From Phenylobacterium sp. (lineage in GTDB: Bacteria > Pseudomonadota > Alphaproteobacteria > Caulobacterales > Caulobacteraceae), in assembly GCF_013911965.1 (NCBI RefSeq), contig NZ_JACESE010000017.1, positions 1 to 64,000 of the forward strand: a stretch of DNA of 64,000 nt. The letters are read 5' to 3'. How positions within the stretch are numbered: the first letter of the stretch is position 1; each line of letters begins with the position of its first letter. Below, one piece after another: positions 1 to 64,000 of this stretch. Made by a program: the position numbers and the translations under genes. The notes beneath the pieces are model-generated. The model was given only the letters and a program-made list of their open reading frames with translations, searched no databases and had not been told where the DNA came from.

Positions 1-133
1 CGGCGGCCGCCCTATGGTCAAGGCGCCCAGGTTTGGCCCCAGTCGCGCCATCACGGGGCCGTGAACGCTTCGGCCAATGGAGCGTTGCTGCAGATGGGGA
101 GGGATCTGCAATGGAAGCAGGAAGGTGATAGTC
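1..133. other. left edge, no gene assignable
   Basis: No complete gene is visible here. A short open frame on the + strand runs from the window edge to a TGA near position 62 and could be the C-terminal end of an upstream gene, but it is too short to recognise. The last part (119-125, AGGAAGG) is a ribosome binding site for the gene that follows. Confidence 0.3.
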
Positions 134-685
134 TTGACCAAACCGATGCTGAAATCGGCCGCCACGGCCAGCGTGATCGTCCTGGCCGGCCTCATGGCCA
201 CGGGCTGCGCCACCAAGGGCTATGTGAACGAACAGGTCGCCACCGTCGACTCGCGGGTGACCGAGGTCCAGGGCACCGCCGGCGAGGCTCTGGCCCGCGC
301 CAAGGCCGCCCACAAGCTGGCCGAGGGCAAGTTCCTCTACGAGGTGGTGCTCTCCGACGACTCGGTGAAGTTCCCCACCGACAAGGACCAGCTCTCGCCC
401 GAGGCCGAGGCCCGGCTCGCCGAGCTCGCCCAGCGGCTCGGGGCCGAGAACCGGAACGTCTATCTGGAGATCCAGGGCCACACCGACGCCACCGGCGAGG
501 AGGCCTATAACGAGGAGCTCGGCGAGGCCCGCGCCGAGGCGGTCCGCCGCTATCTCTCCAAGGCCGGCGTGGCGCTCAACCGCATGGCCACCATCTCCTA
601 TGGCGAGGCCGAGCCGGTCGCGCCCAACGACACGCCCGAGGGCCGCGCCCAGAACCGGCGTGTGGCCATCGTCGTCCTGAGCTGA
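134..685 (+). CDS. OmpA-family outer-membrane lipoprotein
   Basis: Predicted lipoprotein with a C-terminal OmpA-like peptidoglycan-binding domain, expected to tie the outer membrane to the cell wall. The N-terminus has a hydrophobic stretch ending in the lipobox-like MATGC, where the Cys would be lipidated. A short heptad-like segment (VATVDSRVTEVQGTAGEAL) follows, resembling the Lpp-type coiled coils of small OmpA lipoproteins. The OmpA domain (about residues 65-183) carries HTDATGEEAYNEELGEARAEAV, the usual peptidoglycan-contact region. I chose the TTG start at 134 because AGGAAGG lies 8 bases upstream; the ATG at 146 lacks a well-placed site and would shorten the protein by four residues. 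Length is about 183 aa, normal for the small OmpA/Pal type. A hairpin (699-730) separates it from the convergent gene. Confidence 0.85.
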   Translation: MTKPMLKSAATASVIVLAGLMATGCATKGYVNEQVATVDSRVTEVQGTAGEALARAKAAHKLAEGKFLYEVVLSDDSVKFPTDKDQLSPEAEARLAELAQRLGAENRNVYLEIQGHTDATGEEAYNEELGEARAEAVRRYLSKAGVALNRMATISYGEAEPVAPNDTPEGRAQNRRVAIVVLS

Positions 686-698
686 CGACCCCGGACGC

Positions 699-730
699 GG
701 AGGGCCGCGCGCGAACCGCCGCGGCCCTCC
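699..730. terminator. hairpin between convergent genes
   Basis: GGAGGGCCGCG (699-709) and CGCGGCCCTCC (720-730) form a perfect 11-bp stem with a 10-base loop, between the ends of two convergent genes. There is no clear T-run on either strand, so this is a plausible bidirectional terminator or mRNA 3' end stabiliser rather than a classical one. Confidence 0.5.
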
Positions 731-740
731 CGTTCGCCTG

Positions 741-980
741 TCACCGCCGGCCGCCGCCCACGAACTCCTCGGCGCACCGGATGAAGACGACGCCGTCGCC
801 GGAAATCCACTGGCCGCCCAGCCGGACGGGCCCGCGGTCGGGCGGACTCACGGCCAGGCCGTTGGCGCGGCGCGGCTCCAGCCCGAACTCCCGGCGCGGC
901 TGGTCGAAGACGAAGGCCGGATTCTCGCCCAGGCGCACATAGCCGGTGCGCGGCGCGCCATCGAGGCTGGTCTCGATCAT
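741..980 (-). CDS. small hypothetical protein (79 aa)
   Basis: An uncharacterised small protein. It has GC-biased third positions like its neighbours and ends in a plausible folded segment (VRLGGQWISGDGVVFIRCAEEFVGGG). No signal peptide, membrane segment or recognised motif is visible. The ATG at 980 is the only reasonable start: another ATG upstream is out of frame and runs into a stop. It lies convergent to the OmpA lipoprotein and divergent from the ACP gene. It is probably real because no better frame covers the interval, but no function can be assigned. Confidence 0.55.
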   Translation of the reverse strand: MIETSLDGAPRTGYVRLGENPAFVFDQPRREFGLEPRRANGLAVSPPDRGPVRLGGQWISGDGVVFIRCAEEFVGGGRR

Positions 981-1078
981 CTGGCCGCCGCCGGCTTGAC
1001 CCGCCAGCCCATATCGGCTTCCTGACCGGCGAGGTTCGACGCCGCGGCGTCGCGACTCAGGCTTTGGGGGAGAGCGTC

Positions 1079-1312
1079 GTGACCTTTGAAGAGCTGCGTG
1101 TGCTGATGGCCGACGTGTTCGAGTGTGACCCGGCGCAGATCACGCCCGACGCCACGCCCAACACCGTCGTGGCCTGGGACTCGCTCCGCCTCTTGGACCT
1201 GCTGCTGGCGATCGAGCAGGAGGCCAATGTCGAGATCTCGCCCGAGCGCATCGAGGAGATGATGAGCGTCCCGGCGATCCTGGCCATCGTCAACGAAGCG
1301 AAAGCCGCCTGA
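1079..1312 (+). CDS. acyl carrier protein
   Basis: A discrete acyl carrier protein of 77 aa. The phosphopantetheine attachment motif is DSL (in VAWDSLRLLDLL), so the Ser would carry the prosthetic arm; the flanking four-helix pattern is typical. GTG 1079 is chosen because a GGGGGAGAG site sits about 6 bases upstream; an in-frame TTG at 1064 overlaps that site. It heads a tight + strand set with a methyltransferase, an FkbH-like protein and an SGNH-like protein. In known systems (FK506/ansamitocin-type extender units) FkbH loads a glyceryl group onto a dedicated ACP, so this is probably that carrier and not the fatty-acid ACP; this is inference from context. Confidence 0.9.
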   Translation: MTFEELRVLMADVFECDPAQITPDATPNTVVAWDSLRLLDLLLAIEQEANVEISPERIEEMMSVPAILAIVNEAKAA

Positions 1313-1335
1313 GCGGTTGTGACGCGACGGGTGCG

Positions 1336-2265
1336 ATGAAAACGGTGGGCCGCGAACAACTCGACCGGGTGGTCCAGGGCGTCCTGAGACAATGGCCCGA
1401 ACACGCCAAGTTTCTGGAGCAGAGCCTGGCCGGCTATTCGGCCGATGAGCTCGCCCTGCTGGATGGGCTGGCCGGCCGCGTCCTGCGCCTGATGGGCGAC
1501 GAGGCGGGCGACTACTATGCCAGCTACCGTTGGATGTGCGGCGAGATCAACAAGGAGACCTACTTCTTCAAGAAGCACGGGCGCTACCGCCTCGCGACTT
1601 TCGAAGAGGCCGACCGGGAAGTCTATTCCAACGGTCCCTTCATGAAGAAGTATGTGGAGGGCATCCTCGCCTCTCAGGTGCTGTGGAAGAACCACAGCTC
1701 CGCCTTTCTCTATTTCCGGCAGGACTTCCTGCCGCGCCTGCCTGAGGGCTTCCGCTATCTCGAGGTGGGACCGGGCCACGGCCTCTTCCTGTCCATGGCG
1801 GCTGAGGATCCTCGCTGCGCCCGCGCCGTCGCCTGGGACGTCAGCGAGGAGAGCCTGCGCCAGACGCGTGCGGCCATCGCGGCCATGGGCGTCGAGGCGC
1901 GCGTCGAACTCGACCGTCAGGACATTCACGCGCCGACCCGCGCGCCCGAAACCGACGGGACCTTCGACGGCGTCGCGCTTTGCGAAGTGCTGGAGCATCT
2001 GGAAGAGCCGCGGGAGGCGCTGGCTTCCCTGGGCGCCTTCCTGGCGCCGGAGGGGCTGCTCTATGTCAACGTGCCGCTGAACAGCCCGGCCCCTGACCAC
2101 ATCTTCCTTCTGCGGGACGAGGGCGAGGTGCGCGACCTGTTCGACGCCGCCGGGCTGGAGATTGTCGACCTGAAGCTCGTCCCCATGACCGGCTACGACC
2201 TGGCGCGCGCCCAGGCCCAGAACCTCACCGTCTCCTGCTTCGTTCTCGCCCGGCGGGGCCGGTAG
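1336..2265 (+). CDS. class I SAM-dependent methyltransferase
   Basis: Rossmann-fold methyltransferase of 309 aa. Motif I is YLEVGPGHGLF near residue 140; an acidic residue in AWDVSEESLRQTRAA probably binds the SAM ribose; motif IV region is VALCEVLEHLEEP, and LYVNVPLNSP follows. The first 130 residues are mostly helical and have no clear parallel in small-molecule methyltransferases; they could recognise the carrier protein or its cargo. The gene lies 23 bases after the ACP gene and 19 bases before the FkbH-like gene, so it should be in the same transcript. Expected role (inference): methylating an ACP-bound or glycan-bound glyceryl-type group. The substrate cannot be read from sequence. Confidence 0.85.
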   Translation: MKTVGREQLDRVVQGVLRQWPEHAKFLEQSLAGYSADELALLDGLAGRVLRLMGDEAGDYYASYRWMCGEINKETYFFKKHGRYRLATFEEADREVYSNGPFMKKYVEGILASQVLWKNHSSAFLYFRQDFLPRLPEGFRYLEVGPGHGLFLSMAAEDPRCARAVAWDVSEESLRQTRAAIAAMGVEARVELDRQDIHAPTRAPETDGTFDGVALCEVLEHLEEPREALASLGAFLAPEGLLYVNVPLNSPAPDHIFLLRDEGEVRDLFDAAGLEIVDLKLVPMTGYDLARAQAQNLTVSCFVLARRGR

Positions 2266-2284
2266 GGCGCCAGGGCAGGACGCC

Positions 2285-4180
2285 ATGTCGGACATCGCCG
2301 CACATCCTGGCGAGACGGACCGCGACGCCATCGACCGGCTGCTGGACGCCGGCGACGCCTACGGCGCCCGTCTCGCGGCCCGCCGTTATTGGGCGTCCAG
2401 CCCCAACGCCTCGGCGGCCCGGTTCCTGAAGGCCCGCTACGGCCGCCTGTGGCCCGAGCCCGCGGCGGAGCCCTTCCGCCTGGCCGTCCTGCGCAGCTTC
2501 ACGCTCGAACCCGTCCTGCCCCTGCTTGAGGCCGAGGCCCTGCTGGCTGGACGCCGCCTGGAGACCTGGATCGGCGAGTTCAACGCCTATGGCCAGGAGA
2601 TCCTCGATCCCGCCAGCGGCCTCTACGCCCATCGACCCGACGCGGTGATCCTGGCGGTCCAGACCCGCGACATCGCGCCGAGCCTCTGGCGCGACTTCGA
2701 CATGATGGAGGAGGCGGAGGCCCGAGCTGCGGCCGACGAGGCTGCGCGGCTATTGATCGACCTGCTGGAGGCGCTGCGCGCCCGCACGCCGGCGACCCTT
2801 GTCGTCCATGGCCTGGAGAAGCCCCTTCACCCGTCCGAGGGACTGCTGGGCGTCCGGAAGACCTTGAGCCAGGACGAGGCGATCGAAACCGCAAACCACC
2901 TGGTCCGCCGCTGGTGCGCCGACCAGGCGGGCGTCGTCTTCCTGGACTACGACCGCCTGCAGGCGCGCCACGGCCGCGCGGCGTTCTTGAGCGAGACCAA
3001 GTGGGCGGCCGCCCGGCTGCCCCTCAGCGCTCCGGCGCTGGGTTGGCTGGCGGCGGCCTGGTGGCGTCATCTCGCCCCCGTCGCCCTGCCGCCGGCCAAG
3101 GTTCTGGTGCTGGACCTGGACAACACCCTCTGGGGCGGCGTCCTGGGCGAGGATGGACCTGACGGCGTGCGCCTGGGCGACGAGCCGCCCGGCGTCTTCT
3201 TCAAGGCCTTCCAGCGCGCGGTCCTCGAAGTGTCGCGCCGGGGCGTGCTTCTGGCCGTGGCCAGCAAGAACAATCCGGACGAGGCGCTGGCCATGATCGA
3301 CCAGCACCCGCACATGCTGATCCGCAGCCGGCACCTGGCGGCGGTGCAGATCGGCTGGAAGACCAAGGCCGAGGGCCTCATCGCCATGGCCGGCGAACTC
3401 AACCTCGGCCTCGACAGCTTCATCTTCGTCGACGACAGCCCCTTCGAATGCGAGGGCGTGGCGCGGGCGTTGCCGCAGGTGGAGGTGCTTGCCCTTCCTT
3501 CCGACCCCGCCGACTATGTGGCCGCGCTGAACGGCGTGTCCCGGCTCGAACGCCACGCGCTCACCGAAGAGGACGGGGCCCGCAGCCGCTACTATGCGGA
3601 CGACCGCCAGCGGCGCGATCTCCAGGCCCAAGCCACGTCGCTGGAGGCCTTTCTCGCCTCGCTCGCCATTGAGGTCGAGGCCGCGCCGGTGGACGCCGCC
3701 ACGCTGGCGCGCGCCGCCCAGCTGACCCAGAAGACGAACCAGCTCAACACCACCACCCGCCGCTATTCCGAGGCCGAGCTGGCCGCCCATCTGCAGCGTC
3801 CGGACGCGATCGCGCTCAGCCTTCGCGCGGCCGACCGGTTCGGCGACAACGGCATTGTGGGCCTCGCCGTCGCCACCCTGGCGGGCGCCGCCTGTGAGAT
3901 CGACGTGCTTCTGCTCAGCTGCCGCGTCATCGGTCGCCGGATCGAGACCGCCCTGTTGGCGGCGCTCGCCCAAGCCGCACGGGCCCGCGGCGCCGAGACG
4001 CTGCGGGGCTGGTACCGCCCCACCGCCCGCAACGCCCCCGCCCGCGACATCTTCCGCGACGCCGGTTTCGACTTGGCGGAGACTGCGCCCGAGGGCGACC
4101 TTTGGGGCTTCCCCCTCAAGCGCGCTATCCAAGTCCCCGAATGGATCGTTCTGCGCAACCTCGCGACGGCGGACTCATGA
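2285..4180 (+). CDS. FkbH-like HAD-superfamily protein
   Basis: A full-length FkbH-type protein (631 aa). Three parts are visible: an N-terminal SGNH-like/partner domain containing the family pattern FNAYGQEILDPASGLYAHRPDAV cut here as FNAYGQEILDP...PDAV; a HAD phosphatase domain with the nucleophile motif LDLDNTLWGG near residue 280, VASKNN, and FVDDSPFECEGV near 385; and a C-terminal GNAT-like domain (RFGDNGIVGLA near 520, GRRIETALL). In characterised members FkbH takes 1,3-bisphosphoglycerate, dephosphorylates it and places the glyceryl group on an ACP thiol. With an ACP gene two positions upstream this assignment is strong for the family, less certain for the exact acyl group. It overlaps the next gene by ATGA. 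Confidence 0.9.
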   Translation: MSDIAAHPGETDRDAIDRLLDAGDAYGARLAARRYWASSPNASAARFLKARYGRLWPEPAAEPFRLAVLRSFTLEPVLPLLEAEALLAGRRLETWIGEFNAYGQEILDPASGLYAHRPDAVILAVQTRDIAPSLWRDFDMMEEAEARAAADEAARLLIDLLEALRARTPATLVVHGLEKPLHPSEGLLGVRKTLSQDEAIETANHLVRRWCADQAGVVFLDYDRLQARHGRAAFLSETKWAAARLPLSAPALGWLAAAWWRHLAPVALPPAKVLVLDLDNTLWGGVLGEDGPDGVRLGDEPPGVFFKAFQRAVLEVSRRGVLLAVASKNNPDEALAMIDQHPHMLIRSRHLAAVQIGWKTKAEGLIAMAGELNLGLDSFIFVDDSPFECEGVARALPQVEVLALPSDPADYVAALNGVSRLERHALTEEDGARSRYYADDRQRRDLQAQATSLEAFLASLAIEVEAAPVDAATLARAAQLTQKTNQLNTTTRRYSEAELAAHLQRPDAIALSLRAADRFGDNGIVGLAVATLAGAACEIDVLLLSCRVIGRRIETALLAALAQAARARGAETLRGWYRPTARNAPARDIFRDAGFDLAETAPEGDLWGFPLKRAIQVPEWIVLRNLATADS

Positions 4181-5760
4181 CCCTGCTGTCTGCGGCCTCG
4201 CCCCTGGCGAGCTATCAGGCCGGACGGGCCGACGAGGCCCTAGTCCTGGCGGAGCAGGTCCTGGCGCAGGATCCATGGGCGGCCGAGGCGCATCTCTGCC
4301 GGGCGCTCATCGCCATACGCCGCGATTCCATTCCCGAGCTCGCCGAAGCCGCGCGCGCCTGCCTCGCCGCGCGGTCAGGCCTCTGGTTCCTGGAGCGCGT
4401 GCGCGCCGATTTCCAGCGCATGGGCGTGCCGGGTCTGCGACGCGAAATGGCCCTGCACCTCGGCTCGATCCTGCGCTCGGGCCTCGGTCCGCTCGGCCCC
4501 GTGCTCAAGGCCGAACAGCGTCGCGGCGATCCCGCCCAGATCAATGTGGTGGGCACGAGCTATGTGCGCAGCTTCGGCGGTAACGCGGCCTTCTTCCCGT
4601 TGTTCATCGGCATGGGCCCCAGCACCTTGCTTCTGACCGAGGAGACCAGCGCCGCGGTGCGGCGCAAGTTCCAGGAGAACCTGAAGCGGGTGGACCCGCG
4701 TCGGGACACCGTTCTCGTCCTGAACGGCGATGTCTATTACCACGCCACCAACCTGCTCGGCCTGCGCGACCCGGCCGACACGGCCCCCACCGCGGCGGAT
4801 CTGGCCCTCATGGAGACGGTCGCCGCCCGTCACCGCCCGATCCTGGAGGACGCCTGCAAGCTGATCGAGGGGCGGGCCATGCTGCTGTGCAGCACGCCGA
4901 CCTACAGCCCCTTGATGGACGCCCTTTCCGCACACCTCAATCCGCGGCTGCGCGAGGTCTGCGAGGCCGCCGGCGTGACGTTCCTCGACTGGTGGGACCA
5001 TCTGGCCGATCCGCAGACCCAGCATCTGCGCGCCGAATACAGCGCCAACGCCTATCCTCAGGATGTCCACTTCTCGCTCGCCACGACCGAGCTCTTCATG
5101 CGGCTGCTCAAGGCCGAGGGCGTGCTCCCGGAAGCGGCCGCGGCGGCGGCCGACTTCGAATGGACGCACGTCTTCGAATGCCAGATCGATCCCGGCGAAC
5201 GCACGCGAATCTGGTGCGAACCAGGGGTGTCGCCCAACAACGCCATCCACTCCCACAAGATCGCCGCATCTCACCTTGGCCAGCGTGTGAGCGACCTCGT
5301 CAGCTGTCTCGCGGCGCTCAGCCCCGGGCAGACCTTCGCGATGGTGAACGTCCGTGACGCCTTCCTGCCGGTCACGATCCCCGCCGCGCTTCATTCCGGC
5401 GTGTTGGCTCTGACCGACACGGCGGCGAACCTGCGGGTCGGGCAGTCGGTTCTGGACTTCTACGGCCGCACCGACGTGCGCCTTCAGGTCCTCGATGAAG
5501 ACAGCCTGGCCGCCGTGGATGGGCAGCGGTTCACCAACGTGGTTGTGGAAATACACCCCGACACCGCCGAGGCCGACGAAGCGCGCGCCAACGCCTTCCT
5601 GCGCCGGATCGGGGGCTGCGACTGCGTCGTCGTCGCCAGCCCCTTCGAGGCGCGCTTGTCCAATCTCGACCTGCAGGGCAAGACCCCCAACGTCTCCAAG
5701 AACGCCAATCGGCACCTGCCGGAGGTCTGGCGCGACTACGCGATAGTCGTCGCCCGCTGA
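4177..5760 (+). CDS. SGNH-like protein with MTase-like C-terminal domain
   Basis: A 527-aa protein that I recognise only in parts. Residues 1-60 are helical and TPR-like. Residues about 120-300 resemble an SGNH/GDSL hydrolase: VVGTSYVRSFGGNA as the nucleophile-Ser block, VLNGDVYYHATN as a third block, and YPQDVHFS as the terminal Asp/His block. Residues about 330-527 alternate short strands and helices (VLALTDTAANLRVG, NVVVEIHPDT, DCVVVASPFEA) like a degenerate Rossmann/methyltransferase fold without a clear SAM glycine loop. The start ATG at 4177 overlaps the FkbH stop (ATGA), so translation is probably coupled. Known SGNH proteins in polysaccharide loci transfer or remove acyl groups; transfer of the ACP-bound group to a glycan is a reasonable but unproven role. 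Confidence 0.65.
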   Translation: MTLLSAASPLASYQAGRADEALVLAEQVLAQDPWAAEAHLCRALIAIRRDSIPELAEAARACLAARSGLWFLERVRADFQRMGVPGLRREMALHLGSILRSGLGPLGPVLKAEQRRGDPAQINVVGTSYVRSFGGNAAFFPLFIGMGPSTLLLTEETSAAVRRKFQENLKRVDPRRDTVLVLNGDVYYHATNLLGLRDPADTAPTAADLALMETVAARHRPILEDACKLIEGRAMLLCSTPTYSPLMDALSAHLNPRLREVCEAAGVTFLDWWDHLADPQTQHLRAEYSANAYPQDVHFSLATTELFMRLLKAEGVLPEAAAAAADFEWTHVFECQIDPGERTRIWCEPGVSPNNAIHSHKIAASHLGQRVSDLVSCLAALSPGQTFAMVNVRDAFLPVTIPAALHSGVLALTDTAANLRVGQSVLDFYGRTDVRLQVLDEDSLAAVDGQRFTNVVVEIHPDTAEADEARANAFLRRIGGCDCVVVASPFEARLSNLDLQGKTPNVSKNANRHLPEVWRDYAIVVAR

Positions 5761-5772
5761 TCTCGCGCCGGC

Positions 5773-6330
5773 CTATTCGGCCGCGGATCTCGGCCCGTCG
5801 CACGTGTAGTAGCCGCGAAAGCCGGCGTTCAGGCCCTGGTCGAGGGTGAGCGTCAGGTCGGCCTGGCGGGTCTCTGCGGCTTCGGAGGGCGCGGTCGCCT
5901 CCACGGGCGCGACCTGCGCCGTCACGCCGCCGGCGCTTAGGGCGGCGCCGTCGATGAGGCTGGCGTAGCCGCCGGCCTCCTCGGCGGTGAGTTCGATCAG
6001 CCGGCCGTGGATCTTCATCACCCCGCGGGCGGTGACGCCCCCGGTGTTCGGGGCGCGGATGACCAGAACCGGGTCCGTCCCGCGGGTGAGCGAGAACCCG
6101 CAGCCGGGGCCGGGCGCCAGCACCTTGTCGATTTCGGCCTGGTTCAAGGCGGAAGGGTCGGTGGTGGCGATCTCGGCGCTTTCCACAGCCTGGTCGGCGG
6201 GAACCAGCGGCGCGCCGTCCTCGGCCTTGGAGAGGGCCGCGTCCGGCTCGCGCGCCGGAGCGGTGTTGCGGTCGCAGGCGCCCGCCAGCAGCGGCAGGGC
6301 CGCGGCGGCCAGGATCAGGGGCGTCCTCAC
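5773..6330 (-). CDS. hypothetical lipoprotein
   Basis: Last gene of a three-gene operon with a DUF305 protein and a cytochrome c. It begins with a hydrophobic signal and a lipobox-like LLAGAC, so it is probably an envelope lipoprotein of 185 aa. The mature part is Ala/Glu-rich and then has a compact region with Cys residues (GPGCGFSLTRGTDPV and GYYTCDG). No catalytic motif is recognised. The start is a GTG at 6330 overlapping the upstream stop as GTGA; a longer frame reading into the DUF305 gene is antisense-free but has no signal peptide, so I reject it. Function unknown. Confidence 0.7.
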   Translation of the reverse strand: MRTPLILAAAALPLLAGACDRNTAPAREPDAALSKAEDGAPLVPADQAVESAEIATTDPSALNQAEIDKVLAPGPGCGFSLTRGTDPVLVIRAPNTGGVTARGVMKIHGRLIELTAEEAGGYASLIDGAALSAGGVTAQVAPVEATAPSEAAETRQADLTLTLDQGLNAGFRGYYTCDGPRSAAE

Positions 6331-6785
6331 TGGCCTTCCTCCTTCTCCAGCTCGGCGATCAGGTACTTCATCTCGGCGATCTCGCGCCGCTGGGCGGCGA
6401 TGATCTCGTCGGCCAGCTTGCGCACCCGCGGATCGGTGATCTGGGCCCGCTCGCTGGTCATGATGGCGATGGAGTGGTGCGGGACCATGGCCCGCATGTA
6501 GCTGACCTGGCTCACCGTCGCCTGACTGCGCACCAGGAAGAGGGAGCCGGCGAAGACCACCGCCGCGCCGGCGAAGATGGCGATGTTGGCGGCCCGGTTC
6601 TTGTACATGCCCAGCATGAAGCCGAGCATGATGACGGCCATGGTCGCCCCCATCAGGATCGCCATATAGACGCGCGTCTCGCTGAAGAGCACGTGCTCGA
6701 GCCGGTAGGTGTTCAGGTACATCAGGCCGAACATCACCACGGTCGAGGTGGCGATCATGGCGAAGAAGCGCTTGTAGGACATCAT
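6327..6785 (-). CDS. DUF305 membrane protein
   Basis: A 152-aa protein with three predicted membrane helices (about residues 8-25, 38-58, 66-84) followed by a DUF305 domain. The domain shows the family signature MVPHHSIAIMTSERAQI, with paired His and Met residues that suggest metal handling, and ends in a charged helix (IAAQRREIAEMKYLIAEL). DUF305 proteins are often found with copper or cytochrome genes; here it sits between a membrane-anchored cytochrome c and a lipoprotein, with overlaps at both ends. Its biochemical role is not established. Two adjacent ATG codons (6785 and 6782) are possible starts. Confidence 0.88.
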   Translation of the reverse strand: MMSYKRFFAMIATSTVVMFGLMYLNTYRLEHVLFSETRVYMAILMGATMAVIMLGFMLGMYKNRAANIAIFAGAAVVFAGSLFLVRSQATVSQVSYMRAMVPHHSIAIMTSERAQITDPRVRKLADEIIAAQRREIAEMKYLIAELEKEEGQ

Positions 6786-7441
6786 CGGGCGCCCTCCTCG
6801 TCCGACGCCGTCGCCGAGGCGGCGGGCGGAGGCCGGGCGCCTTCGGTTCCGCCGTCATGGTGGCCGCCGCCGCCGGTCAGGGCTGCATATTCCTCCGGCG
6901 TCATGGCCGGCAGCTGCTTGACGAAGGCGGCGAGGTTCCAGAGCGCGGCGTCGTCATGCGTCGGGCCGAAGGCCGGCATGCCGCTCATCTTCACCCCGTG
7001 CTTGGCGATCCAGAAGACCTCCTCGGTCCGCCATTCCTCGGCCGCATGGGTCAGGTCCGGCGGCAGGGGCAGCATGCCGCGGGCCCACTCCGCCCGCCGC
7101 GCGCCCGGCGCGCCGTGGCAGTGGGCGCACATGGCCGCGAAGGCTCGGCCGCCGGCGGCCAGATCCGGATTTCCCGGCGGCTGGCCGACCTCGCCCGCGC
7201 GCCCTTCGACGCCGTTGCGCATGGCCGTGCTCAGGGCCCATCGCGTGACCGGCCTGTGGTCCTGGGTGGCGGCCGGGTTGAAGGTCCCGCCATAGACGGT
7301 GACCAGCCCCGCCACGATCAGCACGCCAAGCGTGGCGGCTGCGCCGATCGCGCCCGCCCACAGGGTCTCGCCGCGGATCGCCGGCGGCTTCGCCTTCCGC
7401 CCGCCCTCGCCGGAGGGCTTCTGCTCGTGCTCTTCAGCCAT
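6782..7441 (-). CDS. membrane-anchored c-type cytochrome
   Basis: A 219-aa protein with one N-terminal membrane helix (about residues 28-50, GAIGAAATLGVLIVAGLVTVYG) and a periplasmic cytochrome c domain. The haem motif is CAHCH; the distal Met is probably in KMSGMPAFGP. The C-terminus is His/Gly-rich (GGGGHHDGGTEG). ATG 7441 has AGGAGA about 8 bases upstream; a longer frame exists but lacks any such site. It is the first gene of the operon with the DUF305 protein and lipoprotein. Role (inference): electron transfer to or from a membrane complex not encoded in this window. Confidence 0.88.
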   Translation of the reverse strand: MAEEHEQKPSGEGGRKAKPPAIRGETLWAGAIGAAATLGVLIVAGLVTVYGGTFNPAATQDHRPVTRWALSTAMRNGVEGRAGEVGQPPGNPDLAAGGRAFAAMCAHCHGAPGARRAEWARGMLPLPPDLTHAAEEWRTEEVFWIAKHGVKMSGMPAFGPTHDDAALWNLAAFVKQLPAMTPEEYAALTGGGGHHDGGTEGARPPPAASATASDEEGAR

Positions 7442-7657
7442 CGTGGGTCTCCTGGCAAATACCCCCGACGGGTAGGCCAACGCACGAGCCGCCGATTCCG
7501 CTGCCTGGGGAGGAGCAGCCCCGTCGTGCAACCGCGCGACGTGTCGCGGCAGGGGGCGCTTGTGCGGCCGCCCGGCGCGCGTAAGCTTCACCGCAACGAC
7601 ACCGAGAGAACCGCGCCCGACCGGGCCTTCCGGCGAGGGGCGGTCGGGAGGCGAGAC

Positions 7658-8449
7658 ATGACTTCACCCCAGGCTTCGGCCGCTCCGGGACAAGCCCGTG
7701 ACGGCTTGCCGCCGATCCGCACCATCGGCCTTTCCGCGCCGTTCGCCTGGCTGGCGGGCGGCTTCGCGGACCTCTGGCGCGCGCCGGGGCCGCTGCTGGC
7801 CTACGGCCTGGCCCTGGCCCTGGTCAGCGCCGGCCTGTGCTGGGGGCTCTATGTCTCCAACCTGGCCTTCTGGGTGCTGATCCTGACCTTCGGCTTCGTC
7901 TTCGTGGCGCCCATGCTGGCCATGGGGCCCTATGAGGCCGGCCGGCGGCTGGAAGCTGGCGAGCCGGTCTCGCTGCCGGCCGTCCTCTTCGTGCGGCCCG
8001 CCTTCCGGCAGGACGTGGCCTATCTCGGCCTCGCCCTCCTGCTGATCTATCTCTTCTGGGGGCGCATCGCCCAGATCGTCTTCGGGCTGTCGACCTACCA
8101 GATGTACGACACGGTCGACGCTTTCGTCGCCTTCGCCCTGCGTTCCGCCGAAGGCCACAACATGCTGCTGGCCGGGACCCTGGTGGGCGGTGTGATCGCC
8201 TTCTTCACCTATGCGCTGGTGGTGGTGGCCGCGCCCCTGCTGCTGAACGGATCGGCCAACGTCTTCGTGGCGGTGATCACCAGCTTCCGCGCGGTGGCGG
8301 CCAATCCCGGGCCGATGCTGCTGTGGGCGGCGATCCTGGCGGTCTTCATCCTCGCCTCGGCGGCGACCGGTTTCCTGGCCTTCGTCATCGTCTTCCCCTG
8401 GCTGGGTCTCGCCAGCTGGCGCGCCTATCGGGCGCTGGTGGCGGAATAG
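7658..8449 (+). CDS. DUF2189 integral membrane protein
   Basis: A 263-aa protein with six or so hydrophobic segments and the DUF2189-type N-terminal region (PPIRTIGLSAPFAWLAGGFADLWRAP shortened to PFAWLAGGFADLW) followed by PGPLLAYGLALALV. The conserved MGPYEAGRRLEAGEPVS loop is typical of the family. DUF2189 proteins are commonly encoded near respiratory cytochromes; here the gene is divergent from the cytochrome c operon across a 216-base shared upstream region, which supports a link to respiration or haem-protein assembly. The molecular function is unknown. ATG 7658 is preceded by GGGAGG. Confidence 0.85.
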   Translation: MTSPQASAAPGQARDGLPPIRTIGLSAPFAWLAGGFADLWRAPGPLLAYGLALALVSAGLCWGLYVSNLAFWVLILTFGFVFVAPMLAMGPYEAGRRLEAGEPVSLPAVLFVRPAFRQDVAYLGLALLLIYLFWGRIAQIVFGLSTYQMYDTVDAFVAFALRSAEGHNMLLAGTLVGGVIAFFTYALVVVAAPLLLNGSANVFVAVITSFRAVAANPGPMLLWAAILAVFILASAATGFLAFVIVFPWLGLASWRAYRALVAE

Positions 8450-8517
8450 GCCGGACCGGCGCTGGCCGCGGGGCCGCGCGCGTCCTACATCGAGCCGGTC
8501 TCTTGCCGGGAGGTTCG

Positions 8518-9264
8518 ATGAAGCTCGTCCTGCGCGCCCTCCTGGGCCTCGCCGCCGCACTGGCCGCCGCCGGCGCCGCCGCAGGCGCGGAGGTGCGGGT
8601 GGCGGTCGCCGCCAACTTCACCGAGCCGGCCCAGGAGATCGCGCGCGGCTTCGAGGCGGCCACCGGCCACAGGGCGGTCCTCAGCTTCGGCTCCTCCGGG
8701 CAGTTCTACGCCCAGATCGCCAACGGCGCGCCGTTCGAGGTCTTCCTCTCCGCCGATCGGGAACGGCCGCAGAAGGCCGAGGCGCAGGGGCTGGCGGTGG
8801 CCGGCACCCGCTTCACCTATGCGACGGGGCGGCTCGTCCTCTGGAGCCGGACGCCGGGTCTCGTGACGGGGCAGGCGACGCTCGCCCGCGGCGGCTTCGA
8901 CAAGCTGGCCATCGCCGATCCCAAGACCGCCCCCTACGGGCTGGCGGCGGTCGAGACGCTGAGAAAGCTCGGTCTCCACCGGCGGCTGTCGCCGAAGCTC
9001 GTCCAGGGGGCTTCCATCGCCCAGACCTACCAGTTCGCCAGCGCCGGCGCGGCCGAACTCGGCTTCGTGGCCCTGTCGCAGGTCGCCGGGACCCGGGGCG
9101 GCTCGCGCTGGGTGGTGCCGGCCCATCTGCATTCGCCCATCGAGCAGCAGGCGGTGCTGCTCAAGGCCGGGGCCGACGATCCGGCCGCGCGCGCCTTCCT
9201 GGCCTATCTGAAGAGCCCCCAGGCGCGCGCGGTGATCCGCCGCTACGGCTACGAGACGGAGTAG
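8518..9264 (+). CDS. modA: molybdate-binding periplasmic protein ModA
   Basis: Periplasmic substrate-binding protein of the ModA type (248 aa). It has a signal peptide ending near AAGAAAGA, then the family patterns VRVAVAANFTEPAQEIA, SFGSSGQFYAQI and EVFLSADRERP, where the Ser residues bind the oxyanion, and IADPKTAPYGLAA. ATG 8518 follows GGGAGG by 5 bases. No modB or modC follows: the next gene is on the opposite strand. The permease and ATPase must be elsewhere, or this paralogue serves another oxyanion. Confidence 0.88.
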   Translation: MKLVLRALLGLAAALAAAGAAAGAEVRVAVAANFTEPAQEIARGFEAATGHRAVLSFGSSGQFYAQIANGAPFEVFLSADRERPQKAEAQGLAVAGTRFTYATGRLVLWSRTPGLVTGQATLARGGFDKLAIADPKTAPYGLAAVETLRKLGLHRRLSPKLVQGASIAQTYQFASAGAAELGFVALSQVAGTRGGSRWVVPAHLHSPIEQQAVLLKAGADDPAARAFLAYLKSPQARAVIRRYGYETE

Positions 9265-9270
9265 TTCCGC

Positions 9271-10329
9271 CTACTTCGCGGACGCCGCGAGCTTGCCGCC
9301 CGGCGCGGCGACCATCATGGCCACGATGGCTTCGGTGACCTTGGGCTCCAGGCCCTCGGTGTGGCCCTTGTCCTTGCGGACCACGTCGGCCACCAGGCGG
9401 CCGCCGTCACAGTTGGGATAGACATAGACCTCGGCCGTTCCCGGGCGCGCCGTCGTCCCCCAGACCTTGTAGCCGGCGCGCTGGTAGTCCCAGACGTGGC
9501 CCGGCCTCTGATCGACGATGTCTTCGCGCCGGACGCGGGCGTCGCAGCCGTACTTCTGCGCCCAGGGCGAGGTCTCGGGCAGGGTCTCGATCTCGTACTC
9601 GCCGATGGCGAAGATGTGGGAGAAGTCGCAGGCCGGCGTCGCGCCAGGCAGGCGGGCCCCGGCGGGACGCGGGTCCGGCGGCGAGCCGTCGGCCTTGGGC
9701 GGGCCGAAGGCGGCGACGAAGGGCGCCTGGCCGATGCGGCCGCCCGAGAGGCTGAGCCAGCCGTCGACCTTGTCCTTGAAATAGTCGGAGCAGACGATCC
9801 GGCTGGAGGTGAAGCCGCCCTGGCTGTGGCCCGCCAGCCAGAAGGCGGCGATGTTCTGCGGCCCGAAGGCCTCGATGACCATGTCGGAGATGTTCTGCAG
9901 ATGGGCGTCGTCGGCCGCGGCGTCCCAGCGGCGCACGGCGGGCAGGCCCGGGATCATCGCCTGCTCGGTCGCCGCCGTCGGCGTGGCCACCACCAGGCGG
10001 TGCTTGTCCTTGTGGTCCACGGCCGGGAAGTAGTGCCGCTGCCAGTTGCCGATCGAACCGGCGCCGTGGAGGTTCAGGACGAAGACGACCTTCTCGTCCG
10101 GCTTCAGGTCGCAGGGGTAGTCGAGGAAGAATTTGCGGCCGGTCTTGGCGTCGACCGCATCGCCCAGCTCGGCCAGCGCGCCGCCCGTGGCGCACTCCGC
10201 CCCGCTGCAGCGGGCCGGCGGCGGGTTGGCGCAGGTCACGCCCGCCACGTCCTTGGCCATGGCCGGCCCGGCGGACAGCGCGGCGGCCGCGCCGAGCGCC
10301 AGAAGCCCGGTCTTCACCTTGGTCTTCAT
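9271..10329 (-). CDS. secreted alpha/beta hydrolase (esterase-like)
   Basis: A 352-aa exported alpha/beta hydrolase. A signal peptide ends at GPAMA. The nucleophile elbow is GHSQGG; the oxyanion region is VLNLHGAGSIGNW; a His near the end (DKGHTEGLEP) is a candidate catalytic base. Several Cys pairs (VTCANPPPARCSGAEC, PCDL) suggest disulfides in the periplasm. The fold is closest to the poly(3-hydroxybutyrate) depolymerase/feruloyl-esterase type, but the natural substrate cannot be read here. The gene ends 6 bases from modA on the other strand and has its own promoter region facing the helicase gene. Confidence 0.75.
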   Translation of the reverse strand: MKTKVKTGLLALGAAAALSAGPAMAKDVAGVTCANPPPARCSGAECATGGALAELGDAVDAKTGRKFFLDYPCDLKPDEKVVFVLNLHGAGSIGNWQRHYFPAVDHKDKHRLVVATPTAATEQAMIPGLPAVRRWDAAADDAHLQNISDMVIEAFGPQNIAAFWLAGHSQGGFTSSRIVCSDYFKDKVDGWLSLSGGRIGQAPFVAAFGPPKADGSPPDPRPAGARLPGATPACDFSHIFAIGEYEIETLPETSPWAQKYGCDARVRREDIVDQRPGHVWDYQRAGYKVWGTTARPGTAEVYVYPNCDGGRLVADVVRKDKGHTEGLEPKVTEAIVAMMVAAPGGKLAASAK

Positions 10330-10607
10330 CCTGGTATTCCCCTGGAAGGCCCGATCTAAGGGATCGGCGCACGTTTTCTTGTTTCAGCCCTCTTCTTAGG
10401 CGGGGCTTCGACCACAGGTCCAGAGGCCGCCGTTATGCGACCCATTGGCGACTCGCACATGCGGGCGTGTGTTGCGCGCCCAGATGCGCTAAAGGCGGGA
10501 TCGAAAAGATACCGGACCTGCGTTTCTCGCAACGGGCCGGCGCCCCGCGCGGGCGCCGGCCTTCGCCGTTTCGGCGTATGCCAGGGTTCCGGACAGAAGG
10601 AAGATCC
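10330..10607. other. divergent intergenic region with GC hairpin
   Basis: This 278-base stretch separates the divergent hydrolase and helicase genes. It holds a perfect 11-bp inverted repeat (10535-10545 with 10551-10561, loop CGCGC) that would form a very stable hairpin in the helicase leader. On the minus strand a 29-34 codon frame ending at 10356 (start at 10445 or 10460) encodes a Pro/Lys/Arg-rich peptide; it lies just upstream of the hydrolase and could be a real small gene, but nothing confirms it. Confidence 0.45.
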
Positions 10608-12515
10608 ATGCCGTTCCCCGCCACGCATCCGGCGCTCGCCCGGGCGCTCCAGGCCCAGGGCTATGAAGAGCCGACCAGCGTCCAGGCCGCCGTCCTCGAG
10701 GCCGAGCCCGGCCGCGACCTGCTGGTCTCCGCCCAGACCGGCTCGGGCAAGACCGTCGCCTTCGGGCTGGCGGCCGCCGACACTCTGCTGGGCCAGGCCG
10801 AGACCTTCGGCCAGGCGGCCGCGCCGCTGGCCCTGGTGATCGCGCCGACGCGCGAACTGGCCCTGCAGGTGGCGCGCGAACTCTCCTGGCTCTACGCCTC
10901 GGCCCAGGCCCGCGTGGTCACCTGCGTCGGCGGCATGGACGCCCGGCGCGAGCAGCGGGCCCTGGCCGCCGGCTGCCACATCGTGGTGGGCACGCCCGGC
11001 CGCCTGCGCGACCACCTGGAGCGGAGCAATCTCGACCTCTCGGCGCTCAAGGTCGTGGTGCTCGACGAGGCCGACGAGATGCTCGACCTCGGGTTCCGGG
11101 AAGACCTGGAGGAAATCCTCGACTCCGCGCCGGTGGAGCGCCGGACCCTGCTGTTCTCGGCGACCATCGCCAAGGACATCGCGACCCTGGCCCGCCGCTA
11201 TCAGCGGGACTCGATCCGCATCGACACCACCCGCCGCGACGAGGCCCACGGCGACATCGCCTATCGCGCCGTACGGGTGGCCCCGACCGAGATCGAGAAG
11301 GCGGTGGTCAACCTGCTGCGCTTCTACGAGTCGCCCGGCGCCATGATCTTCTGCTCGACGCGGGAGTCGGTCCGCCATCTCTACGGGGCGCTTCGCGAGC
11401 GCGGCTTCTCGGCCGTCCAGCTCTCGGGCGAGCTGTCGCAGAAGGAGCGGGCCGACGCCCTGCAGGCCCTGCGCGACGGCCATGCGCGCGCCTGCGTGGC
11501 GACCGACGTCGCCGCGCGCGGCCTCGACCTGCCCGACCTGGGCCTCGTCGTCCATGCCGAGCTGCCGGTGAACAAGGCCGCCCTCCTGCACCGCAGCGGC
11601 CGCACCGGGCGGGCCGGCAAGAAGGGCGTCTCGGTCCTGGTCGTCCCCTACACCCGCCGCCGCCGCGCCGAGCAGCTCCTGTCAGCGGCCGGCGTCGACG
11701 CCGAATGGTCGGGCCCGCCGACGCTGGAGGAGATCCGCGAGCGCGACCAGGAGCGCTTCCTGGCCGACCCCCTGCTGGCCGAGGAGGCGTCCCCGGAAGA
11801 TGCGGCGCTCGCCGCCCGCCTGCTGGAGGAGCGGGGCGCGGAGGCCGTGGCCGCCGCCCTCGTGCGCCTCTACCGTTCGCGCCAGCCGGCGCCGGAGGAG
11901 GTGGTGGTCGAGGACTTCCGTGACCGCGGGGATCGGGGGCCACGCGACCGCGACGGTCCGCGCGAGCCGCGTGAGCCGCGCGAACCCCGTCAGCAGATGG
12001 AAGGCGCCGTCTGGTTCCGCCTGCCCGTCGGCCGCAGCAAGAACGCCGATCCGAAGTGGCTCGTCCCGCTGATCTGCCGCCTCGGTCACGTGACCAAGAA
12101 GGACATCGGCCAGATCCGCATCTTCGACCGCGAGACCAAGTTCGAGATCAGCCCGGACGTGGAGGCCCGTTTCCGCGAGGCGATCAAGTCGGCCAGCGGC
12201 GGCGACGATATCCGCATCGAGGCCAGCGAACCGCCGGGCCCGGGCGCCGTTCGCCGCGGCCCGCCGACCGGCCGGGGCGGTCCGCCGCGGCGCGGCCCGC
12301 CGCCCGGCAAGGAGGGCCGTGAGGACCGACCGCCGCGTCGCGAACCGCGGGCAGACGGTCCGCGGAGCGAGCGTCCGCGCAGCGAGGCGCCTCGCGGCGA
12401 AGGTCCGCGTGGCGAGGGTCGCCCCAAGGGCGGTCCGCGTTCCGGCCCCGACCGCGGGCCGAAGCCCGACCGGCCGAAGGGCAAGGGCCCTTGGAAGGGG
12501 CCCCGCCGGGGCTAG
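10608..12515 (+). CDS. DEAD-box RNA helicase (DeaD/DbpA-like)
   Basis: ATP-dependent RNA helicase of 635 aa. Visible motifs: AQTGSGKT (Walker A, near residue 42), PTRELALQ, TPGRL, VLDEADEML (near 151), LFSATI (near 181), then the second RecA domain with ATDVAARGLDLP and HRSGRTGRAG. A DbpA-type RNA-binding domain follows (about 460-540, VWFRLPVGRSKNADPKWLVP). The tail (about 545-635) is a disordered, Arg/Gly/Pro-rich region, typical of helicases that join ribosome assembly or RNA degradosomes. ATG 10608 follows AGAAGGAAG by 5 bases. The stop codon overlaps that of the convergent acyl-CoA dehydrogenase in a shared CTAG. The structured leader suggests cold or self-regulation, as for other deaD-type genes, but that is inference. 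Confidence 0.93.
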   Translation: MPFPATHPALARALQAQGYEEPTSVQAAVLEAEPGRDLLVSAQTGSGKTVAFGLAAADTLLGQAETFGQAAAPLALVIAPTRELALQVARELSWLYASAQARVVTCVGGMDARREQRALAAGCHIVVGTPGRLRDHLERSNLDLSALKVVVLDEADEMLDLGFREDLEEILDSAPVERRTLLFSATIAKDIATLARRYQRDSIRIDTTRRDEAHGDIAYRAVRVAPTEIEKAVVNLLRFYESPGAMIFCSTRESVRHLYGALRERGFSAVQLSGELSQKERADALQALRDGHARACVATDVAARGLDLPDLGLVVHAELPVNKAALLHRSGRTGRAGKKGVSVLVVPYTRRRRAEQLLSAAGVDAEWSGPPTLEEIRERDQERFLADPLLAEEASPEDAALAARLLEERGAEAVAAALVRLYRSRQPAPEEVVVEDFRDRGDRGPRDRDGPREPREPREPRQQMEGAVWFRLPVGRSKNADPKWLVPLICRLGHVTKKDIGQIRIFDRETKFEISPDVEARFREAIKSASGGDDIRIEASEPPGPGAVRRGPPTGRGGPPRRGPPPGKEGREDRPPRREPRADGPRSERPRSEAPRGEGPRGEGRPKGGPRSGPDRGPKPDRPKGKGPWKGPRRG

Positions 12516-14257
12516 GCCGACAGGGCTTCGGCGGAGATCGCCTCCAGCTCTTCGGCCCCGGCCGTGACCGCCGCCGCGAGGCCCGGCGCGCCGGCCAGCA
12601 CATGGGCGGCGTAGTGGCGCAGCAGGGCGGGCTTTGCCTGCAGCCAGGCCTCGTCGGATTCGCCGGCGGCGAGCGCCTGCCGGGCCAGAACGAAGCCCCC
12701 GATCACGTCGCCGGCCAGCTTCAGGTAGGGCGTGGCGCCGGCGAGGGAGTCTGCGCCCCGGTGCGACAGCAGCCAGTCGGTCGCCGCCTCCAGCGCCCGC
12801 ACGCCCTCGGCCAGGCGCCGTCCGGCCTCGACCAGGTCGCGCCGCTCGGTCAGGGCTTCGGCCGTCATGGCCATCTCGGCGCACAGCTCGTCCATCACCG
12901 AGCCCTCGGCCATGGAGAGCTTGCGGCCGACCAGGTCCATGGCCTGGATGCCGTTCGTGCCTTCGTAGATCGGGGCGATGCGGGCGTCGCGATAGTGCTG
13001 GGCCGCGCCGGTCTCCTCGATGAAGCCCATGCCGCCGTGGATCTGCACGCCCATGGAGGCCACCTCCACGCCCACATCGGTGGACCAGGCCTTGGCGATG
13101 GGGGTCAGCAGCTCCTGCCGCGCCTTGGCGCCGGCGCGGCGGGCGGGGTCCTCCGCCAGCCGGCCGAGGTCGGCCAGCACGCCGGTCGTCAGGCAGATGC
13201 CCCGCGCGGCCTCGATCTTGGCCTTCATCAGCATCAGGGCCCGGCGGATGTCGGGATGGTCGTAGATGGGCGCCGCCTCGCCGCTCCAGGGCGAGCGGCC
13301 CTGGCGCCGGTCCTGGGCGTAGGCCAGCGCCTGCTGGAAGGCCCGTTCGGCGATGCCCACGCCCTCGACGCCCACCTGCAGGCGCGCGGCGTTCATCATG
13401 ACGAACATGTGGGCCAGGCCCTGGTTCAGCTCGCCCACCAGCTCGGCCCTCGCGCCCTCGAACACCATCACGCAGGTGGGCGAGGCGTGGATGCCCAGCT
13501 TGTGCTCGATGGAGGCGGGGGCGAGGCCGTTGCGTTCGCCGAGCGAACCGTCCTCGTTCACCAGGAACTTGGGCGCCAGGAAGAGGGAGATGCCCTTCAC
13601 GCCAGGGGGCGCGTCGGGCAGGCGGGCCAGCACCAGGTGGCAGACGTTGTCCGTGGCGTCGTGGTCGCCCCAGGTGATGAAGATCTTCTGGCCGAAAAGG
13701 CGGTAGCCGCCGTTCCCGTCGGGCTCGGCGCGGGTGGTGAGCGCGGCGAGGTCGGAGCCCGCCTGCGGCTCGGTCAGGTTCATGGTGCCCGTCCATTCTC
13801 CGGAGACGAGCCGGGGCAGGACGAGCCGCTTCTGCCGCTCGGTCCCGTGCAGGGCGAGCGCCTCGATGGCCGCCTGGGTCAGCATGGGGCAGAGGCCGAA
13901 GGCCATGTTGGCCGCATGCACCATCTCGAAGACGGCCAGCTCCATCGCCTTGGGCAGGCCCTGGCCGCCGTGTTCGGGCTCGGCCGACAGGCTGTTCCAG
14001 CCCTGCTCGGCGAAGGCGCGGTAGGCTTCCGCGAAGCCGGGCGCAGCCGTCACCTGGCCGTCGGCGAAGCTCGCGCCCTGCTGGTCGCCCACCCGGTTGA
14101 GCGGGGCCAGGACGTCGGTGGTGAAGGCGCCGGCGGCCTCCAGGACCGCTGCGGCCGTATCGGCGTCCAGTTCGGGAAAGTGCTTTGCGGTCAGCTCGTC
14201 GAAGCCGGCGACTTTGAGGGCGAAGGCGAGGTCGCGGACGGGCGCGCGGAAGGTCAT
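12512..14257 (-). CDS. acyl-CoA dehydrogenase
   Basis: A 581-aa acyl-CoA dehydrogenase of the longer type with an N-terminal extension and a C-terminal DUF-like helix region, common in alphaproteobacterial fatty-acid oxidation. Diagnostic segments: MNLTEPQAGSDLAALTTRA and KIFITWGDHD in the FAD/substrate region, and IHGGMGFIEETGAAQHYRD with YEGTNGIQAMDL at the C-terminal end of the catalytic domain. ATG 14257 has GGAG about 7 bases upstream; a longer frame to 14326 lacks support. FAD-dependent alpha-beta oxidation of an acyl-CoA in the cytoplasm is expected; chain-length preference is not readable. Confidence 0.92.
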   Translation of the reverse strand: MTFRAPVRDLAFALKVAGFDELTAKHFPELDADTAAAVLEAAGAFTTDVLAPLNRVGDQQGASFADGQVTAAPGFAEAYRAFAEQGWNSLSAEPEHGGQGLPKAMELAVFEMVHAANMAFGLCPMLTQAAIEALALHGTERQKRLVLPRLVSGEWTGTMNLTEPQAGSDLAALTTRAEPDGNGGYRLFGQKIFITWGDHDATDNVCHLVLARLPDAPPGVKGISLFLAPKFLVNEDGSLGERNGLAPASIEHKLGIHASPTCVMVFEGARAELVGELNQGLAHMFVMMNAARLQVGVEGVGIAERAFQQALAYAQDRRQGRSPWSGEAAPIYDHPDIRRALMLMKAKIEAARGICLTTGVLADLGRLAEDPARRAGAKARQELLTPIAKAWSTDVGVEVASMGVQIHGGMGFIEETGAAQHYRDARIAPIYEGTNGIQAMDLVGRKLSMAEGSVMDELCAEMAMTAEALTERRDLVEAGRRLAEGVRALEAATDWLLSHRGADSLAGATPYLKLAGDVIGGFVLARQALAAGESDEAWLQAKPALLRHYAAHVLAGAPGLAAAVTAGAEELEAISAEALSA

Positions 14258-14336
14258 GCAGGGCTCCGGTGTGGGACGGGCCCTATTTAGGCCGCCTGAC
14301 CCAAGGTCACCAAGCCGGGGCGACACGAAGGGCGCG

Positions 14337-15311
14337 ATGGCCTATCACCCGGCCCTGAACTGCGGAGACGGGAGCCAGATGGTCGAGGGCCGCGACGGGA
14401 TCGATGAGGCGCGCACGGCGCTCGCCGCCGGCCGGCTCGTCATCCTGCCGACCGAGACCGTGTACGGCCTGGCCGCCGATGCGGCCGATCCCGCGGCCGT
14501 CGCGGCCATTTTCGAGGCCAAGGGCCGCCCGCGCTTCAATCCCCTGATCGCGCATGTGGCCGACCAGGCCATGGCCGAGCGCACGGCCGTCTTCGACGAC
14601 GATGCGCGCAAGCTCGCCCGCGCCTTCTGGCCCGGGCCGCTGACCCTGGTCCTGCCGGCGGCCGACCCCTCGCCGGTCTGCGATCTGGCGCGCGCAGGCC
14701 TGGAGACCGTCGCCGTCCGCATGCCGGCCCACCCGATCGCCCGCCAGGTGATCGCCGCCTTCGGCGCCCCCGTGGTGGCCCCCTCGGCCAATCGTTCGGG
14801 CCGGCCGAGCCCGACCCGCTTCGCCGACGCCGTGGAGGAGACGGGCGCCTTCGCCGCCGCGGCCCTCGACGGCGGCGCGTGCGAGGTGGGCCTGGAGTCG
14901 ACCGTCGTCGCCCTGCTGGACCGTCCGCGCCTGCTGCGTCCCGGCGCGGTGACCCGAGCGCAGATCGAGGCGGTGATCGGCCCGCTGGCCGAGGCGGAGG
15001 CCGACGCCAAACGTTCGCCCGGCCGCATGGCCCGCCACTATGCGCCCCAGGCGCCGCTCCGCCTGGACGCGGCCGCCCCCGAGCCCGACGAGGCCTATCT
15101 CGCCTTCGGGCCCGATGCGCCGCAAGGCCCGCGGGTGTTCAACCTCAGCCCGGCGGGAGACCTGGCCGAGGCCGCGGCCAACCTCTTCGCCCACCTCCGC
15201 GCCGCCGACCGCACCGCGCCGCGGGCCATCGCCGTCGCGCCCATCCCGAAGTCCGGCCTGGGCGAGGCCATCGACGACCGTCTGCGCCGCGCCGCGGGCT
15301 TTGTCGGCTGA
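14337..15311 (+). CDS. threonylcarbamoyl-AMP synthase, Sua5 type
   Basis: Makes threonylcarbamoyl-AMP for the universal t6A tRNA modification. It has the YrdC catalytic domain (LPTETVYGLAADA, KGRPRFNPLIAHV, PGPLTLVLP, SANRSGRPSPT, ESTVVAL) and, after the linker SPGRMARHYAP, a Sua5 C-terminal domain, giving 324 aa, the usual length of the two-domain form. ATG 14337 is preceded by GAAGGG; an ATG at 14379 is also possible and would lose 14 residues before the conserved part. It is divergent from the acyl-CoA dehydrogenase gene and 24 bases ahead of a flavin dehydrogenase gene. Confidence 0.93.
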   Translation: MAYHPALNCGDGSQMVEGRDGIDEARTALAAGRLVILPTETVYGLAADAADPAAVAAIFEAKGRPRFNPLIAHVADQAMAERTAVFDDDARKLARAFWPGPLTLVLPAADPSPVCDLARAGLETVAVRMPAHPIARQVIAAFGAPVVAPSANRSGRPSPTRFADAVEETGAFAAAALDGGACEVGLESTVVALLDRPRLLRPGAVTRAQIEAVIGPLAEAEADAKRSPGRMARHYAPQAPLRLDAAAPEPDEAYLAFGPDAPQGPRVFNLSPAGDLAEAAANLFAHLRAADRTAPRAIAVAPIPKSGLGEAIDDRLRRAAGFVG

Positions 15312-15335
15312 GCCGCGAAGGACTAGATTTCCGCC

Positions 15336-16745
15336 ATGACCGCGCCCGTTCCCGCCGACGTCCTCTCCCGCCTCAAGGCCGTGCTCGGCGAGGGCGGCTG
15401 GAGCCAGGATCCCGACCGCCTCGCGCCCAAGCTCGTCGAATGGCGCGACAGGTGGAGCGGCCAGACTCCCTTCCTGGCCCTGCCGGGCTCGACGGCGGAC
15501 GTCGCCGCGGTCGTGGGACTCTGCTTCGAGGCCGGCGTCGCCATCACGCCGCAGGGCGGCAACACCGGCCTGGTCGGCGGACAGATCCCGATGGGGGAGG
15601 TCCTGCTCTCCACCGAACGGCTGAAGGCGGTCCGGGATGTCGACGCCTTCGACGACGTCATGGTGTGCGAGGCCGGCGTGACGCTCTCCGAGGCGCACGA
15701 GGCGGCGCTGGCGAAGAACCGGCGCTTCCCGCTCGACCTCGCGTCGCAGGGGACGGCGACCATCGGCGGGGTCGTCTCCACCAACGCCGGCGGCACCGCC
15801 GTGCTGCGTTACGGAACGACCCGGGATCTGGTCATCGGCCTGGAGGCCGTGCTGCCCAACGGCGAAATCTGGCACGGGCTGAAGCGCCTGCGCAAGGACA
15901 ACACCGGCTACGACCTCAAGCAGCTCCTGATCGGGGCGGAGGGGACGCTGGGCGTCGTCACCGCCGCGGCCCTGAAGCTCTTTCCCGTCCTGCCCTCACG
16001 CGCCACGGCCATGGTCGGGCTCTCCGATCCGCGCGCGGCCATCCGCCTGCTGGCGCGGGCCAAGGAGGCGGCCGGCGGCGGGGTGGAGGCCTTCGAACTG
16101 ATGAGCCGGGTCGGCGTCGACTTCGCGCTGAAGAACATCGAGGGCCAGCGCGACCCGCTGCTGACGCGCCATGCCTGGTACGTCCTGGTGGAACTCGCCT
16201 CGGGCGAGCCCGGCGCCGCCGAGGCCGCCATGGAGCGCCTGCTGGGCCAAGCCCTGGAAGACGGCCTGATCGCCGACGCCGCCATCGCCCAGAGCGAGAG
16301 CCAGGCCAAGGCCTTCTGGTCCCTGCGGGAGAACCAGTCGCCGGCCCAGAAGCCGGAGGGGGCGACCTGGAAGCACGACGTCTCCGTACCGGTCAGCAAG
16401 GTCGCCGACTTCCTGGAGATGGCCGGCGCCGCCGTTCGCGAGATCGCGCCCGCGGCCCGCATCTGCGCCTTCGGTCATGTGGGCGACGGCAACATCCACT
16501 ACGACGTGCTGCGCCCCGACGGCGGCGATGACGCGGCCCATTCGGCCTTGCGCGACAATGGATCGCGCCGGGTCCACGATATCGTGGCCAGCCTGGGCGG
16601 CTCCATCTCGGCCGAGCACGGCCTGGGGGCGATGAAGAGCGCCGAGGCCTTGCGCTACAAGGCGGCGGTGGAAGTGAACGCCCTGCGGGCGATCCGCGCC
16701 GCGCTCGACCCGAAGCGCATCATGAATCCGCGCGTCCACTTCTAA
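15336..16745 (+). CDS. FAD-linked D-2-hydroxyacid dehydrogenase (D2HGDH/GlcD family)
   Basis: A 469-aa flavoprotein of the vanillyl-alcohol-oxidase fold. The FAD-binding part has TPQGGNTGLVGGQIP, SQGTATIGGVVSTNAGG and GAEGTLGVVTAA; the cap domain has the metal-ligand motif FGHVGDGNIHYDV and SAEHGLGAMK near the C-terminus. This pattern fits the D-2-hydroxyglutarate dehydrogenase / D-lactate dehydrogenase group; bacteria need the former to recycle 2-hydroxyglutarate made by SerA. The exact substrate is uncertain. It is probably co-transcribed with the upstream Sua5 gene and perhaps with yaaA 52 bases downstream. Confidence 0.88.
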   Translation: MTAPVPADVLSRLKAVLGEGGWSQDPDRLAPKLVEWRDRWSGQTPFLALPGSTADVAAVVGLCFEAGVAITPQGGNTGLVGGQIPMGEVLLSTERLKAVRDVDAFDDVMVCEAGVTLSEAHEAALAKNRRFPLDLASQGTATIGGVVSTNAGGTAVLRYGTTRDLVIGLEAVLPNGEIWHGLKRLRKDNTGYDLKQLLIGAEGTLGVVTAAALKLFPVLPSRATAMVGLSDPRAAIRLLARAKEAAGGGVEAFELMSRVGVDFALKNIEGQRDPLLTRHAWYVLVELASGEPGAAEAAMERLLGQALEDGLIADAAIAQSESQAKAFWSLRENQSPAQKPEGATWKHDVSVPVSKVADFLEMAGAAVREIAPAARICAFGHVGDGNIHYDVLRPDGGDDAAHSALRDNGSRRVHDIVASLGGSISAEHGLGAMKSAEALRYKAAVEVNALRAIRAALDPKRIMNPRVHF

Positions 16746-16797
16746 AGACGCCGCGCCGTCTTGGCGCCGTCACCAAGTGCCGGCAAAGGACGCCGCC

Positions 16798-17580
16798 ATG
16801 TTGTTCGTCCTCTCCCCGGCCAAGGCGCTGGACTTCTCCGCGCCCGACCAGAGCCTGCCTGTCACCCTGCCGCAGTTCCGCAAGGAGACCGCCGAGCTCG
16901 CCCAGGTCACGCGCAAGCTGACCGTCGGCGATCTGCGACGCCTGATGTCGTTGTCGGACAAGCTCGCCGAGCTCAACCGGGAACGCTTCCAGGCCTTCGA
17001 TCCAGAGAGCGAGGACGGCCTGCAGGCGGCCCTCGCCTTCAACGGCGACGTCTATGCGGGCCTGCAGGCGCGCACCATGAAGAAGGCGGACCTCGCCTGG
17101 GCCCAGGACCATCTGCGCATCCTGTCGGGCCTCTACGGCGTCCTGCGGCCCATGGACCTGATCCAGCCCTACCGGCTGGAGATGGGCACGCGCCTGAAGA
17201 CCAGGCGCGGCGCCACCCTCTACGACTTCTGGGCCGATCGGATCGCCAAGGCGCTGAACGAAGCCGCCGAGGGACACGCCGATCCGACCCTGGTCAATCT
17301 GGCGAGCCAAGAGTATTTCGGCGCGGTCGATGCGCGCGCGCTGAAGCTGCCGCTCCTCAACATCCGCTTTCTGGAGGAAAAGGACGGCGTCAGCCGCATC
17401 GTCAGCTTCTACGCCAAGAAGGCGCGGGGCCTGATGGCCCGCTTCGCCATCGACAACCGCATTTCACGCGTTGAGGAATTGAAGGCCTTCGACCTTGAGG
17501 GCTACCGTTTCCTGGCGAGCGAGTCGCAAGCCGGCGAATGGACCTTCATCCGCCCCCAACCCCAGGCGGCCGCCGCCTGA
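16798..17580 (+). CDS. yaaA: peroxide stress protein YaaA
   Basis: A 260-aa YaaA (DUF328/UPF0246) protein. The N-terminus MLFVLSPAKALDF is the family signature, followed by RERFQAFDPE, YGVLRPMDLIQPYRLEMGT and NLASQEYF, all typical. In E. coli YaaA lowers free intracellular iron under H2O2 stress and binds DNA. ATG 16798 is chosen over one 21 bases upstream because the signature begins here. It lies 26 bases before the 3-hydroxybutyrate dehydrogenase gene. Confidence 0.93.
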   Translation: MLFVLSPAKALDFSAPDQSLPVTLPQFRKETAELAQVTRKLTVGDLRRLMSLSDKLAELNRERFQAFDPESEDGLQAALAFNGDVYAGLQARTMKKADLAWAQDHLRILSGLYGVLRPMDLIQPYRLEMGTRLKTRRGATLYDFWADRIAKALNEAAEGHADPTLVNLASQEYFGAVDARALKLPLLNIRFLEEKDGVSRIVSFYAKKARGLMARFAIDNRISRVEELKAFDLEGYRFLASESQAGEWTFIRPQPQAAAA

Positions 17581-17606
17581 CGGCCAACCCCGCGAGGAGC
17601 GTTCAG

Positions 17607-18404
17607 ATGGCGATCGACTACGGCATTTCCGGCCACGTGGCCGTCGTCACCGGCTCCACCAGCGGCATCGGCCAGGCGCTGGCCGCGGCCCTGGCCGAGC
17701 AGGGGGTGAACGTCATCCTCAACGGTTTCGGCGACCCGGCGAAGATCGAGGCCGACCGGCGCGACCTGCAGGCGCGCACCAACGCCGCCATCCGCTACCA
17801 CGGGGCGGACATGACCAAGCCCGACGAGATCGCCGACCTGATCGACTATGCGGTGCGCGAGTTTGGCCGGCTGGACATCCTGGTTAACAATGCGGGCGTC
17901 CAGCATGTCGCGCCCATCGAGGACTTCCCGCCGGAGAAGTGGGACGCCCTGATGGCCATCATCCTCTCCTCGACCTTCCACACGACCCGCGCGGCCGTGC
18001 CGATCATGAAGGCCCAGGGGCGGGGCCGCATCGTCAACGTGGCCTCGGCGCACGGCCTCGTCGCCTCGCCCTTCAAGTCGGCCTATGTGGCCGCCAAGTT
18101 CGGCGTGGTCGGCTTCACCAAGGCCATCGGGGTGGAGCTGGCGCGCACCGGCGTCACCTGCAACGCCATCTGCCCCGGCTATGTGAAGACCTCCCTGGTG
18201 GAGGCCCAGATCGGCGACCAGGCCAGGTCGCGCGGAATCCCCGAGGACCGGGTGGTCGAGGAGGTCATCCTTGCCGCCCAGCCCAACAAGACCTTCGTCG
18301 AATACGACCACCTGGCCGGCCTGCTGCTCTACCTCGTCTCCGACATGGGCGCCTCGGCCACCGGCGCGGCCCTCTCGGTCGACGGCGGCTGGACGGCGAC
18401 CTGA
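17607..18404 (+). CDS. 3-hydroxybutyrate dehydrogenase
   Basis: A 265-aa short-chain dehydrogenase that matches the D-3-hydroxybutyrate dehydrogenase subgroup: TGSTSGIGQALA (NAD binding), NNAGVQHVAPIEDFP, catalytic Ser in NVASAHGLVASPFKS, YVAAKFG (Tyr/Lys), NAICPGYVKT, and the end GAALSVDGGWTA. It would interconvert 3-hydroxybutyrate and acetoacetate in polyhydroxybutyrate turnover. ATG 17607 follows GAGGAGC. This is the last core gene before the foreign KAP region. Confidence 0.9.
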   Translation: MAIDYGISGHVAVVTGSTSGIGQALAAALAEQGVNVILNGFGDPAKIEADRRDLQARTNAAIRYHGADMTKPDEIADLIDYAVREFGRLDILVNNAGVQHVAPIEDFPPEKWDALMAIILSSTFHTTRAAVPIMKAQGRGRIVNVASAHGLVASPFKSAYVAAKFGVVGFTKAIGVELARTGVTCNAICPGYVKTSLVEAQIGDQARSRGIPEDRVVEEVILAAQPNKTFVEYDHLAGLLLYLVSDMGASATGAALSVDGGWTAT

Positions 18405-18732
18405 GGCGGCGCGGCCCGCTGTTCTGGGCTTAACGAAGCACGCCGCCACAGGATAGGGCCTGGACTTCAGGAGTGCTGCAGAAGCGCGACGGCCGCCATG
18501 CGCCATAAGCGGCCATTGGGCTCTGCGCCGGAAGCGGACCTTAGATGACGAAAACACCTGGATGCTCGGATGGCGGAGCCCGGAAGGGAGACGGAAGGGC
18601 TTAGAGCACGCGTGGAGTACCTTGAGCGGGAACAAAGACCATTCGAAAGAGGTGGGGGCCAGAGAGTCGAACGGTATGGATATCCGCGTTCACGCAGATG
18701 AAGTCTGCACAGTGTTGGGCTAGCGTCTGACG
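18405..18732. other. intergenic stretch, left flank of KAP gene
   Basis: No credible gene. Base composition shifts here from GC-rich core DNA to a more balanced mix, continuing into the KAP gene. Short frames exist on the minus strand but have no start signal or composition support. No direct repeat with the right flank (20890-21245) was found by eye. Confidence 0.5.
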
Positions 18733-20889
18733 ATGTCACTGCTCAACGACGCACCCATCGGCGGGCCAACCGACGATCTTTACAGCCTCGATCCCTTTGC
18801 GCGGGCCGTCGCGACGAGCATCAGAGGCATGAAGGCGCCCGAGGGACTAGTGATCGCGATCAATGGCCCGTGGGGATCGGGAAAGAGCAGCGCGATCAAC
18901 CTGATCAGGCACCACCTCAAAGATGCGTTTGATCGTCAGGAGATCGTGCCAATTCCCTTTAATCCGTGGTGGTTCGCTGGGGCCGACGCGCTCACCCTGG
19001 CCTTCTTCCACGAATTAAGCGTCGCGATTGGACAGTCGCTGCCAGAAAAGATCCGAAAGAGCCTCGCGCGGATCGGGGGGGGCGTTTCAGCTGCTGGTTC
19101 ATTGCTCGGAGCAGCCGCCAACTTGAAGGCACCTGGGTCGGGAGGTTTGGTATCTGGCGCCGCATCGTGGATAGGCCAAATCAGCGGAGCGAAGCGCACG
19201 GTCGAGCAGGAGCACGCGGTCGTAGCAAAGGCGCTTGCTGACCAATCCCGAACATTTCTCGTGATCATCGACGACATTGACCGGCTCAGCCCAGACGATG
19301 CGCTGACGATGTTCAGGCTCGTGAAGTCGGTCGGGCGGCTTCCGAACGTTGTCTACCTGCTCGCATTCGACAGAGCGCTTGCGGAACGGGCGGTTGCAGA
19401 GCGCTTCCCCTCGGAGGGGCCAACCTACCTGGAGAAGATTGTCCAGAGCGCATTCGACATCCCGCCACCTCTCGTTGACGTTCTTCGCCACCGGGTGCTG
19501 GTGACCGCCGAGGCAGTAATGGGTTCGCCTGCTGAGCGCGACGTGACCCGCTTCATGAACGTCTTCTTTGACGTGGTTGCGCCGCTGCTCATCACACCGC
19601 GCGATGTCGTGCGACTAGAGAACGAGTTGAAGGCCACTTGGCCAGCGATCGCTGGTGAGGTCGATCGGGCCGACTTCCTAGCCATCTCAGCCATAAAGCT
19701 GGCTAAGCCAGATCTCTATCGGGCCATCCGATCACATGCCGATGAACTTTGCGACGGCAATGCTGGATACGGCGGCCGCGATGCGGGATTGCCTGAGCGA
19801 TATGATCGTATGCTTAGACTGAGGAACGACGATCCAGACTACCACCGAGATCGACGCGCTTTGATGCGGCTGTTCCCGCGACTTGAGGGTATTTGGTCAA
19901 ACGTGTTCCACGGTTCGGCGGACCACCACGAGGCGGCGCGACTGCTCTGCTCCCGGAGACACTTCCCGACCTACTTTGCATACGCGACGGGTGAAGATGT
20001 CATCCCGGCAGCGCTGATGGCGGAGCTGATCCAGCGGGCTGACGAATCCGAATTCGTCACGCGCTTCTTTCTGGATCGCCTGAAACACACTCGTCGCAAC
20101 GGCACGACCCAAACGTCATTGGCGCTTGAGGAGGTGACCACCCGCGCGCGCGACATCGAAAAGGACAAGGTTGCACCCTTCGTGGCAGCGCTTTTCTCGG
20201 TCGCCGATGAACTTGATGTCGAAGCGGATCGCGCTCGGGGCTTCTCCATCGGCGATAACAAGCTGCGGATACATTGGCTCATCAACAGTCTCGTCAATGA
20301 GCGGTTCGACGAAGCGGAGCGCGAGAGAATCTACCAAGCGGCGATTGCGGCGGCTTCGCTCGGGTGGCTTTGCAATTTCGCTCGTCGTTGCGTTCGAGCC
20401 TACGAGCCGAGCGAAGATGGGCAGCAGCGTAGAGACCCGCTCGTGAGCGAGGAGATGGCGAAGAGCTTTCAAGAGCTAGCGCTCGATCGCCTACGCGGCG
20501 CGGCTCGCGACATGTCCCTTATTCAATCGGGTCAATTGGGGCAGCTTCTCTTCCAATGGAGTGAATGGGGATCCACGGAAGAAGTTCGCCAGTGGACCGA
20601 CGCAGCCCTCGAACGCGATGATTTCGTGATCCGTATGGCCGAGGAAACTATTTCCGTTGCGTGGACACAAGGAATGGGGTTTGGAGGCCTGGGCGATCGC
20701 GTCGCGAGACCGGTGACCAAGGTGAACCTGAAAGCCTACGAGGACATCCTCGATACCGCCCGCCTCGGAACTCGGGTTGCGGATATGCGCGCTAGGACTG
20801 GCTTGGATGCCAGTCAGAAGCAGAAGCTCGACGTGTTCGCTGAAGCGCCCCGCGGCAGTCATTCTCGACTGGACGACGACGATGAATGA
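18733..20889 (+). CDS. KAP family P-loop NTPase
   Basis: A 718-aa STAND-like NTPase of the KAP family (named after Kidins220/ARMS and the phage-exclusion protein PifA). Walker A is GPWGSGKSS near residue 45; FNPWWFAGADALT follows, a KAP hallmark; Walker B is LVIIDDIDRLSPDDA near 176. Between them lies a Gly/Ala-rich hydrophobic insert (about 112-150), in the place where many KAP proteins carry membrane segments. The remaining 450 residues are helical with no recognised domain and end in an acidic tail (SRLDDDDE). Codon use is clearly less GC-biased than in the flanking genes. There are no integrase or partner genes. Role is unknown; membrane-linked antiphage function is a candidate by family analogy. 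Confidence 0.9.
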   Translation: MSLLNDAPIGGPTDDLYSLDPFARAVATSIRGMKAPEGLVIAINGPWGSGKSSAINLIRHHLKDAFDRQEIVPIPFNPWWFAGADALTLAFFHELSVAIGQSLPEKIRKSLARIGGGVSAAGSLLGAAANLKAPGSGGLVSGAASWIGQISGAKRTVEQEHAVVAKALADQSRTFLVIIDDIDRLSPDDALTMFRLVKSVGRLPNVVYLLAFDRALAERAVAERFPSEGPTYLEKIVQSAFDIPPPLVDVLRHRVLVTAEAVMGSPAERDVTRFMNVFFDVVAPLLITPRDVVRLENELKATWPAIAGEVDRADFLAISAIKLAKPDLYRAIRSHADELCDGNAGYGGRDAGLPERYDRMLRLRNDDPDYHRDRRALMRLFPRLEGIWSNVFHGSADHHEAARLLCSRRHFPTYFAYATGEDVIPAALMAELIQRADESEFVTRFFLDRLKHTRRNGTTQTSLALEEVTTRARDIEKDKVAPFVAALFSVADELDVEADRARGFSIGDNKLRIHWLINSLVNERFDEAERERIYQAAIAAASLGWLCNFARRCVRAYEPSEDGQQRRDPLVSEEMAKSFQELALDRLRGAARDMSLIQSGQLGQLLFQWSEWGSTEEVRQWTDAALERDDFVIRMAEETISVAWTQGMGFGGLGDRVARPVTKVNLKAYEDILDTARLGTRVADMRARTGLDASQKQKLDVFAEAPRGSHSRLDDDDE

Positions 20890-21261
20890 CAAGGCGGCAG
20901 CCGCGATACCTATCTTAAGCGGCACGACCACGATCGCCCTCAAGCACAGATGCCCAACGTCGGCCGATCGACTATCGGGGGGCGCGCTTAGACGCGGTGG
21001 GTTGCGCTGCAGGGCGGGGCCTTCTGAGGCAAAGCTCTGGCGCACGCCTCGAAAAGATTCTCCCAACTTTGAGTCCAATCCGGTCGTAGCGCAGCGCCTC
21101 AAACGCGCGGCTACCGGCTTGCCGCAGAGCCGACCTTCCGCACTTCGGCTTCGAGCCCATCTCAGACCCTCCGCCGCTCTTGCCCACGCCATCGCCCTTG
21201 ACGCTGCGCGCGGGCCCGCCTTTCCTCCGCCCAACAAACGTTTGAACGCGAGGAGGACGCC
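20890..21261. other. intergenic stretch, right flank of KAP gene
   Basis: A frame starting at an ATG at 20882, overlapping the KAP stop, runs to 21286, but its product is Arg/Pro-rich and low-complexity and it reads over the start of the next gene, so I do not call it. GC-rich core composition returns toward the end, where GAGGAGG serves the next gene. This may be debris of a former partner gene. Confidence 0.4.
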
Positions 21262-22041
21262 GTGGCCTATAAACCCTTCGACCTGACCGGCAAGGTCGCC
21301 CTGGTCACCGGCGGCAACGGGGGCATCGGGCTTGGCATGGCGGACGCCATGGCCCAGGCCGGCGCCGACGTGGTCATCTGGGGCTCGAACCCCGACAAGA
21401 ACGCCCGCGCCGAGGCGCAGCTCAAGGCCCACGGGACACGCGTGCTCGCCCAGGTGGTCAATGTCGCCGACGAGGCGGCCGTGGCCGCCGGCATGGCCGA
21501 GGCGGTGGCGAAGATGGGCGCGGTCCACACCGTGGTCGCCAACGCCGGCATCGGCGGCGGGGCCAAGTCCTTCGCGGAGTTTCCCACCGAGACCTATCGC
21601 AAGGTGCTGTCGGTCAATCTGGACGGCGTCTTCTTCACCCTGCGCGAGGCGGCCAAGCACATGGTCGAGCGGGCGGGCGACGGGCAGGGCGGTTCGCTCA
21701 TCGCCACCTCGTCGCTCTCGGCCCTGGACGGGGCGGCGCGCAACCAGGCCTATGCGGCCACCAAGGGGGCGCTGATTCCGATGATCCGCGCCATCGCCGT
21801 GGAGCACGCCCGCTACGGCATCCGCGCCAATGTCATCCTGCCCGGCTGGATCGCCACCGACATGACGGCCGGCGCGCAGGACAACGACAAGTTCAACGAG
21901 AACGTCATCAAGCGCGTGCCCATGCGCCGCTGGGGCGAGCCGGAGGACTTCGGCGGCATCGCCGTCTATTTCGCCTCCGACGCCTCGCGCTTCCACACCG
22001 GCGATTCGGTCCTGATCGACGGCGGCTACGCCATCTTCTGA
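21262..22041 (+). CDS. short-chain dehydrogenase/reductase
   Basis: A 259-aa classical SDR: TGGNGGIGLGMA (cofactor loop), NAGIGGGAKSF, catalytic Ser in SSLSALDGAARNQAYAATKG with Tyr-x3-Lys, and the end GDSVLIDGGYAIF. It is closest to the glucose/gluconate-type reductases, but substrate is not readable. The start is GTG 21262, preceded by a strong GAGGAGG. It stands alone between the KAP flank and a fold-back repeat. Confidence 0.88.
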   Translation: MAYKPFDLTGKVALVTGGNGGIGLGMADAMAQAGADVVIWGSNPDKNARAEAQLKAHGTRVLAQVVNVADEAAVAAGMAEAVAKMGAVHTVVANAGIGGGAKSFAEFPTETYRKVLSVNLDGVFFTLREAAKHMVERAGDGQGGSLIATSSLSALDGAARNQAYAATKGALIPMIRAIAVEHARYGIRANVILPGWIATDMTAGAQDNDKFNENVIKRVPMRRWGEPEDFGGIAVYFASDASRFHTGDSVLIDGGYAIF

Positions 22042-22072
22042 GCCCTTCGCCCGCGCCGCAGGCGCCGAGAAC

Positions 22073-22176
22073 AAAGGGTGACACGAAGCACACGAAGGGA
22101 AGCAATGGACACGAAGTCCCTGTCGCGTCTCCCTTTGTGTCCTTTGCGGTCCTTTGTGCTCTTCGTGTCACCCTCT
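22073..22176. repeat. fold-back intergenic repeat
   Basis: GGGTGACACGAAG (22076-22088) and CTTCGTGTCACCC (22161-22173) are a perfect 13-bp inverted repeat, extended with mismatches by CAC-AAGG/CCTT-GTG. Inside, the words ACACGAAG (three times on the left) and CTTTGTGTC-like 10-mers (four on the right) are iterated. The whole 100-base unit has no coding potential and looks like a dispersed palindromic element. Confidence 0.7.
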
Positions 22177-22288
22177 TTCGGGCGCGCCAAGCGCGAGCGC
22201 AATGGCCCCTGCCTCTACGTCACCGTTTTCCCGCGGGTCCTGCGGCGCCATGGTGGTCGCCAACGAGATCACCACGGGAGACGACGCC

Positions 22289-23266
22289 ATGAGCCTGCAC
22301 ACGCCGCTTTGCGACCTCTTGGGCATCCAGCACCCCATCATGCAGGCCGGCATGGGCGGGGTGGCCTATGCCGATCTGGTGGCCGCCGTCTGCAACGCCG
22401 GGGGCTATGGCGTGCTGGGCATGGCCGGCCGCTCGCCGGACTTCATCCGCGAGGAGATGCGCAAGGTCCGCAAGCTGACCGACCGCCCCTTCGGCGTCGA
22501 CCTCCTGGCCGCCTCGCCCGAGAGTCTGACCGCTTCGGTGGAGATCATCATCGAAGAGGGCGCCTCCTCCTTTATCGCCGGCCTGGGCGTCCCCATGCCG
22601 ATCATGGAGAAGTTGAAGGCCGCCGGCCTGAAGGTGATGGTCGTCTGCGGGGCGGTGAAGCACGCGGTGAAGGCGCAGCAGGCTGGCTGCGACGCCGTCA
22701 TCTGCCAGGGCGGGGAGGGCGGCGGCCATACCGGCCTGGTCGGCACCCTGCCGCTGGTGGCCCAGGCGGTCGACGCGGTGGACATTCCGGTGGTCGCCGC
22801 GGGCGGCATCCATGACGGGCGGGGCCTGGCTGCGGCGCTCGCGCTCGGCGCCCAGGGCGTGTGGATCGGCACCCGCTTCATCGCCACGCCCGAGGCCCAT
22901 GCGGGCCAGTTGTACCGCGAGGCCGTGGTGGCCGCGCAGGACGACGATACGGTGCGCACCCGCTGCTATTCCGGCAAGCCGATGCGGGTGAAGAAGAACC
23001 CCTATGTCGAGGACTGGGAGCGGCGGCCCGAGGAGATCCAGCCCTTCCCCATGCAGGCGGCGCTGTCGTCGCGCACCGGCGTCATGGGCGGCATCGGCGG
23101 CCAGACCGAAGGCCTCGACCCCGACCGGTCCTGCTTCGCCATGGGGCAATCTGCGGGCGGTGTGCGGGCGGTGAAGCCCGCCGCCGAGGTCGTCGCCGAG
23201 ATGGTGCGGGAGGCCGAGGCCGCCATCGACCGCATGGCCGCCCTGCGCGGGCGCGTCCCGGCCTAG
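22289..23266 (+). CDS. nitronate monooxygenase-like FMN enzyme
   Basis: A 325-aa FMN-dependent TIM-barrel protein of the nitronate monooxygenase / 2-nitropropane dioxygenase family. Typical parts: HPIMQAGMGGVAYADLVAAV, CDAVICQGGEGGGHTG with the putative catalytic His, VPVVAAGGIHDGRGLAAALALGAQGV shortened as AAGGIHDGRG, and GTRFIATPEA. The family also includes enoyl-ACP reductase FabK-like enzymes, so the reaction is uncertain. ATG 22289 has GGGAG 8 bases upstream. Its TAG stop lies in a CTAG shared with the convergent gene. Confidence 0.85.
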   Translation: MSLHTPLCDLLGIQHPIMQAGMGGVAYADLVAAVCNAGGYGVLGMAGRSPDFIREEMRKVRKLTDRPFGVDLLAASPESLTASVEIIIEEGASSFIAGLGVPMPIMEKLKAAGLKVMVVCGAVKHAVKAQQAGCDAVICQGGEGGGHTGLVGTLPLVAQAVDAVDIPVVAAGGIHDGRGLAAALALGAQGVWIGTRFIATPEAHAGQLYREAVVAAQDDDTVRTRCYSGKPMRVKKNPYVEDWERRPEEIQPFPMQAALSSRTGVMGGIGGQTEGLDPDRSCFAMGQSAGGVRAVKPAAEVVAEMVREAEAAIDRMAALRGRVPA

Positions 23267-23751
23267 TTCTCGCCGAGGAACTTTTCCGGATCGGTGGCGA
23301 GCGCGGCGAAGGCGCCGAGGCAGCGCTGCCACACCGCCACGTGCTCGCGCAGGTCGCCCGCCGTCAGGTTGTCGGTCAGCAGCAGGCCGTAGCGGATATT
23401 GGCCTCGTCGCCGGACATCACGCCGCGGCAGAGGATGTCGCGGCGGTTGAAGTCGTTCAGGTGCTCCAGCGTCAGGGTCCGCTTCTGGATCGAGGCCGTG
23501 AAGCCCAGCGCCTTGCAGGCCGCGCCCCTGTCGTCGCAGCCGATGAACTCGGCCCCGAAGATGCCGCCGGGCGTGATCACGTTGAGGCGCACCTGCCCGT
23601 TCTCCATGCCGTCCAGTTCGGCGCGGGCGTCCATGGCGCCCAGCACGTCGATGAGGCTGGAGGGCGCGCGCGGGGCGAACGCCGCCTCCTGCGCCTGGGC
23701 GGTTCCGGCCAGGGCCAGGCTTGCTGCGGTCACGACGGCGGCGATCTTCAT
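23263..23751 (-). CDS. exported YbjN-domain protein
   Basis: A 162-aa protein with a signal peptide (LALAGTAQA) and a YbjN-like domain (VRLNVITPGGIFGAEFIGCDD, RTLTLEHLNDFNRRD). YbjN proteins are poorly understood; in E. coli the protein affects motility and stress responses. ATG 23751 has a GGAGGGG site. The pair of Cys residues (CDDRGAAC, CRGVM) could form a periplasmic disulfide. It is convergent with the nitronate monooxygenase gene and divergent from the TIGR02301 gene. Confidence 0.72.
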   Translation of the reverse strand: MKIAAVVTAASLALAGTAQAQEAAFAPRAPSSLIDVLGAMDARAELDGMENGQVRLNVITPGGIFGAEFIGCDDRGAACKALGFTASIQKRTLTLEHLNDFNRRDILCRGVMSGDEANIRYGLLLTDNLTAGDLREHVAVWQRCLGAFAALATDPEKFLGEN

Positions 23752-23868
23752 GGGCGTCCCCCTCCACAAGGCTCCGCTTGGCTAGCAGAGCCTGGGCCGG
23801 CGCGCGAGGGCTCGCCCGCTGCGGGCGCATCGGTGACAATCGTCGCGGGAGGGCCTTATGTGAGGGCC

Positions 23869-24315
23869 ATGCGCACGGCCCTTCTCGCCCTGACCCTTCT
23901 CGCCGCCTCGGCCGGCTTCGCCCAGGCGCAGGAGCGGACGCCGTCCCAGCGGCAGACCATCATCGACATCGCCTATGTGCTCGGCGAGAGCCACGCCCTG
24001 CGCCAGGCCTGCGAGGGCGCCTACGACCAGTACTGGCGCGACCGCATGATCCGGCTGACCGACACCGAACAGCCCGATCCGGCGCTGGACCGGCGGATGA
24101 AAGAGGCCTTCAACTCCGGCTTCGCCCTGCGCCGCGCCGAGCATCCGGAGTGCACCCGCGCCAGCCGCATCGCCGAGGCCGCCGCCGCCCGCCGCGGTCA
24201 GGGCCTCGCCGCTCGCCTCTCCGACGTCACCTACCGCCTCGACCCCCGCGAAGCCGCCGCCCAGCGCGCGGCGGAAGAGGCCGAAGCCGAGGCCGACCTG
24301 CCGTTGCGGCGGTGA
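23869..24315 (+). CDS. TIGR02301-family exported protein
   Basis: A 148-aa protein with a signal peptide ending near FAQAQ and the pattern IAYVLGESHALRQAC...YWRDRMIRLTD that defines the alphaproteobacterial family TIGR02301 of unknown function. The C-terminal third is a long Ala/Arg/Glu helix. ATG 23869 follows GTGAGGG. Probably periplasmic. Confidence 0.78.
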   Translation: MRTALLALTLLAASAGFAQAQERTPSQRQTIIDIAYVLGESHALRQACEGAYDQYWRDRMIRLTDTEQPDPALDRRMKEAFNSGFALRRAEHPECTRASRIAEAAAARRGQGLAARLSDVTYRLDPREAAAQRAAEEAEAEADLPLRR

Positions 24316-24702
24316 TGGCGTCACACTGCTGGCGGGACGGGACTGGGCGCCGCAGTTCAGCAGGACGCCCGCGGCCAGCGCTGCGCTCGTCAAGATCCGC
24401 TTGATGGGACCTTCAGATAGAGCGGCGCTGTTTTTCTATTTATACGCGTGATCGAGGGCGAAGCGGAAGCGAGATGGGGCGGGCGAGACCGTTGACACCG
24501 CAGGGGCGTGAGCCAATCTCCGCACGGCGGGCCGGGCCCCTCTGGCGATCCCTGTGGATCGTGATGTCGGACCGCATCGGGTGCGCTCGATTGCAGGGGC
24601 CAGGTCTTGCGCTCCTGTGCGAGCTCGCCTTCGGAGGCGACCAGAGGAGCGGCGCATGAGCCAGGTGCTAAACTTCAGACATCCCCGTGAGGAGATGCGT
24701 CG
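24316..24702. other. intergenic stretch without a clear gene
   Basis: No confident gene. Around 24330-24393 on the minus strand a signal-peptide-like run can be read from a TTG (TSAALAAGVLLNC), but it continues only as antisense of the preceding gene. A short AT-rich patch lies near 24428-24447. The end carries GAGGAG for the antiporter gene. Confidence 0.4.
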
Positions 24703-25641
24703 ATGATGACGACGCTCCTGATCCTGGGCGGTCTCGTCCTGTTGGCCGGGGGCGGCGAGGTCCTGGTCCGCGGGGCCGTGGGGGCGGCGCGCGCCGTCGG
24801 CGTCTCCCCTCTGCTCAGCGGCCTGGTCCTGGTGGGCTTCGGCACGTCGACGCCGGAACTGGTGACCAGCCTACTGGCGGCCCTGCGCGACTCGCCGGGC
24901 ATCGCGGTCGGCAACGTGCTGGGCTCCAACATCGCCAACATCCTGCTGATCCTCGGCGTGACGGCCGCCATCTCGCCGGTGATGATCCGGCCCTCGGTCA
25001 TCCGGCGGGACATGATCGCGCTCGGCCTGTCCTCGGTCCTGCTGCTGGCGGCGGTGATCGCAGGTTTCGTGGACTTCTACTTCGGCCTCGTCCTGATCCT
25101 GGCCCTGATGGGCTATGTCGGCCTCGCCTATGCGCGCGAGCGCAACCGGGCGGGCGAGGCGGGCGCGGTCAAGGCGCGCGACTGGACCGGTTTCGGCAAG
25201 AACCTGCTGCTGACGGTCGCCGGCATCGCCCTGACGGTCTTCGGCGCGCGCCTGCTCGTCGACGGGGCCGTCGAACTGGCCGAGGGCCTTGGCGTATCCG
25301 AGACGGTGATCGGTCTGACGGTCGTGGCCGTCGGCACCAGCCTGCCGGAACTGGTCGCCTGCGTCGTGGCGGCCCTGCGCCGCCATTCCGAGGTGGCCGT
25401 CGGCAACGTCATCGGGTCGAACGTTTACAATGCCCTGGGCATCCTCGGCGTCACCGCCATGGTCAGCCCGATCCGCATCCCGCCGGAGGTGATCCGCCTC
25501 GACATCTGGGTGCTGCTGGGCGCCACCGCGCTCCTGGCGGTCTTCCTGCGCACCGGCGGAGGCCTCAAGCGGCTGGAAGGGGCGGCCTTCCTCGCCGCCT
25601 ACGCCGCCTATGTGGGCTTCCTGGCGACGGGCGGCGTCTAG
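24703..25641 (+). CDS. calcium/sodium antiporter (CaCA family)
   Basis: A 312-aa inner-membrane exchanger of the YrbG type with about ten membrane helices. The two inverted alpha repeats are plain: [17 protein letters not shown] with [16 protein letters not shown], and [17 protein letters not shown] with [16 protein letters not shown]; their Glu/Asn/Ser residues form the ion site. ATG 24703 follows GAGGAG by 8 bases. Stop codon shared in CTAG with rnhA. Confidence 0.92.
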
Positions 25642-26087
25642 GCGGGATTGGCGGCGGCGTCCTTCAGCCCCTTGCGGGCCAGAGCGTCGGCGCGTTCGTT
25701 CAGCTCATGGCCGGCGTGGCCCTTGACCCAGCGCCAGTCGACCTCGTGCCGCTGGCGCGCCGCGTCGAGCCTCTGCCAGAGGTCGGCGTTCTTGACGGGC
25801 TCCTTGGAGGCGGTCTTCCAGCCGCGCGCCTTCCAGCCGCGCAGCCACTCGGTGATGCCCTTCATCACGTACTGGCTGTCGGTGTGCAGCTCGACCTTGC
25901 AGGGACGGTTCAGCGTCTCCAGCGCCTGGATGGCGGCCATCATCTCCATGCGGTTGTTGGTGGTCGCCGGCTCCCCGCCCGAGATCTCCTTCTCGCGCTC
26001 GCCATAGATCAGGATCGCGCCCCAGCCGCCGGGACCCGGATTCCCGCTGCAGGCGCCGTCGGTGTAGATCACGACCTTGGGCGTCAC
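25638..26087 (-). CDS. rnhA: ribonuclease HI
   Basis: Degrades RNA in RNA:DNA hybrids. The four carboxylates are all visible: Asp in [15 protein letters not shown], Glu in NNRMEMMA, Asp in LHTDSQYV, Asp in NERADALA; the basic handle [13 protein letters not shown] is present. 149 aa, normal length. GTG start overlaps the thrB stop (GTGA), so translation is probably coupled. Order ispH-thrB-rnhA is usual in alphaproteobacteria. Confidence 0.96.
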
Positions 26088-27049
26088 GAGCCGGCCCCGA
26101 AAAGGACCAGGTCCGGGGCGCTGCGGTGGACCGCCAGCTTGCGCTCGTACTCCAGGGGGTCCTTCGGCTTGACCAGGGCGCCGGCGGGCGTCGCCCCCCA
26201 GTCGTTGAGACGGGTGAGGAAGAAGCGCATGGCCGCGCCGTGGGCCAGGACCGGCAGGGCGGCCCGCTCGGCGTCGCTCAGGGGACGGATCGCCTCATAG
26301 CCGGCGACCAGAGCCCGGGCGCTGGTGATGTTGAAGCTGCCGTCAGCCTCGAAGCACCAGGCGTTCAGGGCCACGGCGATGTCGTAGGCGAGAGCGTCCA
26401 CGCACGCGAAGTAGAAGTCGATGGTCGCCGCGAACCGCTCGCCCTGGAAGAAGACGTTGTCGGGGAAGTAGTCGGCGTGGATGACGCCCGTCGGCAAGCC
26501 TTTCGGCCAGCGGGCGGCCAGGTCGGCCAGATCGGCGGAGATGGTTGCGGCCAGCCCCGGCTTCAGTCCCTCGGCGGCGTCCTTCAGGCCCTGGAACATC
26601 GGCGCCCAGGCGGACTGGCCGAGGTCGTTCGCCCGGCTCATGGGGAAGCCCTGCGCCGCCAGATGCAGGCGCGCCAGGCCCTCGCCGGCCTCGCGGCAAT
26701 GACGGGCGTTCGGGCGGCGCACCGACAGGCCCGGCATGAAGCCGACGATGGCCGCCGGCTTGCCGCGCACGCTCTGGATCAGCTCGCCGTCCAGGCCCGC
26801 CATGGGCGTGGCGCAGGGATAGTCGTGATCGGCCAGCCAGCGCATCAGCCCCAGGAAGAAGGGCAGGTCGGAGGCGTTCACCCGCTTCTCATAGACCGTC
26901 AGGATGAAGCGCCCGCGCTGGGTCTCCAGCAGGAAGTTGGAGTTCTCCACCCCCTCGGCGATGCCCTTGAAGGCGAGCGGCGCCCCCAGGTCGTAGCGGG
27001 TGAGGAGCGCTTCCAGCTCTTCGTCGGAGATGTCGGTGTAGACGGCCAT
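26084..27049 (-). CDS. thrB: homoserine kinase (ThrB2, APH fold)
   Basis: Phosphorylates homoserine in threonine synthesis. This is the aminoglycoside-phosphotransferase-fold type, not the GHMP type: ENSNFLLET (ATP loop), [13 protein letters not shown] (catalytic Asp and Asn) and [17 protein letters not shown]. 321 aa. It lies 80 bases after ispH and overlaps rnhA by four bases. Confidence 0.94.
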
Positions 27050-27129
27050 GCGCAGCGCATGGGGGAGGGCGCAGGCGCGGTCAAGCCGCCTGGCGGCTTC
27101 GTCCCCGGATTTGCCGCCGGTCGCCGGGC

Positions 27130-28089
27130 TCAGGCCGTTTCGGCGAGCGCTCTCGGCAGCTTGAAGCTCACCGTCTCGCGGGCGGCCTCGGCCACCTCGA
27201 CGGTCACCGCGAAGCGTTCGGCCATGCGGTCGATGACGCCCTGAACCAAGTCCTCCGGCGCCGAGGCCCCGGCGGTGACGCCGACCACCTGGACGGCGTC
27301 CAGCCAGCCAAGGTCGAGCGCGCCCGCATCGTCGATCAGATGGGCGGGGCAGCCGGCGCGGCGGCCGACCTCGGCCAGGCGCACGGAGTTGGAGGAGTTG
27401 GCCGAACCGATCACCAGCAGCAGGTCGGCCTTCTCCGCCACCGCCTTGACCGCCTCCTGGCGATTGGTGGTGGCGTAGCAGATGTCTTCCTTGTGCGGCG
27501 CGGCCATGTCCGGGAAGCGGGCGCGCAGGGTCGCCACGATCTCGGCGGTGTCGTCCACCGACAGGGTGGTCTGGGTGGCGAAGGCCACCCTGGACGGGTC
27601 GCGCGGCTGATAGACCTGCGCGTCCTCCACGGTCTCGATCAGGGTGACGGCGCCCTCGGGCAGCTGGCCCATCGTGCCCACCACCTCCGGATGGCCGGCA
27701 TGGCCGATCAGGACGATCTCCTTGCCCGCGTCATAGTGGCGCTGGGCCTCGACATGGACCTTGGAGACGAGCGGGCAGGTGGCGTCCAGATAGATCATCT
27801 CCCGCCGGCTGGCCTCGGCCGGCACCGACTTGGGCACGCCGTGGGCGGAGAACACCACCGGACGATCGTCCGGGCACTCGTGCAGCTCCTCGACGAAGAC
27901 GGCGCCCAGGTTGCGCAGGCGTTCGACCACGTGGCGATTGTGGACGATCTCGTGGCGCACATAGACCGGCGCGCCGTACTTCTCGATGGCGCGCTCGACG
28001 ATCTGGATCGCCCGATCGACGCCCGCGCAGAAGCCGCGCGGCGCGGCGAGCAGGACTTTCAGCGGGCGTCGGGCGGGGCTCTGCGTCAT
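27130..28089 (-). CDS. ispH: 4-hydroxy-3-methylbut-2-enyl diphosphate reductase
   Basis: Last enzyme of the MEP isoprenoid pathway, an iron-sulfur protein of 319 aa. The three cluster Cys residues are in [19 protein letters not shown] and [22 protein letters not shown] and [14 protein letters not shown] are also diagnostic. ATG 28089. First gene of the ispH-thrB-rnhA run. Confidence 0.96.
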
Positions 28090-28218
28090 GGGCCGAAGGT
28101 AGGCGCTCCGGCCGGCCGCCGCCAGCCGCGTTGCGGCCTCAATCGAGAACCATTAGTAGAGGCCCTTCATGCGCAGCTTCCCCGCCGGGACGCCCGCGCC
28201 GCCAGATCTGGACGTTTG

Positions 28219-28905
28219 ATGCGCCGCACACTCCTTCTCGCCCTCGCCGCGGTCGTGACCGCCACCACCTTCGCTCCGGCGCAGGGTTGGGCGCAGTCGC
28301 GAGGTCAGAATCAGGACGACCGCGCGCAGCAGGCGGAGGATCGCCGGCGCCGCCAGAGCGAGTGGGGCGATCGTCAGGCGCCGCTGCCGCAGCTGCGCAA
28401 CGCCGGGCCGTGCCCCTTCGTGAAGGTGCTCTACGACGCCGGCCGCTACGTGGAGTTCCAAGGCGGGCGCGAGGCTTCGGCCGCCGTCGGCTACACCGGC
28501 GAGATCCAGGGCATTTCGGCCGGCTGCGCCTACGAGGACGACGAGCCCATCAAGGTGCAGATGGAGGTCCTGTTCGAACTCGGCCGCGGTCCGACCGCGC
28601 AAGGGTCCGAGAAGACCTACCGCTACTGGGTGGCGGTGACGAAGCGGAACGACGCCGTCATCGCCAAGGAGTATTTCGATCTTCCGGTGACCTTCGGCCC
28701 CGGCGAAGACCGCGTCTACCGCCGCCAGACCATCGAAGGCATCGTCATTCCGCGCGCCAGCCTGACCACCAGCGGCGCCAATTTCGAGGTGCTCGTCGGC
28801 TTCGACGTGACGCCGCAGATGGCGGAGTTCAACCGCGCCGGTAAGCGCTTCCGCGTGGACGTGGGCGCCGACCAGGCCGCCGGGACCGCCCAAGACAACC
28901 CATGA
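28219..28905 (+). CDS. exported hypothetical protein
   Basis: A 228-aa secreted protein with a signal peptide that starts with a twin-Arg-like [18 protein letters not shown] and ends near GWAQS. A Gln/Arg/Asp-rich linker follows, then a beta-rich domain ([59 protein letters not shown]). No enzyme motif is seen. It overlaps argS by ATGA, so the two are co-translated, but no functional link is known. Confidence 0.75.
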
Positions 28906-30701
28906 CCGACCTCAAGCGGGGCCTCGGCGAAGCGGTTTCGGCCGCCTTCGCCGCCGCGGGTCTTCCGGCCGAGCTTGGCCGGGTGACTCCGTCCGACCGG
29001 CCCGACCTCGCCGATTTCCAGTGCAATGGCGCGCTCGCCGCCGCCAAGCAGGCCCGCCGTGACCCGCGCGAGATCGCCGCGGGCGTTGTCGAACGCCTGA
29101 AGACCGATCCGCGGATCGCCTCGGTGGAGATCGCCGGCCTCGGCTTCATCAATATCCGTGTGAGCGAGGCGGCCCTGGCCGAACGCGCCATCGAGATCGC
29201 CGGCGACCTGCGCCTGGGCGCCGGCGCGGTCGAGACCCCGCGCCGCGTGCTCGTCGACTATGGCGGCCCCAACGTCGCCAAGCCCATGCATGTCGGGCAC
29301 CTGCGCTCGTCCATCATCGGCGAGGCGATCAAGCGGCTCTACCGGTTCCGGGGCGACACCGTGGTGGGCGACGCCCACTTCGGCGACTGGGGCTATCAGA
29401 TGGGCCTGCTGATCGGGGCTGTCTGCGACGAGGACGCCTTCGTCGCCAGCCTGGTCGAACGGGTCAACGCCCGCGCCACCCCGCTGACGGCGGAAGAAGA
29501 GGCCACCGCCTTCGCCGCCCTGGCCGAGCACATCAGCCTGGCCGATCTCGACCGGCTCTATCCGCAGGCCGCCGCCCGCGGCAAGGAGGACGCCGACTAT
29601 CGCGACCGCGCGCGGAAGCTGACCGCCGAGCTGCAGGCGCGCAAGCCCGGCCACCATCTGCTGTGGCGGCACTTCGCGCGGGTGACGCAGGTGGCGCTGG
29701 AGCGCGACTTCCACGCCATCGGCGTCGACTTCGACCTCTGGAAGGGCGAGAGCGATGTCGACCACCTGATCCCCGGCATGGTCGAGGACCTGGAGGCCAA
29801 GGGCCTGCTGGTGGACGATCAGGGCGCGCGCATCGTCCGGGTGAACCGCCAGGGCGACAAGCGCGAACTGCCGCCCCTGCTGGTGGTCTCGTCCGAAGGC
29901 TCGGCCATGTACGGCACGACCGACCTGGCCACCATTCTCGACCGCAAGCAGAGCTTCGACCCCGAACAGGTCCTCTACGTGGTCGACCAGCGCCAGGCCG
30001 ACCACTTCGAGATCGTCTTCCGCGCCGCCTATCTCGCCGGCTACGCCGAGGAAGGTTCGCTTGAGCACATCGGCTTCGGCACGATGAACGGCACGGACGG
30101 CAAGCCCTTCAAGACCCGCGAGGGCGGCGTCCTGAAGCTGCACGACCTGATCGAGATGACCAAGGCCAAGGCGCGCGAGCGCCTGCGGGAGGCCGACCTC
30201 GGCGCCGGCTTCACCGAAGAGGCCTTCGAGGACGTCGCCCACAAGGTCGCCGTCGCCGCCCTGAAGTTCGCCGACCTGCAGAACTTCCGCGGCACCTCCT
30301 ATGTCTTCGATCTCGACCGCTTCACGAGCTTCGAGGGCAAGACCGGCCCCTATCTGCTCTACCAGGCGGTGCGGGTGAAATCCCTGCTGCGCAAGGCCGC
30401 CGACGAAGGCGCCGAGGGCGGGCCGGTGACCATCGGCGAGCCGGCCGAGCGCGAGCTCGTCCTGCTGCTCGACGCCTTCGATCAGGCGCTCTCCGAGGCC
30501 TATGAGCGCAAGGCGCCCAACTTCATCGCCGATCACGCCTACAAGCTGGCCCAGGCCTTCTCGCGCTTCTACGCGGCCTGCCCAATCCTGATCGCCGAGC
30601 CGGCGGTGAAGGAGTCGCGCCTGACGCTCGCCTCCACGACCCTGCGCCAGCTCGAGCTCGCGCTCGACCTTCTCGGCGTGGCCACGCCCGAACGCATGTA
30701 G
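28902..30701 (+). CDS. argS: arginyl-tRNA synthetase
   Basis: Class I aminoacyl-tRNA synthetase of 599 aa. The HIGH motif appears as MHVGHLRS after GGPNVAKP; the catalytic loop corresponding to KMSKS is KPFKTREGG, a form typical of many ArgRS. A C-terminal anticodon-binding domain ends in [21 protein letters not shown] shortened to [13 protein letters not shown]. Full length and intact. Confidence 0.97.
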
Positions 30702-30735
30702 TCTGGGCGCCGAACCGGAAGGGGAGGCGCGCGGC

Positions 30736-31071
30736 ATGACGTTCTGGGTCCTGGCCTATGCGGGCGCCGCGGTGGCCGAGATCGCCGGCTGCTTCGCCTT
30801 CTGGGCCTGGCTGCGGCTGGGCAGGAGCGTGCTCTGGGTCCTGCCGGGGACGGCCTCGCTCATCCTCTTCGCCTGGCTGCTCACGCTCATCGATGCAAGC
30901 CACGCCGGCCGCGCCTATGCGGCCTATGGCGGGGTCTATATCGCCTCCGCGCTCGTCTGGCTCTGGGCCGTGGAAGGTGCGCGGCCGGACCGCTGGGATC
31001 TCATCGGCGCGGCCATCTGCCTCGCCGGCGCCGCGCTCATCCTCTTCGGTCCGCGACAGCCCGTCGCCTGA
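30736..31071 (+). CDS. YnfA/UPF0060 membrane protein
   Basis: A 111-aa protein of four membrane helices, member of the UPF0060 (YnfA) family, distantly related to small multidrug resistance pumps. Family marks: [35 protein letters not shown] and [17 protein letters not shown]. It follows argS by 34 bases and lies just before the ars operon, whose -35 element starts 7 bases after its stop. Transport activity is suggested for E. coli YnfA but not settled. Confidence 0.9.
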
Positions 31072-31077
31072 GGCGGC

Positions 31078-31116
31078 TTGACAACGACTCCATATTTCCA
31101 CATATCTGGAAGTATG
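31078..31116 (+). promoter_or_regulatory. arsR promoter and ArsR operator
   Basis: TTGACA (31078-31083) is a consensus -35; 17 bases further CATATC (31101-31106) can serve as -10. Overlapping the -10 is an inverted repeat, CATATTTCCA (31091-31100) and TGGAAGTATG (31107-31116) with core TTCCA-N6-TGGAA, the shape expected of an ArsR operator. The predicted transcription start falls at or next to the ATG at 31114, so the mRNA may be leaderless. Binding by ArsR would block polymerase until arsenite releases it (established for the family, inferred here). Confidence 0.7.
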
Positions 31117-31473
31117 GAAATCGAAACCGCCCTCAAGCGCCTGTCCGCCCTGGCCCAGCAAGGCCGGCTGGAGGTCTTCCGTCTGCTGGTCCAGGCCGGC
31201 CGCGACGGCCTTCCCGCCGGGGAGCTCGCCCGCGCGGCCGGCGCGCCCGCCAACACCCTGTCGGCCCAGCTCGCCATCCTGACGAACGCCGGGCTGGCCA
31301 GGTCGCGGCGCGAGGGGCGCTCGATCATCTACAGCGCCGACTTTGACGGCATGGGCGACCTGCTTCTCTACCTGATGCAGGACTGCTGCCAGGGCCGTCC
31401 CGAGGTCTGCGCGCCCCTAGCGGCCGCGGCCGCCCAATCCTGCTGCGATCAGAACGAAGGAACGCTCCAATGA
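31114..31473 (+). CDS. arsR: ArsR-family arsenic-responsive repressor
   Basis: Winged-helix repressor of 119 aa. The recognition helix region is GAPANTLSAQLAILTNAGLARSRREGR and the wing follows with SIIYSADF. Cys residues lie in the C-terminal part (LMQDCCQGRPEVC and SCCDQNEG), suggesting a thiol-based As(III) site different from the classical ELCVC in the DNA-binding helix. A longer frame from TTG 31078 would use the -35 element as codons and is rejected. It overlaps arsI by ATGA. Confidence 0.92.
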   Translation: MEIETALKRLSALAQQGRLEVFRLLVQAGRDGLPAGELARAAGAPANTLSAQLAILTNAGLARSRREGRSIIYSADFDGMGDLLLYLMQDCCQGRPEVCAPLAAAAAQSCCDQNEGTLQ

Positions 31474-31928
31474 AGCGCCTGCATGTCCATGTCTCGGTCG
31501 AGGATCTCGACCGCTCGATCGGCTTCTACGCCACCCTTTTCGGCGCCCAGCCGGCGGTGGTGAGGGACGACTACGCCAAGTGGATGCTGGACGATCCGAA
31601 GGTGAACTTCGCCATCTCCGCCCGTGGCGCCAAGACCGGCGTCGACCACCTGGGCATCCAGGTGGACGAGGGCCCCGAACTGGCCGAACTGGCCGGGCGC
31701 CTGAAGGCGGCGGGCGAGACGACCTTCGACCAGGAGGCGACCACCTGCTGCTACGCCCGCTCGGACAAGTCCTGGGTCAGCGACCCCTCGGGCGTCCGCT
31801 GGGAGACCTTCCACACCTTCGGCGAAGCCGTGACCTATGGCGAGGACCCCGCCATCGCCGCCGCCCCGGCCGCGACCGCCTGCTGCGGGGCCGCGCCCAA
31901 GGCCGAGCCGGCTCCGGCCTGCTGCTGA
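31470..31928 (+). CDS. arsI: ArsI/CadI-family dioxygenase (C-As lyase type)
   Basis: A 152-aa vicinal-oxygen-chelate (glyoxalase-fold) protein. His in HVHVSVEDLDRS, His in GVDHLGIQV and Glu in RWETFHTFG are candidate Fe(II) ligands; the adjacent Cys pair in TTCCYARSDKSWV matches the organoarsenical-binding pair of ArsI. The tail is Cys-rich (TACCGAAP, PACC). ArsI cleaves the C-As bond of methylarsenite; CadI-annotated relatives have the same fold. Placement inside an ars operon supports the ArsI reading. Confidence 0.88.
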   Translation: MKRLHVHVSVEDLDRSIGFYATLFGAQPAVVRDDYAKWMLDDPKVNFAISARGAKTGVDHLGIQVDEGPELAELAGRLKAAGETTFDQEATTCCYARSDKSWVSDPSGVRWETFHTFGEAVTYGEDPAIAAAPAATACCGAAPKAEPAPACC

Positions 31929-31935
31929 GGCGAGC

Positions 31936-32442
31936 ATGGCGGACGCAACACGGGCGCCCTGGCGGGTGCTCTTCCTCTGCACGGGCAACTCGGCCAGGTC
32001 GATCCTGGCCGAGGCGCTCCTCAACCGGCTGGGCGCAGGACGTTTCGAGGCCTATTCGGCGGGCTCCACGCCTAAGGGCGCGGTTCATCCCGAGAGCCTG
32101 CGCCTCCTGTCGGCCAAGGGCTATGACATCGCCGGCCTGCGCTCGAAGAGCTGGGACGAGTTCGCCGCGCCCGGCGCGCCGCCGCTCGATCTGATCATCA
32201 CCGTCTGCGACAACGCCGCCGGCGAGGTCTGCCCGATCTGGCCCGGTCGTCCGGCCGCCGCGCACTGGGGCCTGCCCGACCCCGCCGCCGCCTCTCCGGC
32301 GGACGCGCCGGGCGCGTTTGCGCGGGCCTATGAACAGCTGGAGCTGCGAATTTCGGCCCTGGCGCAGCTCGACCTGGCGGCGCTGTCGCCCGAGGCCCTG
32401 AAACGCCGCCTGGCCGAAATCCACGAGGAGGCCCAGTCATGA
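31936..32442 (+). CDS. arsC: arsenate reductase, low-molecular-weight phosphatase type
   Basis: A 168-aa ArsC of the thioredoxin-coupled type. The P-loop is FLCTGNSARS with the nucleophilic Cys; a second Cys lies in TVCDNAAGEVCP, in the expected position for the disulfide relay, and WGLPDPA supplies the general acid Asp. It follows arsI by 7 bases and overlaps the efflux gene by ATGA. Confidence 0.93.
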   Translation: MADATRAPWRVLFLCTGNSARSILAEALLNRLGAGRFEAYSAGSTPKGAVHPESLRLLSAKGYDIAGLRSKSWDEFAAPGAPPLDLIITVCDNAAGEVCPIWPGRPAAAHWGLPDPAAASPADAPGAFARAYEQLELRISALAQLDLAALSPEALKRRLAEIHEEAQS

Positions 32443-33536
32443 GCGCCGAGGCCGCAGCCGCGCCCCGCATGCCCATCTTCGAGCGCTACCTGACGCTCTG
32501 GGTGGCGCTCTGCATCGTCGTGGGCGTCGCCCTCGGCCACTTCTTTCCGCCGGCCTTCCGTCTGATCGCCGCAGTGGAGGTCGCCCAGGTCAACCTGCCG
32601 GTGGCGGGGCTGATCTGGCTGATGATCACGCCGATGCTGATGAAGGTGGACTTCCGGGCGCTGAGCCAGGTGAGCCGGCACTGGCGCGGCATCGGCGTCA
32701 CCCTGTTCGTCAACTGGGCGGTGAAGCCCTTCTCCATGGCGCTTCTGGCGGCCCTCTTCCTGGGCGTCGTCTTCCGGCCCTACCTGCCGCAGGGCGAGAT
32801 CGGCAGCTACATCGCCGGCCTCATCCTGCTCGCCGCCGCGCCCTGCACGGCGATGGTCTTCGTCTGGAGCAACCTCTCGCGCGGCGACGCCAACTTCACC
32901 CTGAGCCAGGTGGCGCTCAACGACGCCATCATGATCGTGGCCTTCGCCCCCATCGTCGGCCTGCTGCTCGGCATCTCGGCCATCGTCGTCCCGTGGGAGA
33001 CCCTGCTGCTGTCGGTGGTCCTCTACATCCTCGTGCCGGTCGTCCTGGCCCAGCTCGCCCGCGGCGCCCTGATCGCGCGGGGCGGCGAGGGGGCGCTGGC
33101 GGCGGCGCTCGCCCGCATCCAGCCTCTGTCCCTGGGGGCGCTCCTGGCCACGCTCGTCCTGCTCTTCGGCTTCCAGGGCGAGCAGATTCTGGCGCAGCCG
33201 GCGGTCATCGCCATGCTGGCGGTCCCCATCCTGATCCAGGTCTATTTCAACTCCGGCCTCGCCTATCTGCTCAATCGGTGGGCGGGGGAGGCCCATTGCG
33301 TGGCCGGCCCCTCGGCCCTGATCGGCGCCAGCAACTTCTTCGAGCTCGCCGTCGCCGCTGCGATCAGCCTGTTCGGGCTCACCTCGGGGGCGGCTCTGGC
33401 CACCGTCGTCGGCGTGCTGATCGAGGTGCCGGTGATGCTTTCGGTGGTCGCCATCGTGAACCGCAGCCGCGGCTGGTACGAGCGTGGTCCTGCGGTGCGC
33501 CGCAGCGCCGCCGGCGTCGCGGCGGCGCAGGAATAG
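32439..33536 (+). CDS. acr3: ACR3-family arsenite efflux permease
   Basis: A 365-aa membrane protein with about ten helices, of the ACR3 (bile/arsenite transporter) family. The conserved Cys lies in AAPCTAMVFVWS, and FNSGLAYLLNR with GASNFFELAVA gives the second conserved region. It exports arsenite made by ArsC, closing the operon arsR-arsI-arsC-acr3. Confidence 0.94.
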   Translation: MSAEAAAAPRMPIFERYLTLWVALCIVVGVALGHFFPPAFRLIAAVEVAQVNLPVAGLIWLMITPMLMKVDFRALSQVSRHWRGIGVTLFVNWAVKPFSMALLAALFLGVVFRPYLPQGEIGSYIAGLILLAAAPCTAMVFVWSNLSRGDANFTLSQVALNDAIMIVAFAPIVGLLLGISAIVVPWETLLLSVVLYILVPVVLAQLARGALIARGGEGALAAALARIQPLSLGALLATLVLLFGFQGEQILAQPAVIAMLAVPILIQVYFNSGLAYLLNRWAGEAHCVAGPSALIGASNFFELAVAAAISLFGLTSGAALATVVGVLIEVPVMLSVVAIVNRSRGWYERGPAVRRSAAGVAAAQE

Positions 33537-33611
33537 GCGGCGTTCCGCGCCCGCCGTCTGCGCCCACTTTGCGCATTGACGAACGGGCGGGGATCGCGGA
33601 GTTTCCGACCA

Positions 33612-33805
33612 CTCCTCGCGGGAGAGACCGGGACCATCTGGCCCCGGCGCCGAAGGCGCAACCGCCCCGGAAACGCTCAGGCAAAAGGACCGCGAAGGGC
33701 TGATGAACGCTGGAAAGAAGCCCGCCGAAAGGTAGGGCTCGCCGAAGGAGCAGCGGCGCGGTCTTGCCAGGCCGCCCCTAAATCTCTCAGGCTCAGAGGA
33801 CAGCG
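33612..33805 (+). ncRNA. tandem glycine riboswitch
   Basis: Two aptamers lie in the leader of gcvT. The first (about 33615-33695) has GGGAGAG ... GGAAACGCTCAGGCAAAAGGACCGCG cut here as CTCAGGCAAAAGGACCG; the second (about 33709-33803) has GGAAAGAA ... TCTCAGGCTCAGAGGACAG. The CTCAGG-CAAAAGGAC word and the paired GGAGAG/GGAAAG starts are the hallmarks of glycine riboswitch aptamers. Glycine binding should switch on the cleavage system. A weak TTGACG (33576-33581) upstream may be the promoter -35. No evident terminator is seen between the second aptamer and gcvT, so control may act on translation. Confidence 0.92.
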
Positions 33806-33867
33806 GGGGCGCGTGTCGAAGGGGGCGAATCCTCCCGGCGCGTCGCGTCATCAGCCGGAGGCCCGCC

Positions 33868-34977
33868 TTGTCGGACGACTCGTTGAAAACCACCCCGTTG
33901 CACCAGGCTCACCTGGACGCGGGCGCGAAGATGGTCCCCTTCGCCGGCTATTCCATGCCGGTGCAGTACAAGGACGGCGTGCTCAAGGAGCACCTGTGGA
34001 CGCGCCAGAGCGCGGGCCTGTTCGACGTCTCCCACATGGGCCAGGCGCGGCTGCGCGGGGTCTCGCCCCTGTCGGCCTTCGAGGAGGTGACGCCCGGCGA
34101 CTTCATCGGGCTGAAGCCCGGCAAGCAGCGCTATTCGGTCCTCCTGAACAAGAAGGGCGGGATCATCGACGACCTGATGGCCGGTCGTCCCGATGACGAC
34201 GGCCTGTTCGTCGTGGTCAACGGGGCCTGCAAGGACAACGACTTCAAGGTCATCGACGACGAGCTGGCCGGCCAGGTGACGATCGAGCGCCTGGAGGATC
34301 GCGCCCTGCTGGCCCTGCAGGGGCCCGAGGCCGCGGCGGTTCTCGCCGAGCACGCGCCCGACGCCGCCAAGCTCGCCTTCATGGAGACGGCCGCCATGAC
34401 CGCCTTCGGAATGGGCGCCATCGTCTCCCGCTCGGGCTACACCGGCGAGGACGGGTACGAGATCTCCGTGCCGGCCGCCGAGGCCGTGCGGGTGTGGAAC
34501 ACCCTTCTGGCCGACGAGCGGGTGCGCCCGGTGGGCCTGGGCGCCCGCGACAGCCTGCGGCTCGAGGCGGGCCTGCCGCTCTACGGCCACGACCTGGACG
34601 AGACCGTCTCGCCGATCGAGGCGGGGCTTTCCTTCGCCGTCTCCAAGAAGCGCCGCGACGCGCGCGACTTCCCCGGCGCGGCCCGCATCGCCAAGGAACT
34701 GACCGGCGAACTCGCCCGCAAGGCGGTCGGCCTGAAGGTCGAGGGCGCGCCGGCCCGCGAGGGCGCCGAGATCGCCGACGCCGGCGGGACGGTGGTCGGG
34801 GTCGTCACCTCGGGCGGTTTCTCCCCCACGCTCGGCCATCCCATCGCGCTCGGCTTCGTGCCGCCGGCCTTGGCGGCGGCCGGCACGGAGCTGAAGGTCA
34901 TCGTCCGCGGTCGTCCGCAGGCCGCCACGGTGGTCCCCACCCCGTTTGTTCCCCATCGCTACGCGCGCAAGGTCTAA
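33868..34977 (+). CDS. gcvT: aminomethyltransferase (glycine cleavage T protein)
   Basis: T protein, 369 aa: passes the aminomethyl group from H protein to tetrahydrofolate. Family marks: LHQAHLDAGAKMVPFAGYSMPVQY shortened as MVPFAGYSMPVQY, LFDVSHMGQ, SRSGYTGEDGYEI, and GLGARDSLRLEAGLPLYGHDLD in part. The start is TTG 33868 with GGAGG 7 bases upstream. First gene of a four-gene operon under the glycine riboswitch. Confidence 0.95.
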   Translation: MSDDSLKTTPLHQAHLDAGAKMVPFAGYSMPVQYKDGVLKEHLWTRQSAGLFDVSHMGQARLRGVSPLSAFEEVTPGDFIGLKPGKQRYSVLLNKKGGIIDDLMAGRPDDDGLFVVVNGACKDNDFKVIDDELAGQVTIERLEDRALLALQGPEAAAVLAEHAPDAAKLAFMETAAMTAFGMGAIVSRSGYTGEDGYEISVPAAEAVRVWNTLLADERVRPVGLGARDSLRLEAGLPLYGHDLDETVSPIEAGLSFAVSKKRRDARDFPGAARIAKELTGELARKAVGLKVEGAPAREGAEIADAGGTVVGVVTSGGFSPTLGHPIALGFVPPALAAAGTELKVIVRGRPQAATVVPTPFVPHRYARKV

Positions 34978-34995
34978 GAGAAGGATTTCCGGAGC

Positions 34996-35361
34996 ATGCG
35001 CTTCACCAAGGATCACGAGTGGGTCGCCCTGGACGGCGACGTGGCCACCGTCGGGATCACCGCCTACGCCGCCGAGCAGCTGGGCGACGTCGTCTTCGTC
35101 GAGACCCCCGAGGTGGGCAGGACCGTCAAGGCCGGCGACGGCCTGGCCGTGGTCGAGAGCGTCAAGGCCGCCTCCGACGTCTACGCACCGCTTTCGGGCG
35201 AGGTCGTCGAGGCCAATGACGAGCTTTCCGGCGCGCCGGAAACCGTGAACGAGGCGCCGGAGGCCGGCGGCTGGTTCGCCAAGATCAAGGTCGCCGACTC
35301 TTCGGAGTACGAGGCGCTGATGGACCGCGCCGCCTACGACGCCTTCCTGGAGACCCTGTAA
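34996..35361 (+). CDS. gcvH: glycine cleavage H protein
   Basis: Lipoyl carrier protein of 121 aa. The lipoylated Lys is in [41 protein letters not shown] and [13 protein letters not shown] are standard. It lies 18 bases after gcvT. Confidence 0.97.
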
Positions 35362-35366
35362 GTCCC

Positions 35367-36713
35367 ATGCGCTACCTGCCGCTCACGCCCGACGACCGCG
35401 CCCAGATGCTGGGCGTGATCGGCGCGGACTCCATCGACGCCCTCTTCGCCGACGTGCCGCAGGCCGCGCGCCTGGCTGGCCCGGTCGACCTGCCCGCCCA
35501 TGCCGGCGAACTGGAGGTCGAGCGCGAGCTTGCGGGCCTGGCGGCCATGAACCGGCCGGCCGGGGCGGGGCCCTTCTTCTGCGGCGCGGGCGCCTATCGC
35601 CACCACGTGCCGGCGACGGTGGACCACATCATCCAGCGCTCGGAATTCCTGACCAGCTATACGCCCTACCAGCCGGAGATCGCGCAGGGGACCCTGCAGG
35701 TCCTGTTCGAGTTCCAGACCCAGGTGGCGGCGCTGACCGGCCTCGATGTGGCCAATGCGTCCATGTACGACGGCTCCACCGCCTGCGCCGAGGCGGTGAT
35801 GATGGCCCAGCGGGTCACGCGGCGCGAGAAGGCCATCCTGTCGGGCGGGCTGCATCCGCACTATGCGGCCACGACCCAGACCATCGCCCATGCCGAGGGC
35901 ATGGAGATCGTCCGCCAAGCCGCCGCCATCGACGCCGAAGCCGCGGTGATCGAGGCCATCGATTCCGAAACCGCCTGCGTCGTGGTCCAGACGCCCAACG
36001 TCTTCGGCGTGGTCACCGACGTGACCCGGATCGCTGAAGCCGCCCACGCCGCCGGCGCCCTGCTGATCGTCGTGACGACGGAAGCCGTCAGCTACGGCCT
36101 GCTCAAGTCGCCCGGCGAGATGGGCGCTGACATCGCGGTGGCCGAGGGTCAGTCCATCGGCAACGCCCTGAACTTCGGCGGCCCCTATGTCGGCCTTTTC
36201 GCCTGCCGCGAGAAGCTGGTGCGTCAGATGCCCGGCCGCCTGTGCGGCGAAACCGTGGACGCCGAGGGCCGCCGCGGCTTCGTGCTGACGCTGTCGACGC
36301 GCGAGCAGCACATCCGCCGGGAGAAGGCGACCTCCAACATCTGCACGAACTCCGGCCTCTGCGCGCTGGCCTTCACCATCCACCTCTCCCTGCTGGGCGA
36401 GGTGGGCCTGCGCCAGCTGGCCGCCATCAACCACGCCAAGGCCCGCAAGCTGCGCGACGCCTTGGCGGCGGTGAAGGGCGTGGAGGTGCTGACGCCGCGC
36501 TTCTTCAACGAGATCGCCGTGCGCGTGCCGGGCGATGCGGCGGCCCTGGTGGACGGGCTGCTGGACGACGGCGTCGTCGCCGGCGTGCCCTTCGGCCGCC
36601 TGGACCCGTCCGCCGGCATGGACGACGTGCTGCTGTGCGCGGCCACTGAAACCACCCTGGATGCGGACATCACCGCCTTCGCCCAGGCCCTGGCCCGGAG
36701 GATCGGCCAATGA
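35367..36713 (+). CDS. gcvPA: glycine dehydrogenase subunit 1
   Basis: N-terminal half of the P protein as a separate 448-aa subunit. Marks: [61 protein letters not shown] and GEAQSIG-type region read here as [18 protein letters not shown]. It lacks the PLP-binding Lys, which resides in subunit 2. It starts 5 bases after gcvH and overlaps the next gene by ATGA. Confidence 0.96.
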
Positions 36714-38293
36714 CCATGCAGAATGTCGGCCGGCCCACCCGGCCCGAGGACGCCCAGCCCCTGGACGGCGGCTTCGCCTCCCTGACCGGCGGGCGCGGCC
36801 TGTTGCAGGACGAGGCCCTGATCTTCGAGCGTGACGGCTGGAACAAGACCGGCGTCGACCTGCCCGAGGCCGAGCTCGACGCCTCGGACCTCGGCGACCT
36901 GGTGCGCCAGGCGCCGATCGGTCTGCCGGGCCTCTCCGAGCCCGAGGCCATGCGCCACTATGTGCGCCTGTCGCAGAAGAACCACGCCATCGACCTGGCC
37001 CTCTATCCGCTGGGCTCGTGCACGATGAAGCACAACCCGCGCCTGAACGAGAAGATGGCGCGCCTGCCGGGCTTCGCCGACCTGCATCCCCTGGCGCCGG
37101 GCGCCACCGTACAGGGGGCGCTGGCGCTCATGGACCGCCTGGCCCACTGGCTGAAGACGCTCACCGGCATGCCGGCGGTGGCGCTGTCGCCCAAGGCCGG
37201 GGCGCACGGCGAGCTCTGCGGCCTCCTGGCCATCCGCGCCGCCCACGAGGCGCGCGGCGACGCCGCCCGTCGGCGCGTGCTGGTGCCGACCTCGGCCCAC
37301 GGCACCAACCCGGCCACCGCCGCCTTCGTCGGCTATTCGGTGACCGAGATCGCCCAGACCGAAGACGGCCGCGTCGACCTCGCCGACCTCGCGGCCAAGC
37401 TGGGGCCGGACGTCGCGGCCATCATGGTCACCAACCCCAACACCTGCGGCCTCTTCGAGCGCGACATCATCGAGATCGCCCGCCTGACCCATGAGGCGGG
37501 AGCCTACTTCTACTGCGACGGCGCCAACTTCAACGCCATCGTCGGCCGGGTGCGCCCGGGCGACCTGGGCGTCGACGCCATGCACATCAACCTGCACAAG
37601 ACCTTCTCCACGCCGCACGGCGGGGGCGGGCCGGGCGCGGGACCGGTGGTGCTGTCCGAAGCTCTGGCGCCGTTCGCCCCGGCGCCGTGGGTGGTGCACG
37701 GATCCGATGGCCTGCGCCTGGTCGAGGAGACCGTGGCCGAGGCGGCGCAGGGCTTCGGCCGCATGAGCGCCTTCCACGGCCAGATGGGCATGTTCGTCCG
37801 CGCCTACGCCTATATGCGCAGCCACGGCTCGGACGGCCTGCGGCAGGTGGCCGAGGACGCGGTGCTGAACGCCAACTACATCAAGGCCCGCCTCTCGGGG
37901 GTCATGACGCCGGCCTTCCCGAACGGCCCCTGCATGCACGAGGCGCTGTTCGACGACGCCTGGCTCGAAGGAACCGGGGTGACGACGCTCGACTTCGCCA
38001 AGGCGATGATCGACGAGGGCTTCCACCCGATGACCATGTATTTCCCGCTGGTCGTCCATGGCGCCATGCTGATCGAGCCGACGGAGACGGAGTCGAAGCA
38101 GGAGCTCGACCGGTTCTGCGACGCCCTGGAAGCCCTGGCCCGGGCCGCCAAGGCGGGCGACGCCGACCGCTTCAAGGGCGCGCCCCATCTGGCCCCCATG
38201 CGCCGGCTGGACGAGACGCTGGCGGCGCGAAAGCCTCGCCTGACGTGGAAGCCGCCGGAGGGTGTGGCGCCGGCGCCGCTCGCCGCGGAATAG
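36710..38293 (+). CDS. gcvPB: glycine dehydrogenase subunit 2
   Basis: C-terminal, PLP-binding half of the P protein (527 aa). The PLP Lys is in [42 protein letters not shown] and NPNTCGLFE are diagnostic. Together with subunit 1 it decarboxylates glycine and loads H protein. A hairpin 16 bases after the stop probably ends the operon. Confidence 0.97.
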
Positions 38294-38309
38294 CGAATCT
38301 GGACGGGAA

Positions 38310-38331
38310 AAAGGCGGCCTCGGCCGCCTTT
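38310..38331 (+). terminator. hairpin terminator after gcvPB
   Basis: AAAGGCGGCC, TC, GGCCGCCTTT: a 10-bp perfect stem whose ends are A- and T-rich, just after the gcv operon. The T tract is only three bases, so termination efficiency is uncertain. It is symmetric and could act in both directions. Confidence 0.6.
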
Positions 38332-38424
38332 ACGCCACGAGCGCCGCTTCACATATGAGGCGAGCGCGCGGGGGCCCCGCCTCCCCGAACGGGCCGGATC
38401 GCGCGCGACCCCAGGTAGCCCAGC

Positions 38425-38826
38425 GTGTCCCTCGCCCTCTCCATGCGGCCACTCGGCCGACGTGCGCCTTCAGACGCTTTCCAGCGGGTCATCGCCCGGC
38501 TGATCCGCGCTGCGCTCGTGGTGCTGGGGATGCTGATCATGCTGGCCGGCGTGCTGATCGCGCCGCTGCCGGGTCCCATGGGGCTGCCCGTGGTGGCCGT
38601 CGGCCTGATCGTCGTGCTGCGGAATTCCTACAAGGCCCGGCGGAGCTTCGTGCGCTTCCAGCGCGCCCATCCGAAGATGCTCTATCCGGTCCGGCGGCTG
38701 CTGCGTCGCCGGCCGGAAATCCTGCCGGTCGCCTGGCAGATGGCGCTCCGGACCGAGCGCCTGTTCGTCCCCCGGCGCTACCGGGTCGCGGTCCGCGGAC
38801 GGCGCCTGTTCCGGCGCCGCCGCTAG
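38425..38826 (+). CDS. PGPGW-like small membrane protein
   Basis: A 133-aa protein with one or two membrane helices (about residues 24-62) around the motif PLPGPMGLPVVAVGLIVVLR, similar to the PGPGW putative transmembrane family, then a very Arg-rich cytoplasmic tail (VPRRYRVAVRGRRLFRRRR). Start taken as GTG 38425, which lacks a strong ribosome site. Function unknown. It ends four bases from the convergent atpF. Confidence 0.65.
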   Translation: MSLALSMRPLGRRAPSDAFQRVIARLIRAALVVLGMLIMLAGVLIAPLPGPMGLPVVAVGLIVVLRNSYKARRSFVRFQRAHPKMLYPVRRLLRRRPEILPVAWQMALRTERLFVPRRYRVAVRGRRLFRRRR

Positions 38827-38829
38827 ACT

Positions 38830-39321
38830 TCACTGCATCTTGGTCGCGAGCTGACCGATCGCCTTGTCGACGAGCGGGTCGGTCTGGCTGGCGGCCAGCC
38901 GCGCCGACAGGACGGAGCGGGCGGCCTCGGCCGCGAGCTCCGCCGCCGCGGCCTTCACCTCGGCCGCGGCCTGGGCCTCGGCGTTGGCGATCTTGCGTTC
39001 GGCCATTTCGGTGCGGCGGGCGATCTGCTCTTCCAGCCGGGCCGCGGAGTCCTTGCGCATGCGCTCGGCGTCCTCCTTGGCCTGGGCCAGCATGTCGGCG
39101 GCCATGCGCTCGGTCTCCTCGCGCTGGGCCTTGATCTCGGTGAGCAGGCGCTCGGCCTCGGCGCGAAGGCGCTGGGCCTCGTCCAGTTCGCCCTGGATCT
39201 TCTCCGCCCGCGCGTCCAGGGCCTTGGCCATGGCGGCCGGCACCTTGAGCGCGACGAGCAGGATCAGGAACGCGACGACCGCGACGAGGACCCAGAATTC
39301 CGGGGCGGCGTAAAAGGGCAT
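38830..39321 (-). CDS. atpF: ATP synthase F0 subunit b
   Basis: Peripheral-stalk subunit of 163 aa: one N-terminal membrane helix ([20 protein letters not shown]) and a long charged coiled coil rich in Ala/Glu/Arg. Last gene of the F0 operon. The F1 genes are not in this window, as usual in alphaproteobacteria. Confidence 0.93.
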
Positions 39322-39333
39322 CTTCGCCTCTCC

Positions 39334-39930
39334 TTAGGCGGCGGTCCGCGCGATGGCGGCGTCCACCTCAGCGCGCGTCGCGGCTTGGCCGCTCAGCTTT
39401 TCGACGATCGCCTCGGCCGTGTCGGCGGCGACCGTGCGGACATTGGCCATGGCCCGTTCGCGGCCGGCCTTGATGGCGGCTTCGGCCTCGGCGAGACGCT
39501 CGCCGAGCTTGGCTTCCTCGGCGGCGTTGCGGGCGTCGGCTTCGGCCTTGGCGGCGGCCTTGGCGTCGGCGGCAGTCTTTTGAGCACGGGCCCGGGCGGC
39601 CGCCAGTTCGGCGGCGGCTTCGGCCGATTGGCGCTCGGCCTCGTCGCGCGCGGCGCGCGCATCGGTCAGGTCGCCCTCGATCTTGGCCGCACGGGCTTCG
39701 ATCGCGCCGCCCACCCGAGGCAGGAACAGCTTCGAGAGCACGACGTAGAGGATGACGAAGACGATCAGCAGCCAGAAGATCTGGCCCGGCCAGTGGCTGA
39801 ACTCGAACTGGGGCAGGCCCGAAGCGTGCTCCTCGCCCGCCGTGGTCTCGTGCAGGTCGTGGCTCGGCGAGGTCGCCGGGGTCTCGACGACCGCCGCGCC
39901 CGGATCGAGCTCTGTAGAAGTCTGGGCCAT
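39334..39930 (-). CDS. atpF': ATP synthase F0 subunit b'
   Basis: Second, diverged b subunit of 198 aa. It has a longer N-terminal segment, the membrane helix IFWLLIVFVILYVVLSKLFLP and the coiled coil that pairs with subunit b. The ATG at 39930 has GGAG 7 bases upstream; a TTG directly before it is less likely. Gap of 101 bases to atpE. Confidence 0.92.
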   Translation of the reverse strand: MAQTSTELDPGAAVVETPATSPSHDLHETTAGEEHASGLPQFEFSHWPGQIFWLLIVFVILYVVLSKLFLPRVGGAIEARAAKIEGDLTDARAARDEAERQSAEAAAELAAARARAQKTAADAKAAAKAEADARNAAEEAKLGERLAEAEAAIKAGRERAMANVRTVAADTAEAIVEKLSGQAATRAEVDAAIARTAA

Positions 39931-40031
39931 CAAGGCGCTCCGTTCAGTCTGCGCAGGTCCGGCGTCGGGGTTTCATGCGAAAGGCGGGCCGTGCGACAGC
40001 CCGCCCCCCCACGCACGGACGGTATCTCGCC

Positions 40032-40259
40032 TTAGGCGGCGAAGAGGATCAGCAGCGCGACCACGAAGGCGAAGATGCCCAGGGCTTCGGTCAGGGCCAT
40101 GCCCAGGAAGAGCATCGGACGCTCGCCGGCCGAGGCCGACGGATTGCGCAGGGCGCCGTTGAGGTACTGGCCGAACATGGTGCCGAGGCCGATACCGGCG
40201 CCGATCATGCCCAGCATCGCCAGGCCAGCGCCGATGTACTTAGCAGCAAGGGGATCCAT
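40032..40259 (-). CDS. atpE: ATP synthase F0 subunit c
   Basis: The 75-aa proteolipid of the rotor ring. Helix 1 has the Gly repeat [15 protein letters not shown], the loop is NPSA, and helix 2 has the proton-carrying Glu in [15 protein letters not shown]. Intact. Confidence 0.97.
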
Positions 40260-40314
40260 CGAAGTGCTCCGTTTAAGCGATGGGGTCGGGTAACGGGTGA
40301 GGTGTCGGTCGTGA

Positions 40315-41067
40315 TCAGTGGCTATGCAGGTTCACGACGTCGTTCAGGTAGACGCAGGCCAGCACGGCGAAGACGAACGCCTGCAGGAACGCGACCATGA
40401 ACTCAAGGGCGGTGATGGCGACGGTCCCGGTCAGGGTGACCAGCGCGCCGACCACGCCGAGCGCGCCCAGGGCGCCCAGCGAGACGACGAAGCCGCCGAA
40501 GACCTTCAGGACCACGTGGCCGCCGACCATGTTTCCGAAGAGACGAAGGGCGAGCGTCACCGGGCGGACCAGGAAGGAGATGATTTCGATCACCACCACC
40601 AGCGGCAGCACGAAGAACGGCACGCCGGAGGGGACGAAGAGCTTGAAGAAGCCCAGACCGTTGCGGGCCAGGCCCACGGCGATGACCACCAGGATGGTCA
40701 TGACGCCGAGCGTGGCGGTCACCGCCAGCTGCGAGGTCGAGGTGAAGAAGTAGGGGACCATGCCCAGCAGGTTCATCGCCAGGATGAAGGCGAAGAGCGT
40801 GAACACGAACGGGAAGAACTGCTTGCCCTCATGGCCGATGATCGAATCGGTGAGGTCGTGGATCAGCTCGTAGAGCATCTCGCCCACCGACTGCAGCCGG
40901 CCGGGCACGATGGCGGCCTTGGCCGAGGCGGCGGCGAAGAAGAGGGTGACGCTCGCCGCGGCGATCATCATCCACAGGGACGAGTTGGTGATCGAAAGAT
41001 CGAAGCCCGCGACAGGCGGAAGTTCCAGAACCTGCTGGATCTGGAACTGGTGCATCGGATCGGCCAC
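40315..41067 (-). CDS. atpB: ATP synthase F0 subunit a
   Basis: A 250-aa membrane subunit that forms the proton half-channels. The essential Arg is in [17 protein letters not shown]. Five or six helices are visible. The start is a GTG at 41067 four bases after the atpI stop; an ATG at 41055 is also possible. Confidence 0.95.
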
Positions 41068-41070
41068 GCC

Positions 41071-41472
41071 TCAATCCCTTTCGTTCTGGCCTGGCCCACG
41101 CGGCCAGCCGTCGTCTTCATCTTCTTCGTCGTCGAAGGGGACCGAGGAAACCGGCCCGGCCTTCGCCGCCGCTTGCGCGCTCATGCGTCCCGCAGAGCGC
41201 GAGATCAGGAACACCGCGAGGCCGGTACCTAGAAGCACGCCCAGGAGCAAGCCCCAGGGCGAGGTTCCAGCCCAACGATCGAAGACCCAGCCGAGACCGA
41301 GCCCCCCCAAAACGCCCCCGATCAACTCGGCCACAAGCTTGTAGCCGTCGCCGATCGAGCTGGTGTCGAACCGCGCCTTCCGCCCCCGCGACGCCCGCTG
41401 TGCACTGACCTCGTCGAGGCGTGCGTCGAGACGCTTCAGCGCCTCTTCGTGCGGATCGTTCGGCTGCGACAT
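41071..41472 (-). CDS. atpI: ATP synthase assembly protein AtpI
   Basis: A 133-aa protein with two membrane helices (LVAELIGGVLGGLGLGWVFD and LLLGVLLGTGLAVFLISR) and an acidic C-terminus (DDEEDEDDGW). AtpI helps assemble the c ring and may take part in Mg2+ uptake. ATG 41472; longer frames lack a start signal. First gene of the F0 operon. Confidence 0.9.
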   Translation of the reverse strand: MSQPNDPHEEALKRLDARLDEVSAQRASRGRKARFDTSSIGDGYKLVAELIGGVLGGLGLGWVFDRWAGTSPWGLLLGVLLGTGLAVFLISRSAGRMSAQAAAKAGPVSSVPFDDEEDEDDGWPRGPGQNERD

Positions 41473-41536
41473 GAGCGGATGACGCCTTCCCGGGGCGGGA
41501 GCGGCCGTGCCGGCGCCCCTGGTTCGATCGCGGCGG

Positions 41537-41565
41537 AACCTAAAGGTGCGCAGGTGCAGCGTCAA
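41537..41565 (-). promoter_or_regulatory. candidate promoter of the atpI operon
   Basis: Read on the minus strand, TTGACG (41565-41560) and TAGGTT (41542-41537) are 17 bases apart, a reasonable housekeeping promoter about 65 bases upstream of atpI. The -10 is a weak match, so this is tentative. Confidence 0.4.
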
Positions 41566-41641
41566 GGCGCTGACGACCCAGTCTAATTATTTGATTTGGC
41601 TCGCCTATCCGCCTAGGTGTGGCGATTCGGAGCAGGCGGGC

Positions 41642-44600
41642 CTATTCCGCCGCGAGGGCTTCGGCCTGGCGCAGGTCCACCGAGACCAGCTGCGAGACGC
41701 CTCGCTCGGCCATGGTGACGCCGAACAGCCGGTCCATGCGGGCCATGGTCACCGGGTTGTGGGTGATGGTGATGAAGCGCGTCTGGGTGCGGCGGCGCAT
41801 CTCGTCGAGCATGTTGCAGAAACGGTCGACATTGGCGTCGTCCAGCGGCGCGTCCACCTCGTCCAGCACGCAGATCGGCGCCGGGTTGGCGAGGAAGACG
41901 GCGAAGATCAGCGCCGCCGCCGTCAGCGCCTGTTCGCCGCCGCTCATCAGGCTCATGGTCGCCAGCCGCTTGCCGGGCGGACAGGCGTAGATCTCCAGGC
42001 CGGCCTCCAGCGGATCATCCGATTCGACCAGGCGCAGCTCGGCCTGGCCGCCCTCGAACAGGGTCTCGAACAGCGTCTTGAAGTGGGCGTTGATGACGTC
42101 GAAGGCGGCCAGCAGACGCTCGCGGCCTTCGCTGTTCAGTTCGTCGATCCCCTCGCGCAGGCGGGCGATGGCGCCGGTCAGGTCGGCGCGCTCGGTCTGC
42201 ATGGCCTCCAGACGGGCGGAGCTTTCCCGGGCCTCCTCCTCGGCGCGCAGGTTCACCGCGCCGATGGAATCGCGCTGGCGCTCCAGGGCGTAGAGGTGGG
42301 CCTCCATGCCGCCGGCGTCCGTCGGAATGGCGATCGCCTCGTCCGCCAGCTGGCGGGCCAGCTCCATGGGCTCGACGCGCGCGGTCTCGCGAATCTGATC
42401 GGCGATCTCGGCCAGGCGCTGCACCGCGGCGTCACGGTGGGCGTCCAGGGCCGCCCGCGCCTCGCGGGCGTGGGCGGCGGCGGCGTCGGCGGCGCGGGCC
42501 GCGCGGTCGGCCTCGGTGCGCTCGCCCTCGGCGGCGAGCAGGGCGTCGCGGGTCTGGGCGCGCCGCGCCTCGGCGGCGGCCAGTTCGTCGAGCAGAGCCT
42601 GGAGTCGCGCCTCCAGAACCGGCGGCGCCTCCCGGGCGGTGTCGAGGGCGCTCACGGCCCTGGCCCGCTCGGCTTCCAGCTCCTCCAGGCGGCGGCCCGC
42701 CACGCTCGCGCGGCGGGTCCAGTCCTCGCGTTCGCGGGTCAGGCCGGCCAGGCGCCGGGCCCGGCCCTCGCGCTCCCGGGTCTCGACCTCCAGGGCCGAG
42801 CGCGCCGCCGCGGCGGCCTCGCGGGCGGGGCCTGCCGCGGCGCGGGCGTCGGCCAGGCGCTGCTGCTGATCGCCGGCGTCCACAGGCGCGCCGACCTCGG
42901 CCAGCACGGCCTCCTGAGCGGCCCGGGCCTCGGCCAGCTCGGCCGTCATGCGCGCGATCGCCTCGTCCAGCGACTGGGCCTGGGCCTCGCGCCGCGCGGC
43001 CTCCCGCTCCAGGCGCTCCAGCGCGGAGCGCGCCTGGCCCAGGCGCTGTTCGCAGGCGCCCGGTTCGCGGCGCGCGGTCTTCAGCGCGTCTTCGGCGGCG
43101 CGCACGGCGGCGCTGGCCGCCTCCAGTTCCGCACGGGCCGCCGCGGCCGACGGGGTCAGCGCCTCGATCTCGGACTCGACCTCCGACAGGCGCGTCTTCT
43201 GCTCCAGCCGCACGGCCGCCGGCTTCTTGGCCTCGGCCCGGGCGACGAAGCCGTCCCAGCGCCAGAGGTCCCCCTCGCGTGAGACCAGCCGACAGCCGGC
43301 CGGCAGGGTCCTGGCCAGCCGCTCGCCGTCGTCCCGCGCCACGACGCCCACATGCGCCAGCCGCGCGGCGAGTTCGGCCGGCGCCTTCACGTGGGCGGCC
43401 AGAGGCTCGACGCCCGCCGGCCAGGCCGGCGGCGGCGCGTCTCGTCCGCCCCAGTAGGCCGGCGCCTTGGGGTCGAGGGCGGCCTCCAGGTCGTCGCCCA
43501 GGGCGGCGGCCAGGGCCATCTCGTAGCCGCGCTCGGGGGCCACGGCGTCCAGCGCCGGGGCGAAGCCGCCGCGCAACTGCGGCGCGACGATCTGGGCGAG
43601 CGCCCGGGCTTCGGCGGTCAGCTTCGAGAGCTGATCCTCCAGCTTGCGCGACGCCTCCCGCGCCTTCGCCTCGGCGGCGCTGGCGCCTGCGCGCGTCTCC
43701 TCCGCCGCCTCCAGGCTGGCCCGGGCGGCGGTGAGGGCGGCCAGGGCGGCGTCGAACTCCGCCTTGGCCTCCGCCGTGCGGGCGTCCTCCAGCGGCCCCA
43801 GCGCGGCGCGCTCGGCCTTGGCCTGGTCGAGCGCCCGAGCGGCGCGGGCGACCCGGCCCTCGGCCTCGGCGATGCGGGCCGCGGCGGCGCGGCGGCGGGC
43901 CTCCTCGGCGGCCAGTTCTGCGGCCAGCCGCTCGACCTCGGCGTCGGCCTGCGCCCGCGCGGCCTCGGCGGCGGTAAGCGCGGCCTGGAGCTCGGGAATC
44001 CGTTCCGGCGCCTCGGCGACGGCGGCCTCCAGGCCCTCCAGATCCTCCGCCAGCCGCGCCAGCGCCGCCCGCGCGTCCTCGACCATCTGCGTCTCGCGGG
44101 CCCGATCGGAATCGAGCCGGACGATCTCGGCCTCGCGCCGGGCGACCTCGGCGGCCAGGGCCTCGCCCTCCCGCTCGATGCGGTCCTTGTCGATGGCGAG
44201 CTTGCCGAGCACGGCGGCGGCCACCGCCTCCGCGTCGCGCAGGGGCGCCAGCGCCTCTTCGGCCTTGGCCGCGGCGGCTGTGGCGCCGGCGGCGGCGCGG
44301 GCGGTCTCCTCCACGGCGCGAGCGGCTTGCGCGGCCTCCTCCCGCAGGCGCTCGGCCGCCAGGCGCGCCTCGTTCCATCGGGCGTGCAGGACCGCCCCCT
44401 GCAGGGCGCGGATCTCGGCCGACAGCTTCTTGTAGCGCTCGGCCTGGCGCGCCTCGCGCCGCAGGCGGTTCAGCCCGCCCTCCAGCTCCTGGGCGACATC
44501 GTCCAGGCGCGAGAGATTGGCCTCGGCCGCGCGCAGGCGCAGCTCGGCCTCGTGGCGGCGGGAATGCAGGCCCGAGACGCCCGCCGCCTCCTCGAGGATC

Positions 44601-45085
44601 AGGCGGCGGTTCTGCGGCTTGGCGGCGATCAGTTCGGAGATCTGGCCCTGGCGGACCAGGGCCGGGGAGTTGGAGCCCGTGGAGGCGTCGGCGAACAGCA
44701 ACTGGACGTCGCGGGCGCGGACCTCCTTGCCGTTGATGCGGTAGGTGGAGCCCGCGCCCTTGTCGATCCGCCGCACCACCTCCAGCACCGGATGGTCGTT
44801 ATAGGCCGCCGGCGCCCGGCGGTCGGCGTTGTCGATGGTCAGGGTGACGTCGGCGTGGTTGCGCGGCGGGCGCTTGCCCGAGCCGGCGAAGATGACGTCG
44901 TCCATGCCGCCGGCCCGCATGGCCTTGGCGGAGTTGGCGCCCATGACCCAGCGCAGGGCCTCCAGCAGGTTGGACTTTCCGCAGCCGTTCGGTCCGACGA
45001 TGCCCGTGAGTCCGGGCTCGATCCGAAACTCGGTCGGATCGACGAAGGACTTGAAGCCCGAAAGGCGCAGCCGCTGGAAGTGCAC
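41642..45085 (-). CDS. smc: chromosome segregation ATPase SMC
   Basis: Condensin subunit of 1147 aa. Walker A is [19 protein letters not shown] near residue 35; two long Ala/Glu/Arg coiled coils flank a hinge (about residues 500-640); the signature [16 protein letters not shown] and Walker [16 protein letters not shown] lie near the C-terminus. Full length. The start is GTG 45085, 25 bases after the DsbA-like gene. Gene order DUF721, DsbA-like, smc is conserved in alphaproteobacteria. The coiled-coil Ala/Arg/Glu content explains the many long shadow frames on the other strand. Confidence 0.97.
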
Positions 45086-45110
45086 CGGCGCTCAATCGTC
45101 CTTCAGGGCG

Positions 45111-45728
45111 TCACTTCATCGCCGCCGCGACCGCGGCGTCGAGTTCCTGCATGGTCATGGCGCCTTCCTTCACCACCTTGCCGTTGACGGCGAAGGTGGG
45201 GGTGGCGCTGATGCTGGTCTCCCGCATGGTCTTGTCGATGCGGGCGTTGAGCGCCTTGATGGCTTCCTCGTCCTGGATGCAGGCGTTGAACTGCTCTTCC
45301 GACAGGCCGGCGGAGCGGGCGACGCGCAGCAGCACGCCGCGCACGTCGCCGGTGGTGAACATCTCGCGCTGGGCGTGGAAGATGGCGTCGACCACGTTGA
45401 AGTACTTGTCCTCGCCGGCGCAGCGCGCCAGCAGGAAGCCGGCCGCAGCCACCTCGTTGGGCGGGGTCAGGAATTCCTTGAAGGTGTAATGGACCTTGCC
45501 GGTGTCGATGTACTTCGCCTTGAACTCGGGGAAGACCTCGTTGTTGAAGTCGGCGCAGTGCGAGCAGGAGAGCGAGGCGTACTCGGTCATCTTCACCGGC
45601 GCATTGGGATCGCCGAGCGTCATCTCTCCGTCGGCGCCGCCGCTGGCGGTCTCGCCCGAGCAGGCGCTGACGAGCACCACGGTCGCCGCGGCGGCGGCCA
45701 TCAGGAAGCGGCGGCTGAGGTTCGACAT
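45111..45728 (-). CDS. DsbA-like thioredoxin-fold lipoprotein
   Basis: A 205-aa exported thiol-disulfide protein. The signal ends in VLVSACSGE, a possible lipobox; the active site is CSHC (in YASLSCSHCADF), and the cis-Pro loop is SATPTFAVNG. An additional Cys pair (ARCAGED, ACIQDEE) may form a structural disulfide. ATG 45728 has AAAGGG upstream; a longer frame from 45746 is less supported. Likely oxidises or isomerises envelope proteins. Confidence 0.88.
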   Translation of the reverse strand: MSNLSRRFLMAAAAATVVLVSACSGETASGGADGEMTLGDPNAPVKMTEYASLSCSHCADFNNEVFPEFKAKYIDTGKVHYTFKEFLTPPNEVAAAGFLLARCAGEDKYFNVVDAIFHAQREMFTTGDVRGVLLRVARSAGLSEEQFNACIQDEEAIKALNARIDKTMRETSISATPTFAVNGKVVKEGAMTMQELDAAVAAAMK

Positions 45729-45834
45729 GTCGGGCGGCCCTTTCATGAGAGTCCGGATCAGGAAGTAAAGCGCGATTCCCTGCGCGCGGCCCAGGCGGCC
45801 GCTAGCGGGGATGAACGGCGCGCGCGCGCCGAAG

Positions 45835-46389
45835 TCAACGGGGCGGCGAGCGACGCATCACCCCACGTCCCAAGGCCATCAATGCGGCTTTCAGAGGGCC
45901 GTCCGGCGCATCGGCCAGGCTCCGGGCGAGCTCGGCCTCCTGGGCCGCGTCCAGCGGCGCGGCGCGGCGGCGCGGCGTCGAGGCCGGGGAGGGGCCCGTC
46001 TGCGGCCGCAGCGGCCCCTGGACGATACGCAGCCGCTCCACCGCGCCCGCGCCGAGGAAGAGATTCACCCGCGACAGAATCTCCGGCGCCTGGTGCTGGA
46101 TCAGGGCGGCCGAGGGACCGGCGACCCGGATTTCCAGCGCCGCGCCGGCGCCGGCGCGTCCCTTGACCAGTTTCACCGGCTCGGTCCGCCGGGCGATCTG
46201 CTCGCCGACGATCTCGCGCCAGCGGGCCTGCAGGGCGCCTGGGCCCTGGCCGAAGCGCTCGTCCAGCTCGCGGATCAGCTTCGACAGCGACCGGCCCGCC
46301 GGCGGCGGCGGCCGGGGCGCCGGGCGCGAGCGGCGGCTGGCCAGGATCTGGCGCGTCTCTTCCAGGTCGGGCAGGGGCCGGCGTCGCAT
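45835..46389 (-). CDS. DUF721 (DciA-like) protein
   Basis: A 184-aa protein of the DUF721 family. The domain core is visible in [41 protein letters not shown] in part, followed by LEIRVAGPSAALIQHQAPEIL. Some DUF721 members (DciA) load the replicative helicase DnaB in bacteria that lack DnaC; the alphaproteobacterial version next to mutY may do this. ATG 46389. Divergent from mutY. Confidence 0.85.
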   Translation of the reverse strand: MRRRPLPDLEETRQILASRRSRPAPRPPPPAGRSLSKLIRELDERFGQGPGALQARWREIVGEQIARRTEPVKLVKGRAGAGAALEIRVAGPSAALIQHQAPEILSRVNLFLGAGAVERLRIVQGPLRPQTGPSPASTPRRRAAPLDAAQEAELARSLADAPDGPLKAALMALGRGVMRRSPPR

Positions 46390-46467
46390 GGTCGCAGGAT
46401 ACACCGGCTCGGCGTCGGGCGAGAGCCCCCTGCCAATCGGCCGCATGAAGCCTTAAGTGTCGCGACC

Positions 46468-47514
46468 GTGAGCCCCGAAGACATCCGCGCCCGACTGCTT
46501 GGCTGGTACGACGCCCACGCCCGCGACCTGCCCTGGCGCACGGGGCCTGCGGCCGGTCAGGCGGGCCTGCGCTCCGATCCCTACCGCGTCTGGCTGTCGG
46601 AGGTGATGCTGCAGCAGACCACCGTGCCGCACGCCACGCCCTACTTCCTGAAGTTCACCGCCCGGTGGCCCACCGTCTCGGACCTGGCCGCCGCCGAGGA
46701 CGGCGAGGTCATGGCCGCCTGGGCCGGGCTCGGCTACTACGCCCGGGCCCGCAACCTTCTGGCCTGCGCGCGCGCCGTGGCCGCCGAGCACGGCGGCGCC
46801 TTCCCCGACACCGAGGCCGGGCTGCTGAAGCTGCCGGGGCTCGGGCCCTATACGGCGGCGGCCGTCGCCGCGATCGCCTTCGACCGCCCGACGAACGTCG
46901 TCGACGGCAATGTCGAGCGAGTGATGTCCCGGCTCTTCGCCGTCGAAGAGCCTCTGCCTGGCGGCAAGCCTGAGCTGAAGCGGCTGGCGGCGGGCCTGGT
47001 GCGCGAGGATCGTCCCGGCGACTGGGCCCAGGCGCTGATGGATCTGGGCGCCACGGTCTGCCGGCCGAAGGGCCCCCTCTGCGACCGCTGCCCGCTGGCC
47101 GAAGCTTGCGCGGGCCTCGCCACGGGCGCGCCGGAAACCTATCCCCGCAAGAGCGCGAAGCCTGAGCGGCCCCACCGCCATGGCGCGGCCTTCATCCTGA
47201 TGCGCGGAAACGAGGTCGGTCTGGTCCGCCGGCCGCCCAAGGGGCTGCTGGGCGGCATGCTGGCCCTGCCCACCACCGACTGGCGCGGCCTGGGCTGGGA
47301 CGAGGCCGAGGCGCTCGCCGCCGCGCCGGCCGCCGCCGACTGGCGCTGCGTCGGCGAGGTGGAGCATGGCTTCACCCACTTCACCCTGACCCTGCGGCTG
47401 TGGCGGGCCGAGGGCGAGGCCGACGGCCTGATCTGGACCCCGCGACGCGAGCTCGACGCCCTGCCGAGCGTGTTCCTGAAGGCCGCCCGGGCGGGGCTGT
47501 CGAACCTGCTTTAG
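46468..47514 (+). CDS. mutY: A/G-specific adenine DNA glycosylase
   Basis: Removes adenine opposite 8-oxoguanine. 348 aa. Parts: LPWRTG, VMLQQTTVPHATPYF, the helix-hairpin-helix LPGLGPYTAAAVAAIAFD with the catalytic Asp region NVVDGNVERV, the [4Fe-4S] loop CRPKGPLCDRCPLAEAC (C-x6-C-x2-C-x5-C), and a NUDIX-like C-terminal domain that reads 8-oxoG. Start GTG 46468 is the only in-frame initiator close to the conserved part. Confidence 0.95.
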   Translation: MSPEDIRARLLGWYDAHARDLPWRTGPAAGQAGLRSDPYRVWLSEVMLQQTTVPHATPYFLKFTARWPTVSDLAAAEDGEVMAAWAGLGYYARARNLLACARAVAAEHGGAFPDTEAGLLKLPGLGPYTAAAVAAIAFDRPTNVVDGNVERVMSRLFAVEEPLPGGKPELKRLAAGLVREDRPGDWAQALMDLGATVCRPKGPLCDRCPLAEACAGLATGAPETYPRKSAKPERPHRHGAAFILMRGNEVGLVRRPPKGLLGGMLALPTTDWRGLGWDEAEALAAAPAAADWRCVGEVEHGFTHFTLTLRLWRAEGEADGLIWTPRRELDALPSVFLKAARAGLSNLL

Positions 47515-47635
47515 GTGTTCGCCGTCATTCTGCGGACTGAAACAACTGGAATGCACCGCGACATATGAAGCGGGTCGTCGATGCCGAAAGCGGACAAGCC
47601 GAAAGTCCGATAGGGGGTGTCTGGGAGACCTTCGC
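47515..47635. other. intergenic stretch, edge of low-GC patch
   Basis: No gene. The composition falls from core GC-rich DNA to a more balanced mix here, marking the edge of the accessory patch that runs to about 48.7 kb. Confidence 0.4.
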
Positions 47636-48184
47636 CTAACGAGAGGCGGATTTGGATAGGTGGCGCTCAATGAGCCTATGTAGCGCCTCCAAATCTTCAG
47701 CCGGAATTTGCTCCGTGGGAACCGCAAAATGAGCTGTTCCGATCTGGAAGACGAGTGCACCTTTAAATACTTTGTAGCTGCGCAGATCGGACCACCCGAA
47801 AACAGCCAATGATTTAGGTGTACTGAAAGTCAAGCCGTCTTTGTTTACCCTTAGGGTTGAAGGCCCAAAAATCGTACGGTTCTTTTGAAACGTGTTTCTG
47901 GACCAAAGTGGAATTAAAAGAAGGCGAAAAAGCGAATACATCACTAGGCCAAAGCTCAGGCCGATCAGAGCATGCGCAAACAGCCATATAGCAATCGATG
48001 ATTGAGATGCCCAATCTATAGACATCACCTGAGTTAAAGCTATGCCGCCGCCGAAAATAAGCGCCATCAATCCCGCTGACTTCCAGAACCCAAGGCCGAA
48101 GATCATTGCGGTGCGAACTGAACGTTCAGTGGGCTGGTAGTCGAGAAGGAGGTCTTCCACGTGATCCTCGTCGCTCAGCGTCAA
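47636..48184 (-). CDS. YcxB-like membrane protein, probably acquired
   Basis: A 182-aa protein with two or three membrane helices (about residues 34-52 and 62-92) and a C-terminal segment LRVNKDGLTFSTPKSLAVFGWSDLRSYKV that resembles the YcxB-type C-terminal domain. No catalytic motif. Codon use is much less GC-biased than that of mutY and ccrM on either side, and it is followed by 500 bases without genes, so recent transfer is likely. Function unknown. Confidence 0.75.
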   Translation of the reverse strand: MTLSDEDHVEDLLLDYQPTERSVRTAMIFGLGFWKSAGLMALIFGGGIALTQVMSIDWASQSSIAIWLFAHALIGLSFGLVMYSLFRLLLIPLWSRNTFQKNRTIFGPSTLRVNKDGLTFSTPKSLAVFGWSDLRSYKVFKGALVFQIGTAHFAVPTEQIPAEDLEALHRLIERHLSKSASR

Positions 48185-48731
48185 TCACCCTAGCTCATCT
48201 TTACGTTGTACGGCGCCGTTTCCCGGTCGACCAGTGACGGGGCTGGCGAGTTCCTTCTGGAACCCGTACTGGAGCAGAACGGCGTCGAGGCGTATGTAGC
48301 ATGGCTCGGCGATCGCGAAGCTTGGCGCCTCGGCGACGAGTTTGTTTCCTGGAGCGGGTCCTGGCTGGTCGACCCTGAGCGAAGCATGTAGGCGCGGCAT
48401 CGCGCTCGTGTTGGCGGTTTGCCACGGCGACAATTCTGCCTCGGCGGCCGTGCTGGTGTCCGCATGCGCTACCGGGTACGACAGCGTTCCTGACGGGGTG
48501 GGCTAACTCCGAAGGTGCCGATTTTAGCGGGCGCGGCCCGAACGTCCGCAAAGGGTCGTGAACCACCTTCAGAGCCGGGCTGACAATCGGACCTTCAAAT
48601 CGTCACCATCCCATAGGTGTTGGCCACGGTGAACACTCGGCCTTTGCCGGGAAACCTCGCTTGCGCCTGCCTTCGACAGAGATGCTCGCCACAAGGGCGA
48701 GCATGACGACGATGAAGGCGGCGGGACCGCC
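48185..48731. other. long stretch without a convincing gene
   Basis: Two overlapping frames (61 aa on +, 48206-48391; 121 aa on -, 48201-48566) are present but show neither ribosome sites nor protein-like composition. Near the end is a hairpin: ATGCTCGCC (48682-48690), ACAAG, GGCGAGCAT (48696-48704), 28 bases beyond the ccrM stop. The region looks like decayed accessory DNA. Confidence 0.5.
48682..48704. repeat. palindromic hairpin downstream of ccrM
   Basis: A 9-bp perfect stem with a 5-base loop, embedded in GATGCTCGCCACAAGGGCGAGC, a form that resembles the short dispersed palindromes common between alphaproteobacterial genes. It can also protect or end the ccrM mRNA; it lacks a T-run. Confidence 0.5.
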
Positions 48732-50962
<2,231 letters not shown>

Positions 50963-50966
<4 letters not shown>

Positions 50967-51646
50967 TCGAGAACCTCGACCTCGATCTCCAGCCGGATCG
51001 ATTCGCCGCGCAGCACCTTCTGCACCGGGCTCCAGGCGTGGCGGTGGATCTCGCAGGGGCCCAGCCGTTCCAGGGCCGCGATATGGGCCGGCGCGCCATA
51101 GCCCTTGTGGCCGGCGAAGCCATAGCCCGGATAGAGGGCGTCCATCTCCACCATCAGCCGGTCGCGGGCCACCTTGGCCAGGATGGAGGCCGCCGCGATC
51201 GACAGGGACTTGCCGTCGCCGCCGATCACCGTCTTCACGTCGCAGGGCAGCCTGAACGGATAGTTGCCGTCCACGAGGGCGAAGACGGGCTCGACGGCGA
51301 GGGCCTCGATCGCCCGGCACATGGCCAGACCCGTGGCGTGCAGGATGTTCAGCTCGGCGATCTCGGCGACGGAGGCGAAGCCGACGCCCCAGGCGAGCGC
51401 GCTCTCCTTGATCTCGATCTCGAGCGCATCGCGCGCCTTGGCGGTCAGCTTCTTGGAGTCGTTGAGGCCGGCGGGCACGCGCGCAGGGTCGAGGATCACC
51501 GCTGCGGCGGAGACGGGTCCCGCCCAGGGTCCGCGTCCCGCCTCGTCGACGCCGCAGACCGGCGCGGGACAGGCGCGCTCCAGCATCAGGTCGGGAACGA
51601 TGGGCGCGGTCTTGGGCGCGGTCTTGGTGGCGGTCTTGCGGGCCAT
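50963..51646 (-). CDS. rnhB: ribonuclease HII
   Basis: Removes ribonucleotides from DNA. 227 aa with [34 protein letters not shown] and [14 protein letters not shown], carrying the DEDD metal residues. The N-terminus has a short Lys/Thr/Ala repeat ([12 protein letters not shown]). ATG 51646 overlaps the upstream tag stop as TGATG. Confidence 0.95.
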
Positions 51647-52236
51647 CAGGCGCTCATAGCGGCGACTTCCGAATGACGGAAGCAGCAGGTGAGGTGGTCG
51701 TTGACCATGCCGACCGCCTGCATGAAGGCGTAGACGATGACCGGACCGACGAACTTGTAGCCCTGGGCCTTCAGCGCCTTGGACACTTCGACGGCCAGCG
51801 GAGTCTGAGCCGGCACCTGCGAGATTTCGTCCCACCGGTTCTGGATCGGCCGGCCGCCGGTGAAGTCCCACAGGAAGGCGGAGAGGTCCTGGCCCCGCTC
51901 GCGCATGTCCAGATAGATGCGCGCGCTGGCGATGGCCGCGTCGATCTTGGCGTTGGAGCGGACGATGCCGGGGTCGGCCATCAGCCGGGCGCGGTCGGCC
52001 TCGCCGAAGCGGGCGACGATCTCGGGATCGAAGCCGGCGAAGGCTTCGCGGAAGGCCTCGCGCTTGCGCAGAATGGTGATCCAGGAGAGGCCGGCCTGAA
52101 AACCGTCGAGGACGAGCTTCTCCCAGAGCGCGCGGGAATCGTACTCCGGCACGCCCCAGTCGGTGTCGTGATAGGCCTCATAGAGCGGATCGCCCGCCAG
52201 GCCCCGCCAGCCGCATCGAATCGGATCGCCGCTCAT
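51646..52236 (-). CDS. tag: DNA-3-methyladenine glycosylase I
   Basis: Excises 3-methyladenine from alkylated DNA. 196 aa. Marks: [43 protein letters not shown] in part, and [10 protein letters not shown], which with the N-terminal Cys and His forms the zinc snap. Coupled to rnhB through TGATG. Confidence 0.94.
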
Positions 52237-52280
52237 GAGGTGAGTTTTGCGGGGAGGGCGGACGGCGGCAAGGTCCGCAG

Positions 52281-52430
52281 ACCCCCTCAGTCGCTTCGCG
52301 ACAGCTCCCCCTGAAAGTGGGAGCATCTTTCGCACCCAGGTCGCCAAACGCACGGAGCAGATCCTCCCCCTACTTCAGGGGGAGGTGGCCCGGAGGGCCG
52401 GAGGGGGCTCGGCGCTCGACGACGGCGCCT
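52281..52430. repeat. dispersed intergenic repeat with three hairpins
   Basis: Contains GTCGC-TTC-GCGAC (52290-52302), AGCTCCC ... GGGAGC, and CCTCCCCCT (52363-52371) with AGGGGGAGG (52377-52385, loop ACTTC), then GGCCCGGAGGGCC. This run of C- and G-rich palindromes is of the type scattered between genes in many alphaproteobacteria. It fills the gap between tag and ygfZ; a 61-aa frame over it is spurious. Confidence 0.65.
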
Positions 52431-53256
52431 AGCCCACCGCCGTCTCGAACCAGTCCGGACGGATCACCCGAACGGGCCGCCCCTCCACCGTCAACTCGGC
52501 GCCCTCGATCCGGTCCAGGCGCAGGGACGCCATGGCCAGGCCCTCGCCCGTGCTCAGCACCTGCCCCGCGCGCAGGTCGCCCGCCAGCACCTCGGCGCCG
52601 GGCGAAGGCGGTTCGCCCTCGAAGGCCAGCGGCAGGAACCGCGTCTTCACCGTGCCGCGCCGCTTCATCCGCGAGGTGGTCTCCTGGCCGACGAAGCACC
52701 CCTTCTTGAAGTCGATGCCGGCCAGCAGGTCGAAATTGGCCTCGATCGGATAGGTCTTCTCCACGCCCCAGTCCGCGGGTCCCGGCACGCCGAGCGACAG
52801 GCGGCAGGCGTCGTAGGCGGCCTCGTCGGCCAGGGCCGCATCGGTGGGCGCCGTCGCGCCATAGCCGCGCCAGCCGAGCGCCGGCAGGCGCGGATCGGCG
52901 AACCAGCCCGGTTCTGCGGGCGCGGCGCCGGCGCCGGGGAACAGGGCCGAGACCGGCGTCGGATCGGCGGCGATCGTCACCTTGGCCCGGAGCTTGTAGA
53001 GGGTCAGCCTCTGGATGATGGCCGTGCGTTCGCTGGCGGCGACGTCCAGCCAGCAGCCGCCCTCGCGCCCCACCACGAACAGGTCGTAGAGCAATCGCCC
53101 CTGCGGGTTCAGCAGGGCGCCGAAGCGGATGTCGCCGGGCGTCAGGCTCTCCACGTCCTGGGTGATCAGATTGTGCAGGAAGTCGCGCCAGTCGGCGCCC
53201 TCCAGTCCGATGAGGGCGCGGCTCGCCAGCGGCGCATATCTCGGGTGTTCGGCCAT
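52429..53256 (-). CDS. ygfZ: YgfZ/GcvT-domain folate-binding protein
   Basis: A 275-aa protein that helps build or repair iron-sulfur clusters in a folate-dependent way. The defining motif KGCFVGQETTSRMKRRG is intact (K-G-C-x-x-G-Q-E). N-terminal LIGLEGADWRDFLHNLITQDV and ALLNPQGRLLYDLFV are typical. Clearly a paralogue of the gcvT in the same window. Confidence 0.93.
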   Translation of the reverse strand: MAEHPRYAPLASRALIGLEGADWRDFLHNLITQDVESLTPGDIRFGALLNPQGRLLYDLFVVGREGGCWLDVAASERTAIIQRLTLYKLRAKVTIAADPTPVSALFPGAGAAPAEPGWFADPRLPALGWRGYGATAPTDAALADEAAYDACRLSLGVPGPADWGVEKTYPIEANFDLLAGIDFKKGCFVGQETTSRMKRRGTVKTRFLPLAFEGEPPSPGAEVLAGDLRAGQVLSTGEGLAMASLRLDRIEGAELTVEGRPVRVIRPDWFETAVG

Positions 53257-53316
53257 GACCCCGACTTAAGGCCGCACCGTCTCGCGCGCCAGGAGGCGGC
53301 GAATTATAACTGGGCG

Positions 53317-54306
53317 ATGACGTCAGGGACCTTCCCGATTCTGTTCATCACGGCCACGCGCATCGGCGATGCGGTGCTGTCGTCCGGCCTGATCGCCAAG
53401 CTCGCCGAAGAAATCCCCAACGCCCGCTTCACCATCGTCGCCGGCCCGGCCGCGGCCCCGCTCTTCCTGGATACGCCGGGGCTGGACGAGGTCATCGTCT
53501 TCGAGAAGTCCAAGAACGGCGGCCACTGGCTGCGGCTGTGGCGCCAGGTGCGGCGGCGGCGATGGGGCCTGGTCGTCGATCTGCGCGGCTCGGCCATCAA
53601 CCGCTTCCTCTCGACCCGGCGCCGGGCCGTCTTCCGCCGCTCGTCGGGCCCCGTGGTCCACAAGGTGGTCGAGGCCGCCCGCCTGCTGAAGCTGGAGGAC
53701 GATCCGCCGGCGCCGCACATCTTCACCGCGCCGGAGACGAAGGCCGCCGCGCTCGACCTGCTGCACGGACAAGGACCGATCCTGGCCCTGGCGCCGGCCG
53801 CCAACTGGGTCGGCAAGACCTGGCCCCTCGAACGCTTCGCCCAACTGGCCATCCGTCTGCTGGGCGAGGGCGGTCCGATGGCCGGCGGGCGGCTGATGGT
53901 GGTCGGCGGCCCCGCCGACGCCGGCGTGGTCCAGGCCCTGCGGCACGTGGTTCCGAAGGACCGCTTCATCGATCTGGTCGGCAAGGCGGAGCTGCTGACG
54001 ATCCAGGCGGCGCTGTCTCATGCCCGCCTGTTCGTCGGCAACGACTCCGGCCTCATGCATATGGCCGCCGCCGCCGGCGCGCCGACAGTGGGTCTCTTCG
54101 GTCCGTCGGACGACGCCCGCTATGCCCCGTGGGGGCCTCACACGCGCGTCGTGCGAGGCTCGCGGAGCTTCGAGCAGATCCGCAGCCAGGACCCGAACCT
54201 GAACCAGAGCCTGTGTCACATGATGGACCTCAGTGTCGACACGGTCGCCGCCGCGGCCTACGACCTCCTGGCGCAGACGGAGGCGAGCCATGGCCGAAAC
54301 CTATGA
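53317..54306 (+). CDS. glycosyltransferase family 9 protein
   Basis: A 329-aa heptosyltransferase-like (GT-B) enzyme. N-terminal TRIGDAVLSSGLIAKL, then LAPAANWVGKTWPLERFAQLA and the nucleotide-sugar-binding FVGNDSGLMHMAAAAGAPTVGLFGPSD. It probably adds a sugar to lipopolysaccharide core; the donor and acceptor are not readable. It overlaps the dihydroorotase-like gene by 17 bases. Confidence 0.88.
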   Translation: MTSGTFPILFITATRIGDAVLSSGLIAKLAEEIPNARFTIVAGPAAAPLFLDTPGLDEVIVFEKSKNGGHWLRLWRQVRRRRWGLVVDLRGSAINRFLSTRRRAVFRRSSGPVVHKVVEAARLLKLEDDPPAPHIFTAPETKAAALDLLHGQGPILALAPAANWVGKTWPLERFAQLAIRLLGEGGPMAGGRLMVVGGPADAGVVQALRHVVPKDRFIDLVGKAELLTIQAALSHARLFVGNDSGLMHMAAAAGAPTVGLFGPSDDARYAPWGPHTRVVRGSRSFEQIRSQDPNLNQSLCHMMDLSVDTVAAAAYDLLAQTEASHGRNL

Positions 54307-55624
54307 CCTGATCGTCCACGGGGGCGAGGTGGTGAACCACGCCGGCCGCGGCATGGCCGATGTGGGCGTGCGCGGCGGCAAGATCGTCGCTATCGGCGAC
54401 CTGTCGCAGGCCTCGGCCGGCGAGCGTTTCGACGCCACGGGCCTCACCGTCCTGCCCGGCGTCATCGACACCCAGGTGCACTTCCGCGAACCGGGCCTGG
54501 AGTGGAAGGAAGACCTGGAGACCGGCTCGCGCGGGGCCGTGCTGGGCGGCGTCGTCGCCGTCTTCGAAATGCCCAACACCGAGCCGACCACGACGGACGC
54601 CGATGCGCTCGCCGACAAGCTCGCCCGCGCCAAGGGCCGCATGCACTGCGACCACGCCTTCTATGTGGGCGGCACGCACGAGAACGCCGCCTTCCTGGGC
54701 GAACTGGAGCGCCTGCCCGGCTGCTGCGGCGTGAAGGTCTTCATGGGCGCCTCGACCGGCACCCTGCTGGTGCAGGACGACGAGGGCGTCGAACAGGTGC
54801 TGCGCCACGTGAACCGCCGCGCCACCTTCCATTCGGAGGACGAGTATCGCCTGGCCGACCGCCGGGGCCTCGCCCGCACCGGCGACTGGACGAGCCACCC
54901 GGAGGTGCGCGACGCCCAGGCCGCCGTCCAGTCCACCGAGCGCCTGCTGCGCATCGCCCGCAAGCTCGGCAAGCGCATCCACGTCCTCCACGTCACCACC
55001 GCCGACGAGGTGGAGATCCTGGCCCGCCACAAGGACGTGGCCACGGTGGAGATGACGCCCCAGCACCTGACGCTGGAAGGGCCCGAGGCCTATGAGCGGC
55101 TGAAGGGCTTCGCCCAGATGAACCCGCCGATCCGCGACGCCCATCATCGCGCCGGCCTGTGGCGCGGCCTGGCCGCCGGCGTCACCGACGTCATCGGCTC
55201 CGACCACGCGCCGCACACGCGCGAGGAGAAGGCCAGGCCCTATCCCGCCTCGCCCTCCGGCATGCCGGGCGTGCAGACCCTGGTGCCGGTCATGCTGACC
55301 CACGTGGCCGAGGGCCGGCTGACCCTGGAGCGCTTCGTCGACCTGACCAGCGCCGGCGCCAACCGCATCTTCAACCTGGCCGACAAGGGCCGCCTGGCCC
55401 GCGGCTACGACGCCGACCTGACCATCGTCGACCTCAAGGCCCGCCGCACCATCACCCACGCCGCCCAGGCCAACCGCGCCGGCTGGACCCCCTTCGACGG
55501 CATGGAGGCCAAGGGCTGGCCGTTGGCCACCATCGTCCGCGGCCGCGTCGTCATGCGCGAGGACGAGGTGATCGCCGAGGGGACGGGCGAGCCGGTCCGC
55601 TTCGGCGAGACGCTGGCGGGCTGA
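54290..55624 (+). CDS. dihydroorotase-like amidohydrolase
   Basis: A 444-aa amidohydrolase of the class I dihydroorotase group. The metal motif reads DTQVHFREPG, so the first His of the usual HxH is Gln. The other ligands are present: Lys in GVKVFMGASTG, His in FHSEDEYRL, His in HVLHVTTADE, Asp in VIGSDHAPHTREEK. ATG 54290 has GGAGG 7 bases upstream. No pyrimidine genes are nearby. It could be a true dihydroorotase of a variant subgroup or an enzyme on a related cyclic amide; the name pyrC is therefore not applied. Confidence 0.85.
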   Translation: MAETYDLIVHGGEVVNHAGRGMADVGVRGGKIVAIGDLSQASAGERFDATGLTVLPGVIDTQVHFREPGLEWKEDLETGSRGAVLGGVVAVFEMPNTEPTTTDADALADKLARAKGRMHCDHAFYVGGTHENAAFLGELERLPGCCGVKVFMGASTGTLLVQDDEGVEQVLRHVNRRATFHSEDEYRLADRRGLARTGDWTSHPEVRDAQAAVQSTERLLRIARKLGKRIHVLHVTTADEVEILARHKDVATVEMTPQHLTLEGPEAYERLKGFAQMNPPIRDAHHRAGLWRGLAAGVTDVIGSDHAPHTREEKARPYPASPSGMPGVQTLVPVMLTHVAEGRLTLERFVDLTSAGANRIFNLADKGRLARGYDADLTIVDLKARRTITHAAQANRAGWTPFDGMEAKGWPLATIVRGRVVMREDEVIAEGTGEPVRFGETLAG

Positions 55625-55664
55625 GGCTGGCACAACCTAGGGTTGGCTCCAGACCGGCTTCTGT

Positions 55665-55699
55665 GCGAAGCTCCGCCTTGAGGGGCTGGGGAGCTTTGC
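55665..55699 (+). promoter_or_regulatory. hairpin in the leader of the DUF898 gene
   Basis: GCGAAGCTCC (55665-55674) pairs with GGAGCTTTGC (55690-55699) except for one G-U pair, directly before ATG 55704. The likely ribosome site GGGGAG (55688-55693) partly lies in the stem. Confidence 0.35.
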
Positions 55700-55703
55700 A
55701 GGC

Positions 55704-56792
55704 ATGCCGGAATCCATGGTCGCGCCGGAGGCGGCGCGCGAGTCTTTGCGCCTGGAGCAACGTGCGGATCTGAAGTCTTTCCTGGGGCTCAGCCTCAAGA
55801 ATGGCCTTCTGAACCTCGTTACGCTCACCCTCTACCGGTTCTGGGGCAAGACCGAGGTGCGGCGGCGCCTCTGGACCTCGACCTATCTGAACGACGAGCC
55901 GTTCGAATACCGCGGGCGGGGGATCGAGCTGTTCATCGGCTTCCTGATCGCCCTCGGTCTCGGCGCAGTCTTCCTCGGCCTCGTGTTCGCGGTCCAGTTC
56001 CTGGGCCCGGTCGCCGCGCTGCTCATTTTGCCGGCCTACATCGGCCTGATGGCGCTCATCGGCTTCGCCCTGTTCGCCGCATTCCGCTACATGGCGAGCC
56101 GCACGGCCTGGCGCGGGGTGCGCTTCCATCTCGCGGGTTCGGGGGTCAAGTACGGCTTCCGCTACCTCGGCTATCTCTGGCTGTCGGCCCTGACGCTCGG
56201 CTGGTTCTGGCCGGCGGCGCAGATCCGGCTGGCCGCGCCCCTGTGGTCGGGACTGCATTTCGGCGATCGTCGCTTCGCCTTCGACATGGAGGACGCCAAG
56301 CAGGAGAACGTCTACGGACCGTTCCTGATCATGTGGGCCGGGATGATCGTCCTCTATCTCGGCTTCGCCGGCGTGGCGTTCGCGCTGTTCGCCGCCAGTG
56401 ATTTCGATCCGGAGCAGGTGTCACCGGCGGCGATGATGGCCCTGAACTACGGCATCATCCTCTTCTTCGCCTTGGCCGTCATACTTCTTAGCCTGCCCTA
56501 CCGCACGGCCATGATGCGCTGCATCGCCCGGGGCATCCGGTTTGATGGGGTTAAGGTGCGGCTGGAAGTGCGAACCTTCGCCTTTGGAGGCCTTTTCCTC
56601 AGCAACATCGTGCTTCTGGCGATTTCGCTCGGCTTCCTCATGCCCTTCGTCCAGGCGCGCACCGCGAAGTTCATCTTCAGCCGCGTGAAACTGGTCGGTG
56701 ATGTCGACTTCGCCGCCATCCACCAGTCGCGCGAGACCGGCCCGCGGCAGGGCGAAGGTCTGGCCGACGCCTTCGGTCTCTCCATCGTCTAG
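55704..56792 (+). CDS. DUF898 (YjgN-like) membrane protein
   Basis: A 362-aa integral membrane protein with six or seven helices. Family marks: LGLSLKNGLLNLVTLTLYRFWGKTEVRR in part, RRRLWTSTYLNDEPFEYRG, and RGIRFDGVKVRLEVRT. DUF898/YjgN has no settled function. One base separates it from an M48 protease gene, a pairing that recurs in other genomes, which suggests the two act together in the membrane. Confidence 0.88.
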   Translation: MPESMVAPEAARESLRLEQRADLKSFLGLSLKNGLLNLVTLTLYRFWGKTEVRRRLWTSTYLNDEPFEYRGRGIELFIGFLIALGLGAVFLGLVFAVQFLGPVAALLILPAYIGLMALIGFALFAAFRYMASRTAWRGVRFHLAGSGVKYGFRYLGYLWLSALTLGWFWPAAQIRLAAPLWSGLHFGDRRFAFDMEDAKQENVYGPFLIMWAGMIVLYLGFAGVAFALFAASDFDPEQVSPAAMMALNYGIILFFALAVILLSLPYRTAMMRCIARGIRFDGVKVRLEVRTFAFGGLFLSNIVLLAISLGFLMPFVQARTAKFIFSRVKLVGDVDFAAIHQSRETGPRQGEGLADAFGLSIV

Positions 56793-56793
56793 G

Positions 56794-57879
56794 ATGCGGG
56801 GCCGCGCCAACGACGGTCGGACCGCCGCAGTCCACGACGTCGAGGTCGAGGTCACGGCCTGGGCGCTGGCCTTCCGCCTGGGCGGGGAGGAGCACCACTG
56901 GCCGTTGTCGCAGATCGAGGCCGAGCCGCTGGGCGACCTCGTCCGGCTGAGCCGCCGCGGCGAGAACGCCCGCCTCACCGTGTCGGCGCAGGACTGGCGA
57001 GCGGCCGCGTCAAGCGTTTCGGAGCCGGTCGAACGCCGCCGTCGAAGGCGCGAGCGCCGCATGATCGCCTGGCTGGCCGTCGCCGCCGTCGCCATCCTGC
57101 TCTTCGTCTTCGTCGGCGTTCCACTGGCCTCCGGCCCTCTGGCGCGCGCCACGCCGCCGAGGTTCGAAGCCCAGCTCGGCGAAACCTACGCCGCCCAGCT
57201 CGGCGTCGTCTTTCCGGCATGCGCGGGACAGGACGCCCAGGACATCCTGCACGCCTTCGGCGACAGCCTGGAGGACGGCATGGATTCGCCGTTCAATATC
57301 GTGGTCGAGGCGGTGGAGGCGCCGATGGTGAACGCCTTCGCGCTACCCGGCGGACGGGTCCTGGTCACCGACGACCTGATTGCGGAATCCGAGACGCCGG
57401 ACGAACTCGCCGCCGTCATCGCGCACGAGGCCGCCCATGTGGAGCAGCGCCACGTCATGCAGGCGGTCTGGCGCACTGTCGGCCTGGGCATGGTGCTCGA
57501 CCTGGTGGTCGGCGGCGGCACGGGGGCGGGCCAACAGGCCGTCCTCCTCGCCGGTTCGGCGACCGAACTCAGCTACAGCCGCGACGCCGAGGCGGAGGCC
57601 GACGCGCGTGGGCAGGAAATCCTGCAGAGCCTTGGCCTGTCGTCGCAGGGCATGGCGCCCTTTTTCCGTCGGCTCGCCGCCCACGAGCCGGAAGCTGGTC
57701 CCGCAAAGGGCGTGATGGAGTTTCTCTCGACACATCCCGACAGCCTGCGGCGGGCTGACGCCAGCGAGGCCCGCGCACAGCGTGGACGGCCCGCCTTCAC
57801 GGCTGCGGAATGGCAGGCGATCCGCGCCGCCTGTGACGGCGACCCGCGCCGCAGGCGAGAAGGGGCGGAGGGAGGCTGA
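56794..57879 (+). CDS. M48-family membrane metalloprotease
   Basis: A 361-aa zinc protease. An N-terminal cytoplasmic part (about residues 1-85) is followed by one membrane helix (MIAWLAVAAVAILLFVFVGV) and a periplasmic M48 domain with the zinc motif VIAHEAAHVEQRH and third ligand in YSRDAEAEADARG. NAFALPGGRVLVTDDLI is typical of the BepA/LoiP type. The soluble N-terminal part is unusual and looks like a small beta domain. Confidence 0.9.
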   Translation: MRGRANDGRTAAVHDVEVEVTAWALAFRLGGEEHHWPLSQIEAEPLGDLVRLSRRGENARLTVSAQDWRAAASSVSEPVERRRRRRERRMIAWLAVAAVAILLFVFVGVPLASGPLARATPPRFEAQLGETYAAQLGVVFPACAGQDAQDILHAFGDSLEDGMDSPFNIVVEAVEAPMVNAFALPGGRVLVTDDLIAESETPDELAAVIAHEAAHVEQRHVMQAVWRTVGLGMVLDLVVGGGTGAGQQAVLLAGSATELSYSRDAEAEADARGQEILQSLGLSSQGMAPFFRRLAAHEPEAGPAKGVMEFLSTHPDSLRRADASEARAQRGRPAFTAAEWQAIRAACDGDPRRRREGAEGG

Positions 57880-57928
57880 CCGTCGCGCCCCCTTTTCAGG
57901 CGCCGCCGCTGGCGTCCATAAAGCTGAC

Positions 57929-59716
57929 ATGGACGCCGAACTGCGCATCGAGACGGCCCCCTTCCGCGACCCGCGCTATGCGCCGCGGCGGCTGGAGGTG
58001 GAGAACCGGGCGGACGGGACCATCGTCCTGACCAATCCCACGCCCTTTTCTGCGGATTTCGCCACGGTGATGGAGCCGATCGCCCACTGGGCGAGGCTGG
58101 CGCCGGACCGGGTCTGGCTGGCCGAGCGGCCGGCGGAGGGCGCCGAGGGCTGGCGCACGCTCACCTATGCCGAGGCGCTGGCGAAGATCGGGGCCATCGC
58201 CGGGGGACTGAAGGCGCTGGGGCTCACTGGGCCTGCGCCCCTGCTGATCCTGGCCCGCAATGGCATCGACCACGCGCTTATCAAGTACGCGGCCATGAGC
58301 CAGGGCACGCCGGCCGCGCCGGTGTCGCCCCAGTATGGCCTGGCCGGCGCCAATCTCGCCCGCCTGACCCACGCCGCCGAGGTGCTGAAGCCGGCGGCCG
58401 TCTATGTGGAGGACGCTGAGCTCTTCGCCACGGGCCTGTCGGCGCCGGTGCTGGAGGGCCTGCCGGTGATCGCCGGGGCCAAGGCCAGGCCGAACCACAT
58501 CCCGCTCTCGCGGCTTGCGGACGCCGCGCCGGTCGCGCCCTGCGCCCGTCCGGAGGATGCCGCCAAGTACCTGCTGACCTCCGGCTCCACCGGCCATCCG
58601 AAGGCGGTGATCATCAGTCAGCGGAACATGGCCTACAATTCCGCCCAGATCGCCGCCTGCTTCGAGGACGACGAGCCGCCGGTCATCGTCAACTCCGCGC
58701 CCTGGAGCCACAGTCTGGGCGCCAACTCCATCCTGCACATGTGCGCCACCCGCGGCGGCACGCTCTATATCGACGCCGGCCAGCCCACGGCCTCGCGCTT
58801 TTCCGAGACGGTGCGGAACCTGCGGGAGATCTCGCCGACCTATCATAACATGGTGCCGTCCGGCTGGATGCTGTTCGTCGACGAACTGGAGAAGGACGAG
58901 GCCCTGGCGCGCAGCTTCTTCGCCAGGGTCCGCGTCATGCAGTATGGCGGCGCGAGCCTCGGCCAGGGCATCGCCGACCGGATCGAGGCGGTGGCCATCC
59001 GCACCATCGGCGAAAAGGTCAGCTTCGCCAGCGGCTATGGCGCCACCGAGACCGGCCCCACGGCCTGCAACGTCCACTGGGAGAACGACCGCATGGGCCT
59101 GATCGGCCTGCCCGTGCCCGGCACGTCGGTGAAGCTGGTCCCCGTCGCCGGCAAGCTGGAGTTCCGGGTCAAGGGACCGCAGGTCACCTCCGGCTATCTC
59201 GGCCGCCCCGAACTGTCGGCCCAGTGCTTCGACGAGGACGGCTTCTACGTGCTGGGGGATGCGGCCAGGTTCGTGAACCCCGACCGGCCCAAGCAGGGCC
59301 TCGTCTTCGACGGCCGCATCTCGGAGAACTTCAAGCTGGCCAGCGGCACCTTCGTGGCCGTGGGCGAACTGCGCATCGGGGCCATCTCCGCCATCGGCGG
59401 GGCGGTGACCGACGCGGTCGTCTGCGGCGAGGGGCAGGAACATCTGGGCCTGCTCCTCTATCCCGATCCCCGCACGCCGCGGGAAGCGGTGGAGGCCGCC
59501 GTCCGCAAGGGTCTCGCCGCCTTCAACGCCCAGGCCAAGGGCTCCTCGGGCCGCATCGCGCGCGCCATCGTCCTGCCGGACGGGCCCGACGCGGCGTCGG
59601 GCGAGATCACCGACAAGGGCTATATCGCCCAGGCGCTCGCCCGCTCCCGTCGCGCCGAGGCGGTCGTCCGCCTCTTCGCCGATCCCCCGCCCCCCGAAGT
59701 GATGGTGTTTGACTGA
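57929..59716 (+). CDS. feruloyl-CoA synthase-like AMP-dependent ligase
   Basis: A 595-aa acyl-CoA synthetase that matches the feruloyl-CoA synthase group: YLLTSGSTGHPKAVIISQRN (P-loop), GYGATETGPTACNVHWEN, GLIGLPVPGTSVKLVP and VFDGRISENFKLASGTFVAVG at the C-terminal hinge. It would activate a hydroxycinnamate or related aromatic acid with ATP and CoA. ATG 57929. It is coupled to the next gene by TGATG. Confidence 0.85.
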   Translation: MDAELRIETAPFRDPRYAPRRLEVENRADGTIVLTNPTPFSADFATVMEPIAHWARLAPDRVWLAERPAEGAEGWRTLTYAEALAKIGAIAGGLKALGLTGPAPLLILARNGIDHALIKYAAMSQGTPAAPVSPQYGLAGANLARLTHAAEVLKPAAVYVEDAELFATGLSAPVLEGLPVIAGAKARPNHIPLSRLADAAPVAPCARPEDAAKYLLTSGSTGHPKAVIISQRNMAYNSAQIAACFEDDEPPVIVNSAPWSHSLGANSILHMCATRGGTLYIDAGQPTASRFSETVRNLREISPTYHNMVPSGWMLFVDELEKDEALARSFFARVRVMQYGGASLGQGIADRIEAVAIRTIGEKVSFASGYGATETGPTACNVHWENDRMGLIGLPVPGTSVKLVPVAGKLEFRVKGPQVTSGYLGRPELSAQCFDEDGFYVLGDAARFVNPDRPKQGLVFDGRISENFKLASGTFVAVGELRIGAISAIGGAVTDAVVCGEGQEHLGLLLYPDPRTPREAVEAAVRKGLAAFNAQAKGSSGRIARAIVLPDGPDAASGEITDKGYIAQALARSRRAEAVVRLFADPPPPEVMVFD

Positions 59717-61260
59717 TGAACGGCGCCGACGCCCTGATCGAGACCCTGCTGGCCAACGAGGTCGACGCCTGTTTCGCCAATCCCGGCACCAGCGAGATGC
59801 AGTTCGTCGCCGCCCTGGACGGCCAGCCGAAGATGCGCCCGGTGCTCTGCCTGTTCGAGGGCGTGGCCACCGGCGCGGCCGACGGCTTCGGCCGCATGGC
59901 CGACCGCCCCGCCTGCACCCTGCTGCACCTGGGCCCCGGCTACGGCAACGGCCTGGCCAATCTGCACAATGCGCGGCGGGCCTATACGCCGCTGGTCAAT
60001 GTGGTGGGCGACCACGCCACCTATCACCGGCAGTACGACGCACCGCTGAACTCCGACATCCCGACCATCGTCGGGCCCAATTCCCTGTGGGTGAAGTCGG
60101 CCGACGGCGCCGATGACGTCGCGCCCCTGGCCGCCGAAGCCGTCGCCGCCAGCTTCGGCCCGCCCGGCGGTCCGGTCAGCCTGATCCTGCCGGCGGATTC
60201 CGCCTGGACGGAGACCAAGGTCGGGGCGGTGAAGGCGCAGAGGCCGTCACGACCTGCGCCGTCGTCCGAGGCCGTGGAAGCCGCCGCGCGCGCGGTTCGC
60301 GCGGCGAAGAAGCCGGTGGTGCTGATCGGCGGCCAGGCGTGCCGCGCCGAAGGCATGGTCCAGGCCGCCCGCCTCGCCGCCCACGGCGTCCGCGTCCTGG
60401 CCGACACTTTCGTGGCCCGCCAGCCGCGGGGCGCGGGTCACTTCCAGCCGGGGCGGATGCAGTATTTCGGCGAGGCGGCCCTGGCCGATCTGGCCGGGAC
60501 CGACCTGATGCTGCTGGCCGGCACGACCCAGCCGGTGGCCTTCTTCGCCTATCCGGACCGGCCGAGCCTGCTGGTGCCCGAGGGCTGCGAACTGAAGACC
60601 CTGGCCGCCCGCAGCGAGGACGCCGTCGAAGGGCTGCGCGCGCTGGCCGATGCGCTCGGCGCGCCCAAGGCGGGACCCGTCCAGCCGCTGAAGCGGCCCG
60701 AGGCGCCGCCCACCGGTCCGATGACGCCCCAGGCCGCCGGCGCCTCCATCGCCCGCCACCTGCCGGAGGGCGCGATCATCTGCGACGACTCGGTCACGTC
60801 GGGCGGCGGCGTCGCCAGCCAGACCAACACGGCCGCGCCGCACGAGGTGCTGGCGCTCACCGGCGGCGCCATCGGTCAGGCGATCCCGCTCTCCATCGGC
60901 GCGGCGGTGGCCTGCCCGGACCGCAAGGTCCTGTCCCTGAACGGCGACGGGGCGGCCATGTACACGGTCCAGGGTCTGTGGACGATCGCGCGGGAGAATC
61001 TCGACGTGACCGTCGTGGTCTTCGCCAACCACGCCTACCGGATCCTCAACATCGAGCTCGGACGCACCGGGGCAGGGGAGGCGGGGCCCTCGGCGGCCAA
61101 GCTGCTGGATCTGGGCGATCCGCGCATCGACTGGGTGGCCATGGCCAGGTCCATGGGGCTGCCCGCCGTGCGCTGCGAGACGGCGGAATCCTTCGAGACC
61201 GCCTTCGCGGGCGCGATGCGCGAGAAGGGACCAATGTTCATCGAAGCCGCGATCGGCTGA
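59716..61260 (+). CDS. ThDP-dependent enzyme, acetolactate synthase-like
   Basis: A 514-aa thiamine-diphosphate enzyme of the acetolactate synthase / benzoylformate decarboxylase superfamily. The activating Glu is in LFEGVATGAADGFGRM; the ThDP motif is NGDGAAMYTVQGLW ... VFANHAYRILN. It is shorter than true IlvB and no small subunit is nearby, so a decarboxylase or carboligase on an aromatic or 2-keto acid is more likely. Coupling to the feruloyl-CoA synthase-like gene suggests a shared catabolic pathway. Confidence 0.85.
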   Translation: MNGADALIETLLANEVDACFANPGTSEMQFVAALDGQPKMRPVLCLFEGVATGAADGFGRMADRPACTLLHLGPGYGNGLANLHNARRAYTPLVNVVGDHATYHRQYDAPLNSDIPTIVGPNSLWVKSADGADDVAPLAAEAVAASFGPPGGPVSLILPADSAWTETKVGAVKAQRPSRPAPSSEAVEAAARAVRAAKKPVVLIGGQACRAEGMVQAARLAAHGVRVLADTFVARQPRGAGHFQPGRMQYFGEAALADLAGTDLMLLAGTTQPVAFFAYPDRPSLLVPEGCELKTLAARSEDAVEGLRALADALGAPKAGPVQPLKRPEAPPTGPMTPQAAGASIARHLPEGAIICDDSVTSGGGVASQTNTAAPHEVLALTGGAIGQAIPLSIGAAVACPDRKVLSLNGDGAAMYTVQGLWTIARENLDVTVVVFANHAYRILNIELGRTGAGEAGPSAAKLLDLGDPRIDWVAMARSMGLPAVRCETAESFETAFAGAMREKGPMFIEAAIG

Positions 61261-61289
61261 GCGGCCGAGGCCGCGACATCAGGCCGGGC

Positions 61290-61322
61290 AAAGAAAAAGG
61301 GCCCGCGGTGATCCGCGGGCCC
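61290..61322 (-). terminator. intrinsic terminator of the Cys-repeat protein gene
   Basis: On the minus strand, GGGCCCGCGG, ATCA, CCGCGGGCCC forms a 10-bp stem followed by TTTTTCTTT, a classical intrinsic terminator 25 bases after the stop of the gene at 61347. It also lies 30 bases after the convergent ThDP-enzyme gene, where it lacks a T-run. Confidence 0.85.
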
Positions 61323-61346
61323 TCAGTCGTTTGGCTGATCGTCCGA

Positions 61347-62687
61347 TCAGGTGTTGCCGGGCAGCTTGCACCCGCCGGCGATACCCTTGGCGAAGGCGCA
61401 ACCGATGGCCTCGGCCGGGGTGATCGGGTTCTGCTTGTACTGGATCATGTAGCCCGCCAGACCGTCGGCGCAGGCCACTTCGATATAGGCCGAGCCGTCG
61501 GCGGTCTTGCCGACCAGACGCTGGTTGGAGACGACGCAGCTGTCCTTGCCCACCTTCTTGAGATCGGCGGTCAGCGGGGCGTAGGCGCCCTTGTCGTCAT
61601 TCAGGCCGCAGCGATAGCCGGCGATCGGGGCATAGGCGCAGTTGTAGACCGTACCCTTGCCGCTGGCCTCGAACACGGCCACGCCGCCCGGCTTGGCGCC
61701 GTCGTCGCAGACGAGCTCGACCACGTCCTTGCCCGTCTGGGCGGGGAAGGCCGCATACTTGCTCACATTGCACTGGAAGCCGGCCGACTGGGCCAGACGC
61801 GTGTAGAGGGCGGCCTGTTCGGTGGCGGCCTCGCGGGCGTCGGTGAGCGTGCAGCCGCCGAGAATGCCCAGCGCGCGGGCGCAGTCCCAGGATTCCGCCA
61901 GCTGGCCGTTCGTGCCGACCTTGTAGATGTAGCCCTTGCCGTCTTCGCAGGCGGCTTCGAAGTAGTTCGAGCCGTCGGTGGTGGCGCCCACATAGCGGCG
62001 CTCGGTCACGGCGCAGCTCTTGGCGTCGGACTGGGCCAGCTGGTCCACGACGCGCAGGCGGGCGGCGGCGTCGGTCAGTTCGCACTTAATGTTCGTGCTG
62101 GCCTGATCGTACATCAGGCAGTTGGTGGCATCGACCTTGGCGTCGGCCGTGGCCGGATAGCCGGTGTTGAGGATGTAGCCGGTGACGCCGTCCTGACAGG
62201 CCACTTCGAAGAAGGTGGCGGTCGAGGTGCGGCCGATGGCGCGGCTGTTGGCGATCGGGCAGGAGACGCCGTCCTTGGCCGCCAGCTGGGCCAGTTCGGC
62301 CTGCGGGTTCTGGTTGCCCGGCAGCTTGCAGGCCAGGGTCGACGGCTTGCCGTCCGCGCCCGGAGCGCTGGCTTCCAGGCAGGTGTAGAGGTTGTAGGAG
62401 CCGGCGCCGGTGTCGGCCTCCATGACGAAGCCCATGCCCTCCTGGCAGTCGACCTCGTAATAGGACTTGGAGGTCTTGGCCTTGCGGTCCTCGTTCTTGC
62501 CGATGAACCGGGCGTCGACGATCTGACAGTTCAGGCCGGCGGCCTGAGCCAGGGCCGGGGCCTCGGCCATGCCTTGGGTGCGGGCCTTTTCGGTGACCTC
62601 GGCGTCGCGGGACTGCGACATCACCACGGCCGGGGCCAGGGCGGCGACGGCCAGGGCTGCGACGAGCCCGATAGTCTTGCGCCTCAT
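61347..62687 (-). CDS. secreted protein of five four-cysteine repeats
   Basis: A 446-aa exported protein that I do not recognise. A signal peptide ends near VVMSQS. The mature protein has exactly 20 Cys in five units of four: 54/81/103/120, 143/164/190/202, 225/247/269/279, 306/327/350/360, 384/406/430/440. Units are 78-89 residues long. The common pattern is C-(V/I)-x-R-x-(V/I)-G ... Y-F/Y-E-V-A-C-x-D-G-x-x-G-Y ... C ... GGC-x-L, preceded by a short Leu/Ala helix. Each unit probably holds two disulfides. ATG 62687; longer frames lack a start signal. It ends with a strong terminator and stands alone. Confidence 0.85.
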   Translation of the reverse strand: MRRKTIGLVAALAVAALAPAVVMSQSRDAEVTEKARTQGMAEAPALAQAAGLNCQIVDARFIGKNEDRKAKTSKSYYEVDCQEGMGFVMEADTGAGSYNLYTCLEASAPGADGKPSTLACKLPGNQNPQAELAQLAAKDGVSCPIANSRAIGRTSTATFFEVACQDGVTGYILNTGYPATADAKVDATNCLMYDQASTNIKCELTDAAARLRVVDQLAQSDAKSCAVTERRYVGATTDGSNYFEAACEDGKGYIYKVGTNGQLAESWDCARALGILGGCTLTDAREAATEQAALYTRLAQSAGFQCNVSKYAAFPAQTGKDVVELVCDDGAKPGGVAVFEASGKGTVYNCAYAPIAGYRCGLNDDKGAYAPLTADLKKVGKDSCVVSNQRLVGKTADGSAYIEVACADGLAGYMIQYKQNPITPAEAIGCAFAKGIAGGCKLPGNT

Positions 62688-63103
62688 TTTGGGGGCATCT
62701 CCTGGGTCATTCCTTCGCGCGGACATAAGCCCGTGCGGGCGATTGGGGTCAAGGTGGCGTTTCGGCGAGGCGGAACTATGGCGCCGCCGCGCTCCTCCGA
62801 TCCTTGGACGTAGTCTTGCTCTCGCACATGACCCTGGGATGAATGGAGCCGAAGTAGCCGCGGGGCTTTCCACTCGCAGATCCCGGCGGAAAGACCCACG
62901 ATCTCCCAAATGGATGGCCAAGCTTGACTGACGAAGGCCGAAGCCGCCTGTAGATCGCTTCGTCTCCACATGATCTCGGCGTGTAATTGGGGGCTGGCGC
63001 ACGGTGGGCGCGCGGGGCCTCCCGCAGCCGCCCGCTCTTTGCGGGCGCGCCGGCAGGGCGTAGGGATTTTACGGAGTAAGGAACGCTGCAAGAAAGGCCG
63101 GCC
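62688..63103. other. intergenic stretch without a gene
   Basis: No frame here has a ribosome site and protein-like composition. Short hairpins occur (for example CGCCCGC-TCTTT-GCGGGCG near 63028-63047). AGGAGA near 62698-62703 probably serves the minus-strand gene, and the stretch must hold promoters for both divergent genes; none is clear enough to mark. Confidence 0.45.
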
Positions 63104-63889
63104 ATGACCGAGCATGTCCTCCGCGAGACCGCCAACGGGGTGCTGACCCTCACCCTCAACCGGCCCGACAAGAAGAACGCGCTCACCCGCGACATGTATC
63201 AGGCCCTGGGCGACGCCATCGATCAGGCCGAGTTCGACCGCGAGGTCCGCTGCGTCCTGATCCAGGCCGAAGGCGATATGTTCACCGCCGGCAACGACAT
63301 CTCCGACTTCGCCGCGGTCAATGCGGGCGAGGGGCCGGCCAACGAGGCGCGGCGCGGGGGCAATCCGCTGCTGGCCGCGCTGGCGCGGGCCAAGACGCCG
63401 CTGGTGGCCGCGGTCAACGGGCGCGCCGTCGGCGTCGGCGTCACCATGCTGCTCCACTGCGACCTGGTCTATGTGGACGAGGACGCCCTGCTGACCACGC
63501 CCTTCGTGAACCTGGCGCTGGTGCCGGAGGCCGCCTCCAGCCTGACCCTGCCCTCGCGCATCGGCCATGCGCGGGCCTTCTCCATGTTCGTTCTGGGCGA
63601 AGCCGTCGACGCCCAGAAGGCGGTGGCCTGGGGCATCGCCAACGAGGTCGCGCCCAAGGCCGAGCTGCGCGCCCGCGCCCGGGCCGCGGCCGAGGCCGTC
63701 GCCGCCCGCCCGCCGGCGGCCGTGGCCATCACCAAGGCGCTGATGCGCGATCCCGTCGGCCTGGCCGAACGCATGGACCGCGAAGGCCGCCACTTCTCCG
63801 ACCAGCTCAAGTCGCCGGAGGCGAAGGAGGCCTTCGCCGCCTTCGCCGAGAAGCGGAAGCCCGACTTCAGCAAGGTGGGCCACCGGTGA
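63104..63889 (+). CDS. enoyl-CoA hydratase/isomerase family protein
   Basis: A 261-aa crotonase-fold enzyme. The oxyanion-hole segments are GDMFTAGNDISDFAAV and AVNGRAVGVGVTMLLHCDLV; a Glu in LALVPEAASSL takes the catalytic position. It may be a hydratase or an isomerase. Two kilobases away lies the feruloyl-CoA synthase-like gene, so a role in aromatic side-chain oxidation is possible but not shown. GTGA overlap with the next gene. Confidence 0.88.
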   Translation: MTEHVLRETANGVLTLTLNRPDKKNALTRDMYQALGDAIDQAEFDREVRCVLIQAEGDMFTAGNDISDFAAVNAGEGPANEARRGGNPLLAALARAKTPLVAAVNGRAVGVGVTMLLHCDLVYVDEDALLTTPFVNLALVPEAASSLTLPSRIGHARAFSMFVLGEAVDAQKAVAWGIANEVAPKAELRARARAAAEAVAARPPAAVAITKALMRDPVGLAERMDREGRHFSDQLKSPEAKEAFAAFAEKRKPDFSKVGHR

Positions 63890-64000
63890 GGGGACTGCTG
63901 TCGTCCCGGTTCGGGGCCTTCACCCCGGCCCGCGTGGTGGCGGGCGACCACGATCTGGCCGGACGCAACATCATCGTCACCGGCGGGGCGAGCGGCATCG
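63886..64000 (+). CDS. short-chain dehydrogenase, truncated by window edge
   Basis: The first 38 codons of an SDR are visible: a short N-terminal extension, then DHDLAGRNIIVTGGASGIG with the TGxxxGIG cofactor loop. GTG 63886 overlaps the enoyl-CoA hydratase stop as GTGA, so the two form an operon. The rest lies outside the window. Confidence 0.8.
   Translation, partial: MRGLLSSRFGAFTPARVVAGDHDLAGRNIIVTGGASGI

Follow-up and report, generated by a model that had tools for sequence, protein, structure and literature searches.

The nearest described counterparts of the gene set reported here combine an FkbH-type protein with a carrier protein and a methyltransferase. In the flagellar glycosylation locus of Campylobacter jejuni, the published excerpts list Cj1299 as AcpP2, Cj1300 as a methyltransferase and Cj1302 as fkbH (PMC3749442, PMC2764114, PMC7099621), and flagellin in this organism carries di-O-methylglyceroyl-pseudaminic acid (PMC3068675). 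The published gene for the product is Cj1295, which lies outside the Cj1299-Cj1302 segment, and literature searches found no paper in which the Cj1299-Cj1302 genes were tested. Judged by gene type, the segment resembles our set in holding an ACP, a methyltransferase and FkbH, but it also holds a gene that the excerpts call an 'epimerase', which is probably a VOC protein. We know of no TPR-SGNH-methyltransferase protein in the C. jejuni locus.

Another parallel, drawn by domain type, is the OMT-FkbH-PCP-ST loading module of the aeruginosin-type NRPSs (suomilide, varlaxin), which likewise joins FkbH, a carrier and a methyltransferase. For the OMT-FkbH-PCP of AerB, the excerpted account proposes that FkbH loads glycerate on the carrier and that the methyltransferase then generates 2-O-methylglycerate (PMC10143770). 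Unlike our set, these are domains of one NRPS with a peptide fate, and the excerpts name no SGNH or TPR protein. The methoxymalonyl-ACP operons (fkbG-K, mad11-15) also contain FkbH, an ACP and an O-methyltransferase, but they include two dehydrogenases, proposed for the pathway (PMC7489565), as well as a PKS, and our set has neither. A methoxymalonyl building block was rejected because the needed dehydrogenases are absent from the four genes of our set and from the fifth gene in the related locus L050; a tetronate building block was rejected because the FabH-like ring-forming enzyme found in the tetronate glycerate-utilisation operon is absent from these same genes.

The set lies in a stretch of 64,000 nucleotides from Phenylobacterium sp. 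(the window), which begins at the first base of its contig. As the first-pass annotation had placed them, four adjacent genes are found on the + strand, and both the ORF list and the DNA agree on this. They encode an ACP (1079..1312; 77 aa, with a GTG start at 1079 and a longest ORF form starting at TTG 1064), a stand-alone class I SAM methyltransferase from a family associated with FkbH (1336..2265; 309 aa), an FkbH-type glyceryl-ACP synthase (2285..4180; 631 aa) and a three-part protein with TPR, SGNH-like and methyltransferase-like regions (4177..5760; 527 aa from an ATG start, the longest ORF form starting at TTG 4102 within FkbH). The spacing is operon-like and just as had been described: gaps of 23 and 19 bases, followed by a 4-base ATGA overlap on the + strand (4177..4180) of the FkbH stop with the start of the fourth gene. 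All four frames are open, with a GC3 of 0.87-0.90 that falls within the spread of the window's remaining large ORFs (0.83-0.96), towards its lower side. The neighbours in the window are an OmpA-family gene, DUF6692, DUF305 and cytochrome c, and no glycan genes flank the set either here or in L050 (the latter judged by eye).

The two proteins at the core of the set belong clearly to their families. The ACP scores 26.5 bits against PF00550 (cut-off 20.8) and has the phosphopantetheine carrier serine in a DSL motif (AWDSL); an ACP gene likewise heads the set in L050, L051 and L052. FkbH scores 305.4 bits against TIGR01686 (cut-off 146.65), falls slightly under the cut-off for Pfam FkbH_N (23.6 vs 27), has 3slr as its best PDB relative and matched nothing in PHROGs. 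It carries the HAD nucleophile motif DLDNTLWGG and a conserved cysteine in SCRVIGR; DLDNTxWGG and SCRV are present in all eight aligned FkbH members and SCRVxGR in seven, and the catalytic motifs are retained in 4/4 members of the cassette. The pairing of a dedicated ACP with a full FkbH supports the earlier proposal of glyceryl-ACP, and loading of a glyceryl unit on the ACP by FkbH is a well-supported prediction. Also upheld was the statement that no polyketide synthase is present, since a scan of six large ORFs of the window detected no PKS domain, and a PKS-linked use was rejected within the scope of those ORFs. The methylation and non-polyketide fate that had been suggested are likely.

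The stand-alone methyltransferase exceeds the cut-offs for Methyltransf_23, Methyltransf_12 and Methyltransf_11, finds only weak, generic methyltransferase families in PHROGs, and shares conserved L(E/D)(V/I)GPGHG and N(S/A)P(A/S)xDH stretches with its relatives (10 members aligned). Among 22 other genomes, 14 encode such a relative close to FkbH; 12 of these 14 loci include an ACP and 10 an MBOAT acyltransferase. On Tistrella pTM1, FkbH, methyltransferase, ACP and MBOAT genes stand side by side; here and on Paroceanicella plasmid pD4M1C the methyltransferase is 41-42% identical to ours and adjoins FkbH and ACP genes. Unlike our set, the FkbH/ACP/methyltransferase loci of other Pseudomonadota contain a VOC or MBOAT gene and no fourth protein of the window type (tblastn). 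Within the genus, G009 has the ACP, FkbH and methyltransferase trio in a locus that looks by eye like an exopolysaccharide locus. The trio is thus already known and recurrent. The claim that a system composed in exactly this way has not been described was not contradicted by literature searches, but it overlooked this recurrent trio and its published parallels. We infer that the glyceryl unit is methylated; methylation is nevertheless not obligatory, because in L051 and L052 no such methyltransferase adjoins the set.

What is new in the set is a single protein that joins a TPR region, a weak SGNH region and a C-terminal class I methyltransferase fold. The N-terminal TPR (about residues 8-82) reaches 22.8 bits against TPR_19, for which the cut-off is 25. 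The SGNH-like middle (about residues 115-320) reaches 21.9 bits against Lipase_GDSL_2 (PF13472), under the cut-off of 32.9 and so short of assignment to the SGNH/GDSL family, and the homologues in L050 (18.9 bits) and L121 (23.1 bits) also fall below it. Conserved S128, in a GTS motif, and D296-x-H298 are kept in 4/4 cassette members and in L121, although the model has a pLDDT below 50 around both; the serine and histidine are lost in L122, the divergent homologue in G785. The fourth protein may still work like an SGNH/GDSL hydrolase. Its C-terminal part (about residues 346-527) has the alternating, Rossmann-like fold of class I SAM methyltransferases, with VNVRDAFLP at the motif I position in place of the usual GxGxG, and the fold alone is no proof of activity. 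The original label of 'SGNH-like protein' was therefore incomplete, leaving out the methyltransferase fold at the C-terminus, and the SGNH part is itself not firm.

Further searches with the fourth protein were less informative. A PDB sequence search gave a single chance-level match, a profile search returned TPR proteins and sub-threshold methyltransferases, and PHROGs gave no match; VIA-align gave no SGNH fold among the 50 matches listed, a result that is uninformative given how poorly the SGNH core is modelled. Hydropathy detected no hydrophobic export segment. A periplasmic partner of the AlgJ/AlgX type was rejected when profile comparison with hypothetical proteins of Tistrella and Paroceanicella gave no match. 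In G785 the divergent homologue is grouped with a hydrolase related to that of L050, a TPR-glycosyltransferase 41 protein and two methyltransferases of the TylF type. FkbH was not found in the G785, G084 and G112 genomes, a negative that calls for caution because the search also gave no match in any of 14 control genomes; a separate FkbH search likewise matched none of these controls. To judge from these searches, the link between the fourth protein and FkbH is not universal, since the genome of the G785 homologue yielded no FkbH.

The set is an accessory cassette with a patchy distribution, being present in 3 of the 60 relatives searched (the window genome included) and in one further Phenylobacterium MAG. 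The latter has a fuller, five-gene form, ACP-MT-alpha/beta hydrolase-FkbH-SGNH, where MT is the stand-alone methyltransferase. Two members (L051, L052) have the hydrolase and lack the adjoining methyltransferase, and the window set has the methyltransferase and lacks the hydrolase. This fifth gene, like the C-terminal methyltransferase fold and the position of the window at the start of its contig, had gone unremarked in the first-pass annotation. Conservation in related genomes was thus borne out in part: the exact four-gene set was seen only in the window and close variants are rare, but the genes stay together where they are present. The four cassette FkbH proteins form one clade (support 100/96) in a tree that omits G025 (L031) and Paroceanicella (L053), neither of which passed gene calling and filtering, and the Tistrella FkbH falls outside this clade. 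Because these four form one clade and the gene order recurs, the set is more than a chance assembly. An empty-site comparison based on the downstream neighbour matched 3 of 30 genomes (the window's own and two weak cases) and was uninformative. In G019, a single ORF joins FkbH to the fourth gene, but eight consecutive C precede it, and a real fusion is not claimed. Linked glycosyltransferases were also rejected as candidates: in G019 (L021), neither of the two genes that diverge from the set matches a Pfam or NCBIfam family, and a search with the larger one found nothing similar in the three remaining cassette genomes.

Genome-wide markers say little about the acceptor. Flagellin and GT41 are present in 4/4 cassette genomes and NeuB in 3/4, the exception being the L050 genome, whose completeness is not given; this evidence therefore does not show that a pseudaminic or legionaminic acid acceptor is general. 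All three markers carry little weight because the comparison covered the cassette genomes and a control genome, Caulobacter vibrioides, that has each of them. The GT41 loci of the four cassette genomes have CDP-sugar-like neighbourhoods by eye, but they prove nothing because they are unlinked to the set.

The reading that we tentatively prefer, at somewhat less than even chances, is a cytosolic pathway encoded by a four-gene operon, in which (O-methyl)glyceryl-ACP is made and the group is passed to an acceptor, plausibly a glycan. FkbH would take 1,3-bisphosphoglycerate, dephosphorylate it at the HAD site and load D-glyceryl on the phosphopantetheine of the ACP, a step that the named families strongly suggest. 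The stand-alone methyltransferase would then O-methylate the ACP-bound glyceryl, and a second methyl may come from the methyltransferase-like domain in the fourth protein; the families argue for O-methylation with moderate strength. As for the transfer enzyme and its acceptor, our guess is that the fourth protein would use its TPR and SGNH parts to recognise the acceptor and would carry (O-methyl)glyceryl over from the ACP, most likely to a cytosolic sugar nucleotide or a protein-bound glycan of the flagellin type. In relatives, the alpha/beta hydrolase that replaces or accompanies the methyltransferase could help in transfer or proofreading. The identity and order of the genes, their spacing, the conserved catalytic residues and the recurrence of the set are observed directly, and the lack of an export segment in the fourth protein favours the reading. 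Counting against it are the lack of flanking glycan genes, the failure to find NeuB in the L050 genome, the members without the methyltransferase, the sub-threshold SGNH assignment with its poor core model, the atypical motif I and the G785 homologue.

The frequent MBOAT genes in the FkbH-positive methyltransferase loci, the adjoining four genes of Tistrella pTM1 and the exopolysaccharide-like setting of the G009 trio could instead point to an envelope polysaccharide or lipid as acceptor, with an unlinked membrane acyltransferase performing the transfer and the fourth protein only maturing or editing the acyl-ACP. We regard this as possible but rather unlikely, given that tblastn found no MBOAT near the set in L050, L020 and L021 and that none was found anywhere in the window. 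The same association of related sets with MBOAT acyltransferases also argues against a small O-methylglyceryl ester or amide that diffuses as a signal or minor metabolite; after loading by FkbH and methylation, the SGNH protein or the alpha/beta hydrolase would release this product from the carrier or transfer it to a small alcohol or amine. Such a product would suit an accessory set that stands alone, has no recognised glycan genes beside it in the window or L050 and includes two hydrolase-type proteins in its fullest form, but the set has no exporter, regulator or condensing enzyme, and a thioesterase would not need TPR and methyltransferase-like domains; we consider it unlikely.

It is quite improbable that the set is an acquired island, decaying or neutral, with a product that has fallen out of use. 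The patchy presence (3/60), the loss of the methyltransferase or hydrolase from some members and the frame breaks in L052 could all be viewed in this way, but L051 and L052 are MAG contigs in which frame breaks may be assembly errors. Moreover, the window set has four open frames and an unexceptional GC3, and 4/4 members keep both the catalytic motifs of FkbH and the S, D and H of the fourth protein.

Returning to the cytosolic pathway, its most specific form is doubtful: the TPR-SGNH-methyltransferase protein would be a new cytosolic acyltransferase or editor that accepts glyceryl from its own FkbH-charged ACP, finishes the O-methylation and attaches the group to a protein- or nucleotide-bound sugar. 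If so, a glycolytic intermediate would directly decorate a glycoprotein in Caulobacterales. If the broader reading is right, the set could be rebuilt from four or five purified proteins and would provide a simple biochemical model for FkbH in glycan loci such as that of C. jejuni, where the chemistry of the product is known. A compact and variable gene set would then connect a glycolytic intermediate with the decoration of the cell surface or the flagellum.

The first-pass annotation had described four adjacent forward-strand genes at 1079-5760, encoding an acyl carrier protein (ACP), a methyltransferase (MT), an FkbH protein and an SGNH-like protein. The ORF list and the DNA both bear this out in position, strand and spacing, with the ACP gene at 1079-1312 (+, GTG start), MT at 1336-2265 (+), FkbH at 2285-4180 (+) and the fourth gene at 4177-5760 (+). 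Gaps of 23 bases (ACP/MT) and 19 bases (MT/FkbH) separate the first three genes, and an ATGA overlap joins FkbH to the fourth. An OmpA-family gene (77-685) lies upstream of the set, and the sequence 5' of the window is not visible because the window starts at base 1 of contig C9; downstream are DUF6692, DUF305, cytochrome c, DUF2189 and solute-binding protein genes. Hydrolase, VOC and MBOAT proteins found no match over the whole window.

The ACP, which contains AWDSL, scores 26.5 bits against PF00550 (cut-off 20.8). FkbH reaches 305 bits against TIGR01686 (cut-off 146.65) and falls slightly under the cut-off for Pfam FkbH_N, and its only strong PDB match is 3slr (Bacteroides BF1531). DLDNTxWGG and SCRV are present in all eight aligned FkbH proteins, and SCRVxGR in seven of the eight. 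The MT belongs to the class I methyltransferases; its PDB matches are only generic, and no NCBIfam model scored above cut-off. We consider it likely that the set forms glyceryl-ACP.

The fourth protein was found in 3/60 relatives and FkbH in 14/60, both counts including the window genome; FkbH matched none of 14 control genomes. An alignment-based scan of genome_contigs (84,980 species, one genome apiece) by two strict peptide patterns gave three loci, on a G019 contig, on a G006 contig and at L050 in a Phenylobacterium MAG, a count that is too low because the patterns are strict and the window's own record may be missing. L050 holds five genes in the same direction: ACP (78% identity to the window protein), MT (73%), an alpha/beta hydrolase, FkbH (58%) and the fourth gene (61%). 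In G019 and G006, ACP, hydrolase, FkbH and fourth gene adjoin and MT is not beside them; frame breaks split both the hydrolase and the fourth gene of G006. Because gene content differs in this way, we recognise at least three versions of a single cassette, that of the window among them, and the FkbH proteins of all four cassette genomes form one clade (support 100/96). In G019, FkbH and the fourth gene are a single 995-aa frame (L021:6846-9830), a possible assembly slip, with a run of eight C preceding the second ATG.

Gene neighbourhoods, judged by eye, differ between the cassette copies, one of which (L051, in G019) stops at a contig end. Cassette GC is below that of the surrounding stretch at L020:4246-8766 in G006 (0.50 vs 0.58, calculated on L052, the same contig) and at L050:4807-10274 (0.62 vs 0.67), and near it in the window (0.69 vs 0.70) and L051 (0.64 vs 0.63). 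Overlapping frames at L050:3767-4578 (-), between a queD-like gene and ACP, resemble by eye an IS5-type transposase relic, which may mark the route of cassette arrival. Two genes divergent from the G019 cassette (L021:3659-5717, -) had no match in Pfam or NCBIfam; the 404-aa product of one resembles by eye a GT-B glycosyltransferase, and searching the remaining three cassette genomes for it gave nothing.

The MT matched 9/289 genomes of the class at E 1e-20 and 15/398 of the phylum, the window counted in each. Surroundings of 7.5 to 20 kb were fetched for the 22 non-window matches, with G092 and G318, close copies from one genus, counted as two. FkbH lay within 14 of these 22 stretches and was absent from the other eight; among the 14, ACP was present in 12 and MBOAT in 10, although the ACP, MBOAT and VOC counts are biased upward because some query proteins were taken from the same loci. 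At 36% identity or more, 12/14 MTs had FkbH, the exceptions being G112 and G481, where the contig ends 82 bases away. A Paroceanicella plasmid carries ACP, FkbH, MT and VOC, and a Tistrella plasmid, whose record is also G318, carries FkbH, MT, ACP and MBOAT. By tblastn, the window-type fourth gene matched none of the 22 stretches.

Parallels come from published systems. Aeruginosin-type peptides have an OMT, FkbH and PCP loading module with the proposed product 2-O-methylglycerate (PMC10143770), and a 2-O-methylglycerate residue is given for suomilides, in text that does not name FkbH (PMC10157211). On the flagellin of C. jejuni NCTC 11168, pseudaminic acid occurs in a di-O-methylglyceroyl form, for which Cj1295 is required; that paper mentions neither Cj1299, Cj1300, Cj1302 nor an acyl carrier (PMC3068675). 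In the locus of Cj1295, Cj1299 is AcpP2, described as the ACP that serves O-linked glycosylation there (PMC3749442), Cj1300 is a methyltransferase (PMC2764114), and Cj1301 and Cj1302 are labelled "epimerase" and fkbH (PMC7099621); ACP, methyltransferase and FkbH genes are shared with the cassette. In two alphaproteobacterial sets the VOC proteins give matches to methylmalonyl-CoA epimerase with scores under cut-off, in agreement with the Cj1301 label. We infer that Cj1299, Cj1300 and Cj1302 are connected with the flagellin glyceroyl group; our literature search found no paper tying them to it. Methylation of glyceryl-ACP in the window and L050 is more likely than not.

The fourth-protein profile matched 23/385 genomes of the class, and of the non-window matches listed, the G084 and G785 ones alone extend well past the TPR part. 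The G084 homologue, at a contig end, keeps the Ser, Asp and His; that of G785 has lost the Ser and His. Neighbours of the latter are two TylF-type methyltransferases, a TPR-glycosyltransferase 41 protein and an alpha/beta hydrolase that shares 35% identity with the L050 hydrolase; they indicate glycan chemistry, and the cluster (L122:5260-12746, -) looks like a protein-glycan methylation locus. It also holds a 380-aa protein without assigned identity. FkbH found no match in the G785 genome, a negative to be taken with caution as the same search drew no match in the 14 controls either; on this showing the fourth protein is not tied to FkbH.

As to an acceptor, flagellin and GT41 occur in 4/4 cassette genomes and NeuB in 3/4, with no NeuB match in the genome of L050 (completeness not given). 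All four could thus have a flagellin-glycan acceptor, and three of them a nonulosonic acid acceptor; the counts show possibility only, because they cover just the cassette genomes and controls, and the control Caulobacter vibrioides has all three proteins. By eye, 4/4 cassette genomes (L131, L133, L134, L136) also have a CDP-sugar-like cluster that includes a TPR-GT41 gene and is unlinked to the cassette.

We guess, at rather low probability, that the fourth protein transfers the acyl group to a glycan in the cytosol. The full chain of loading, methylation and transfer stands a little below an even chance, because it words the transfer step as "most likely" and not as shown. The ACP/MT/FkbH trio is already known; what is novel is the unusual fourth protein and the optional fifth gene.
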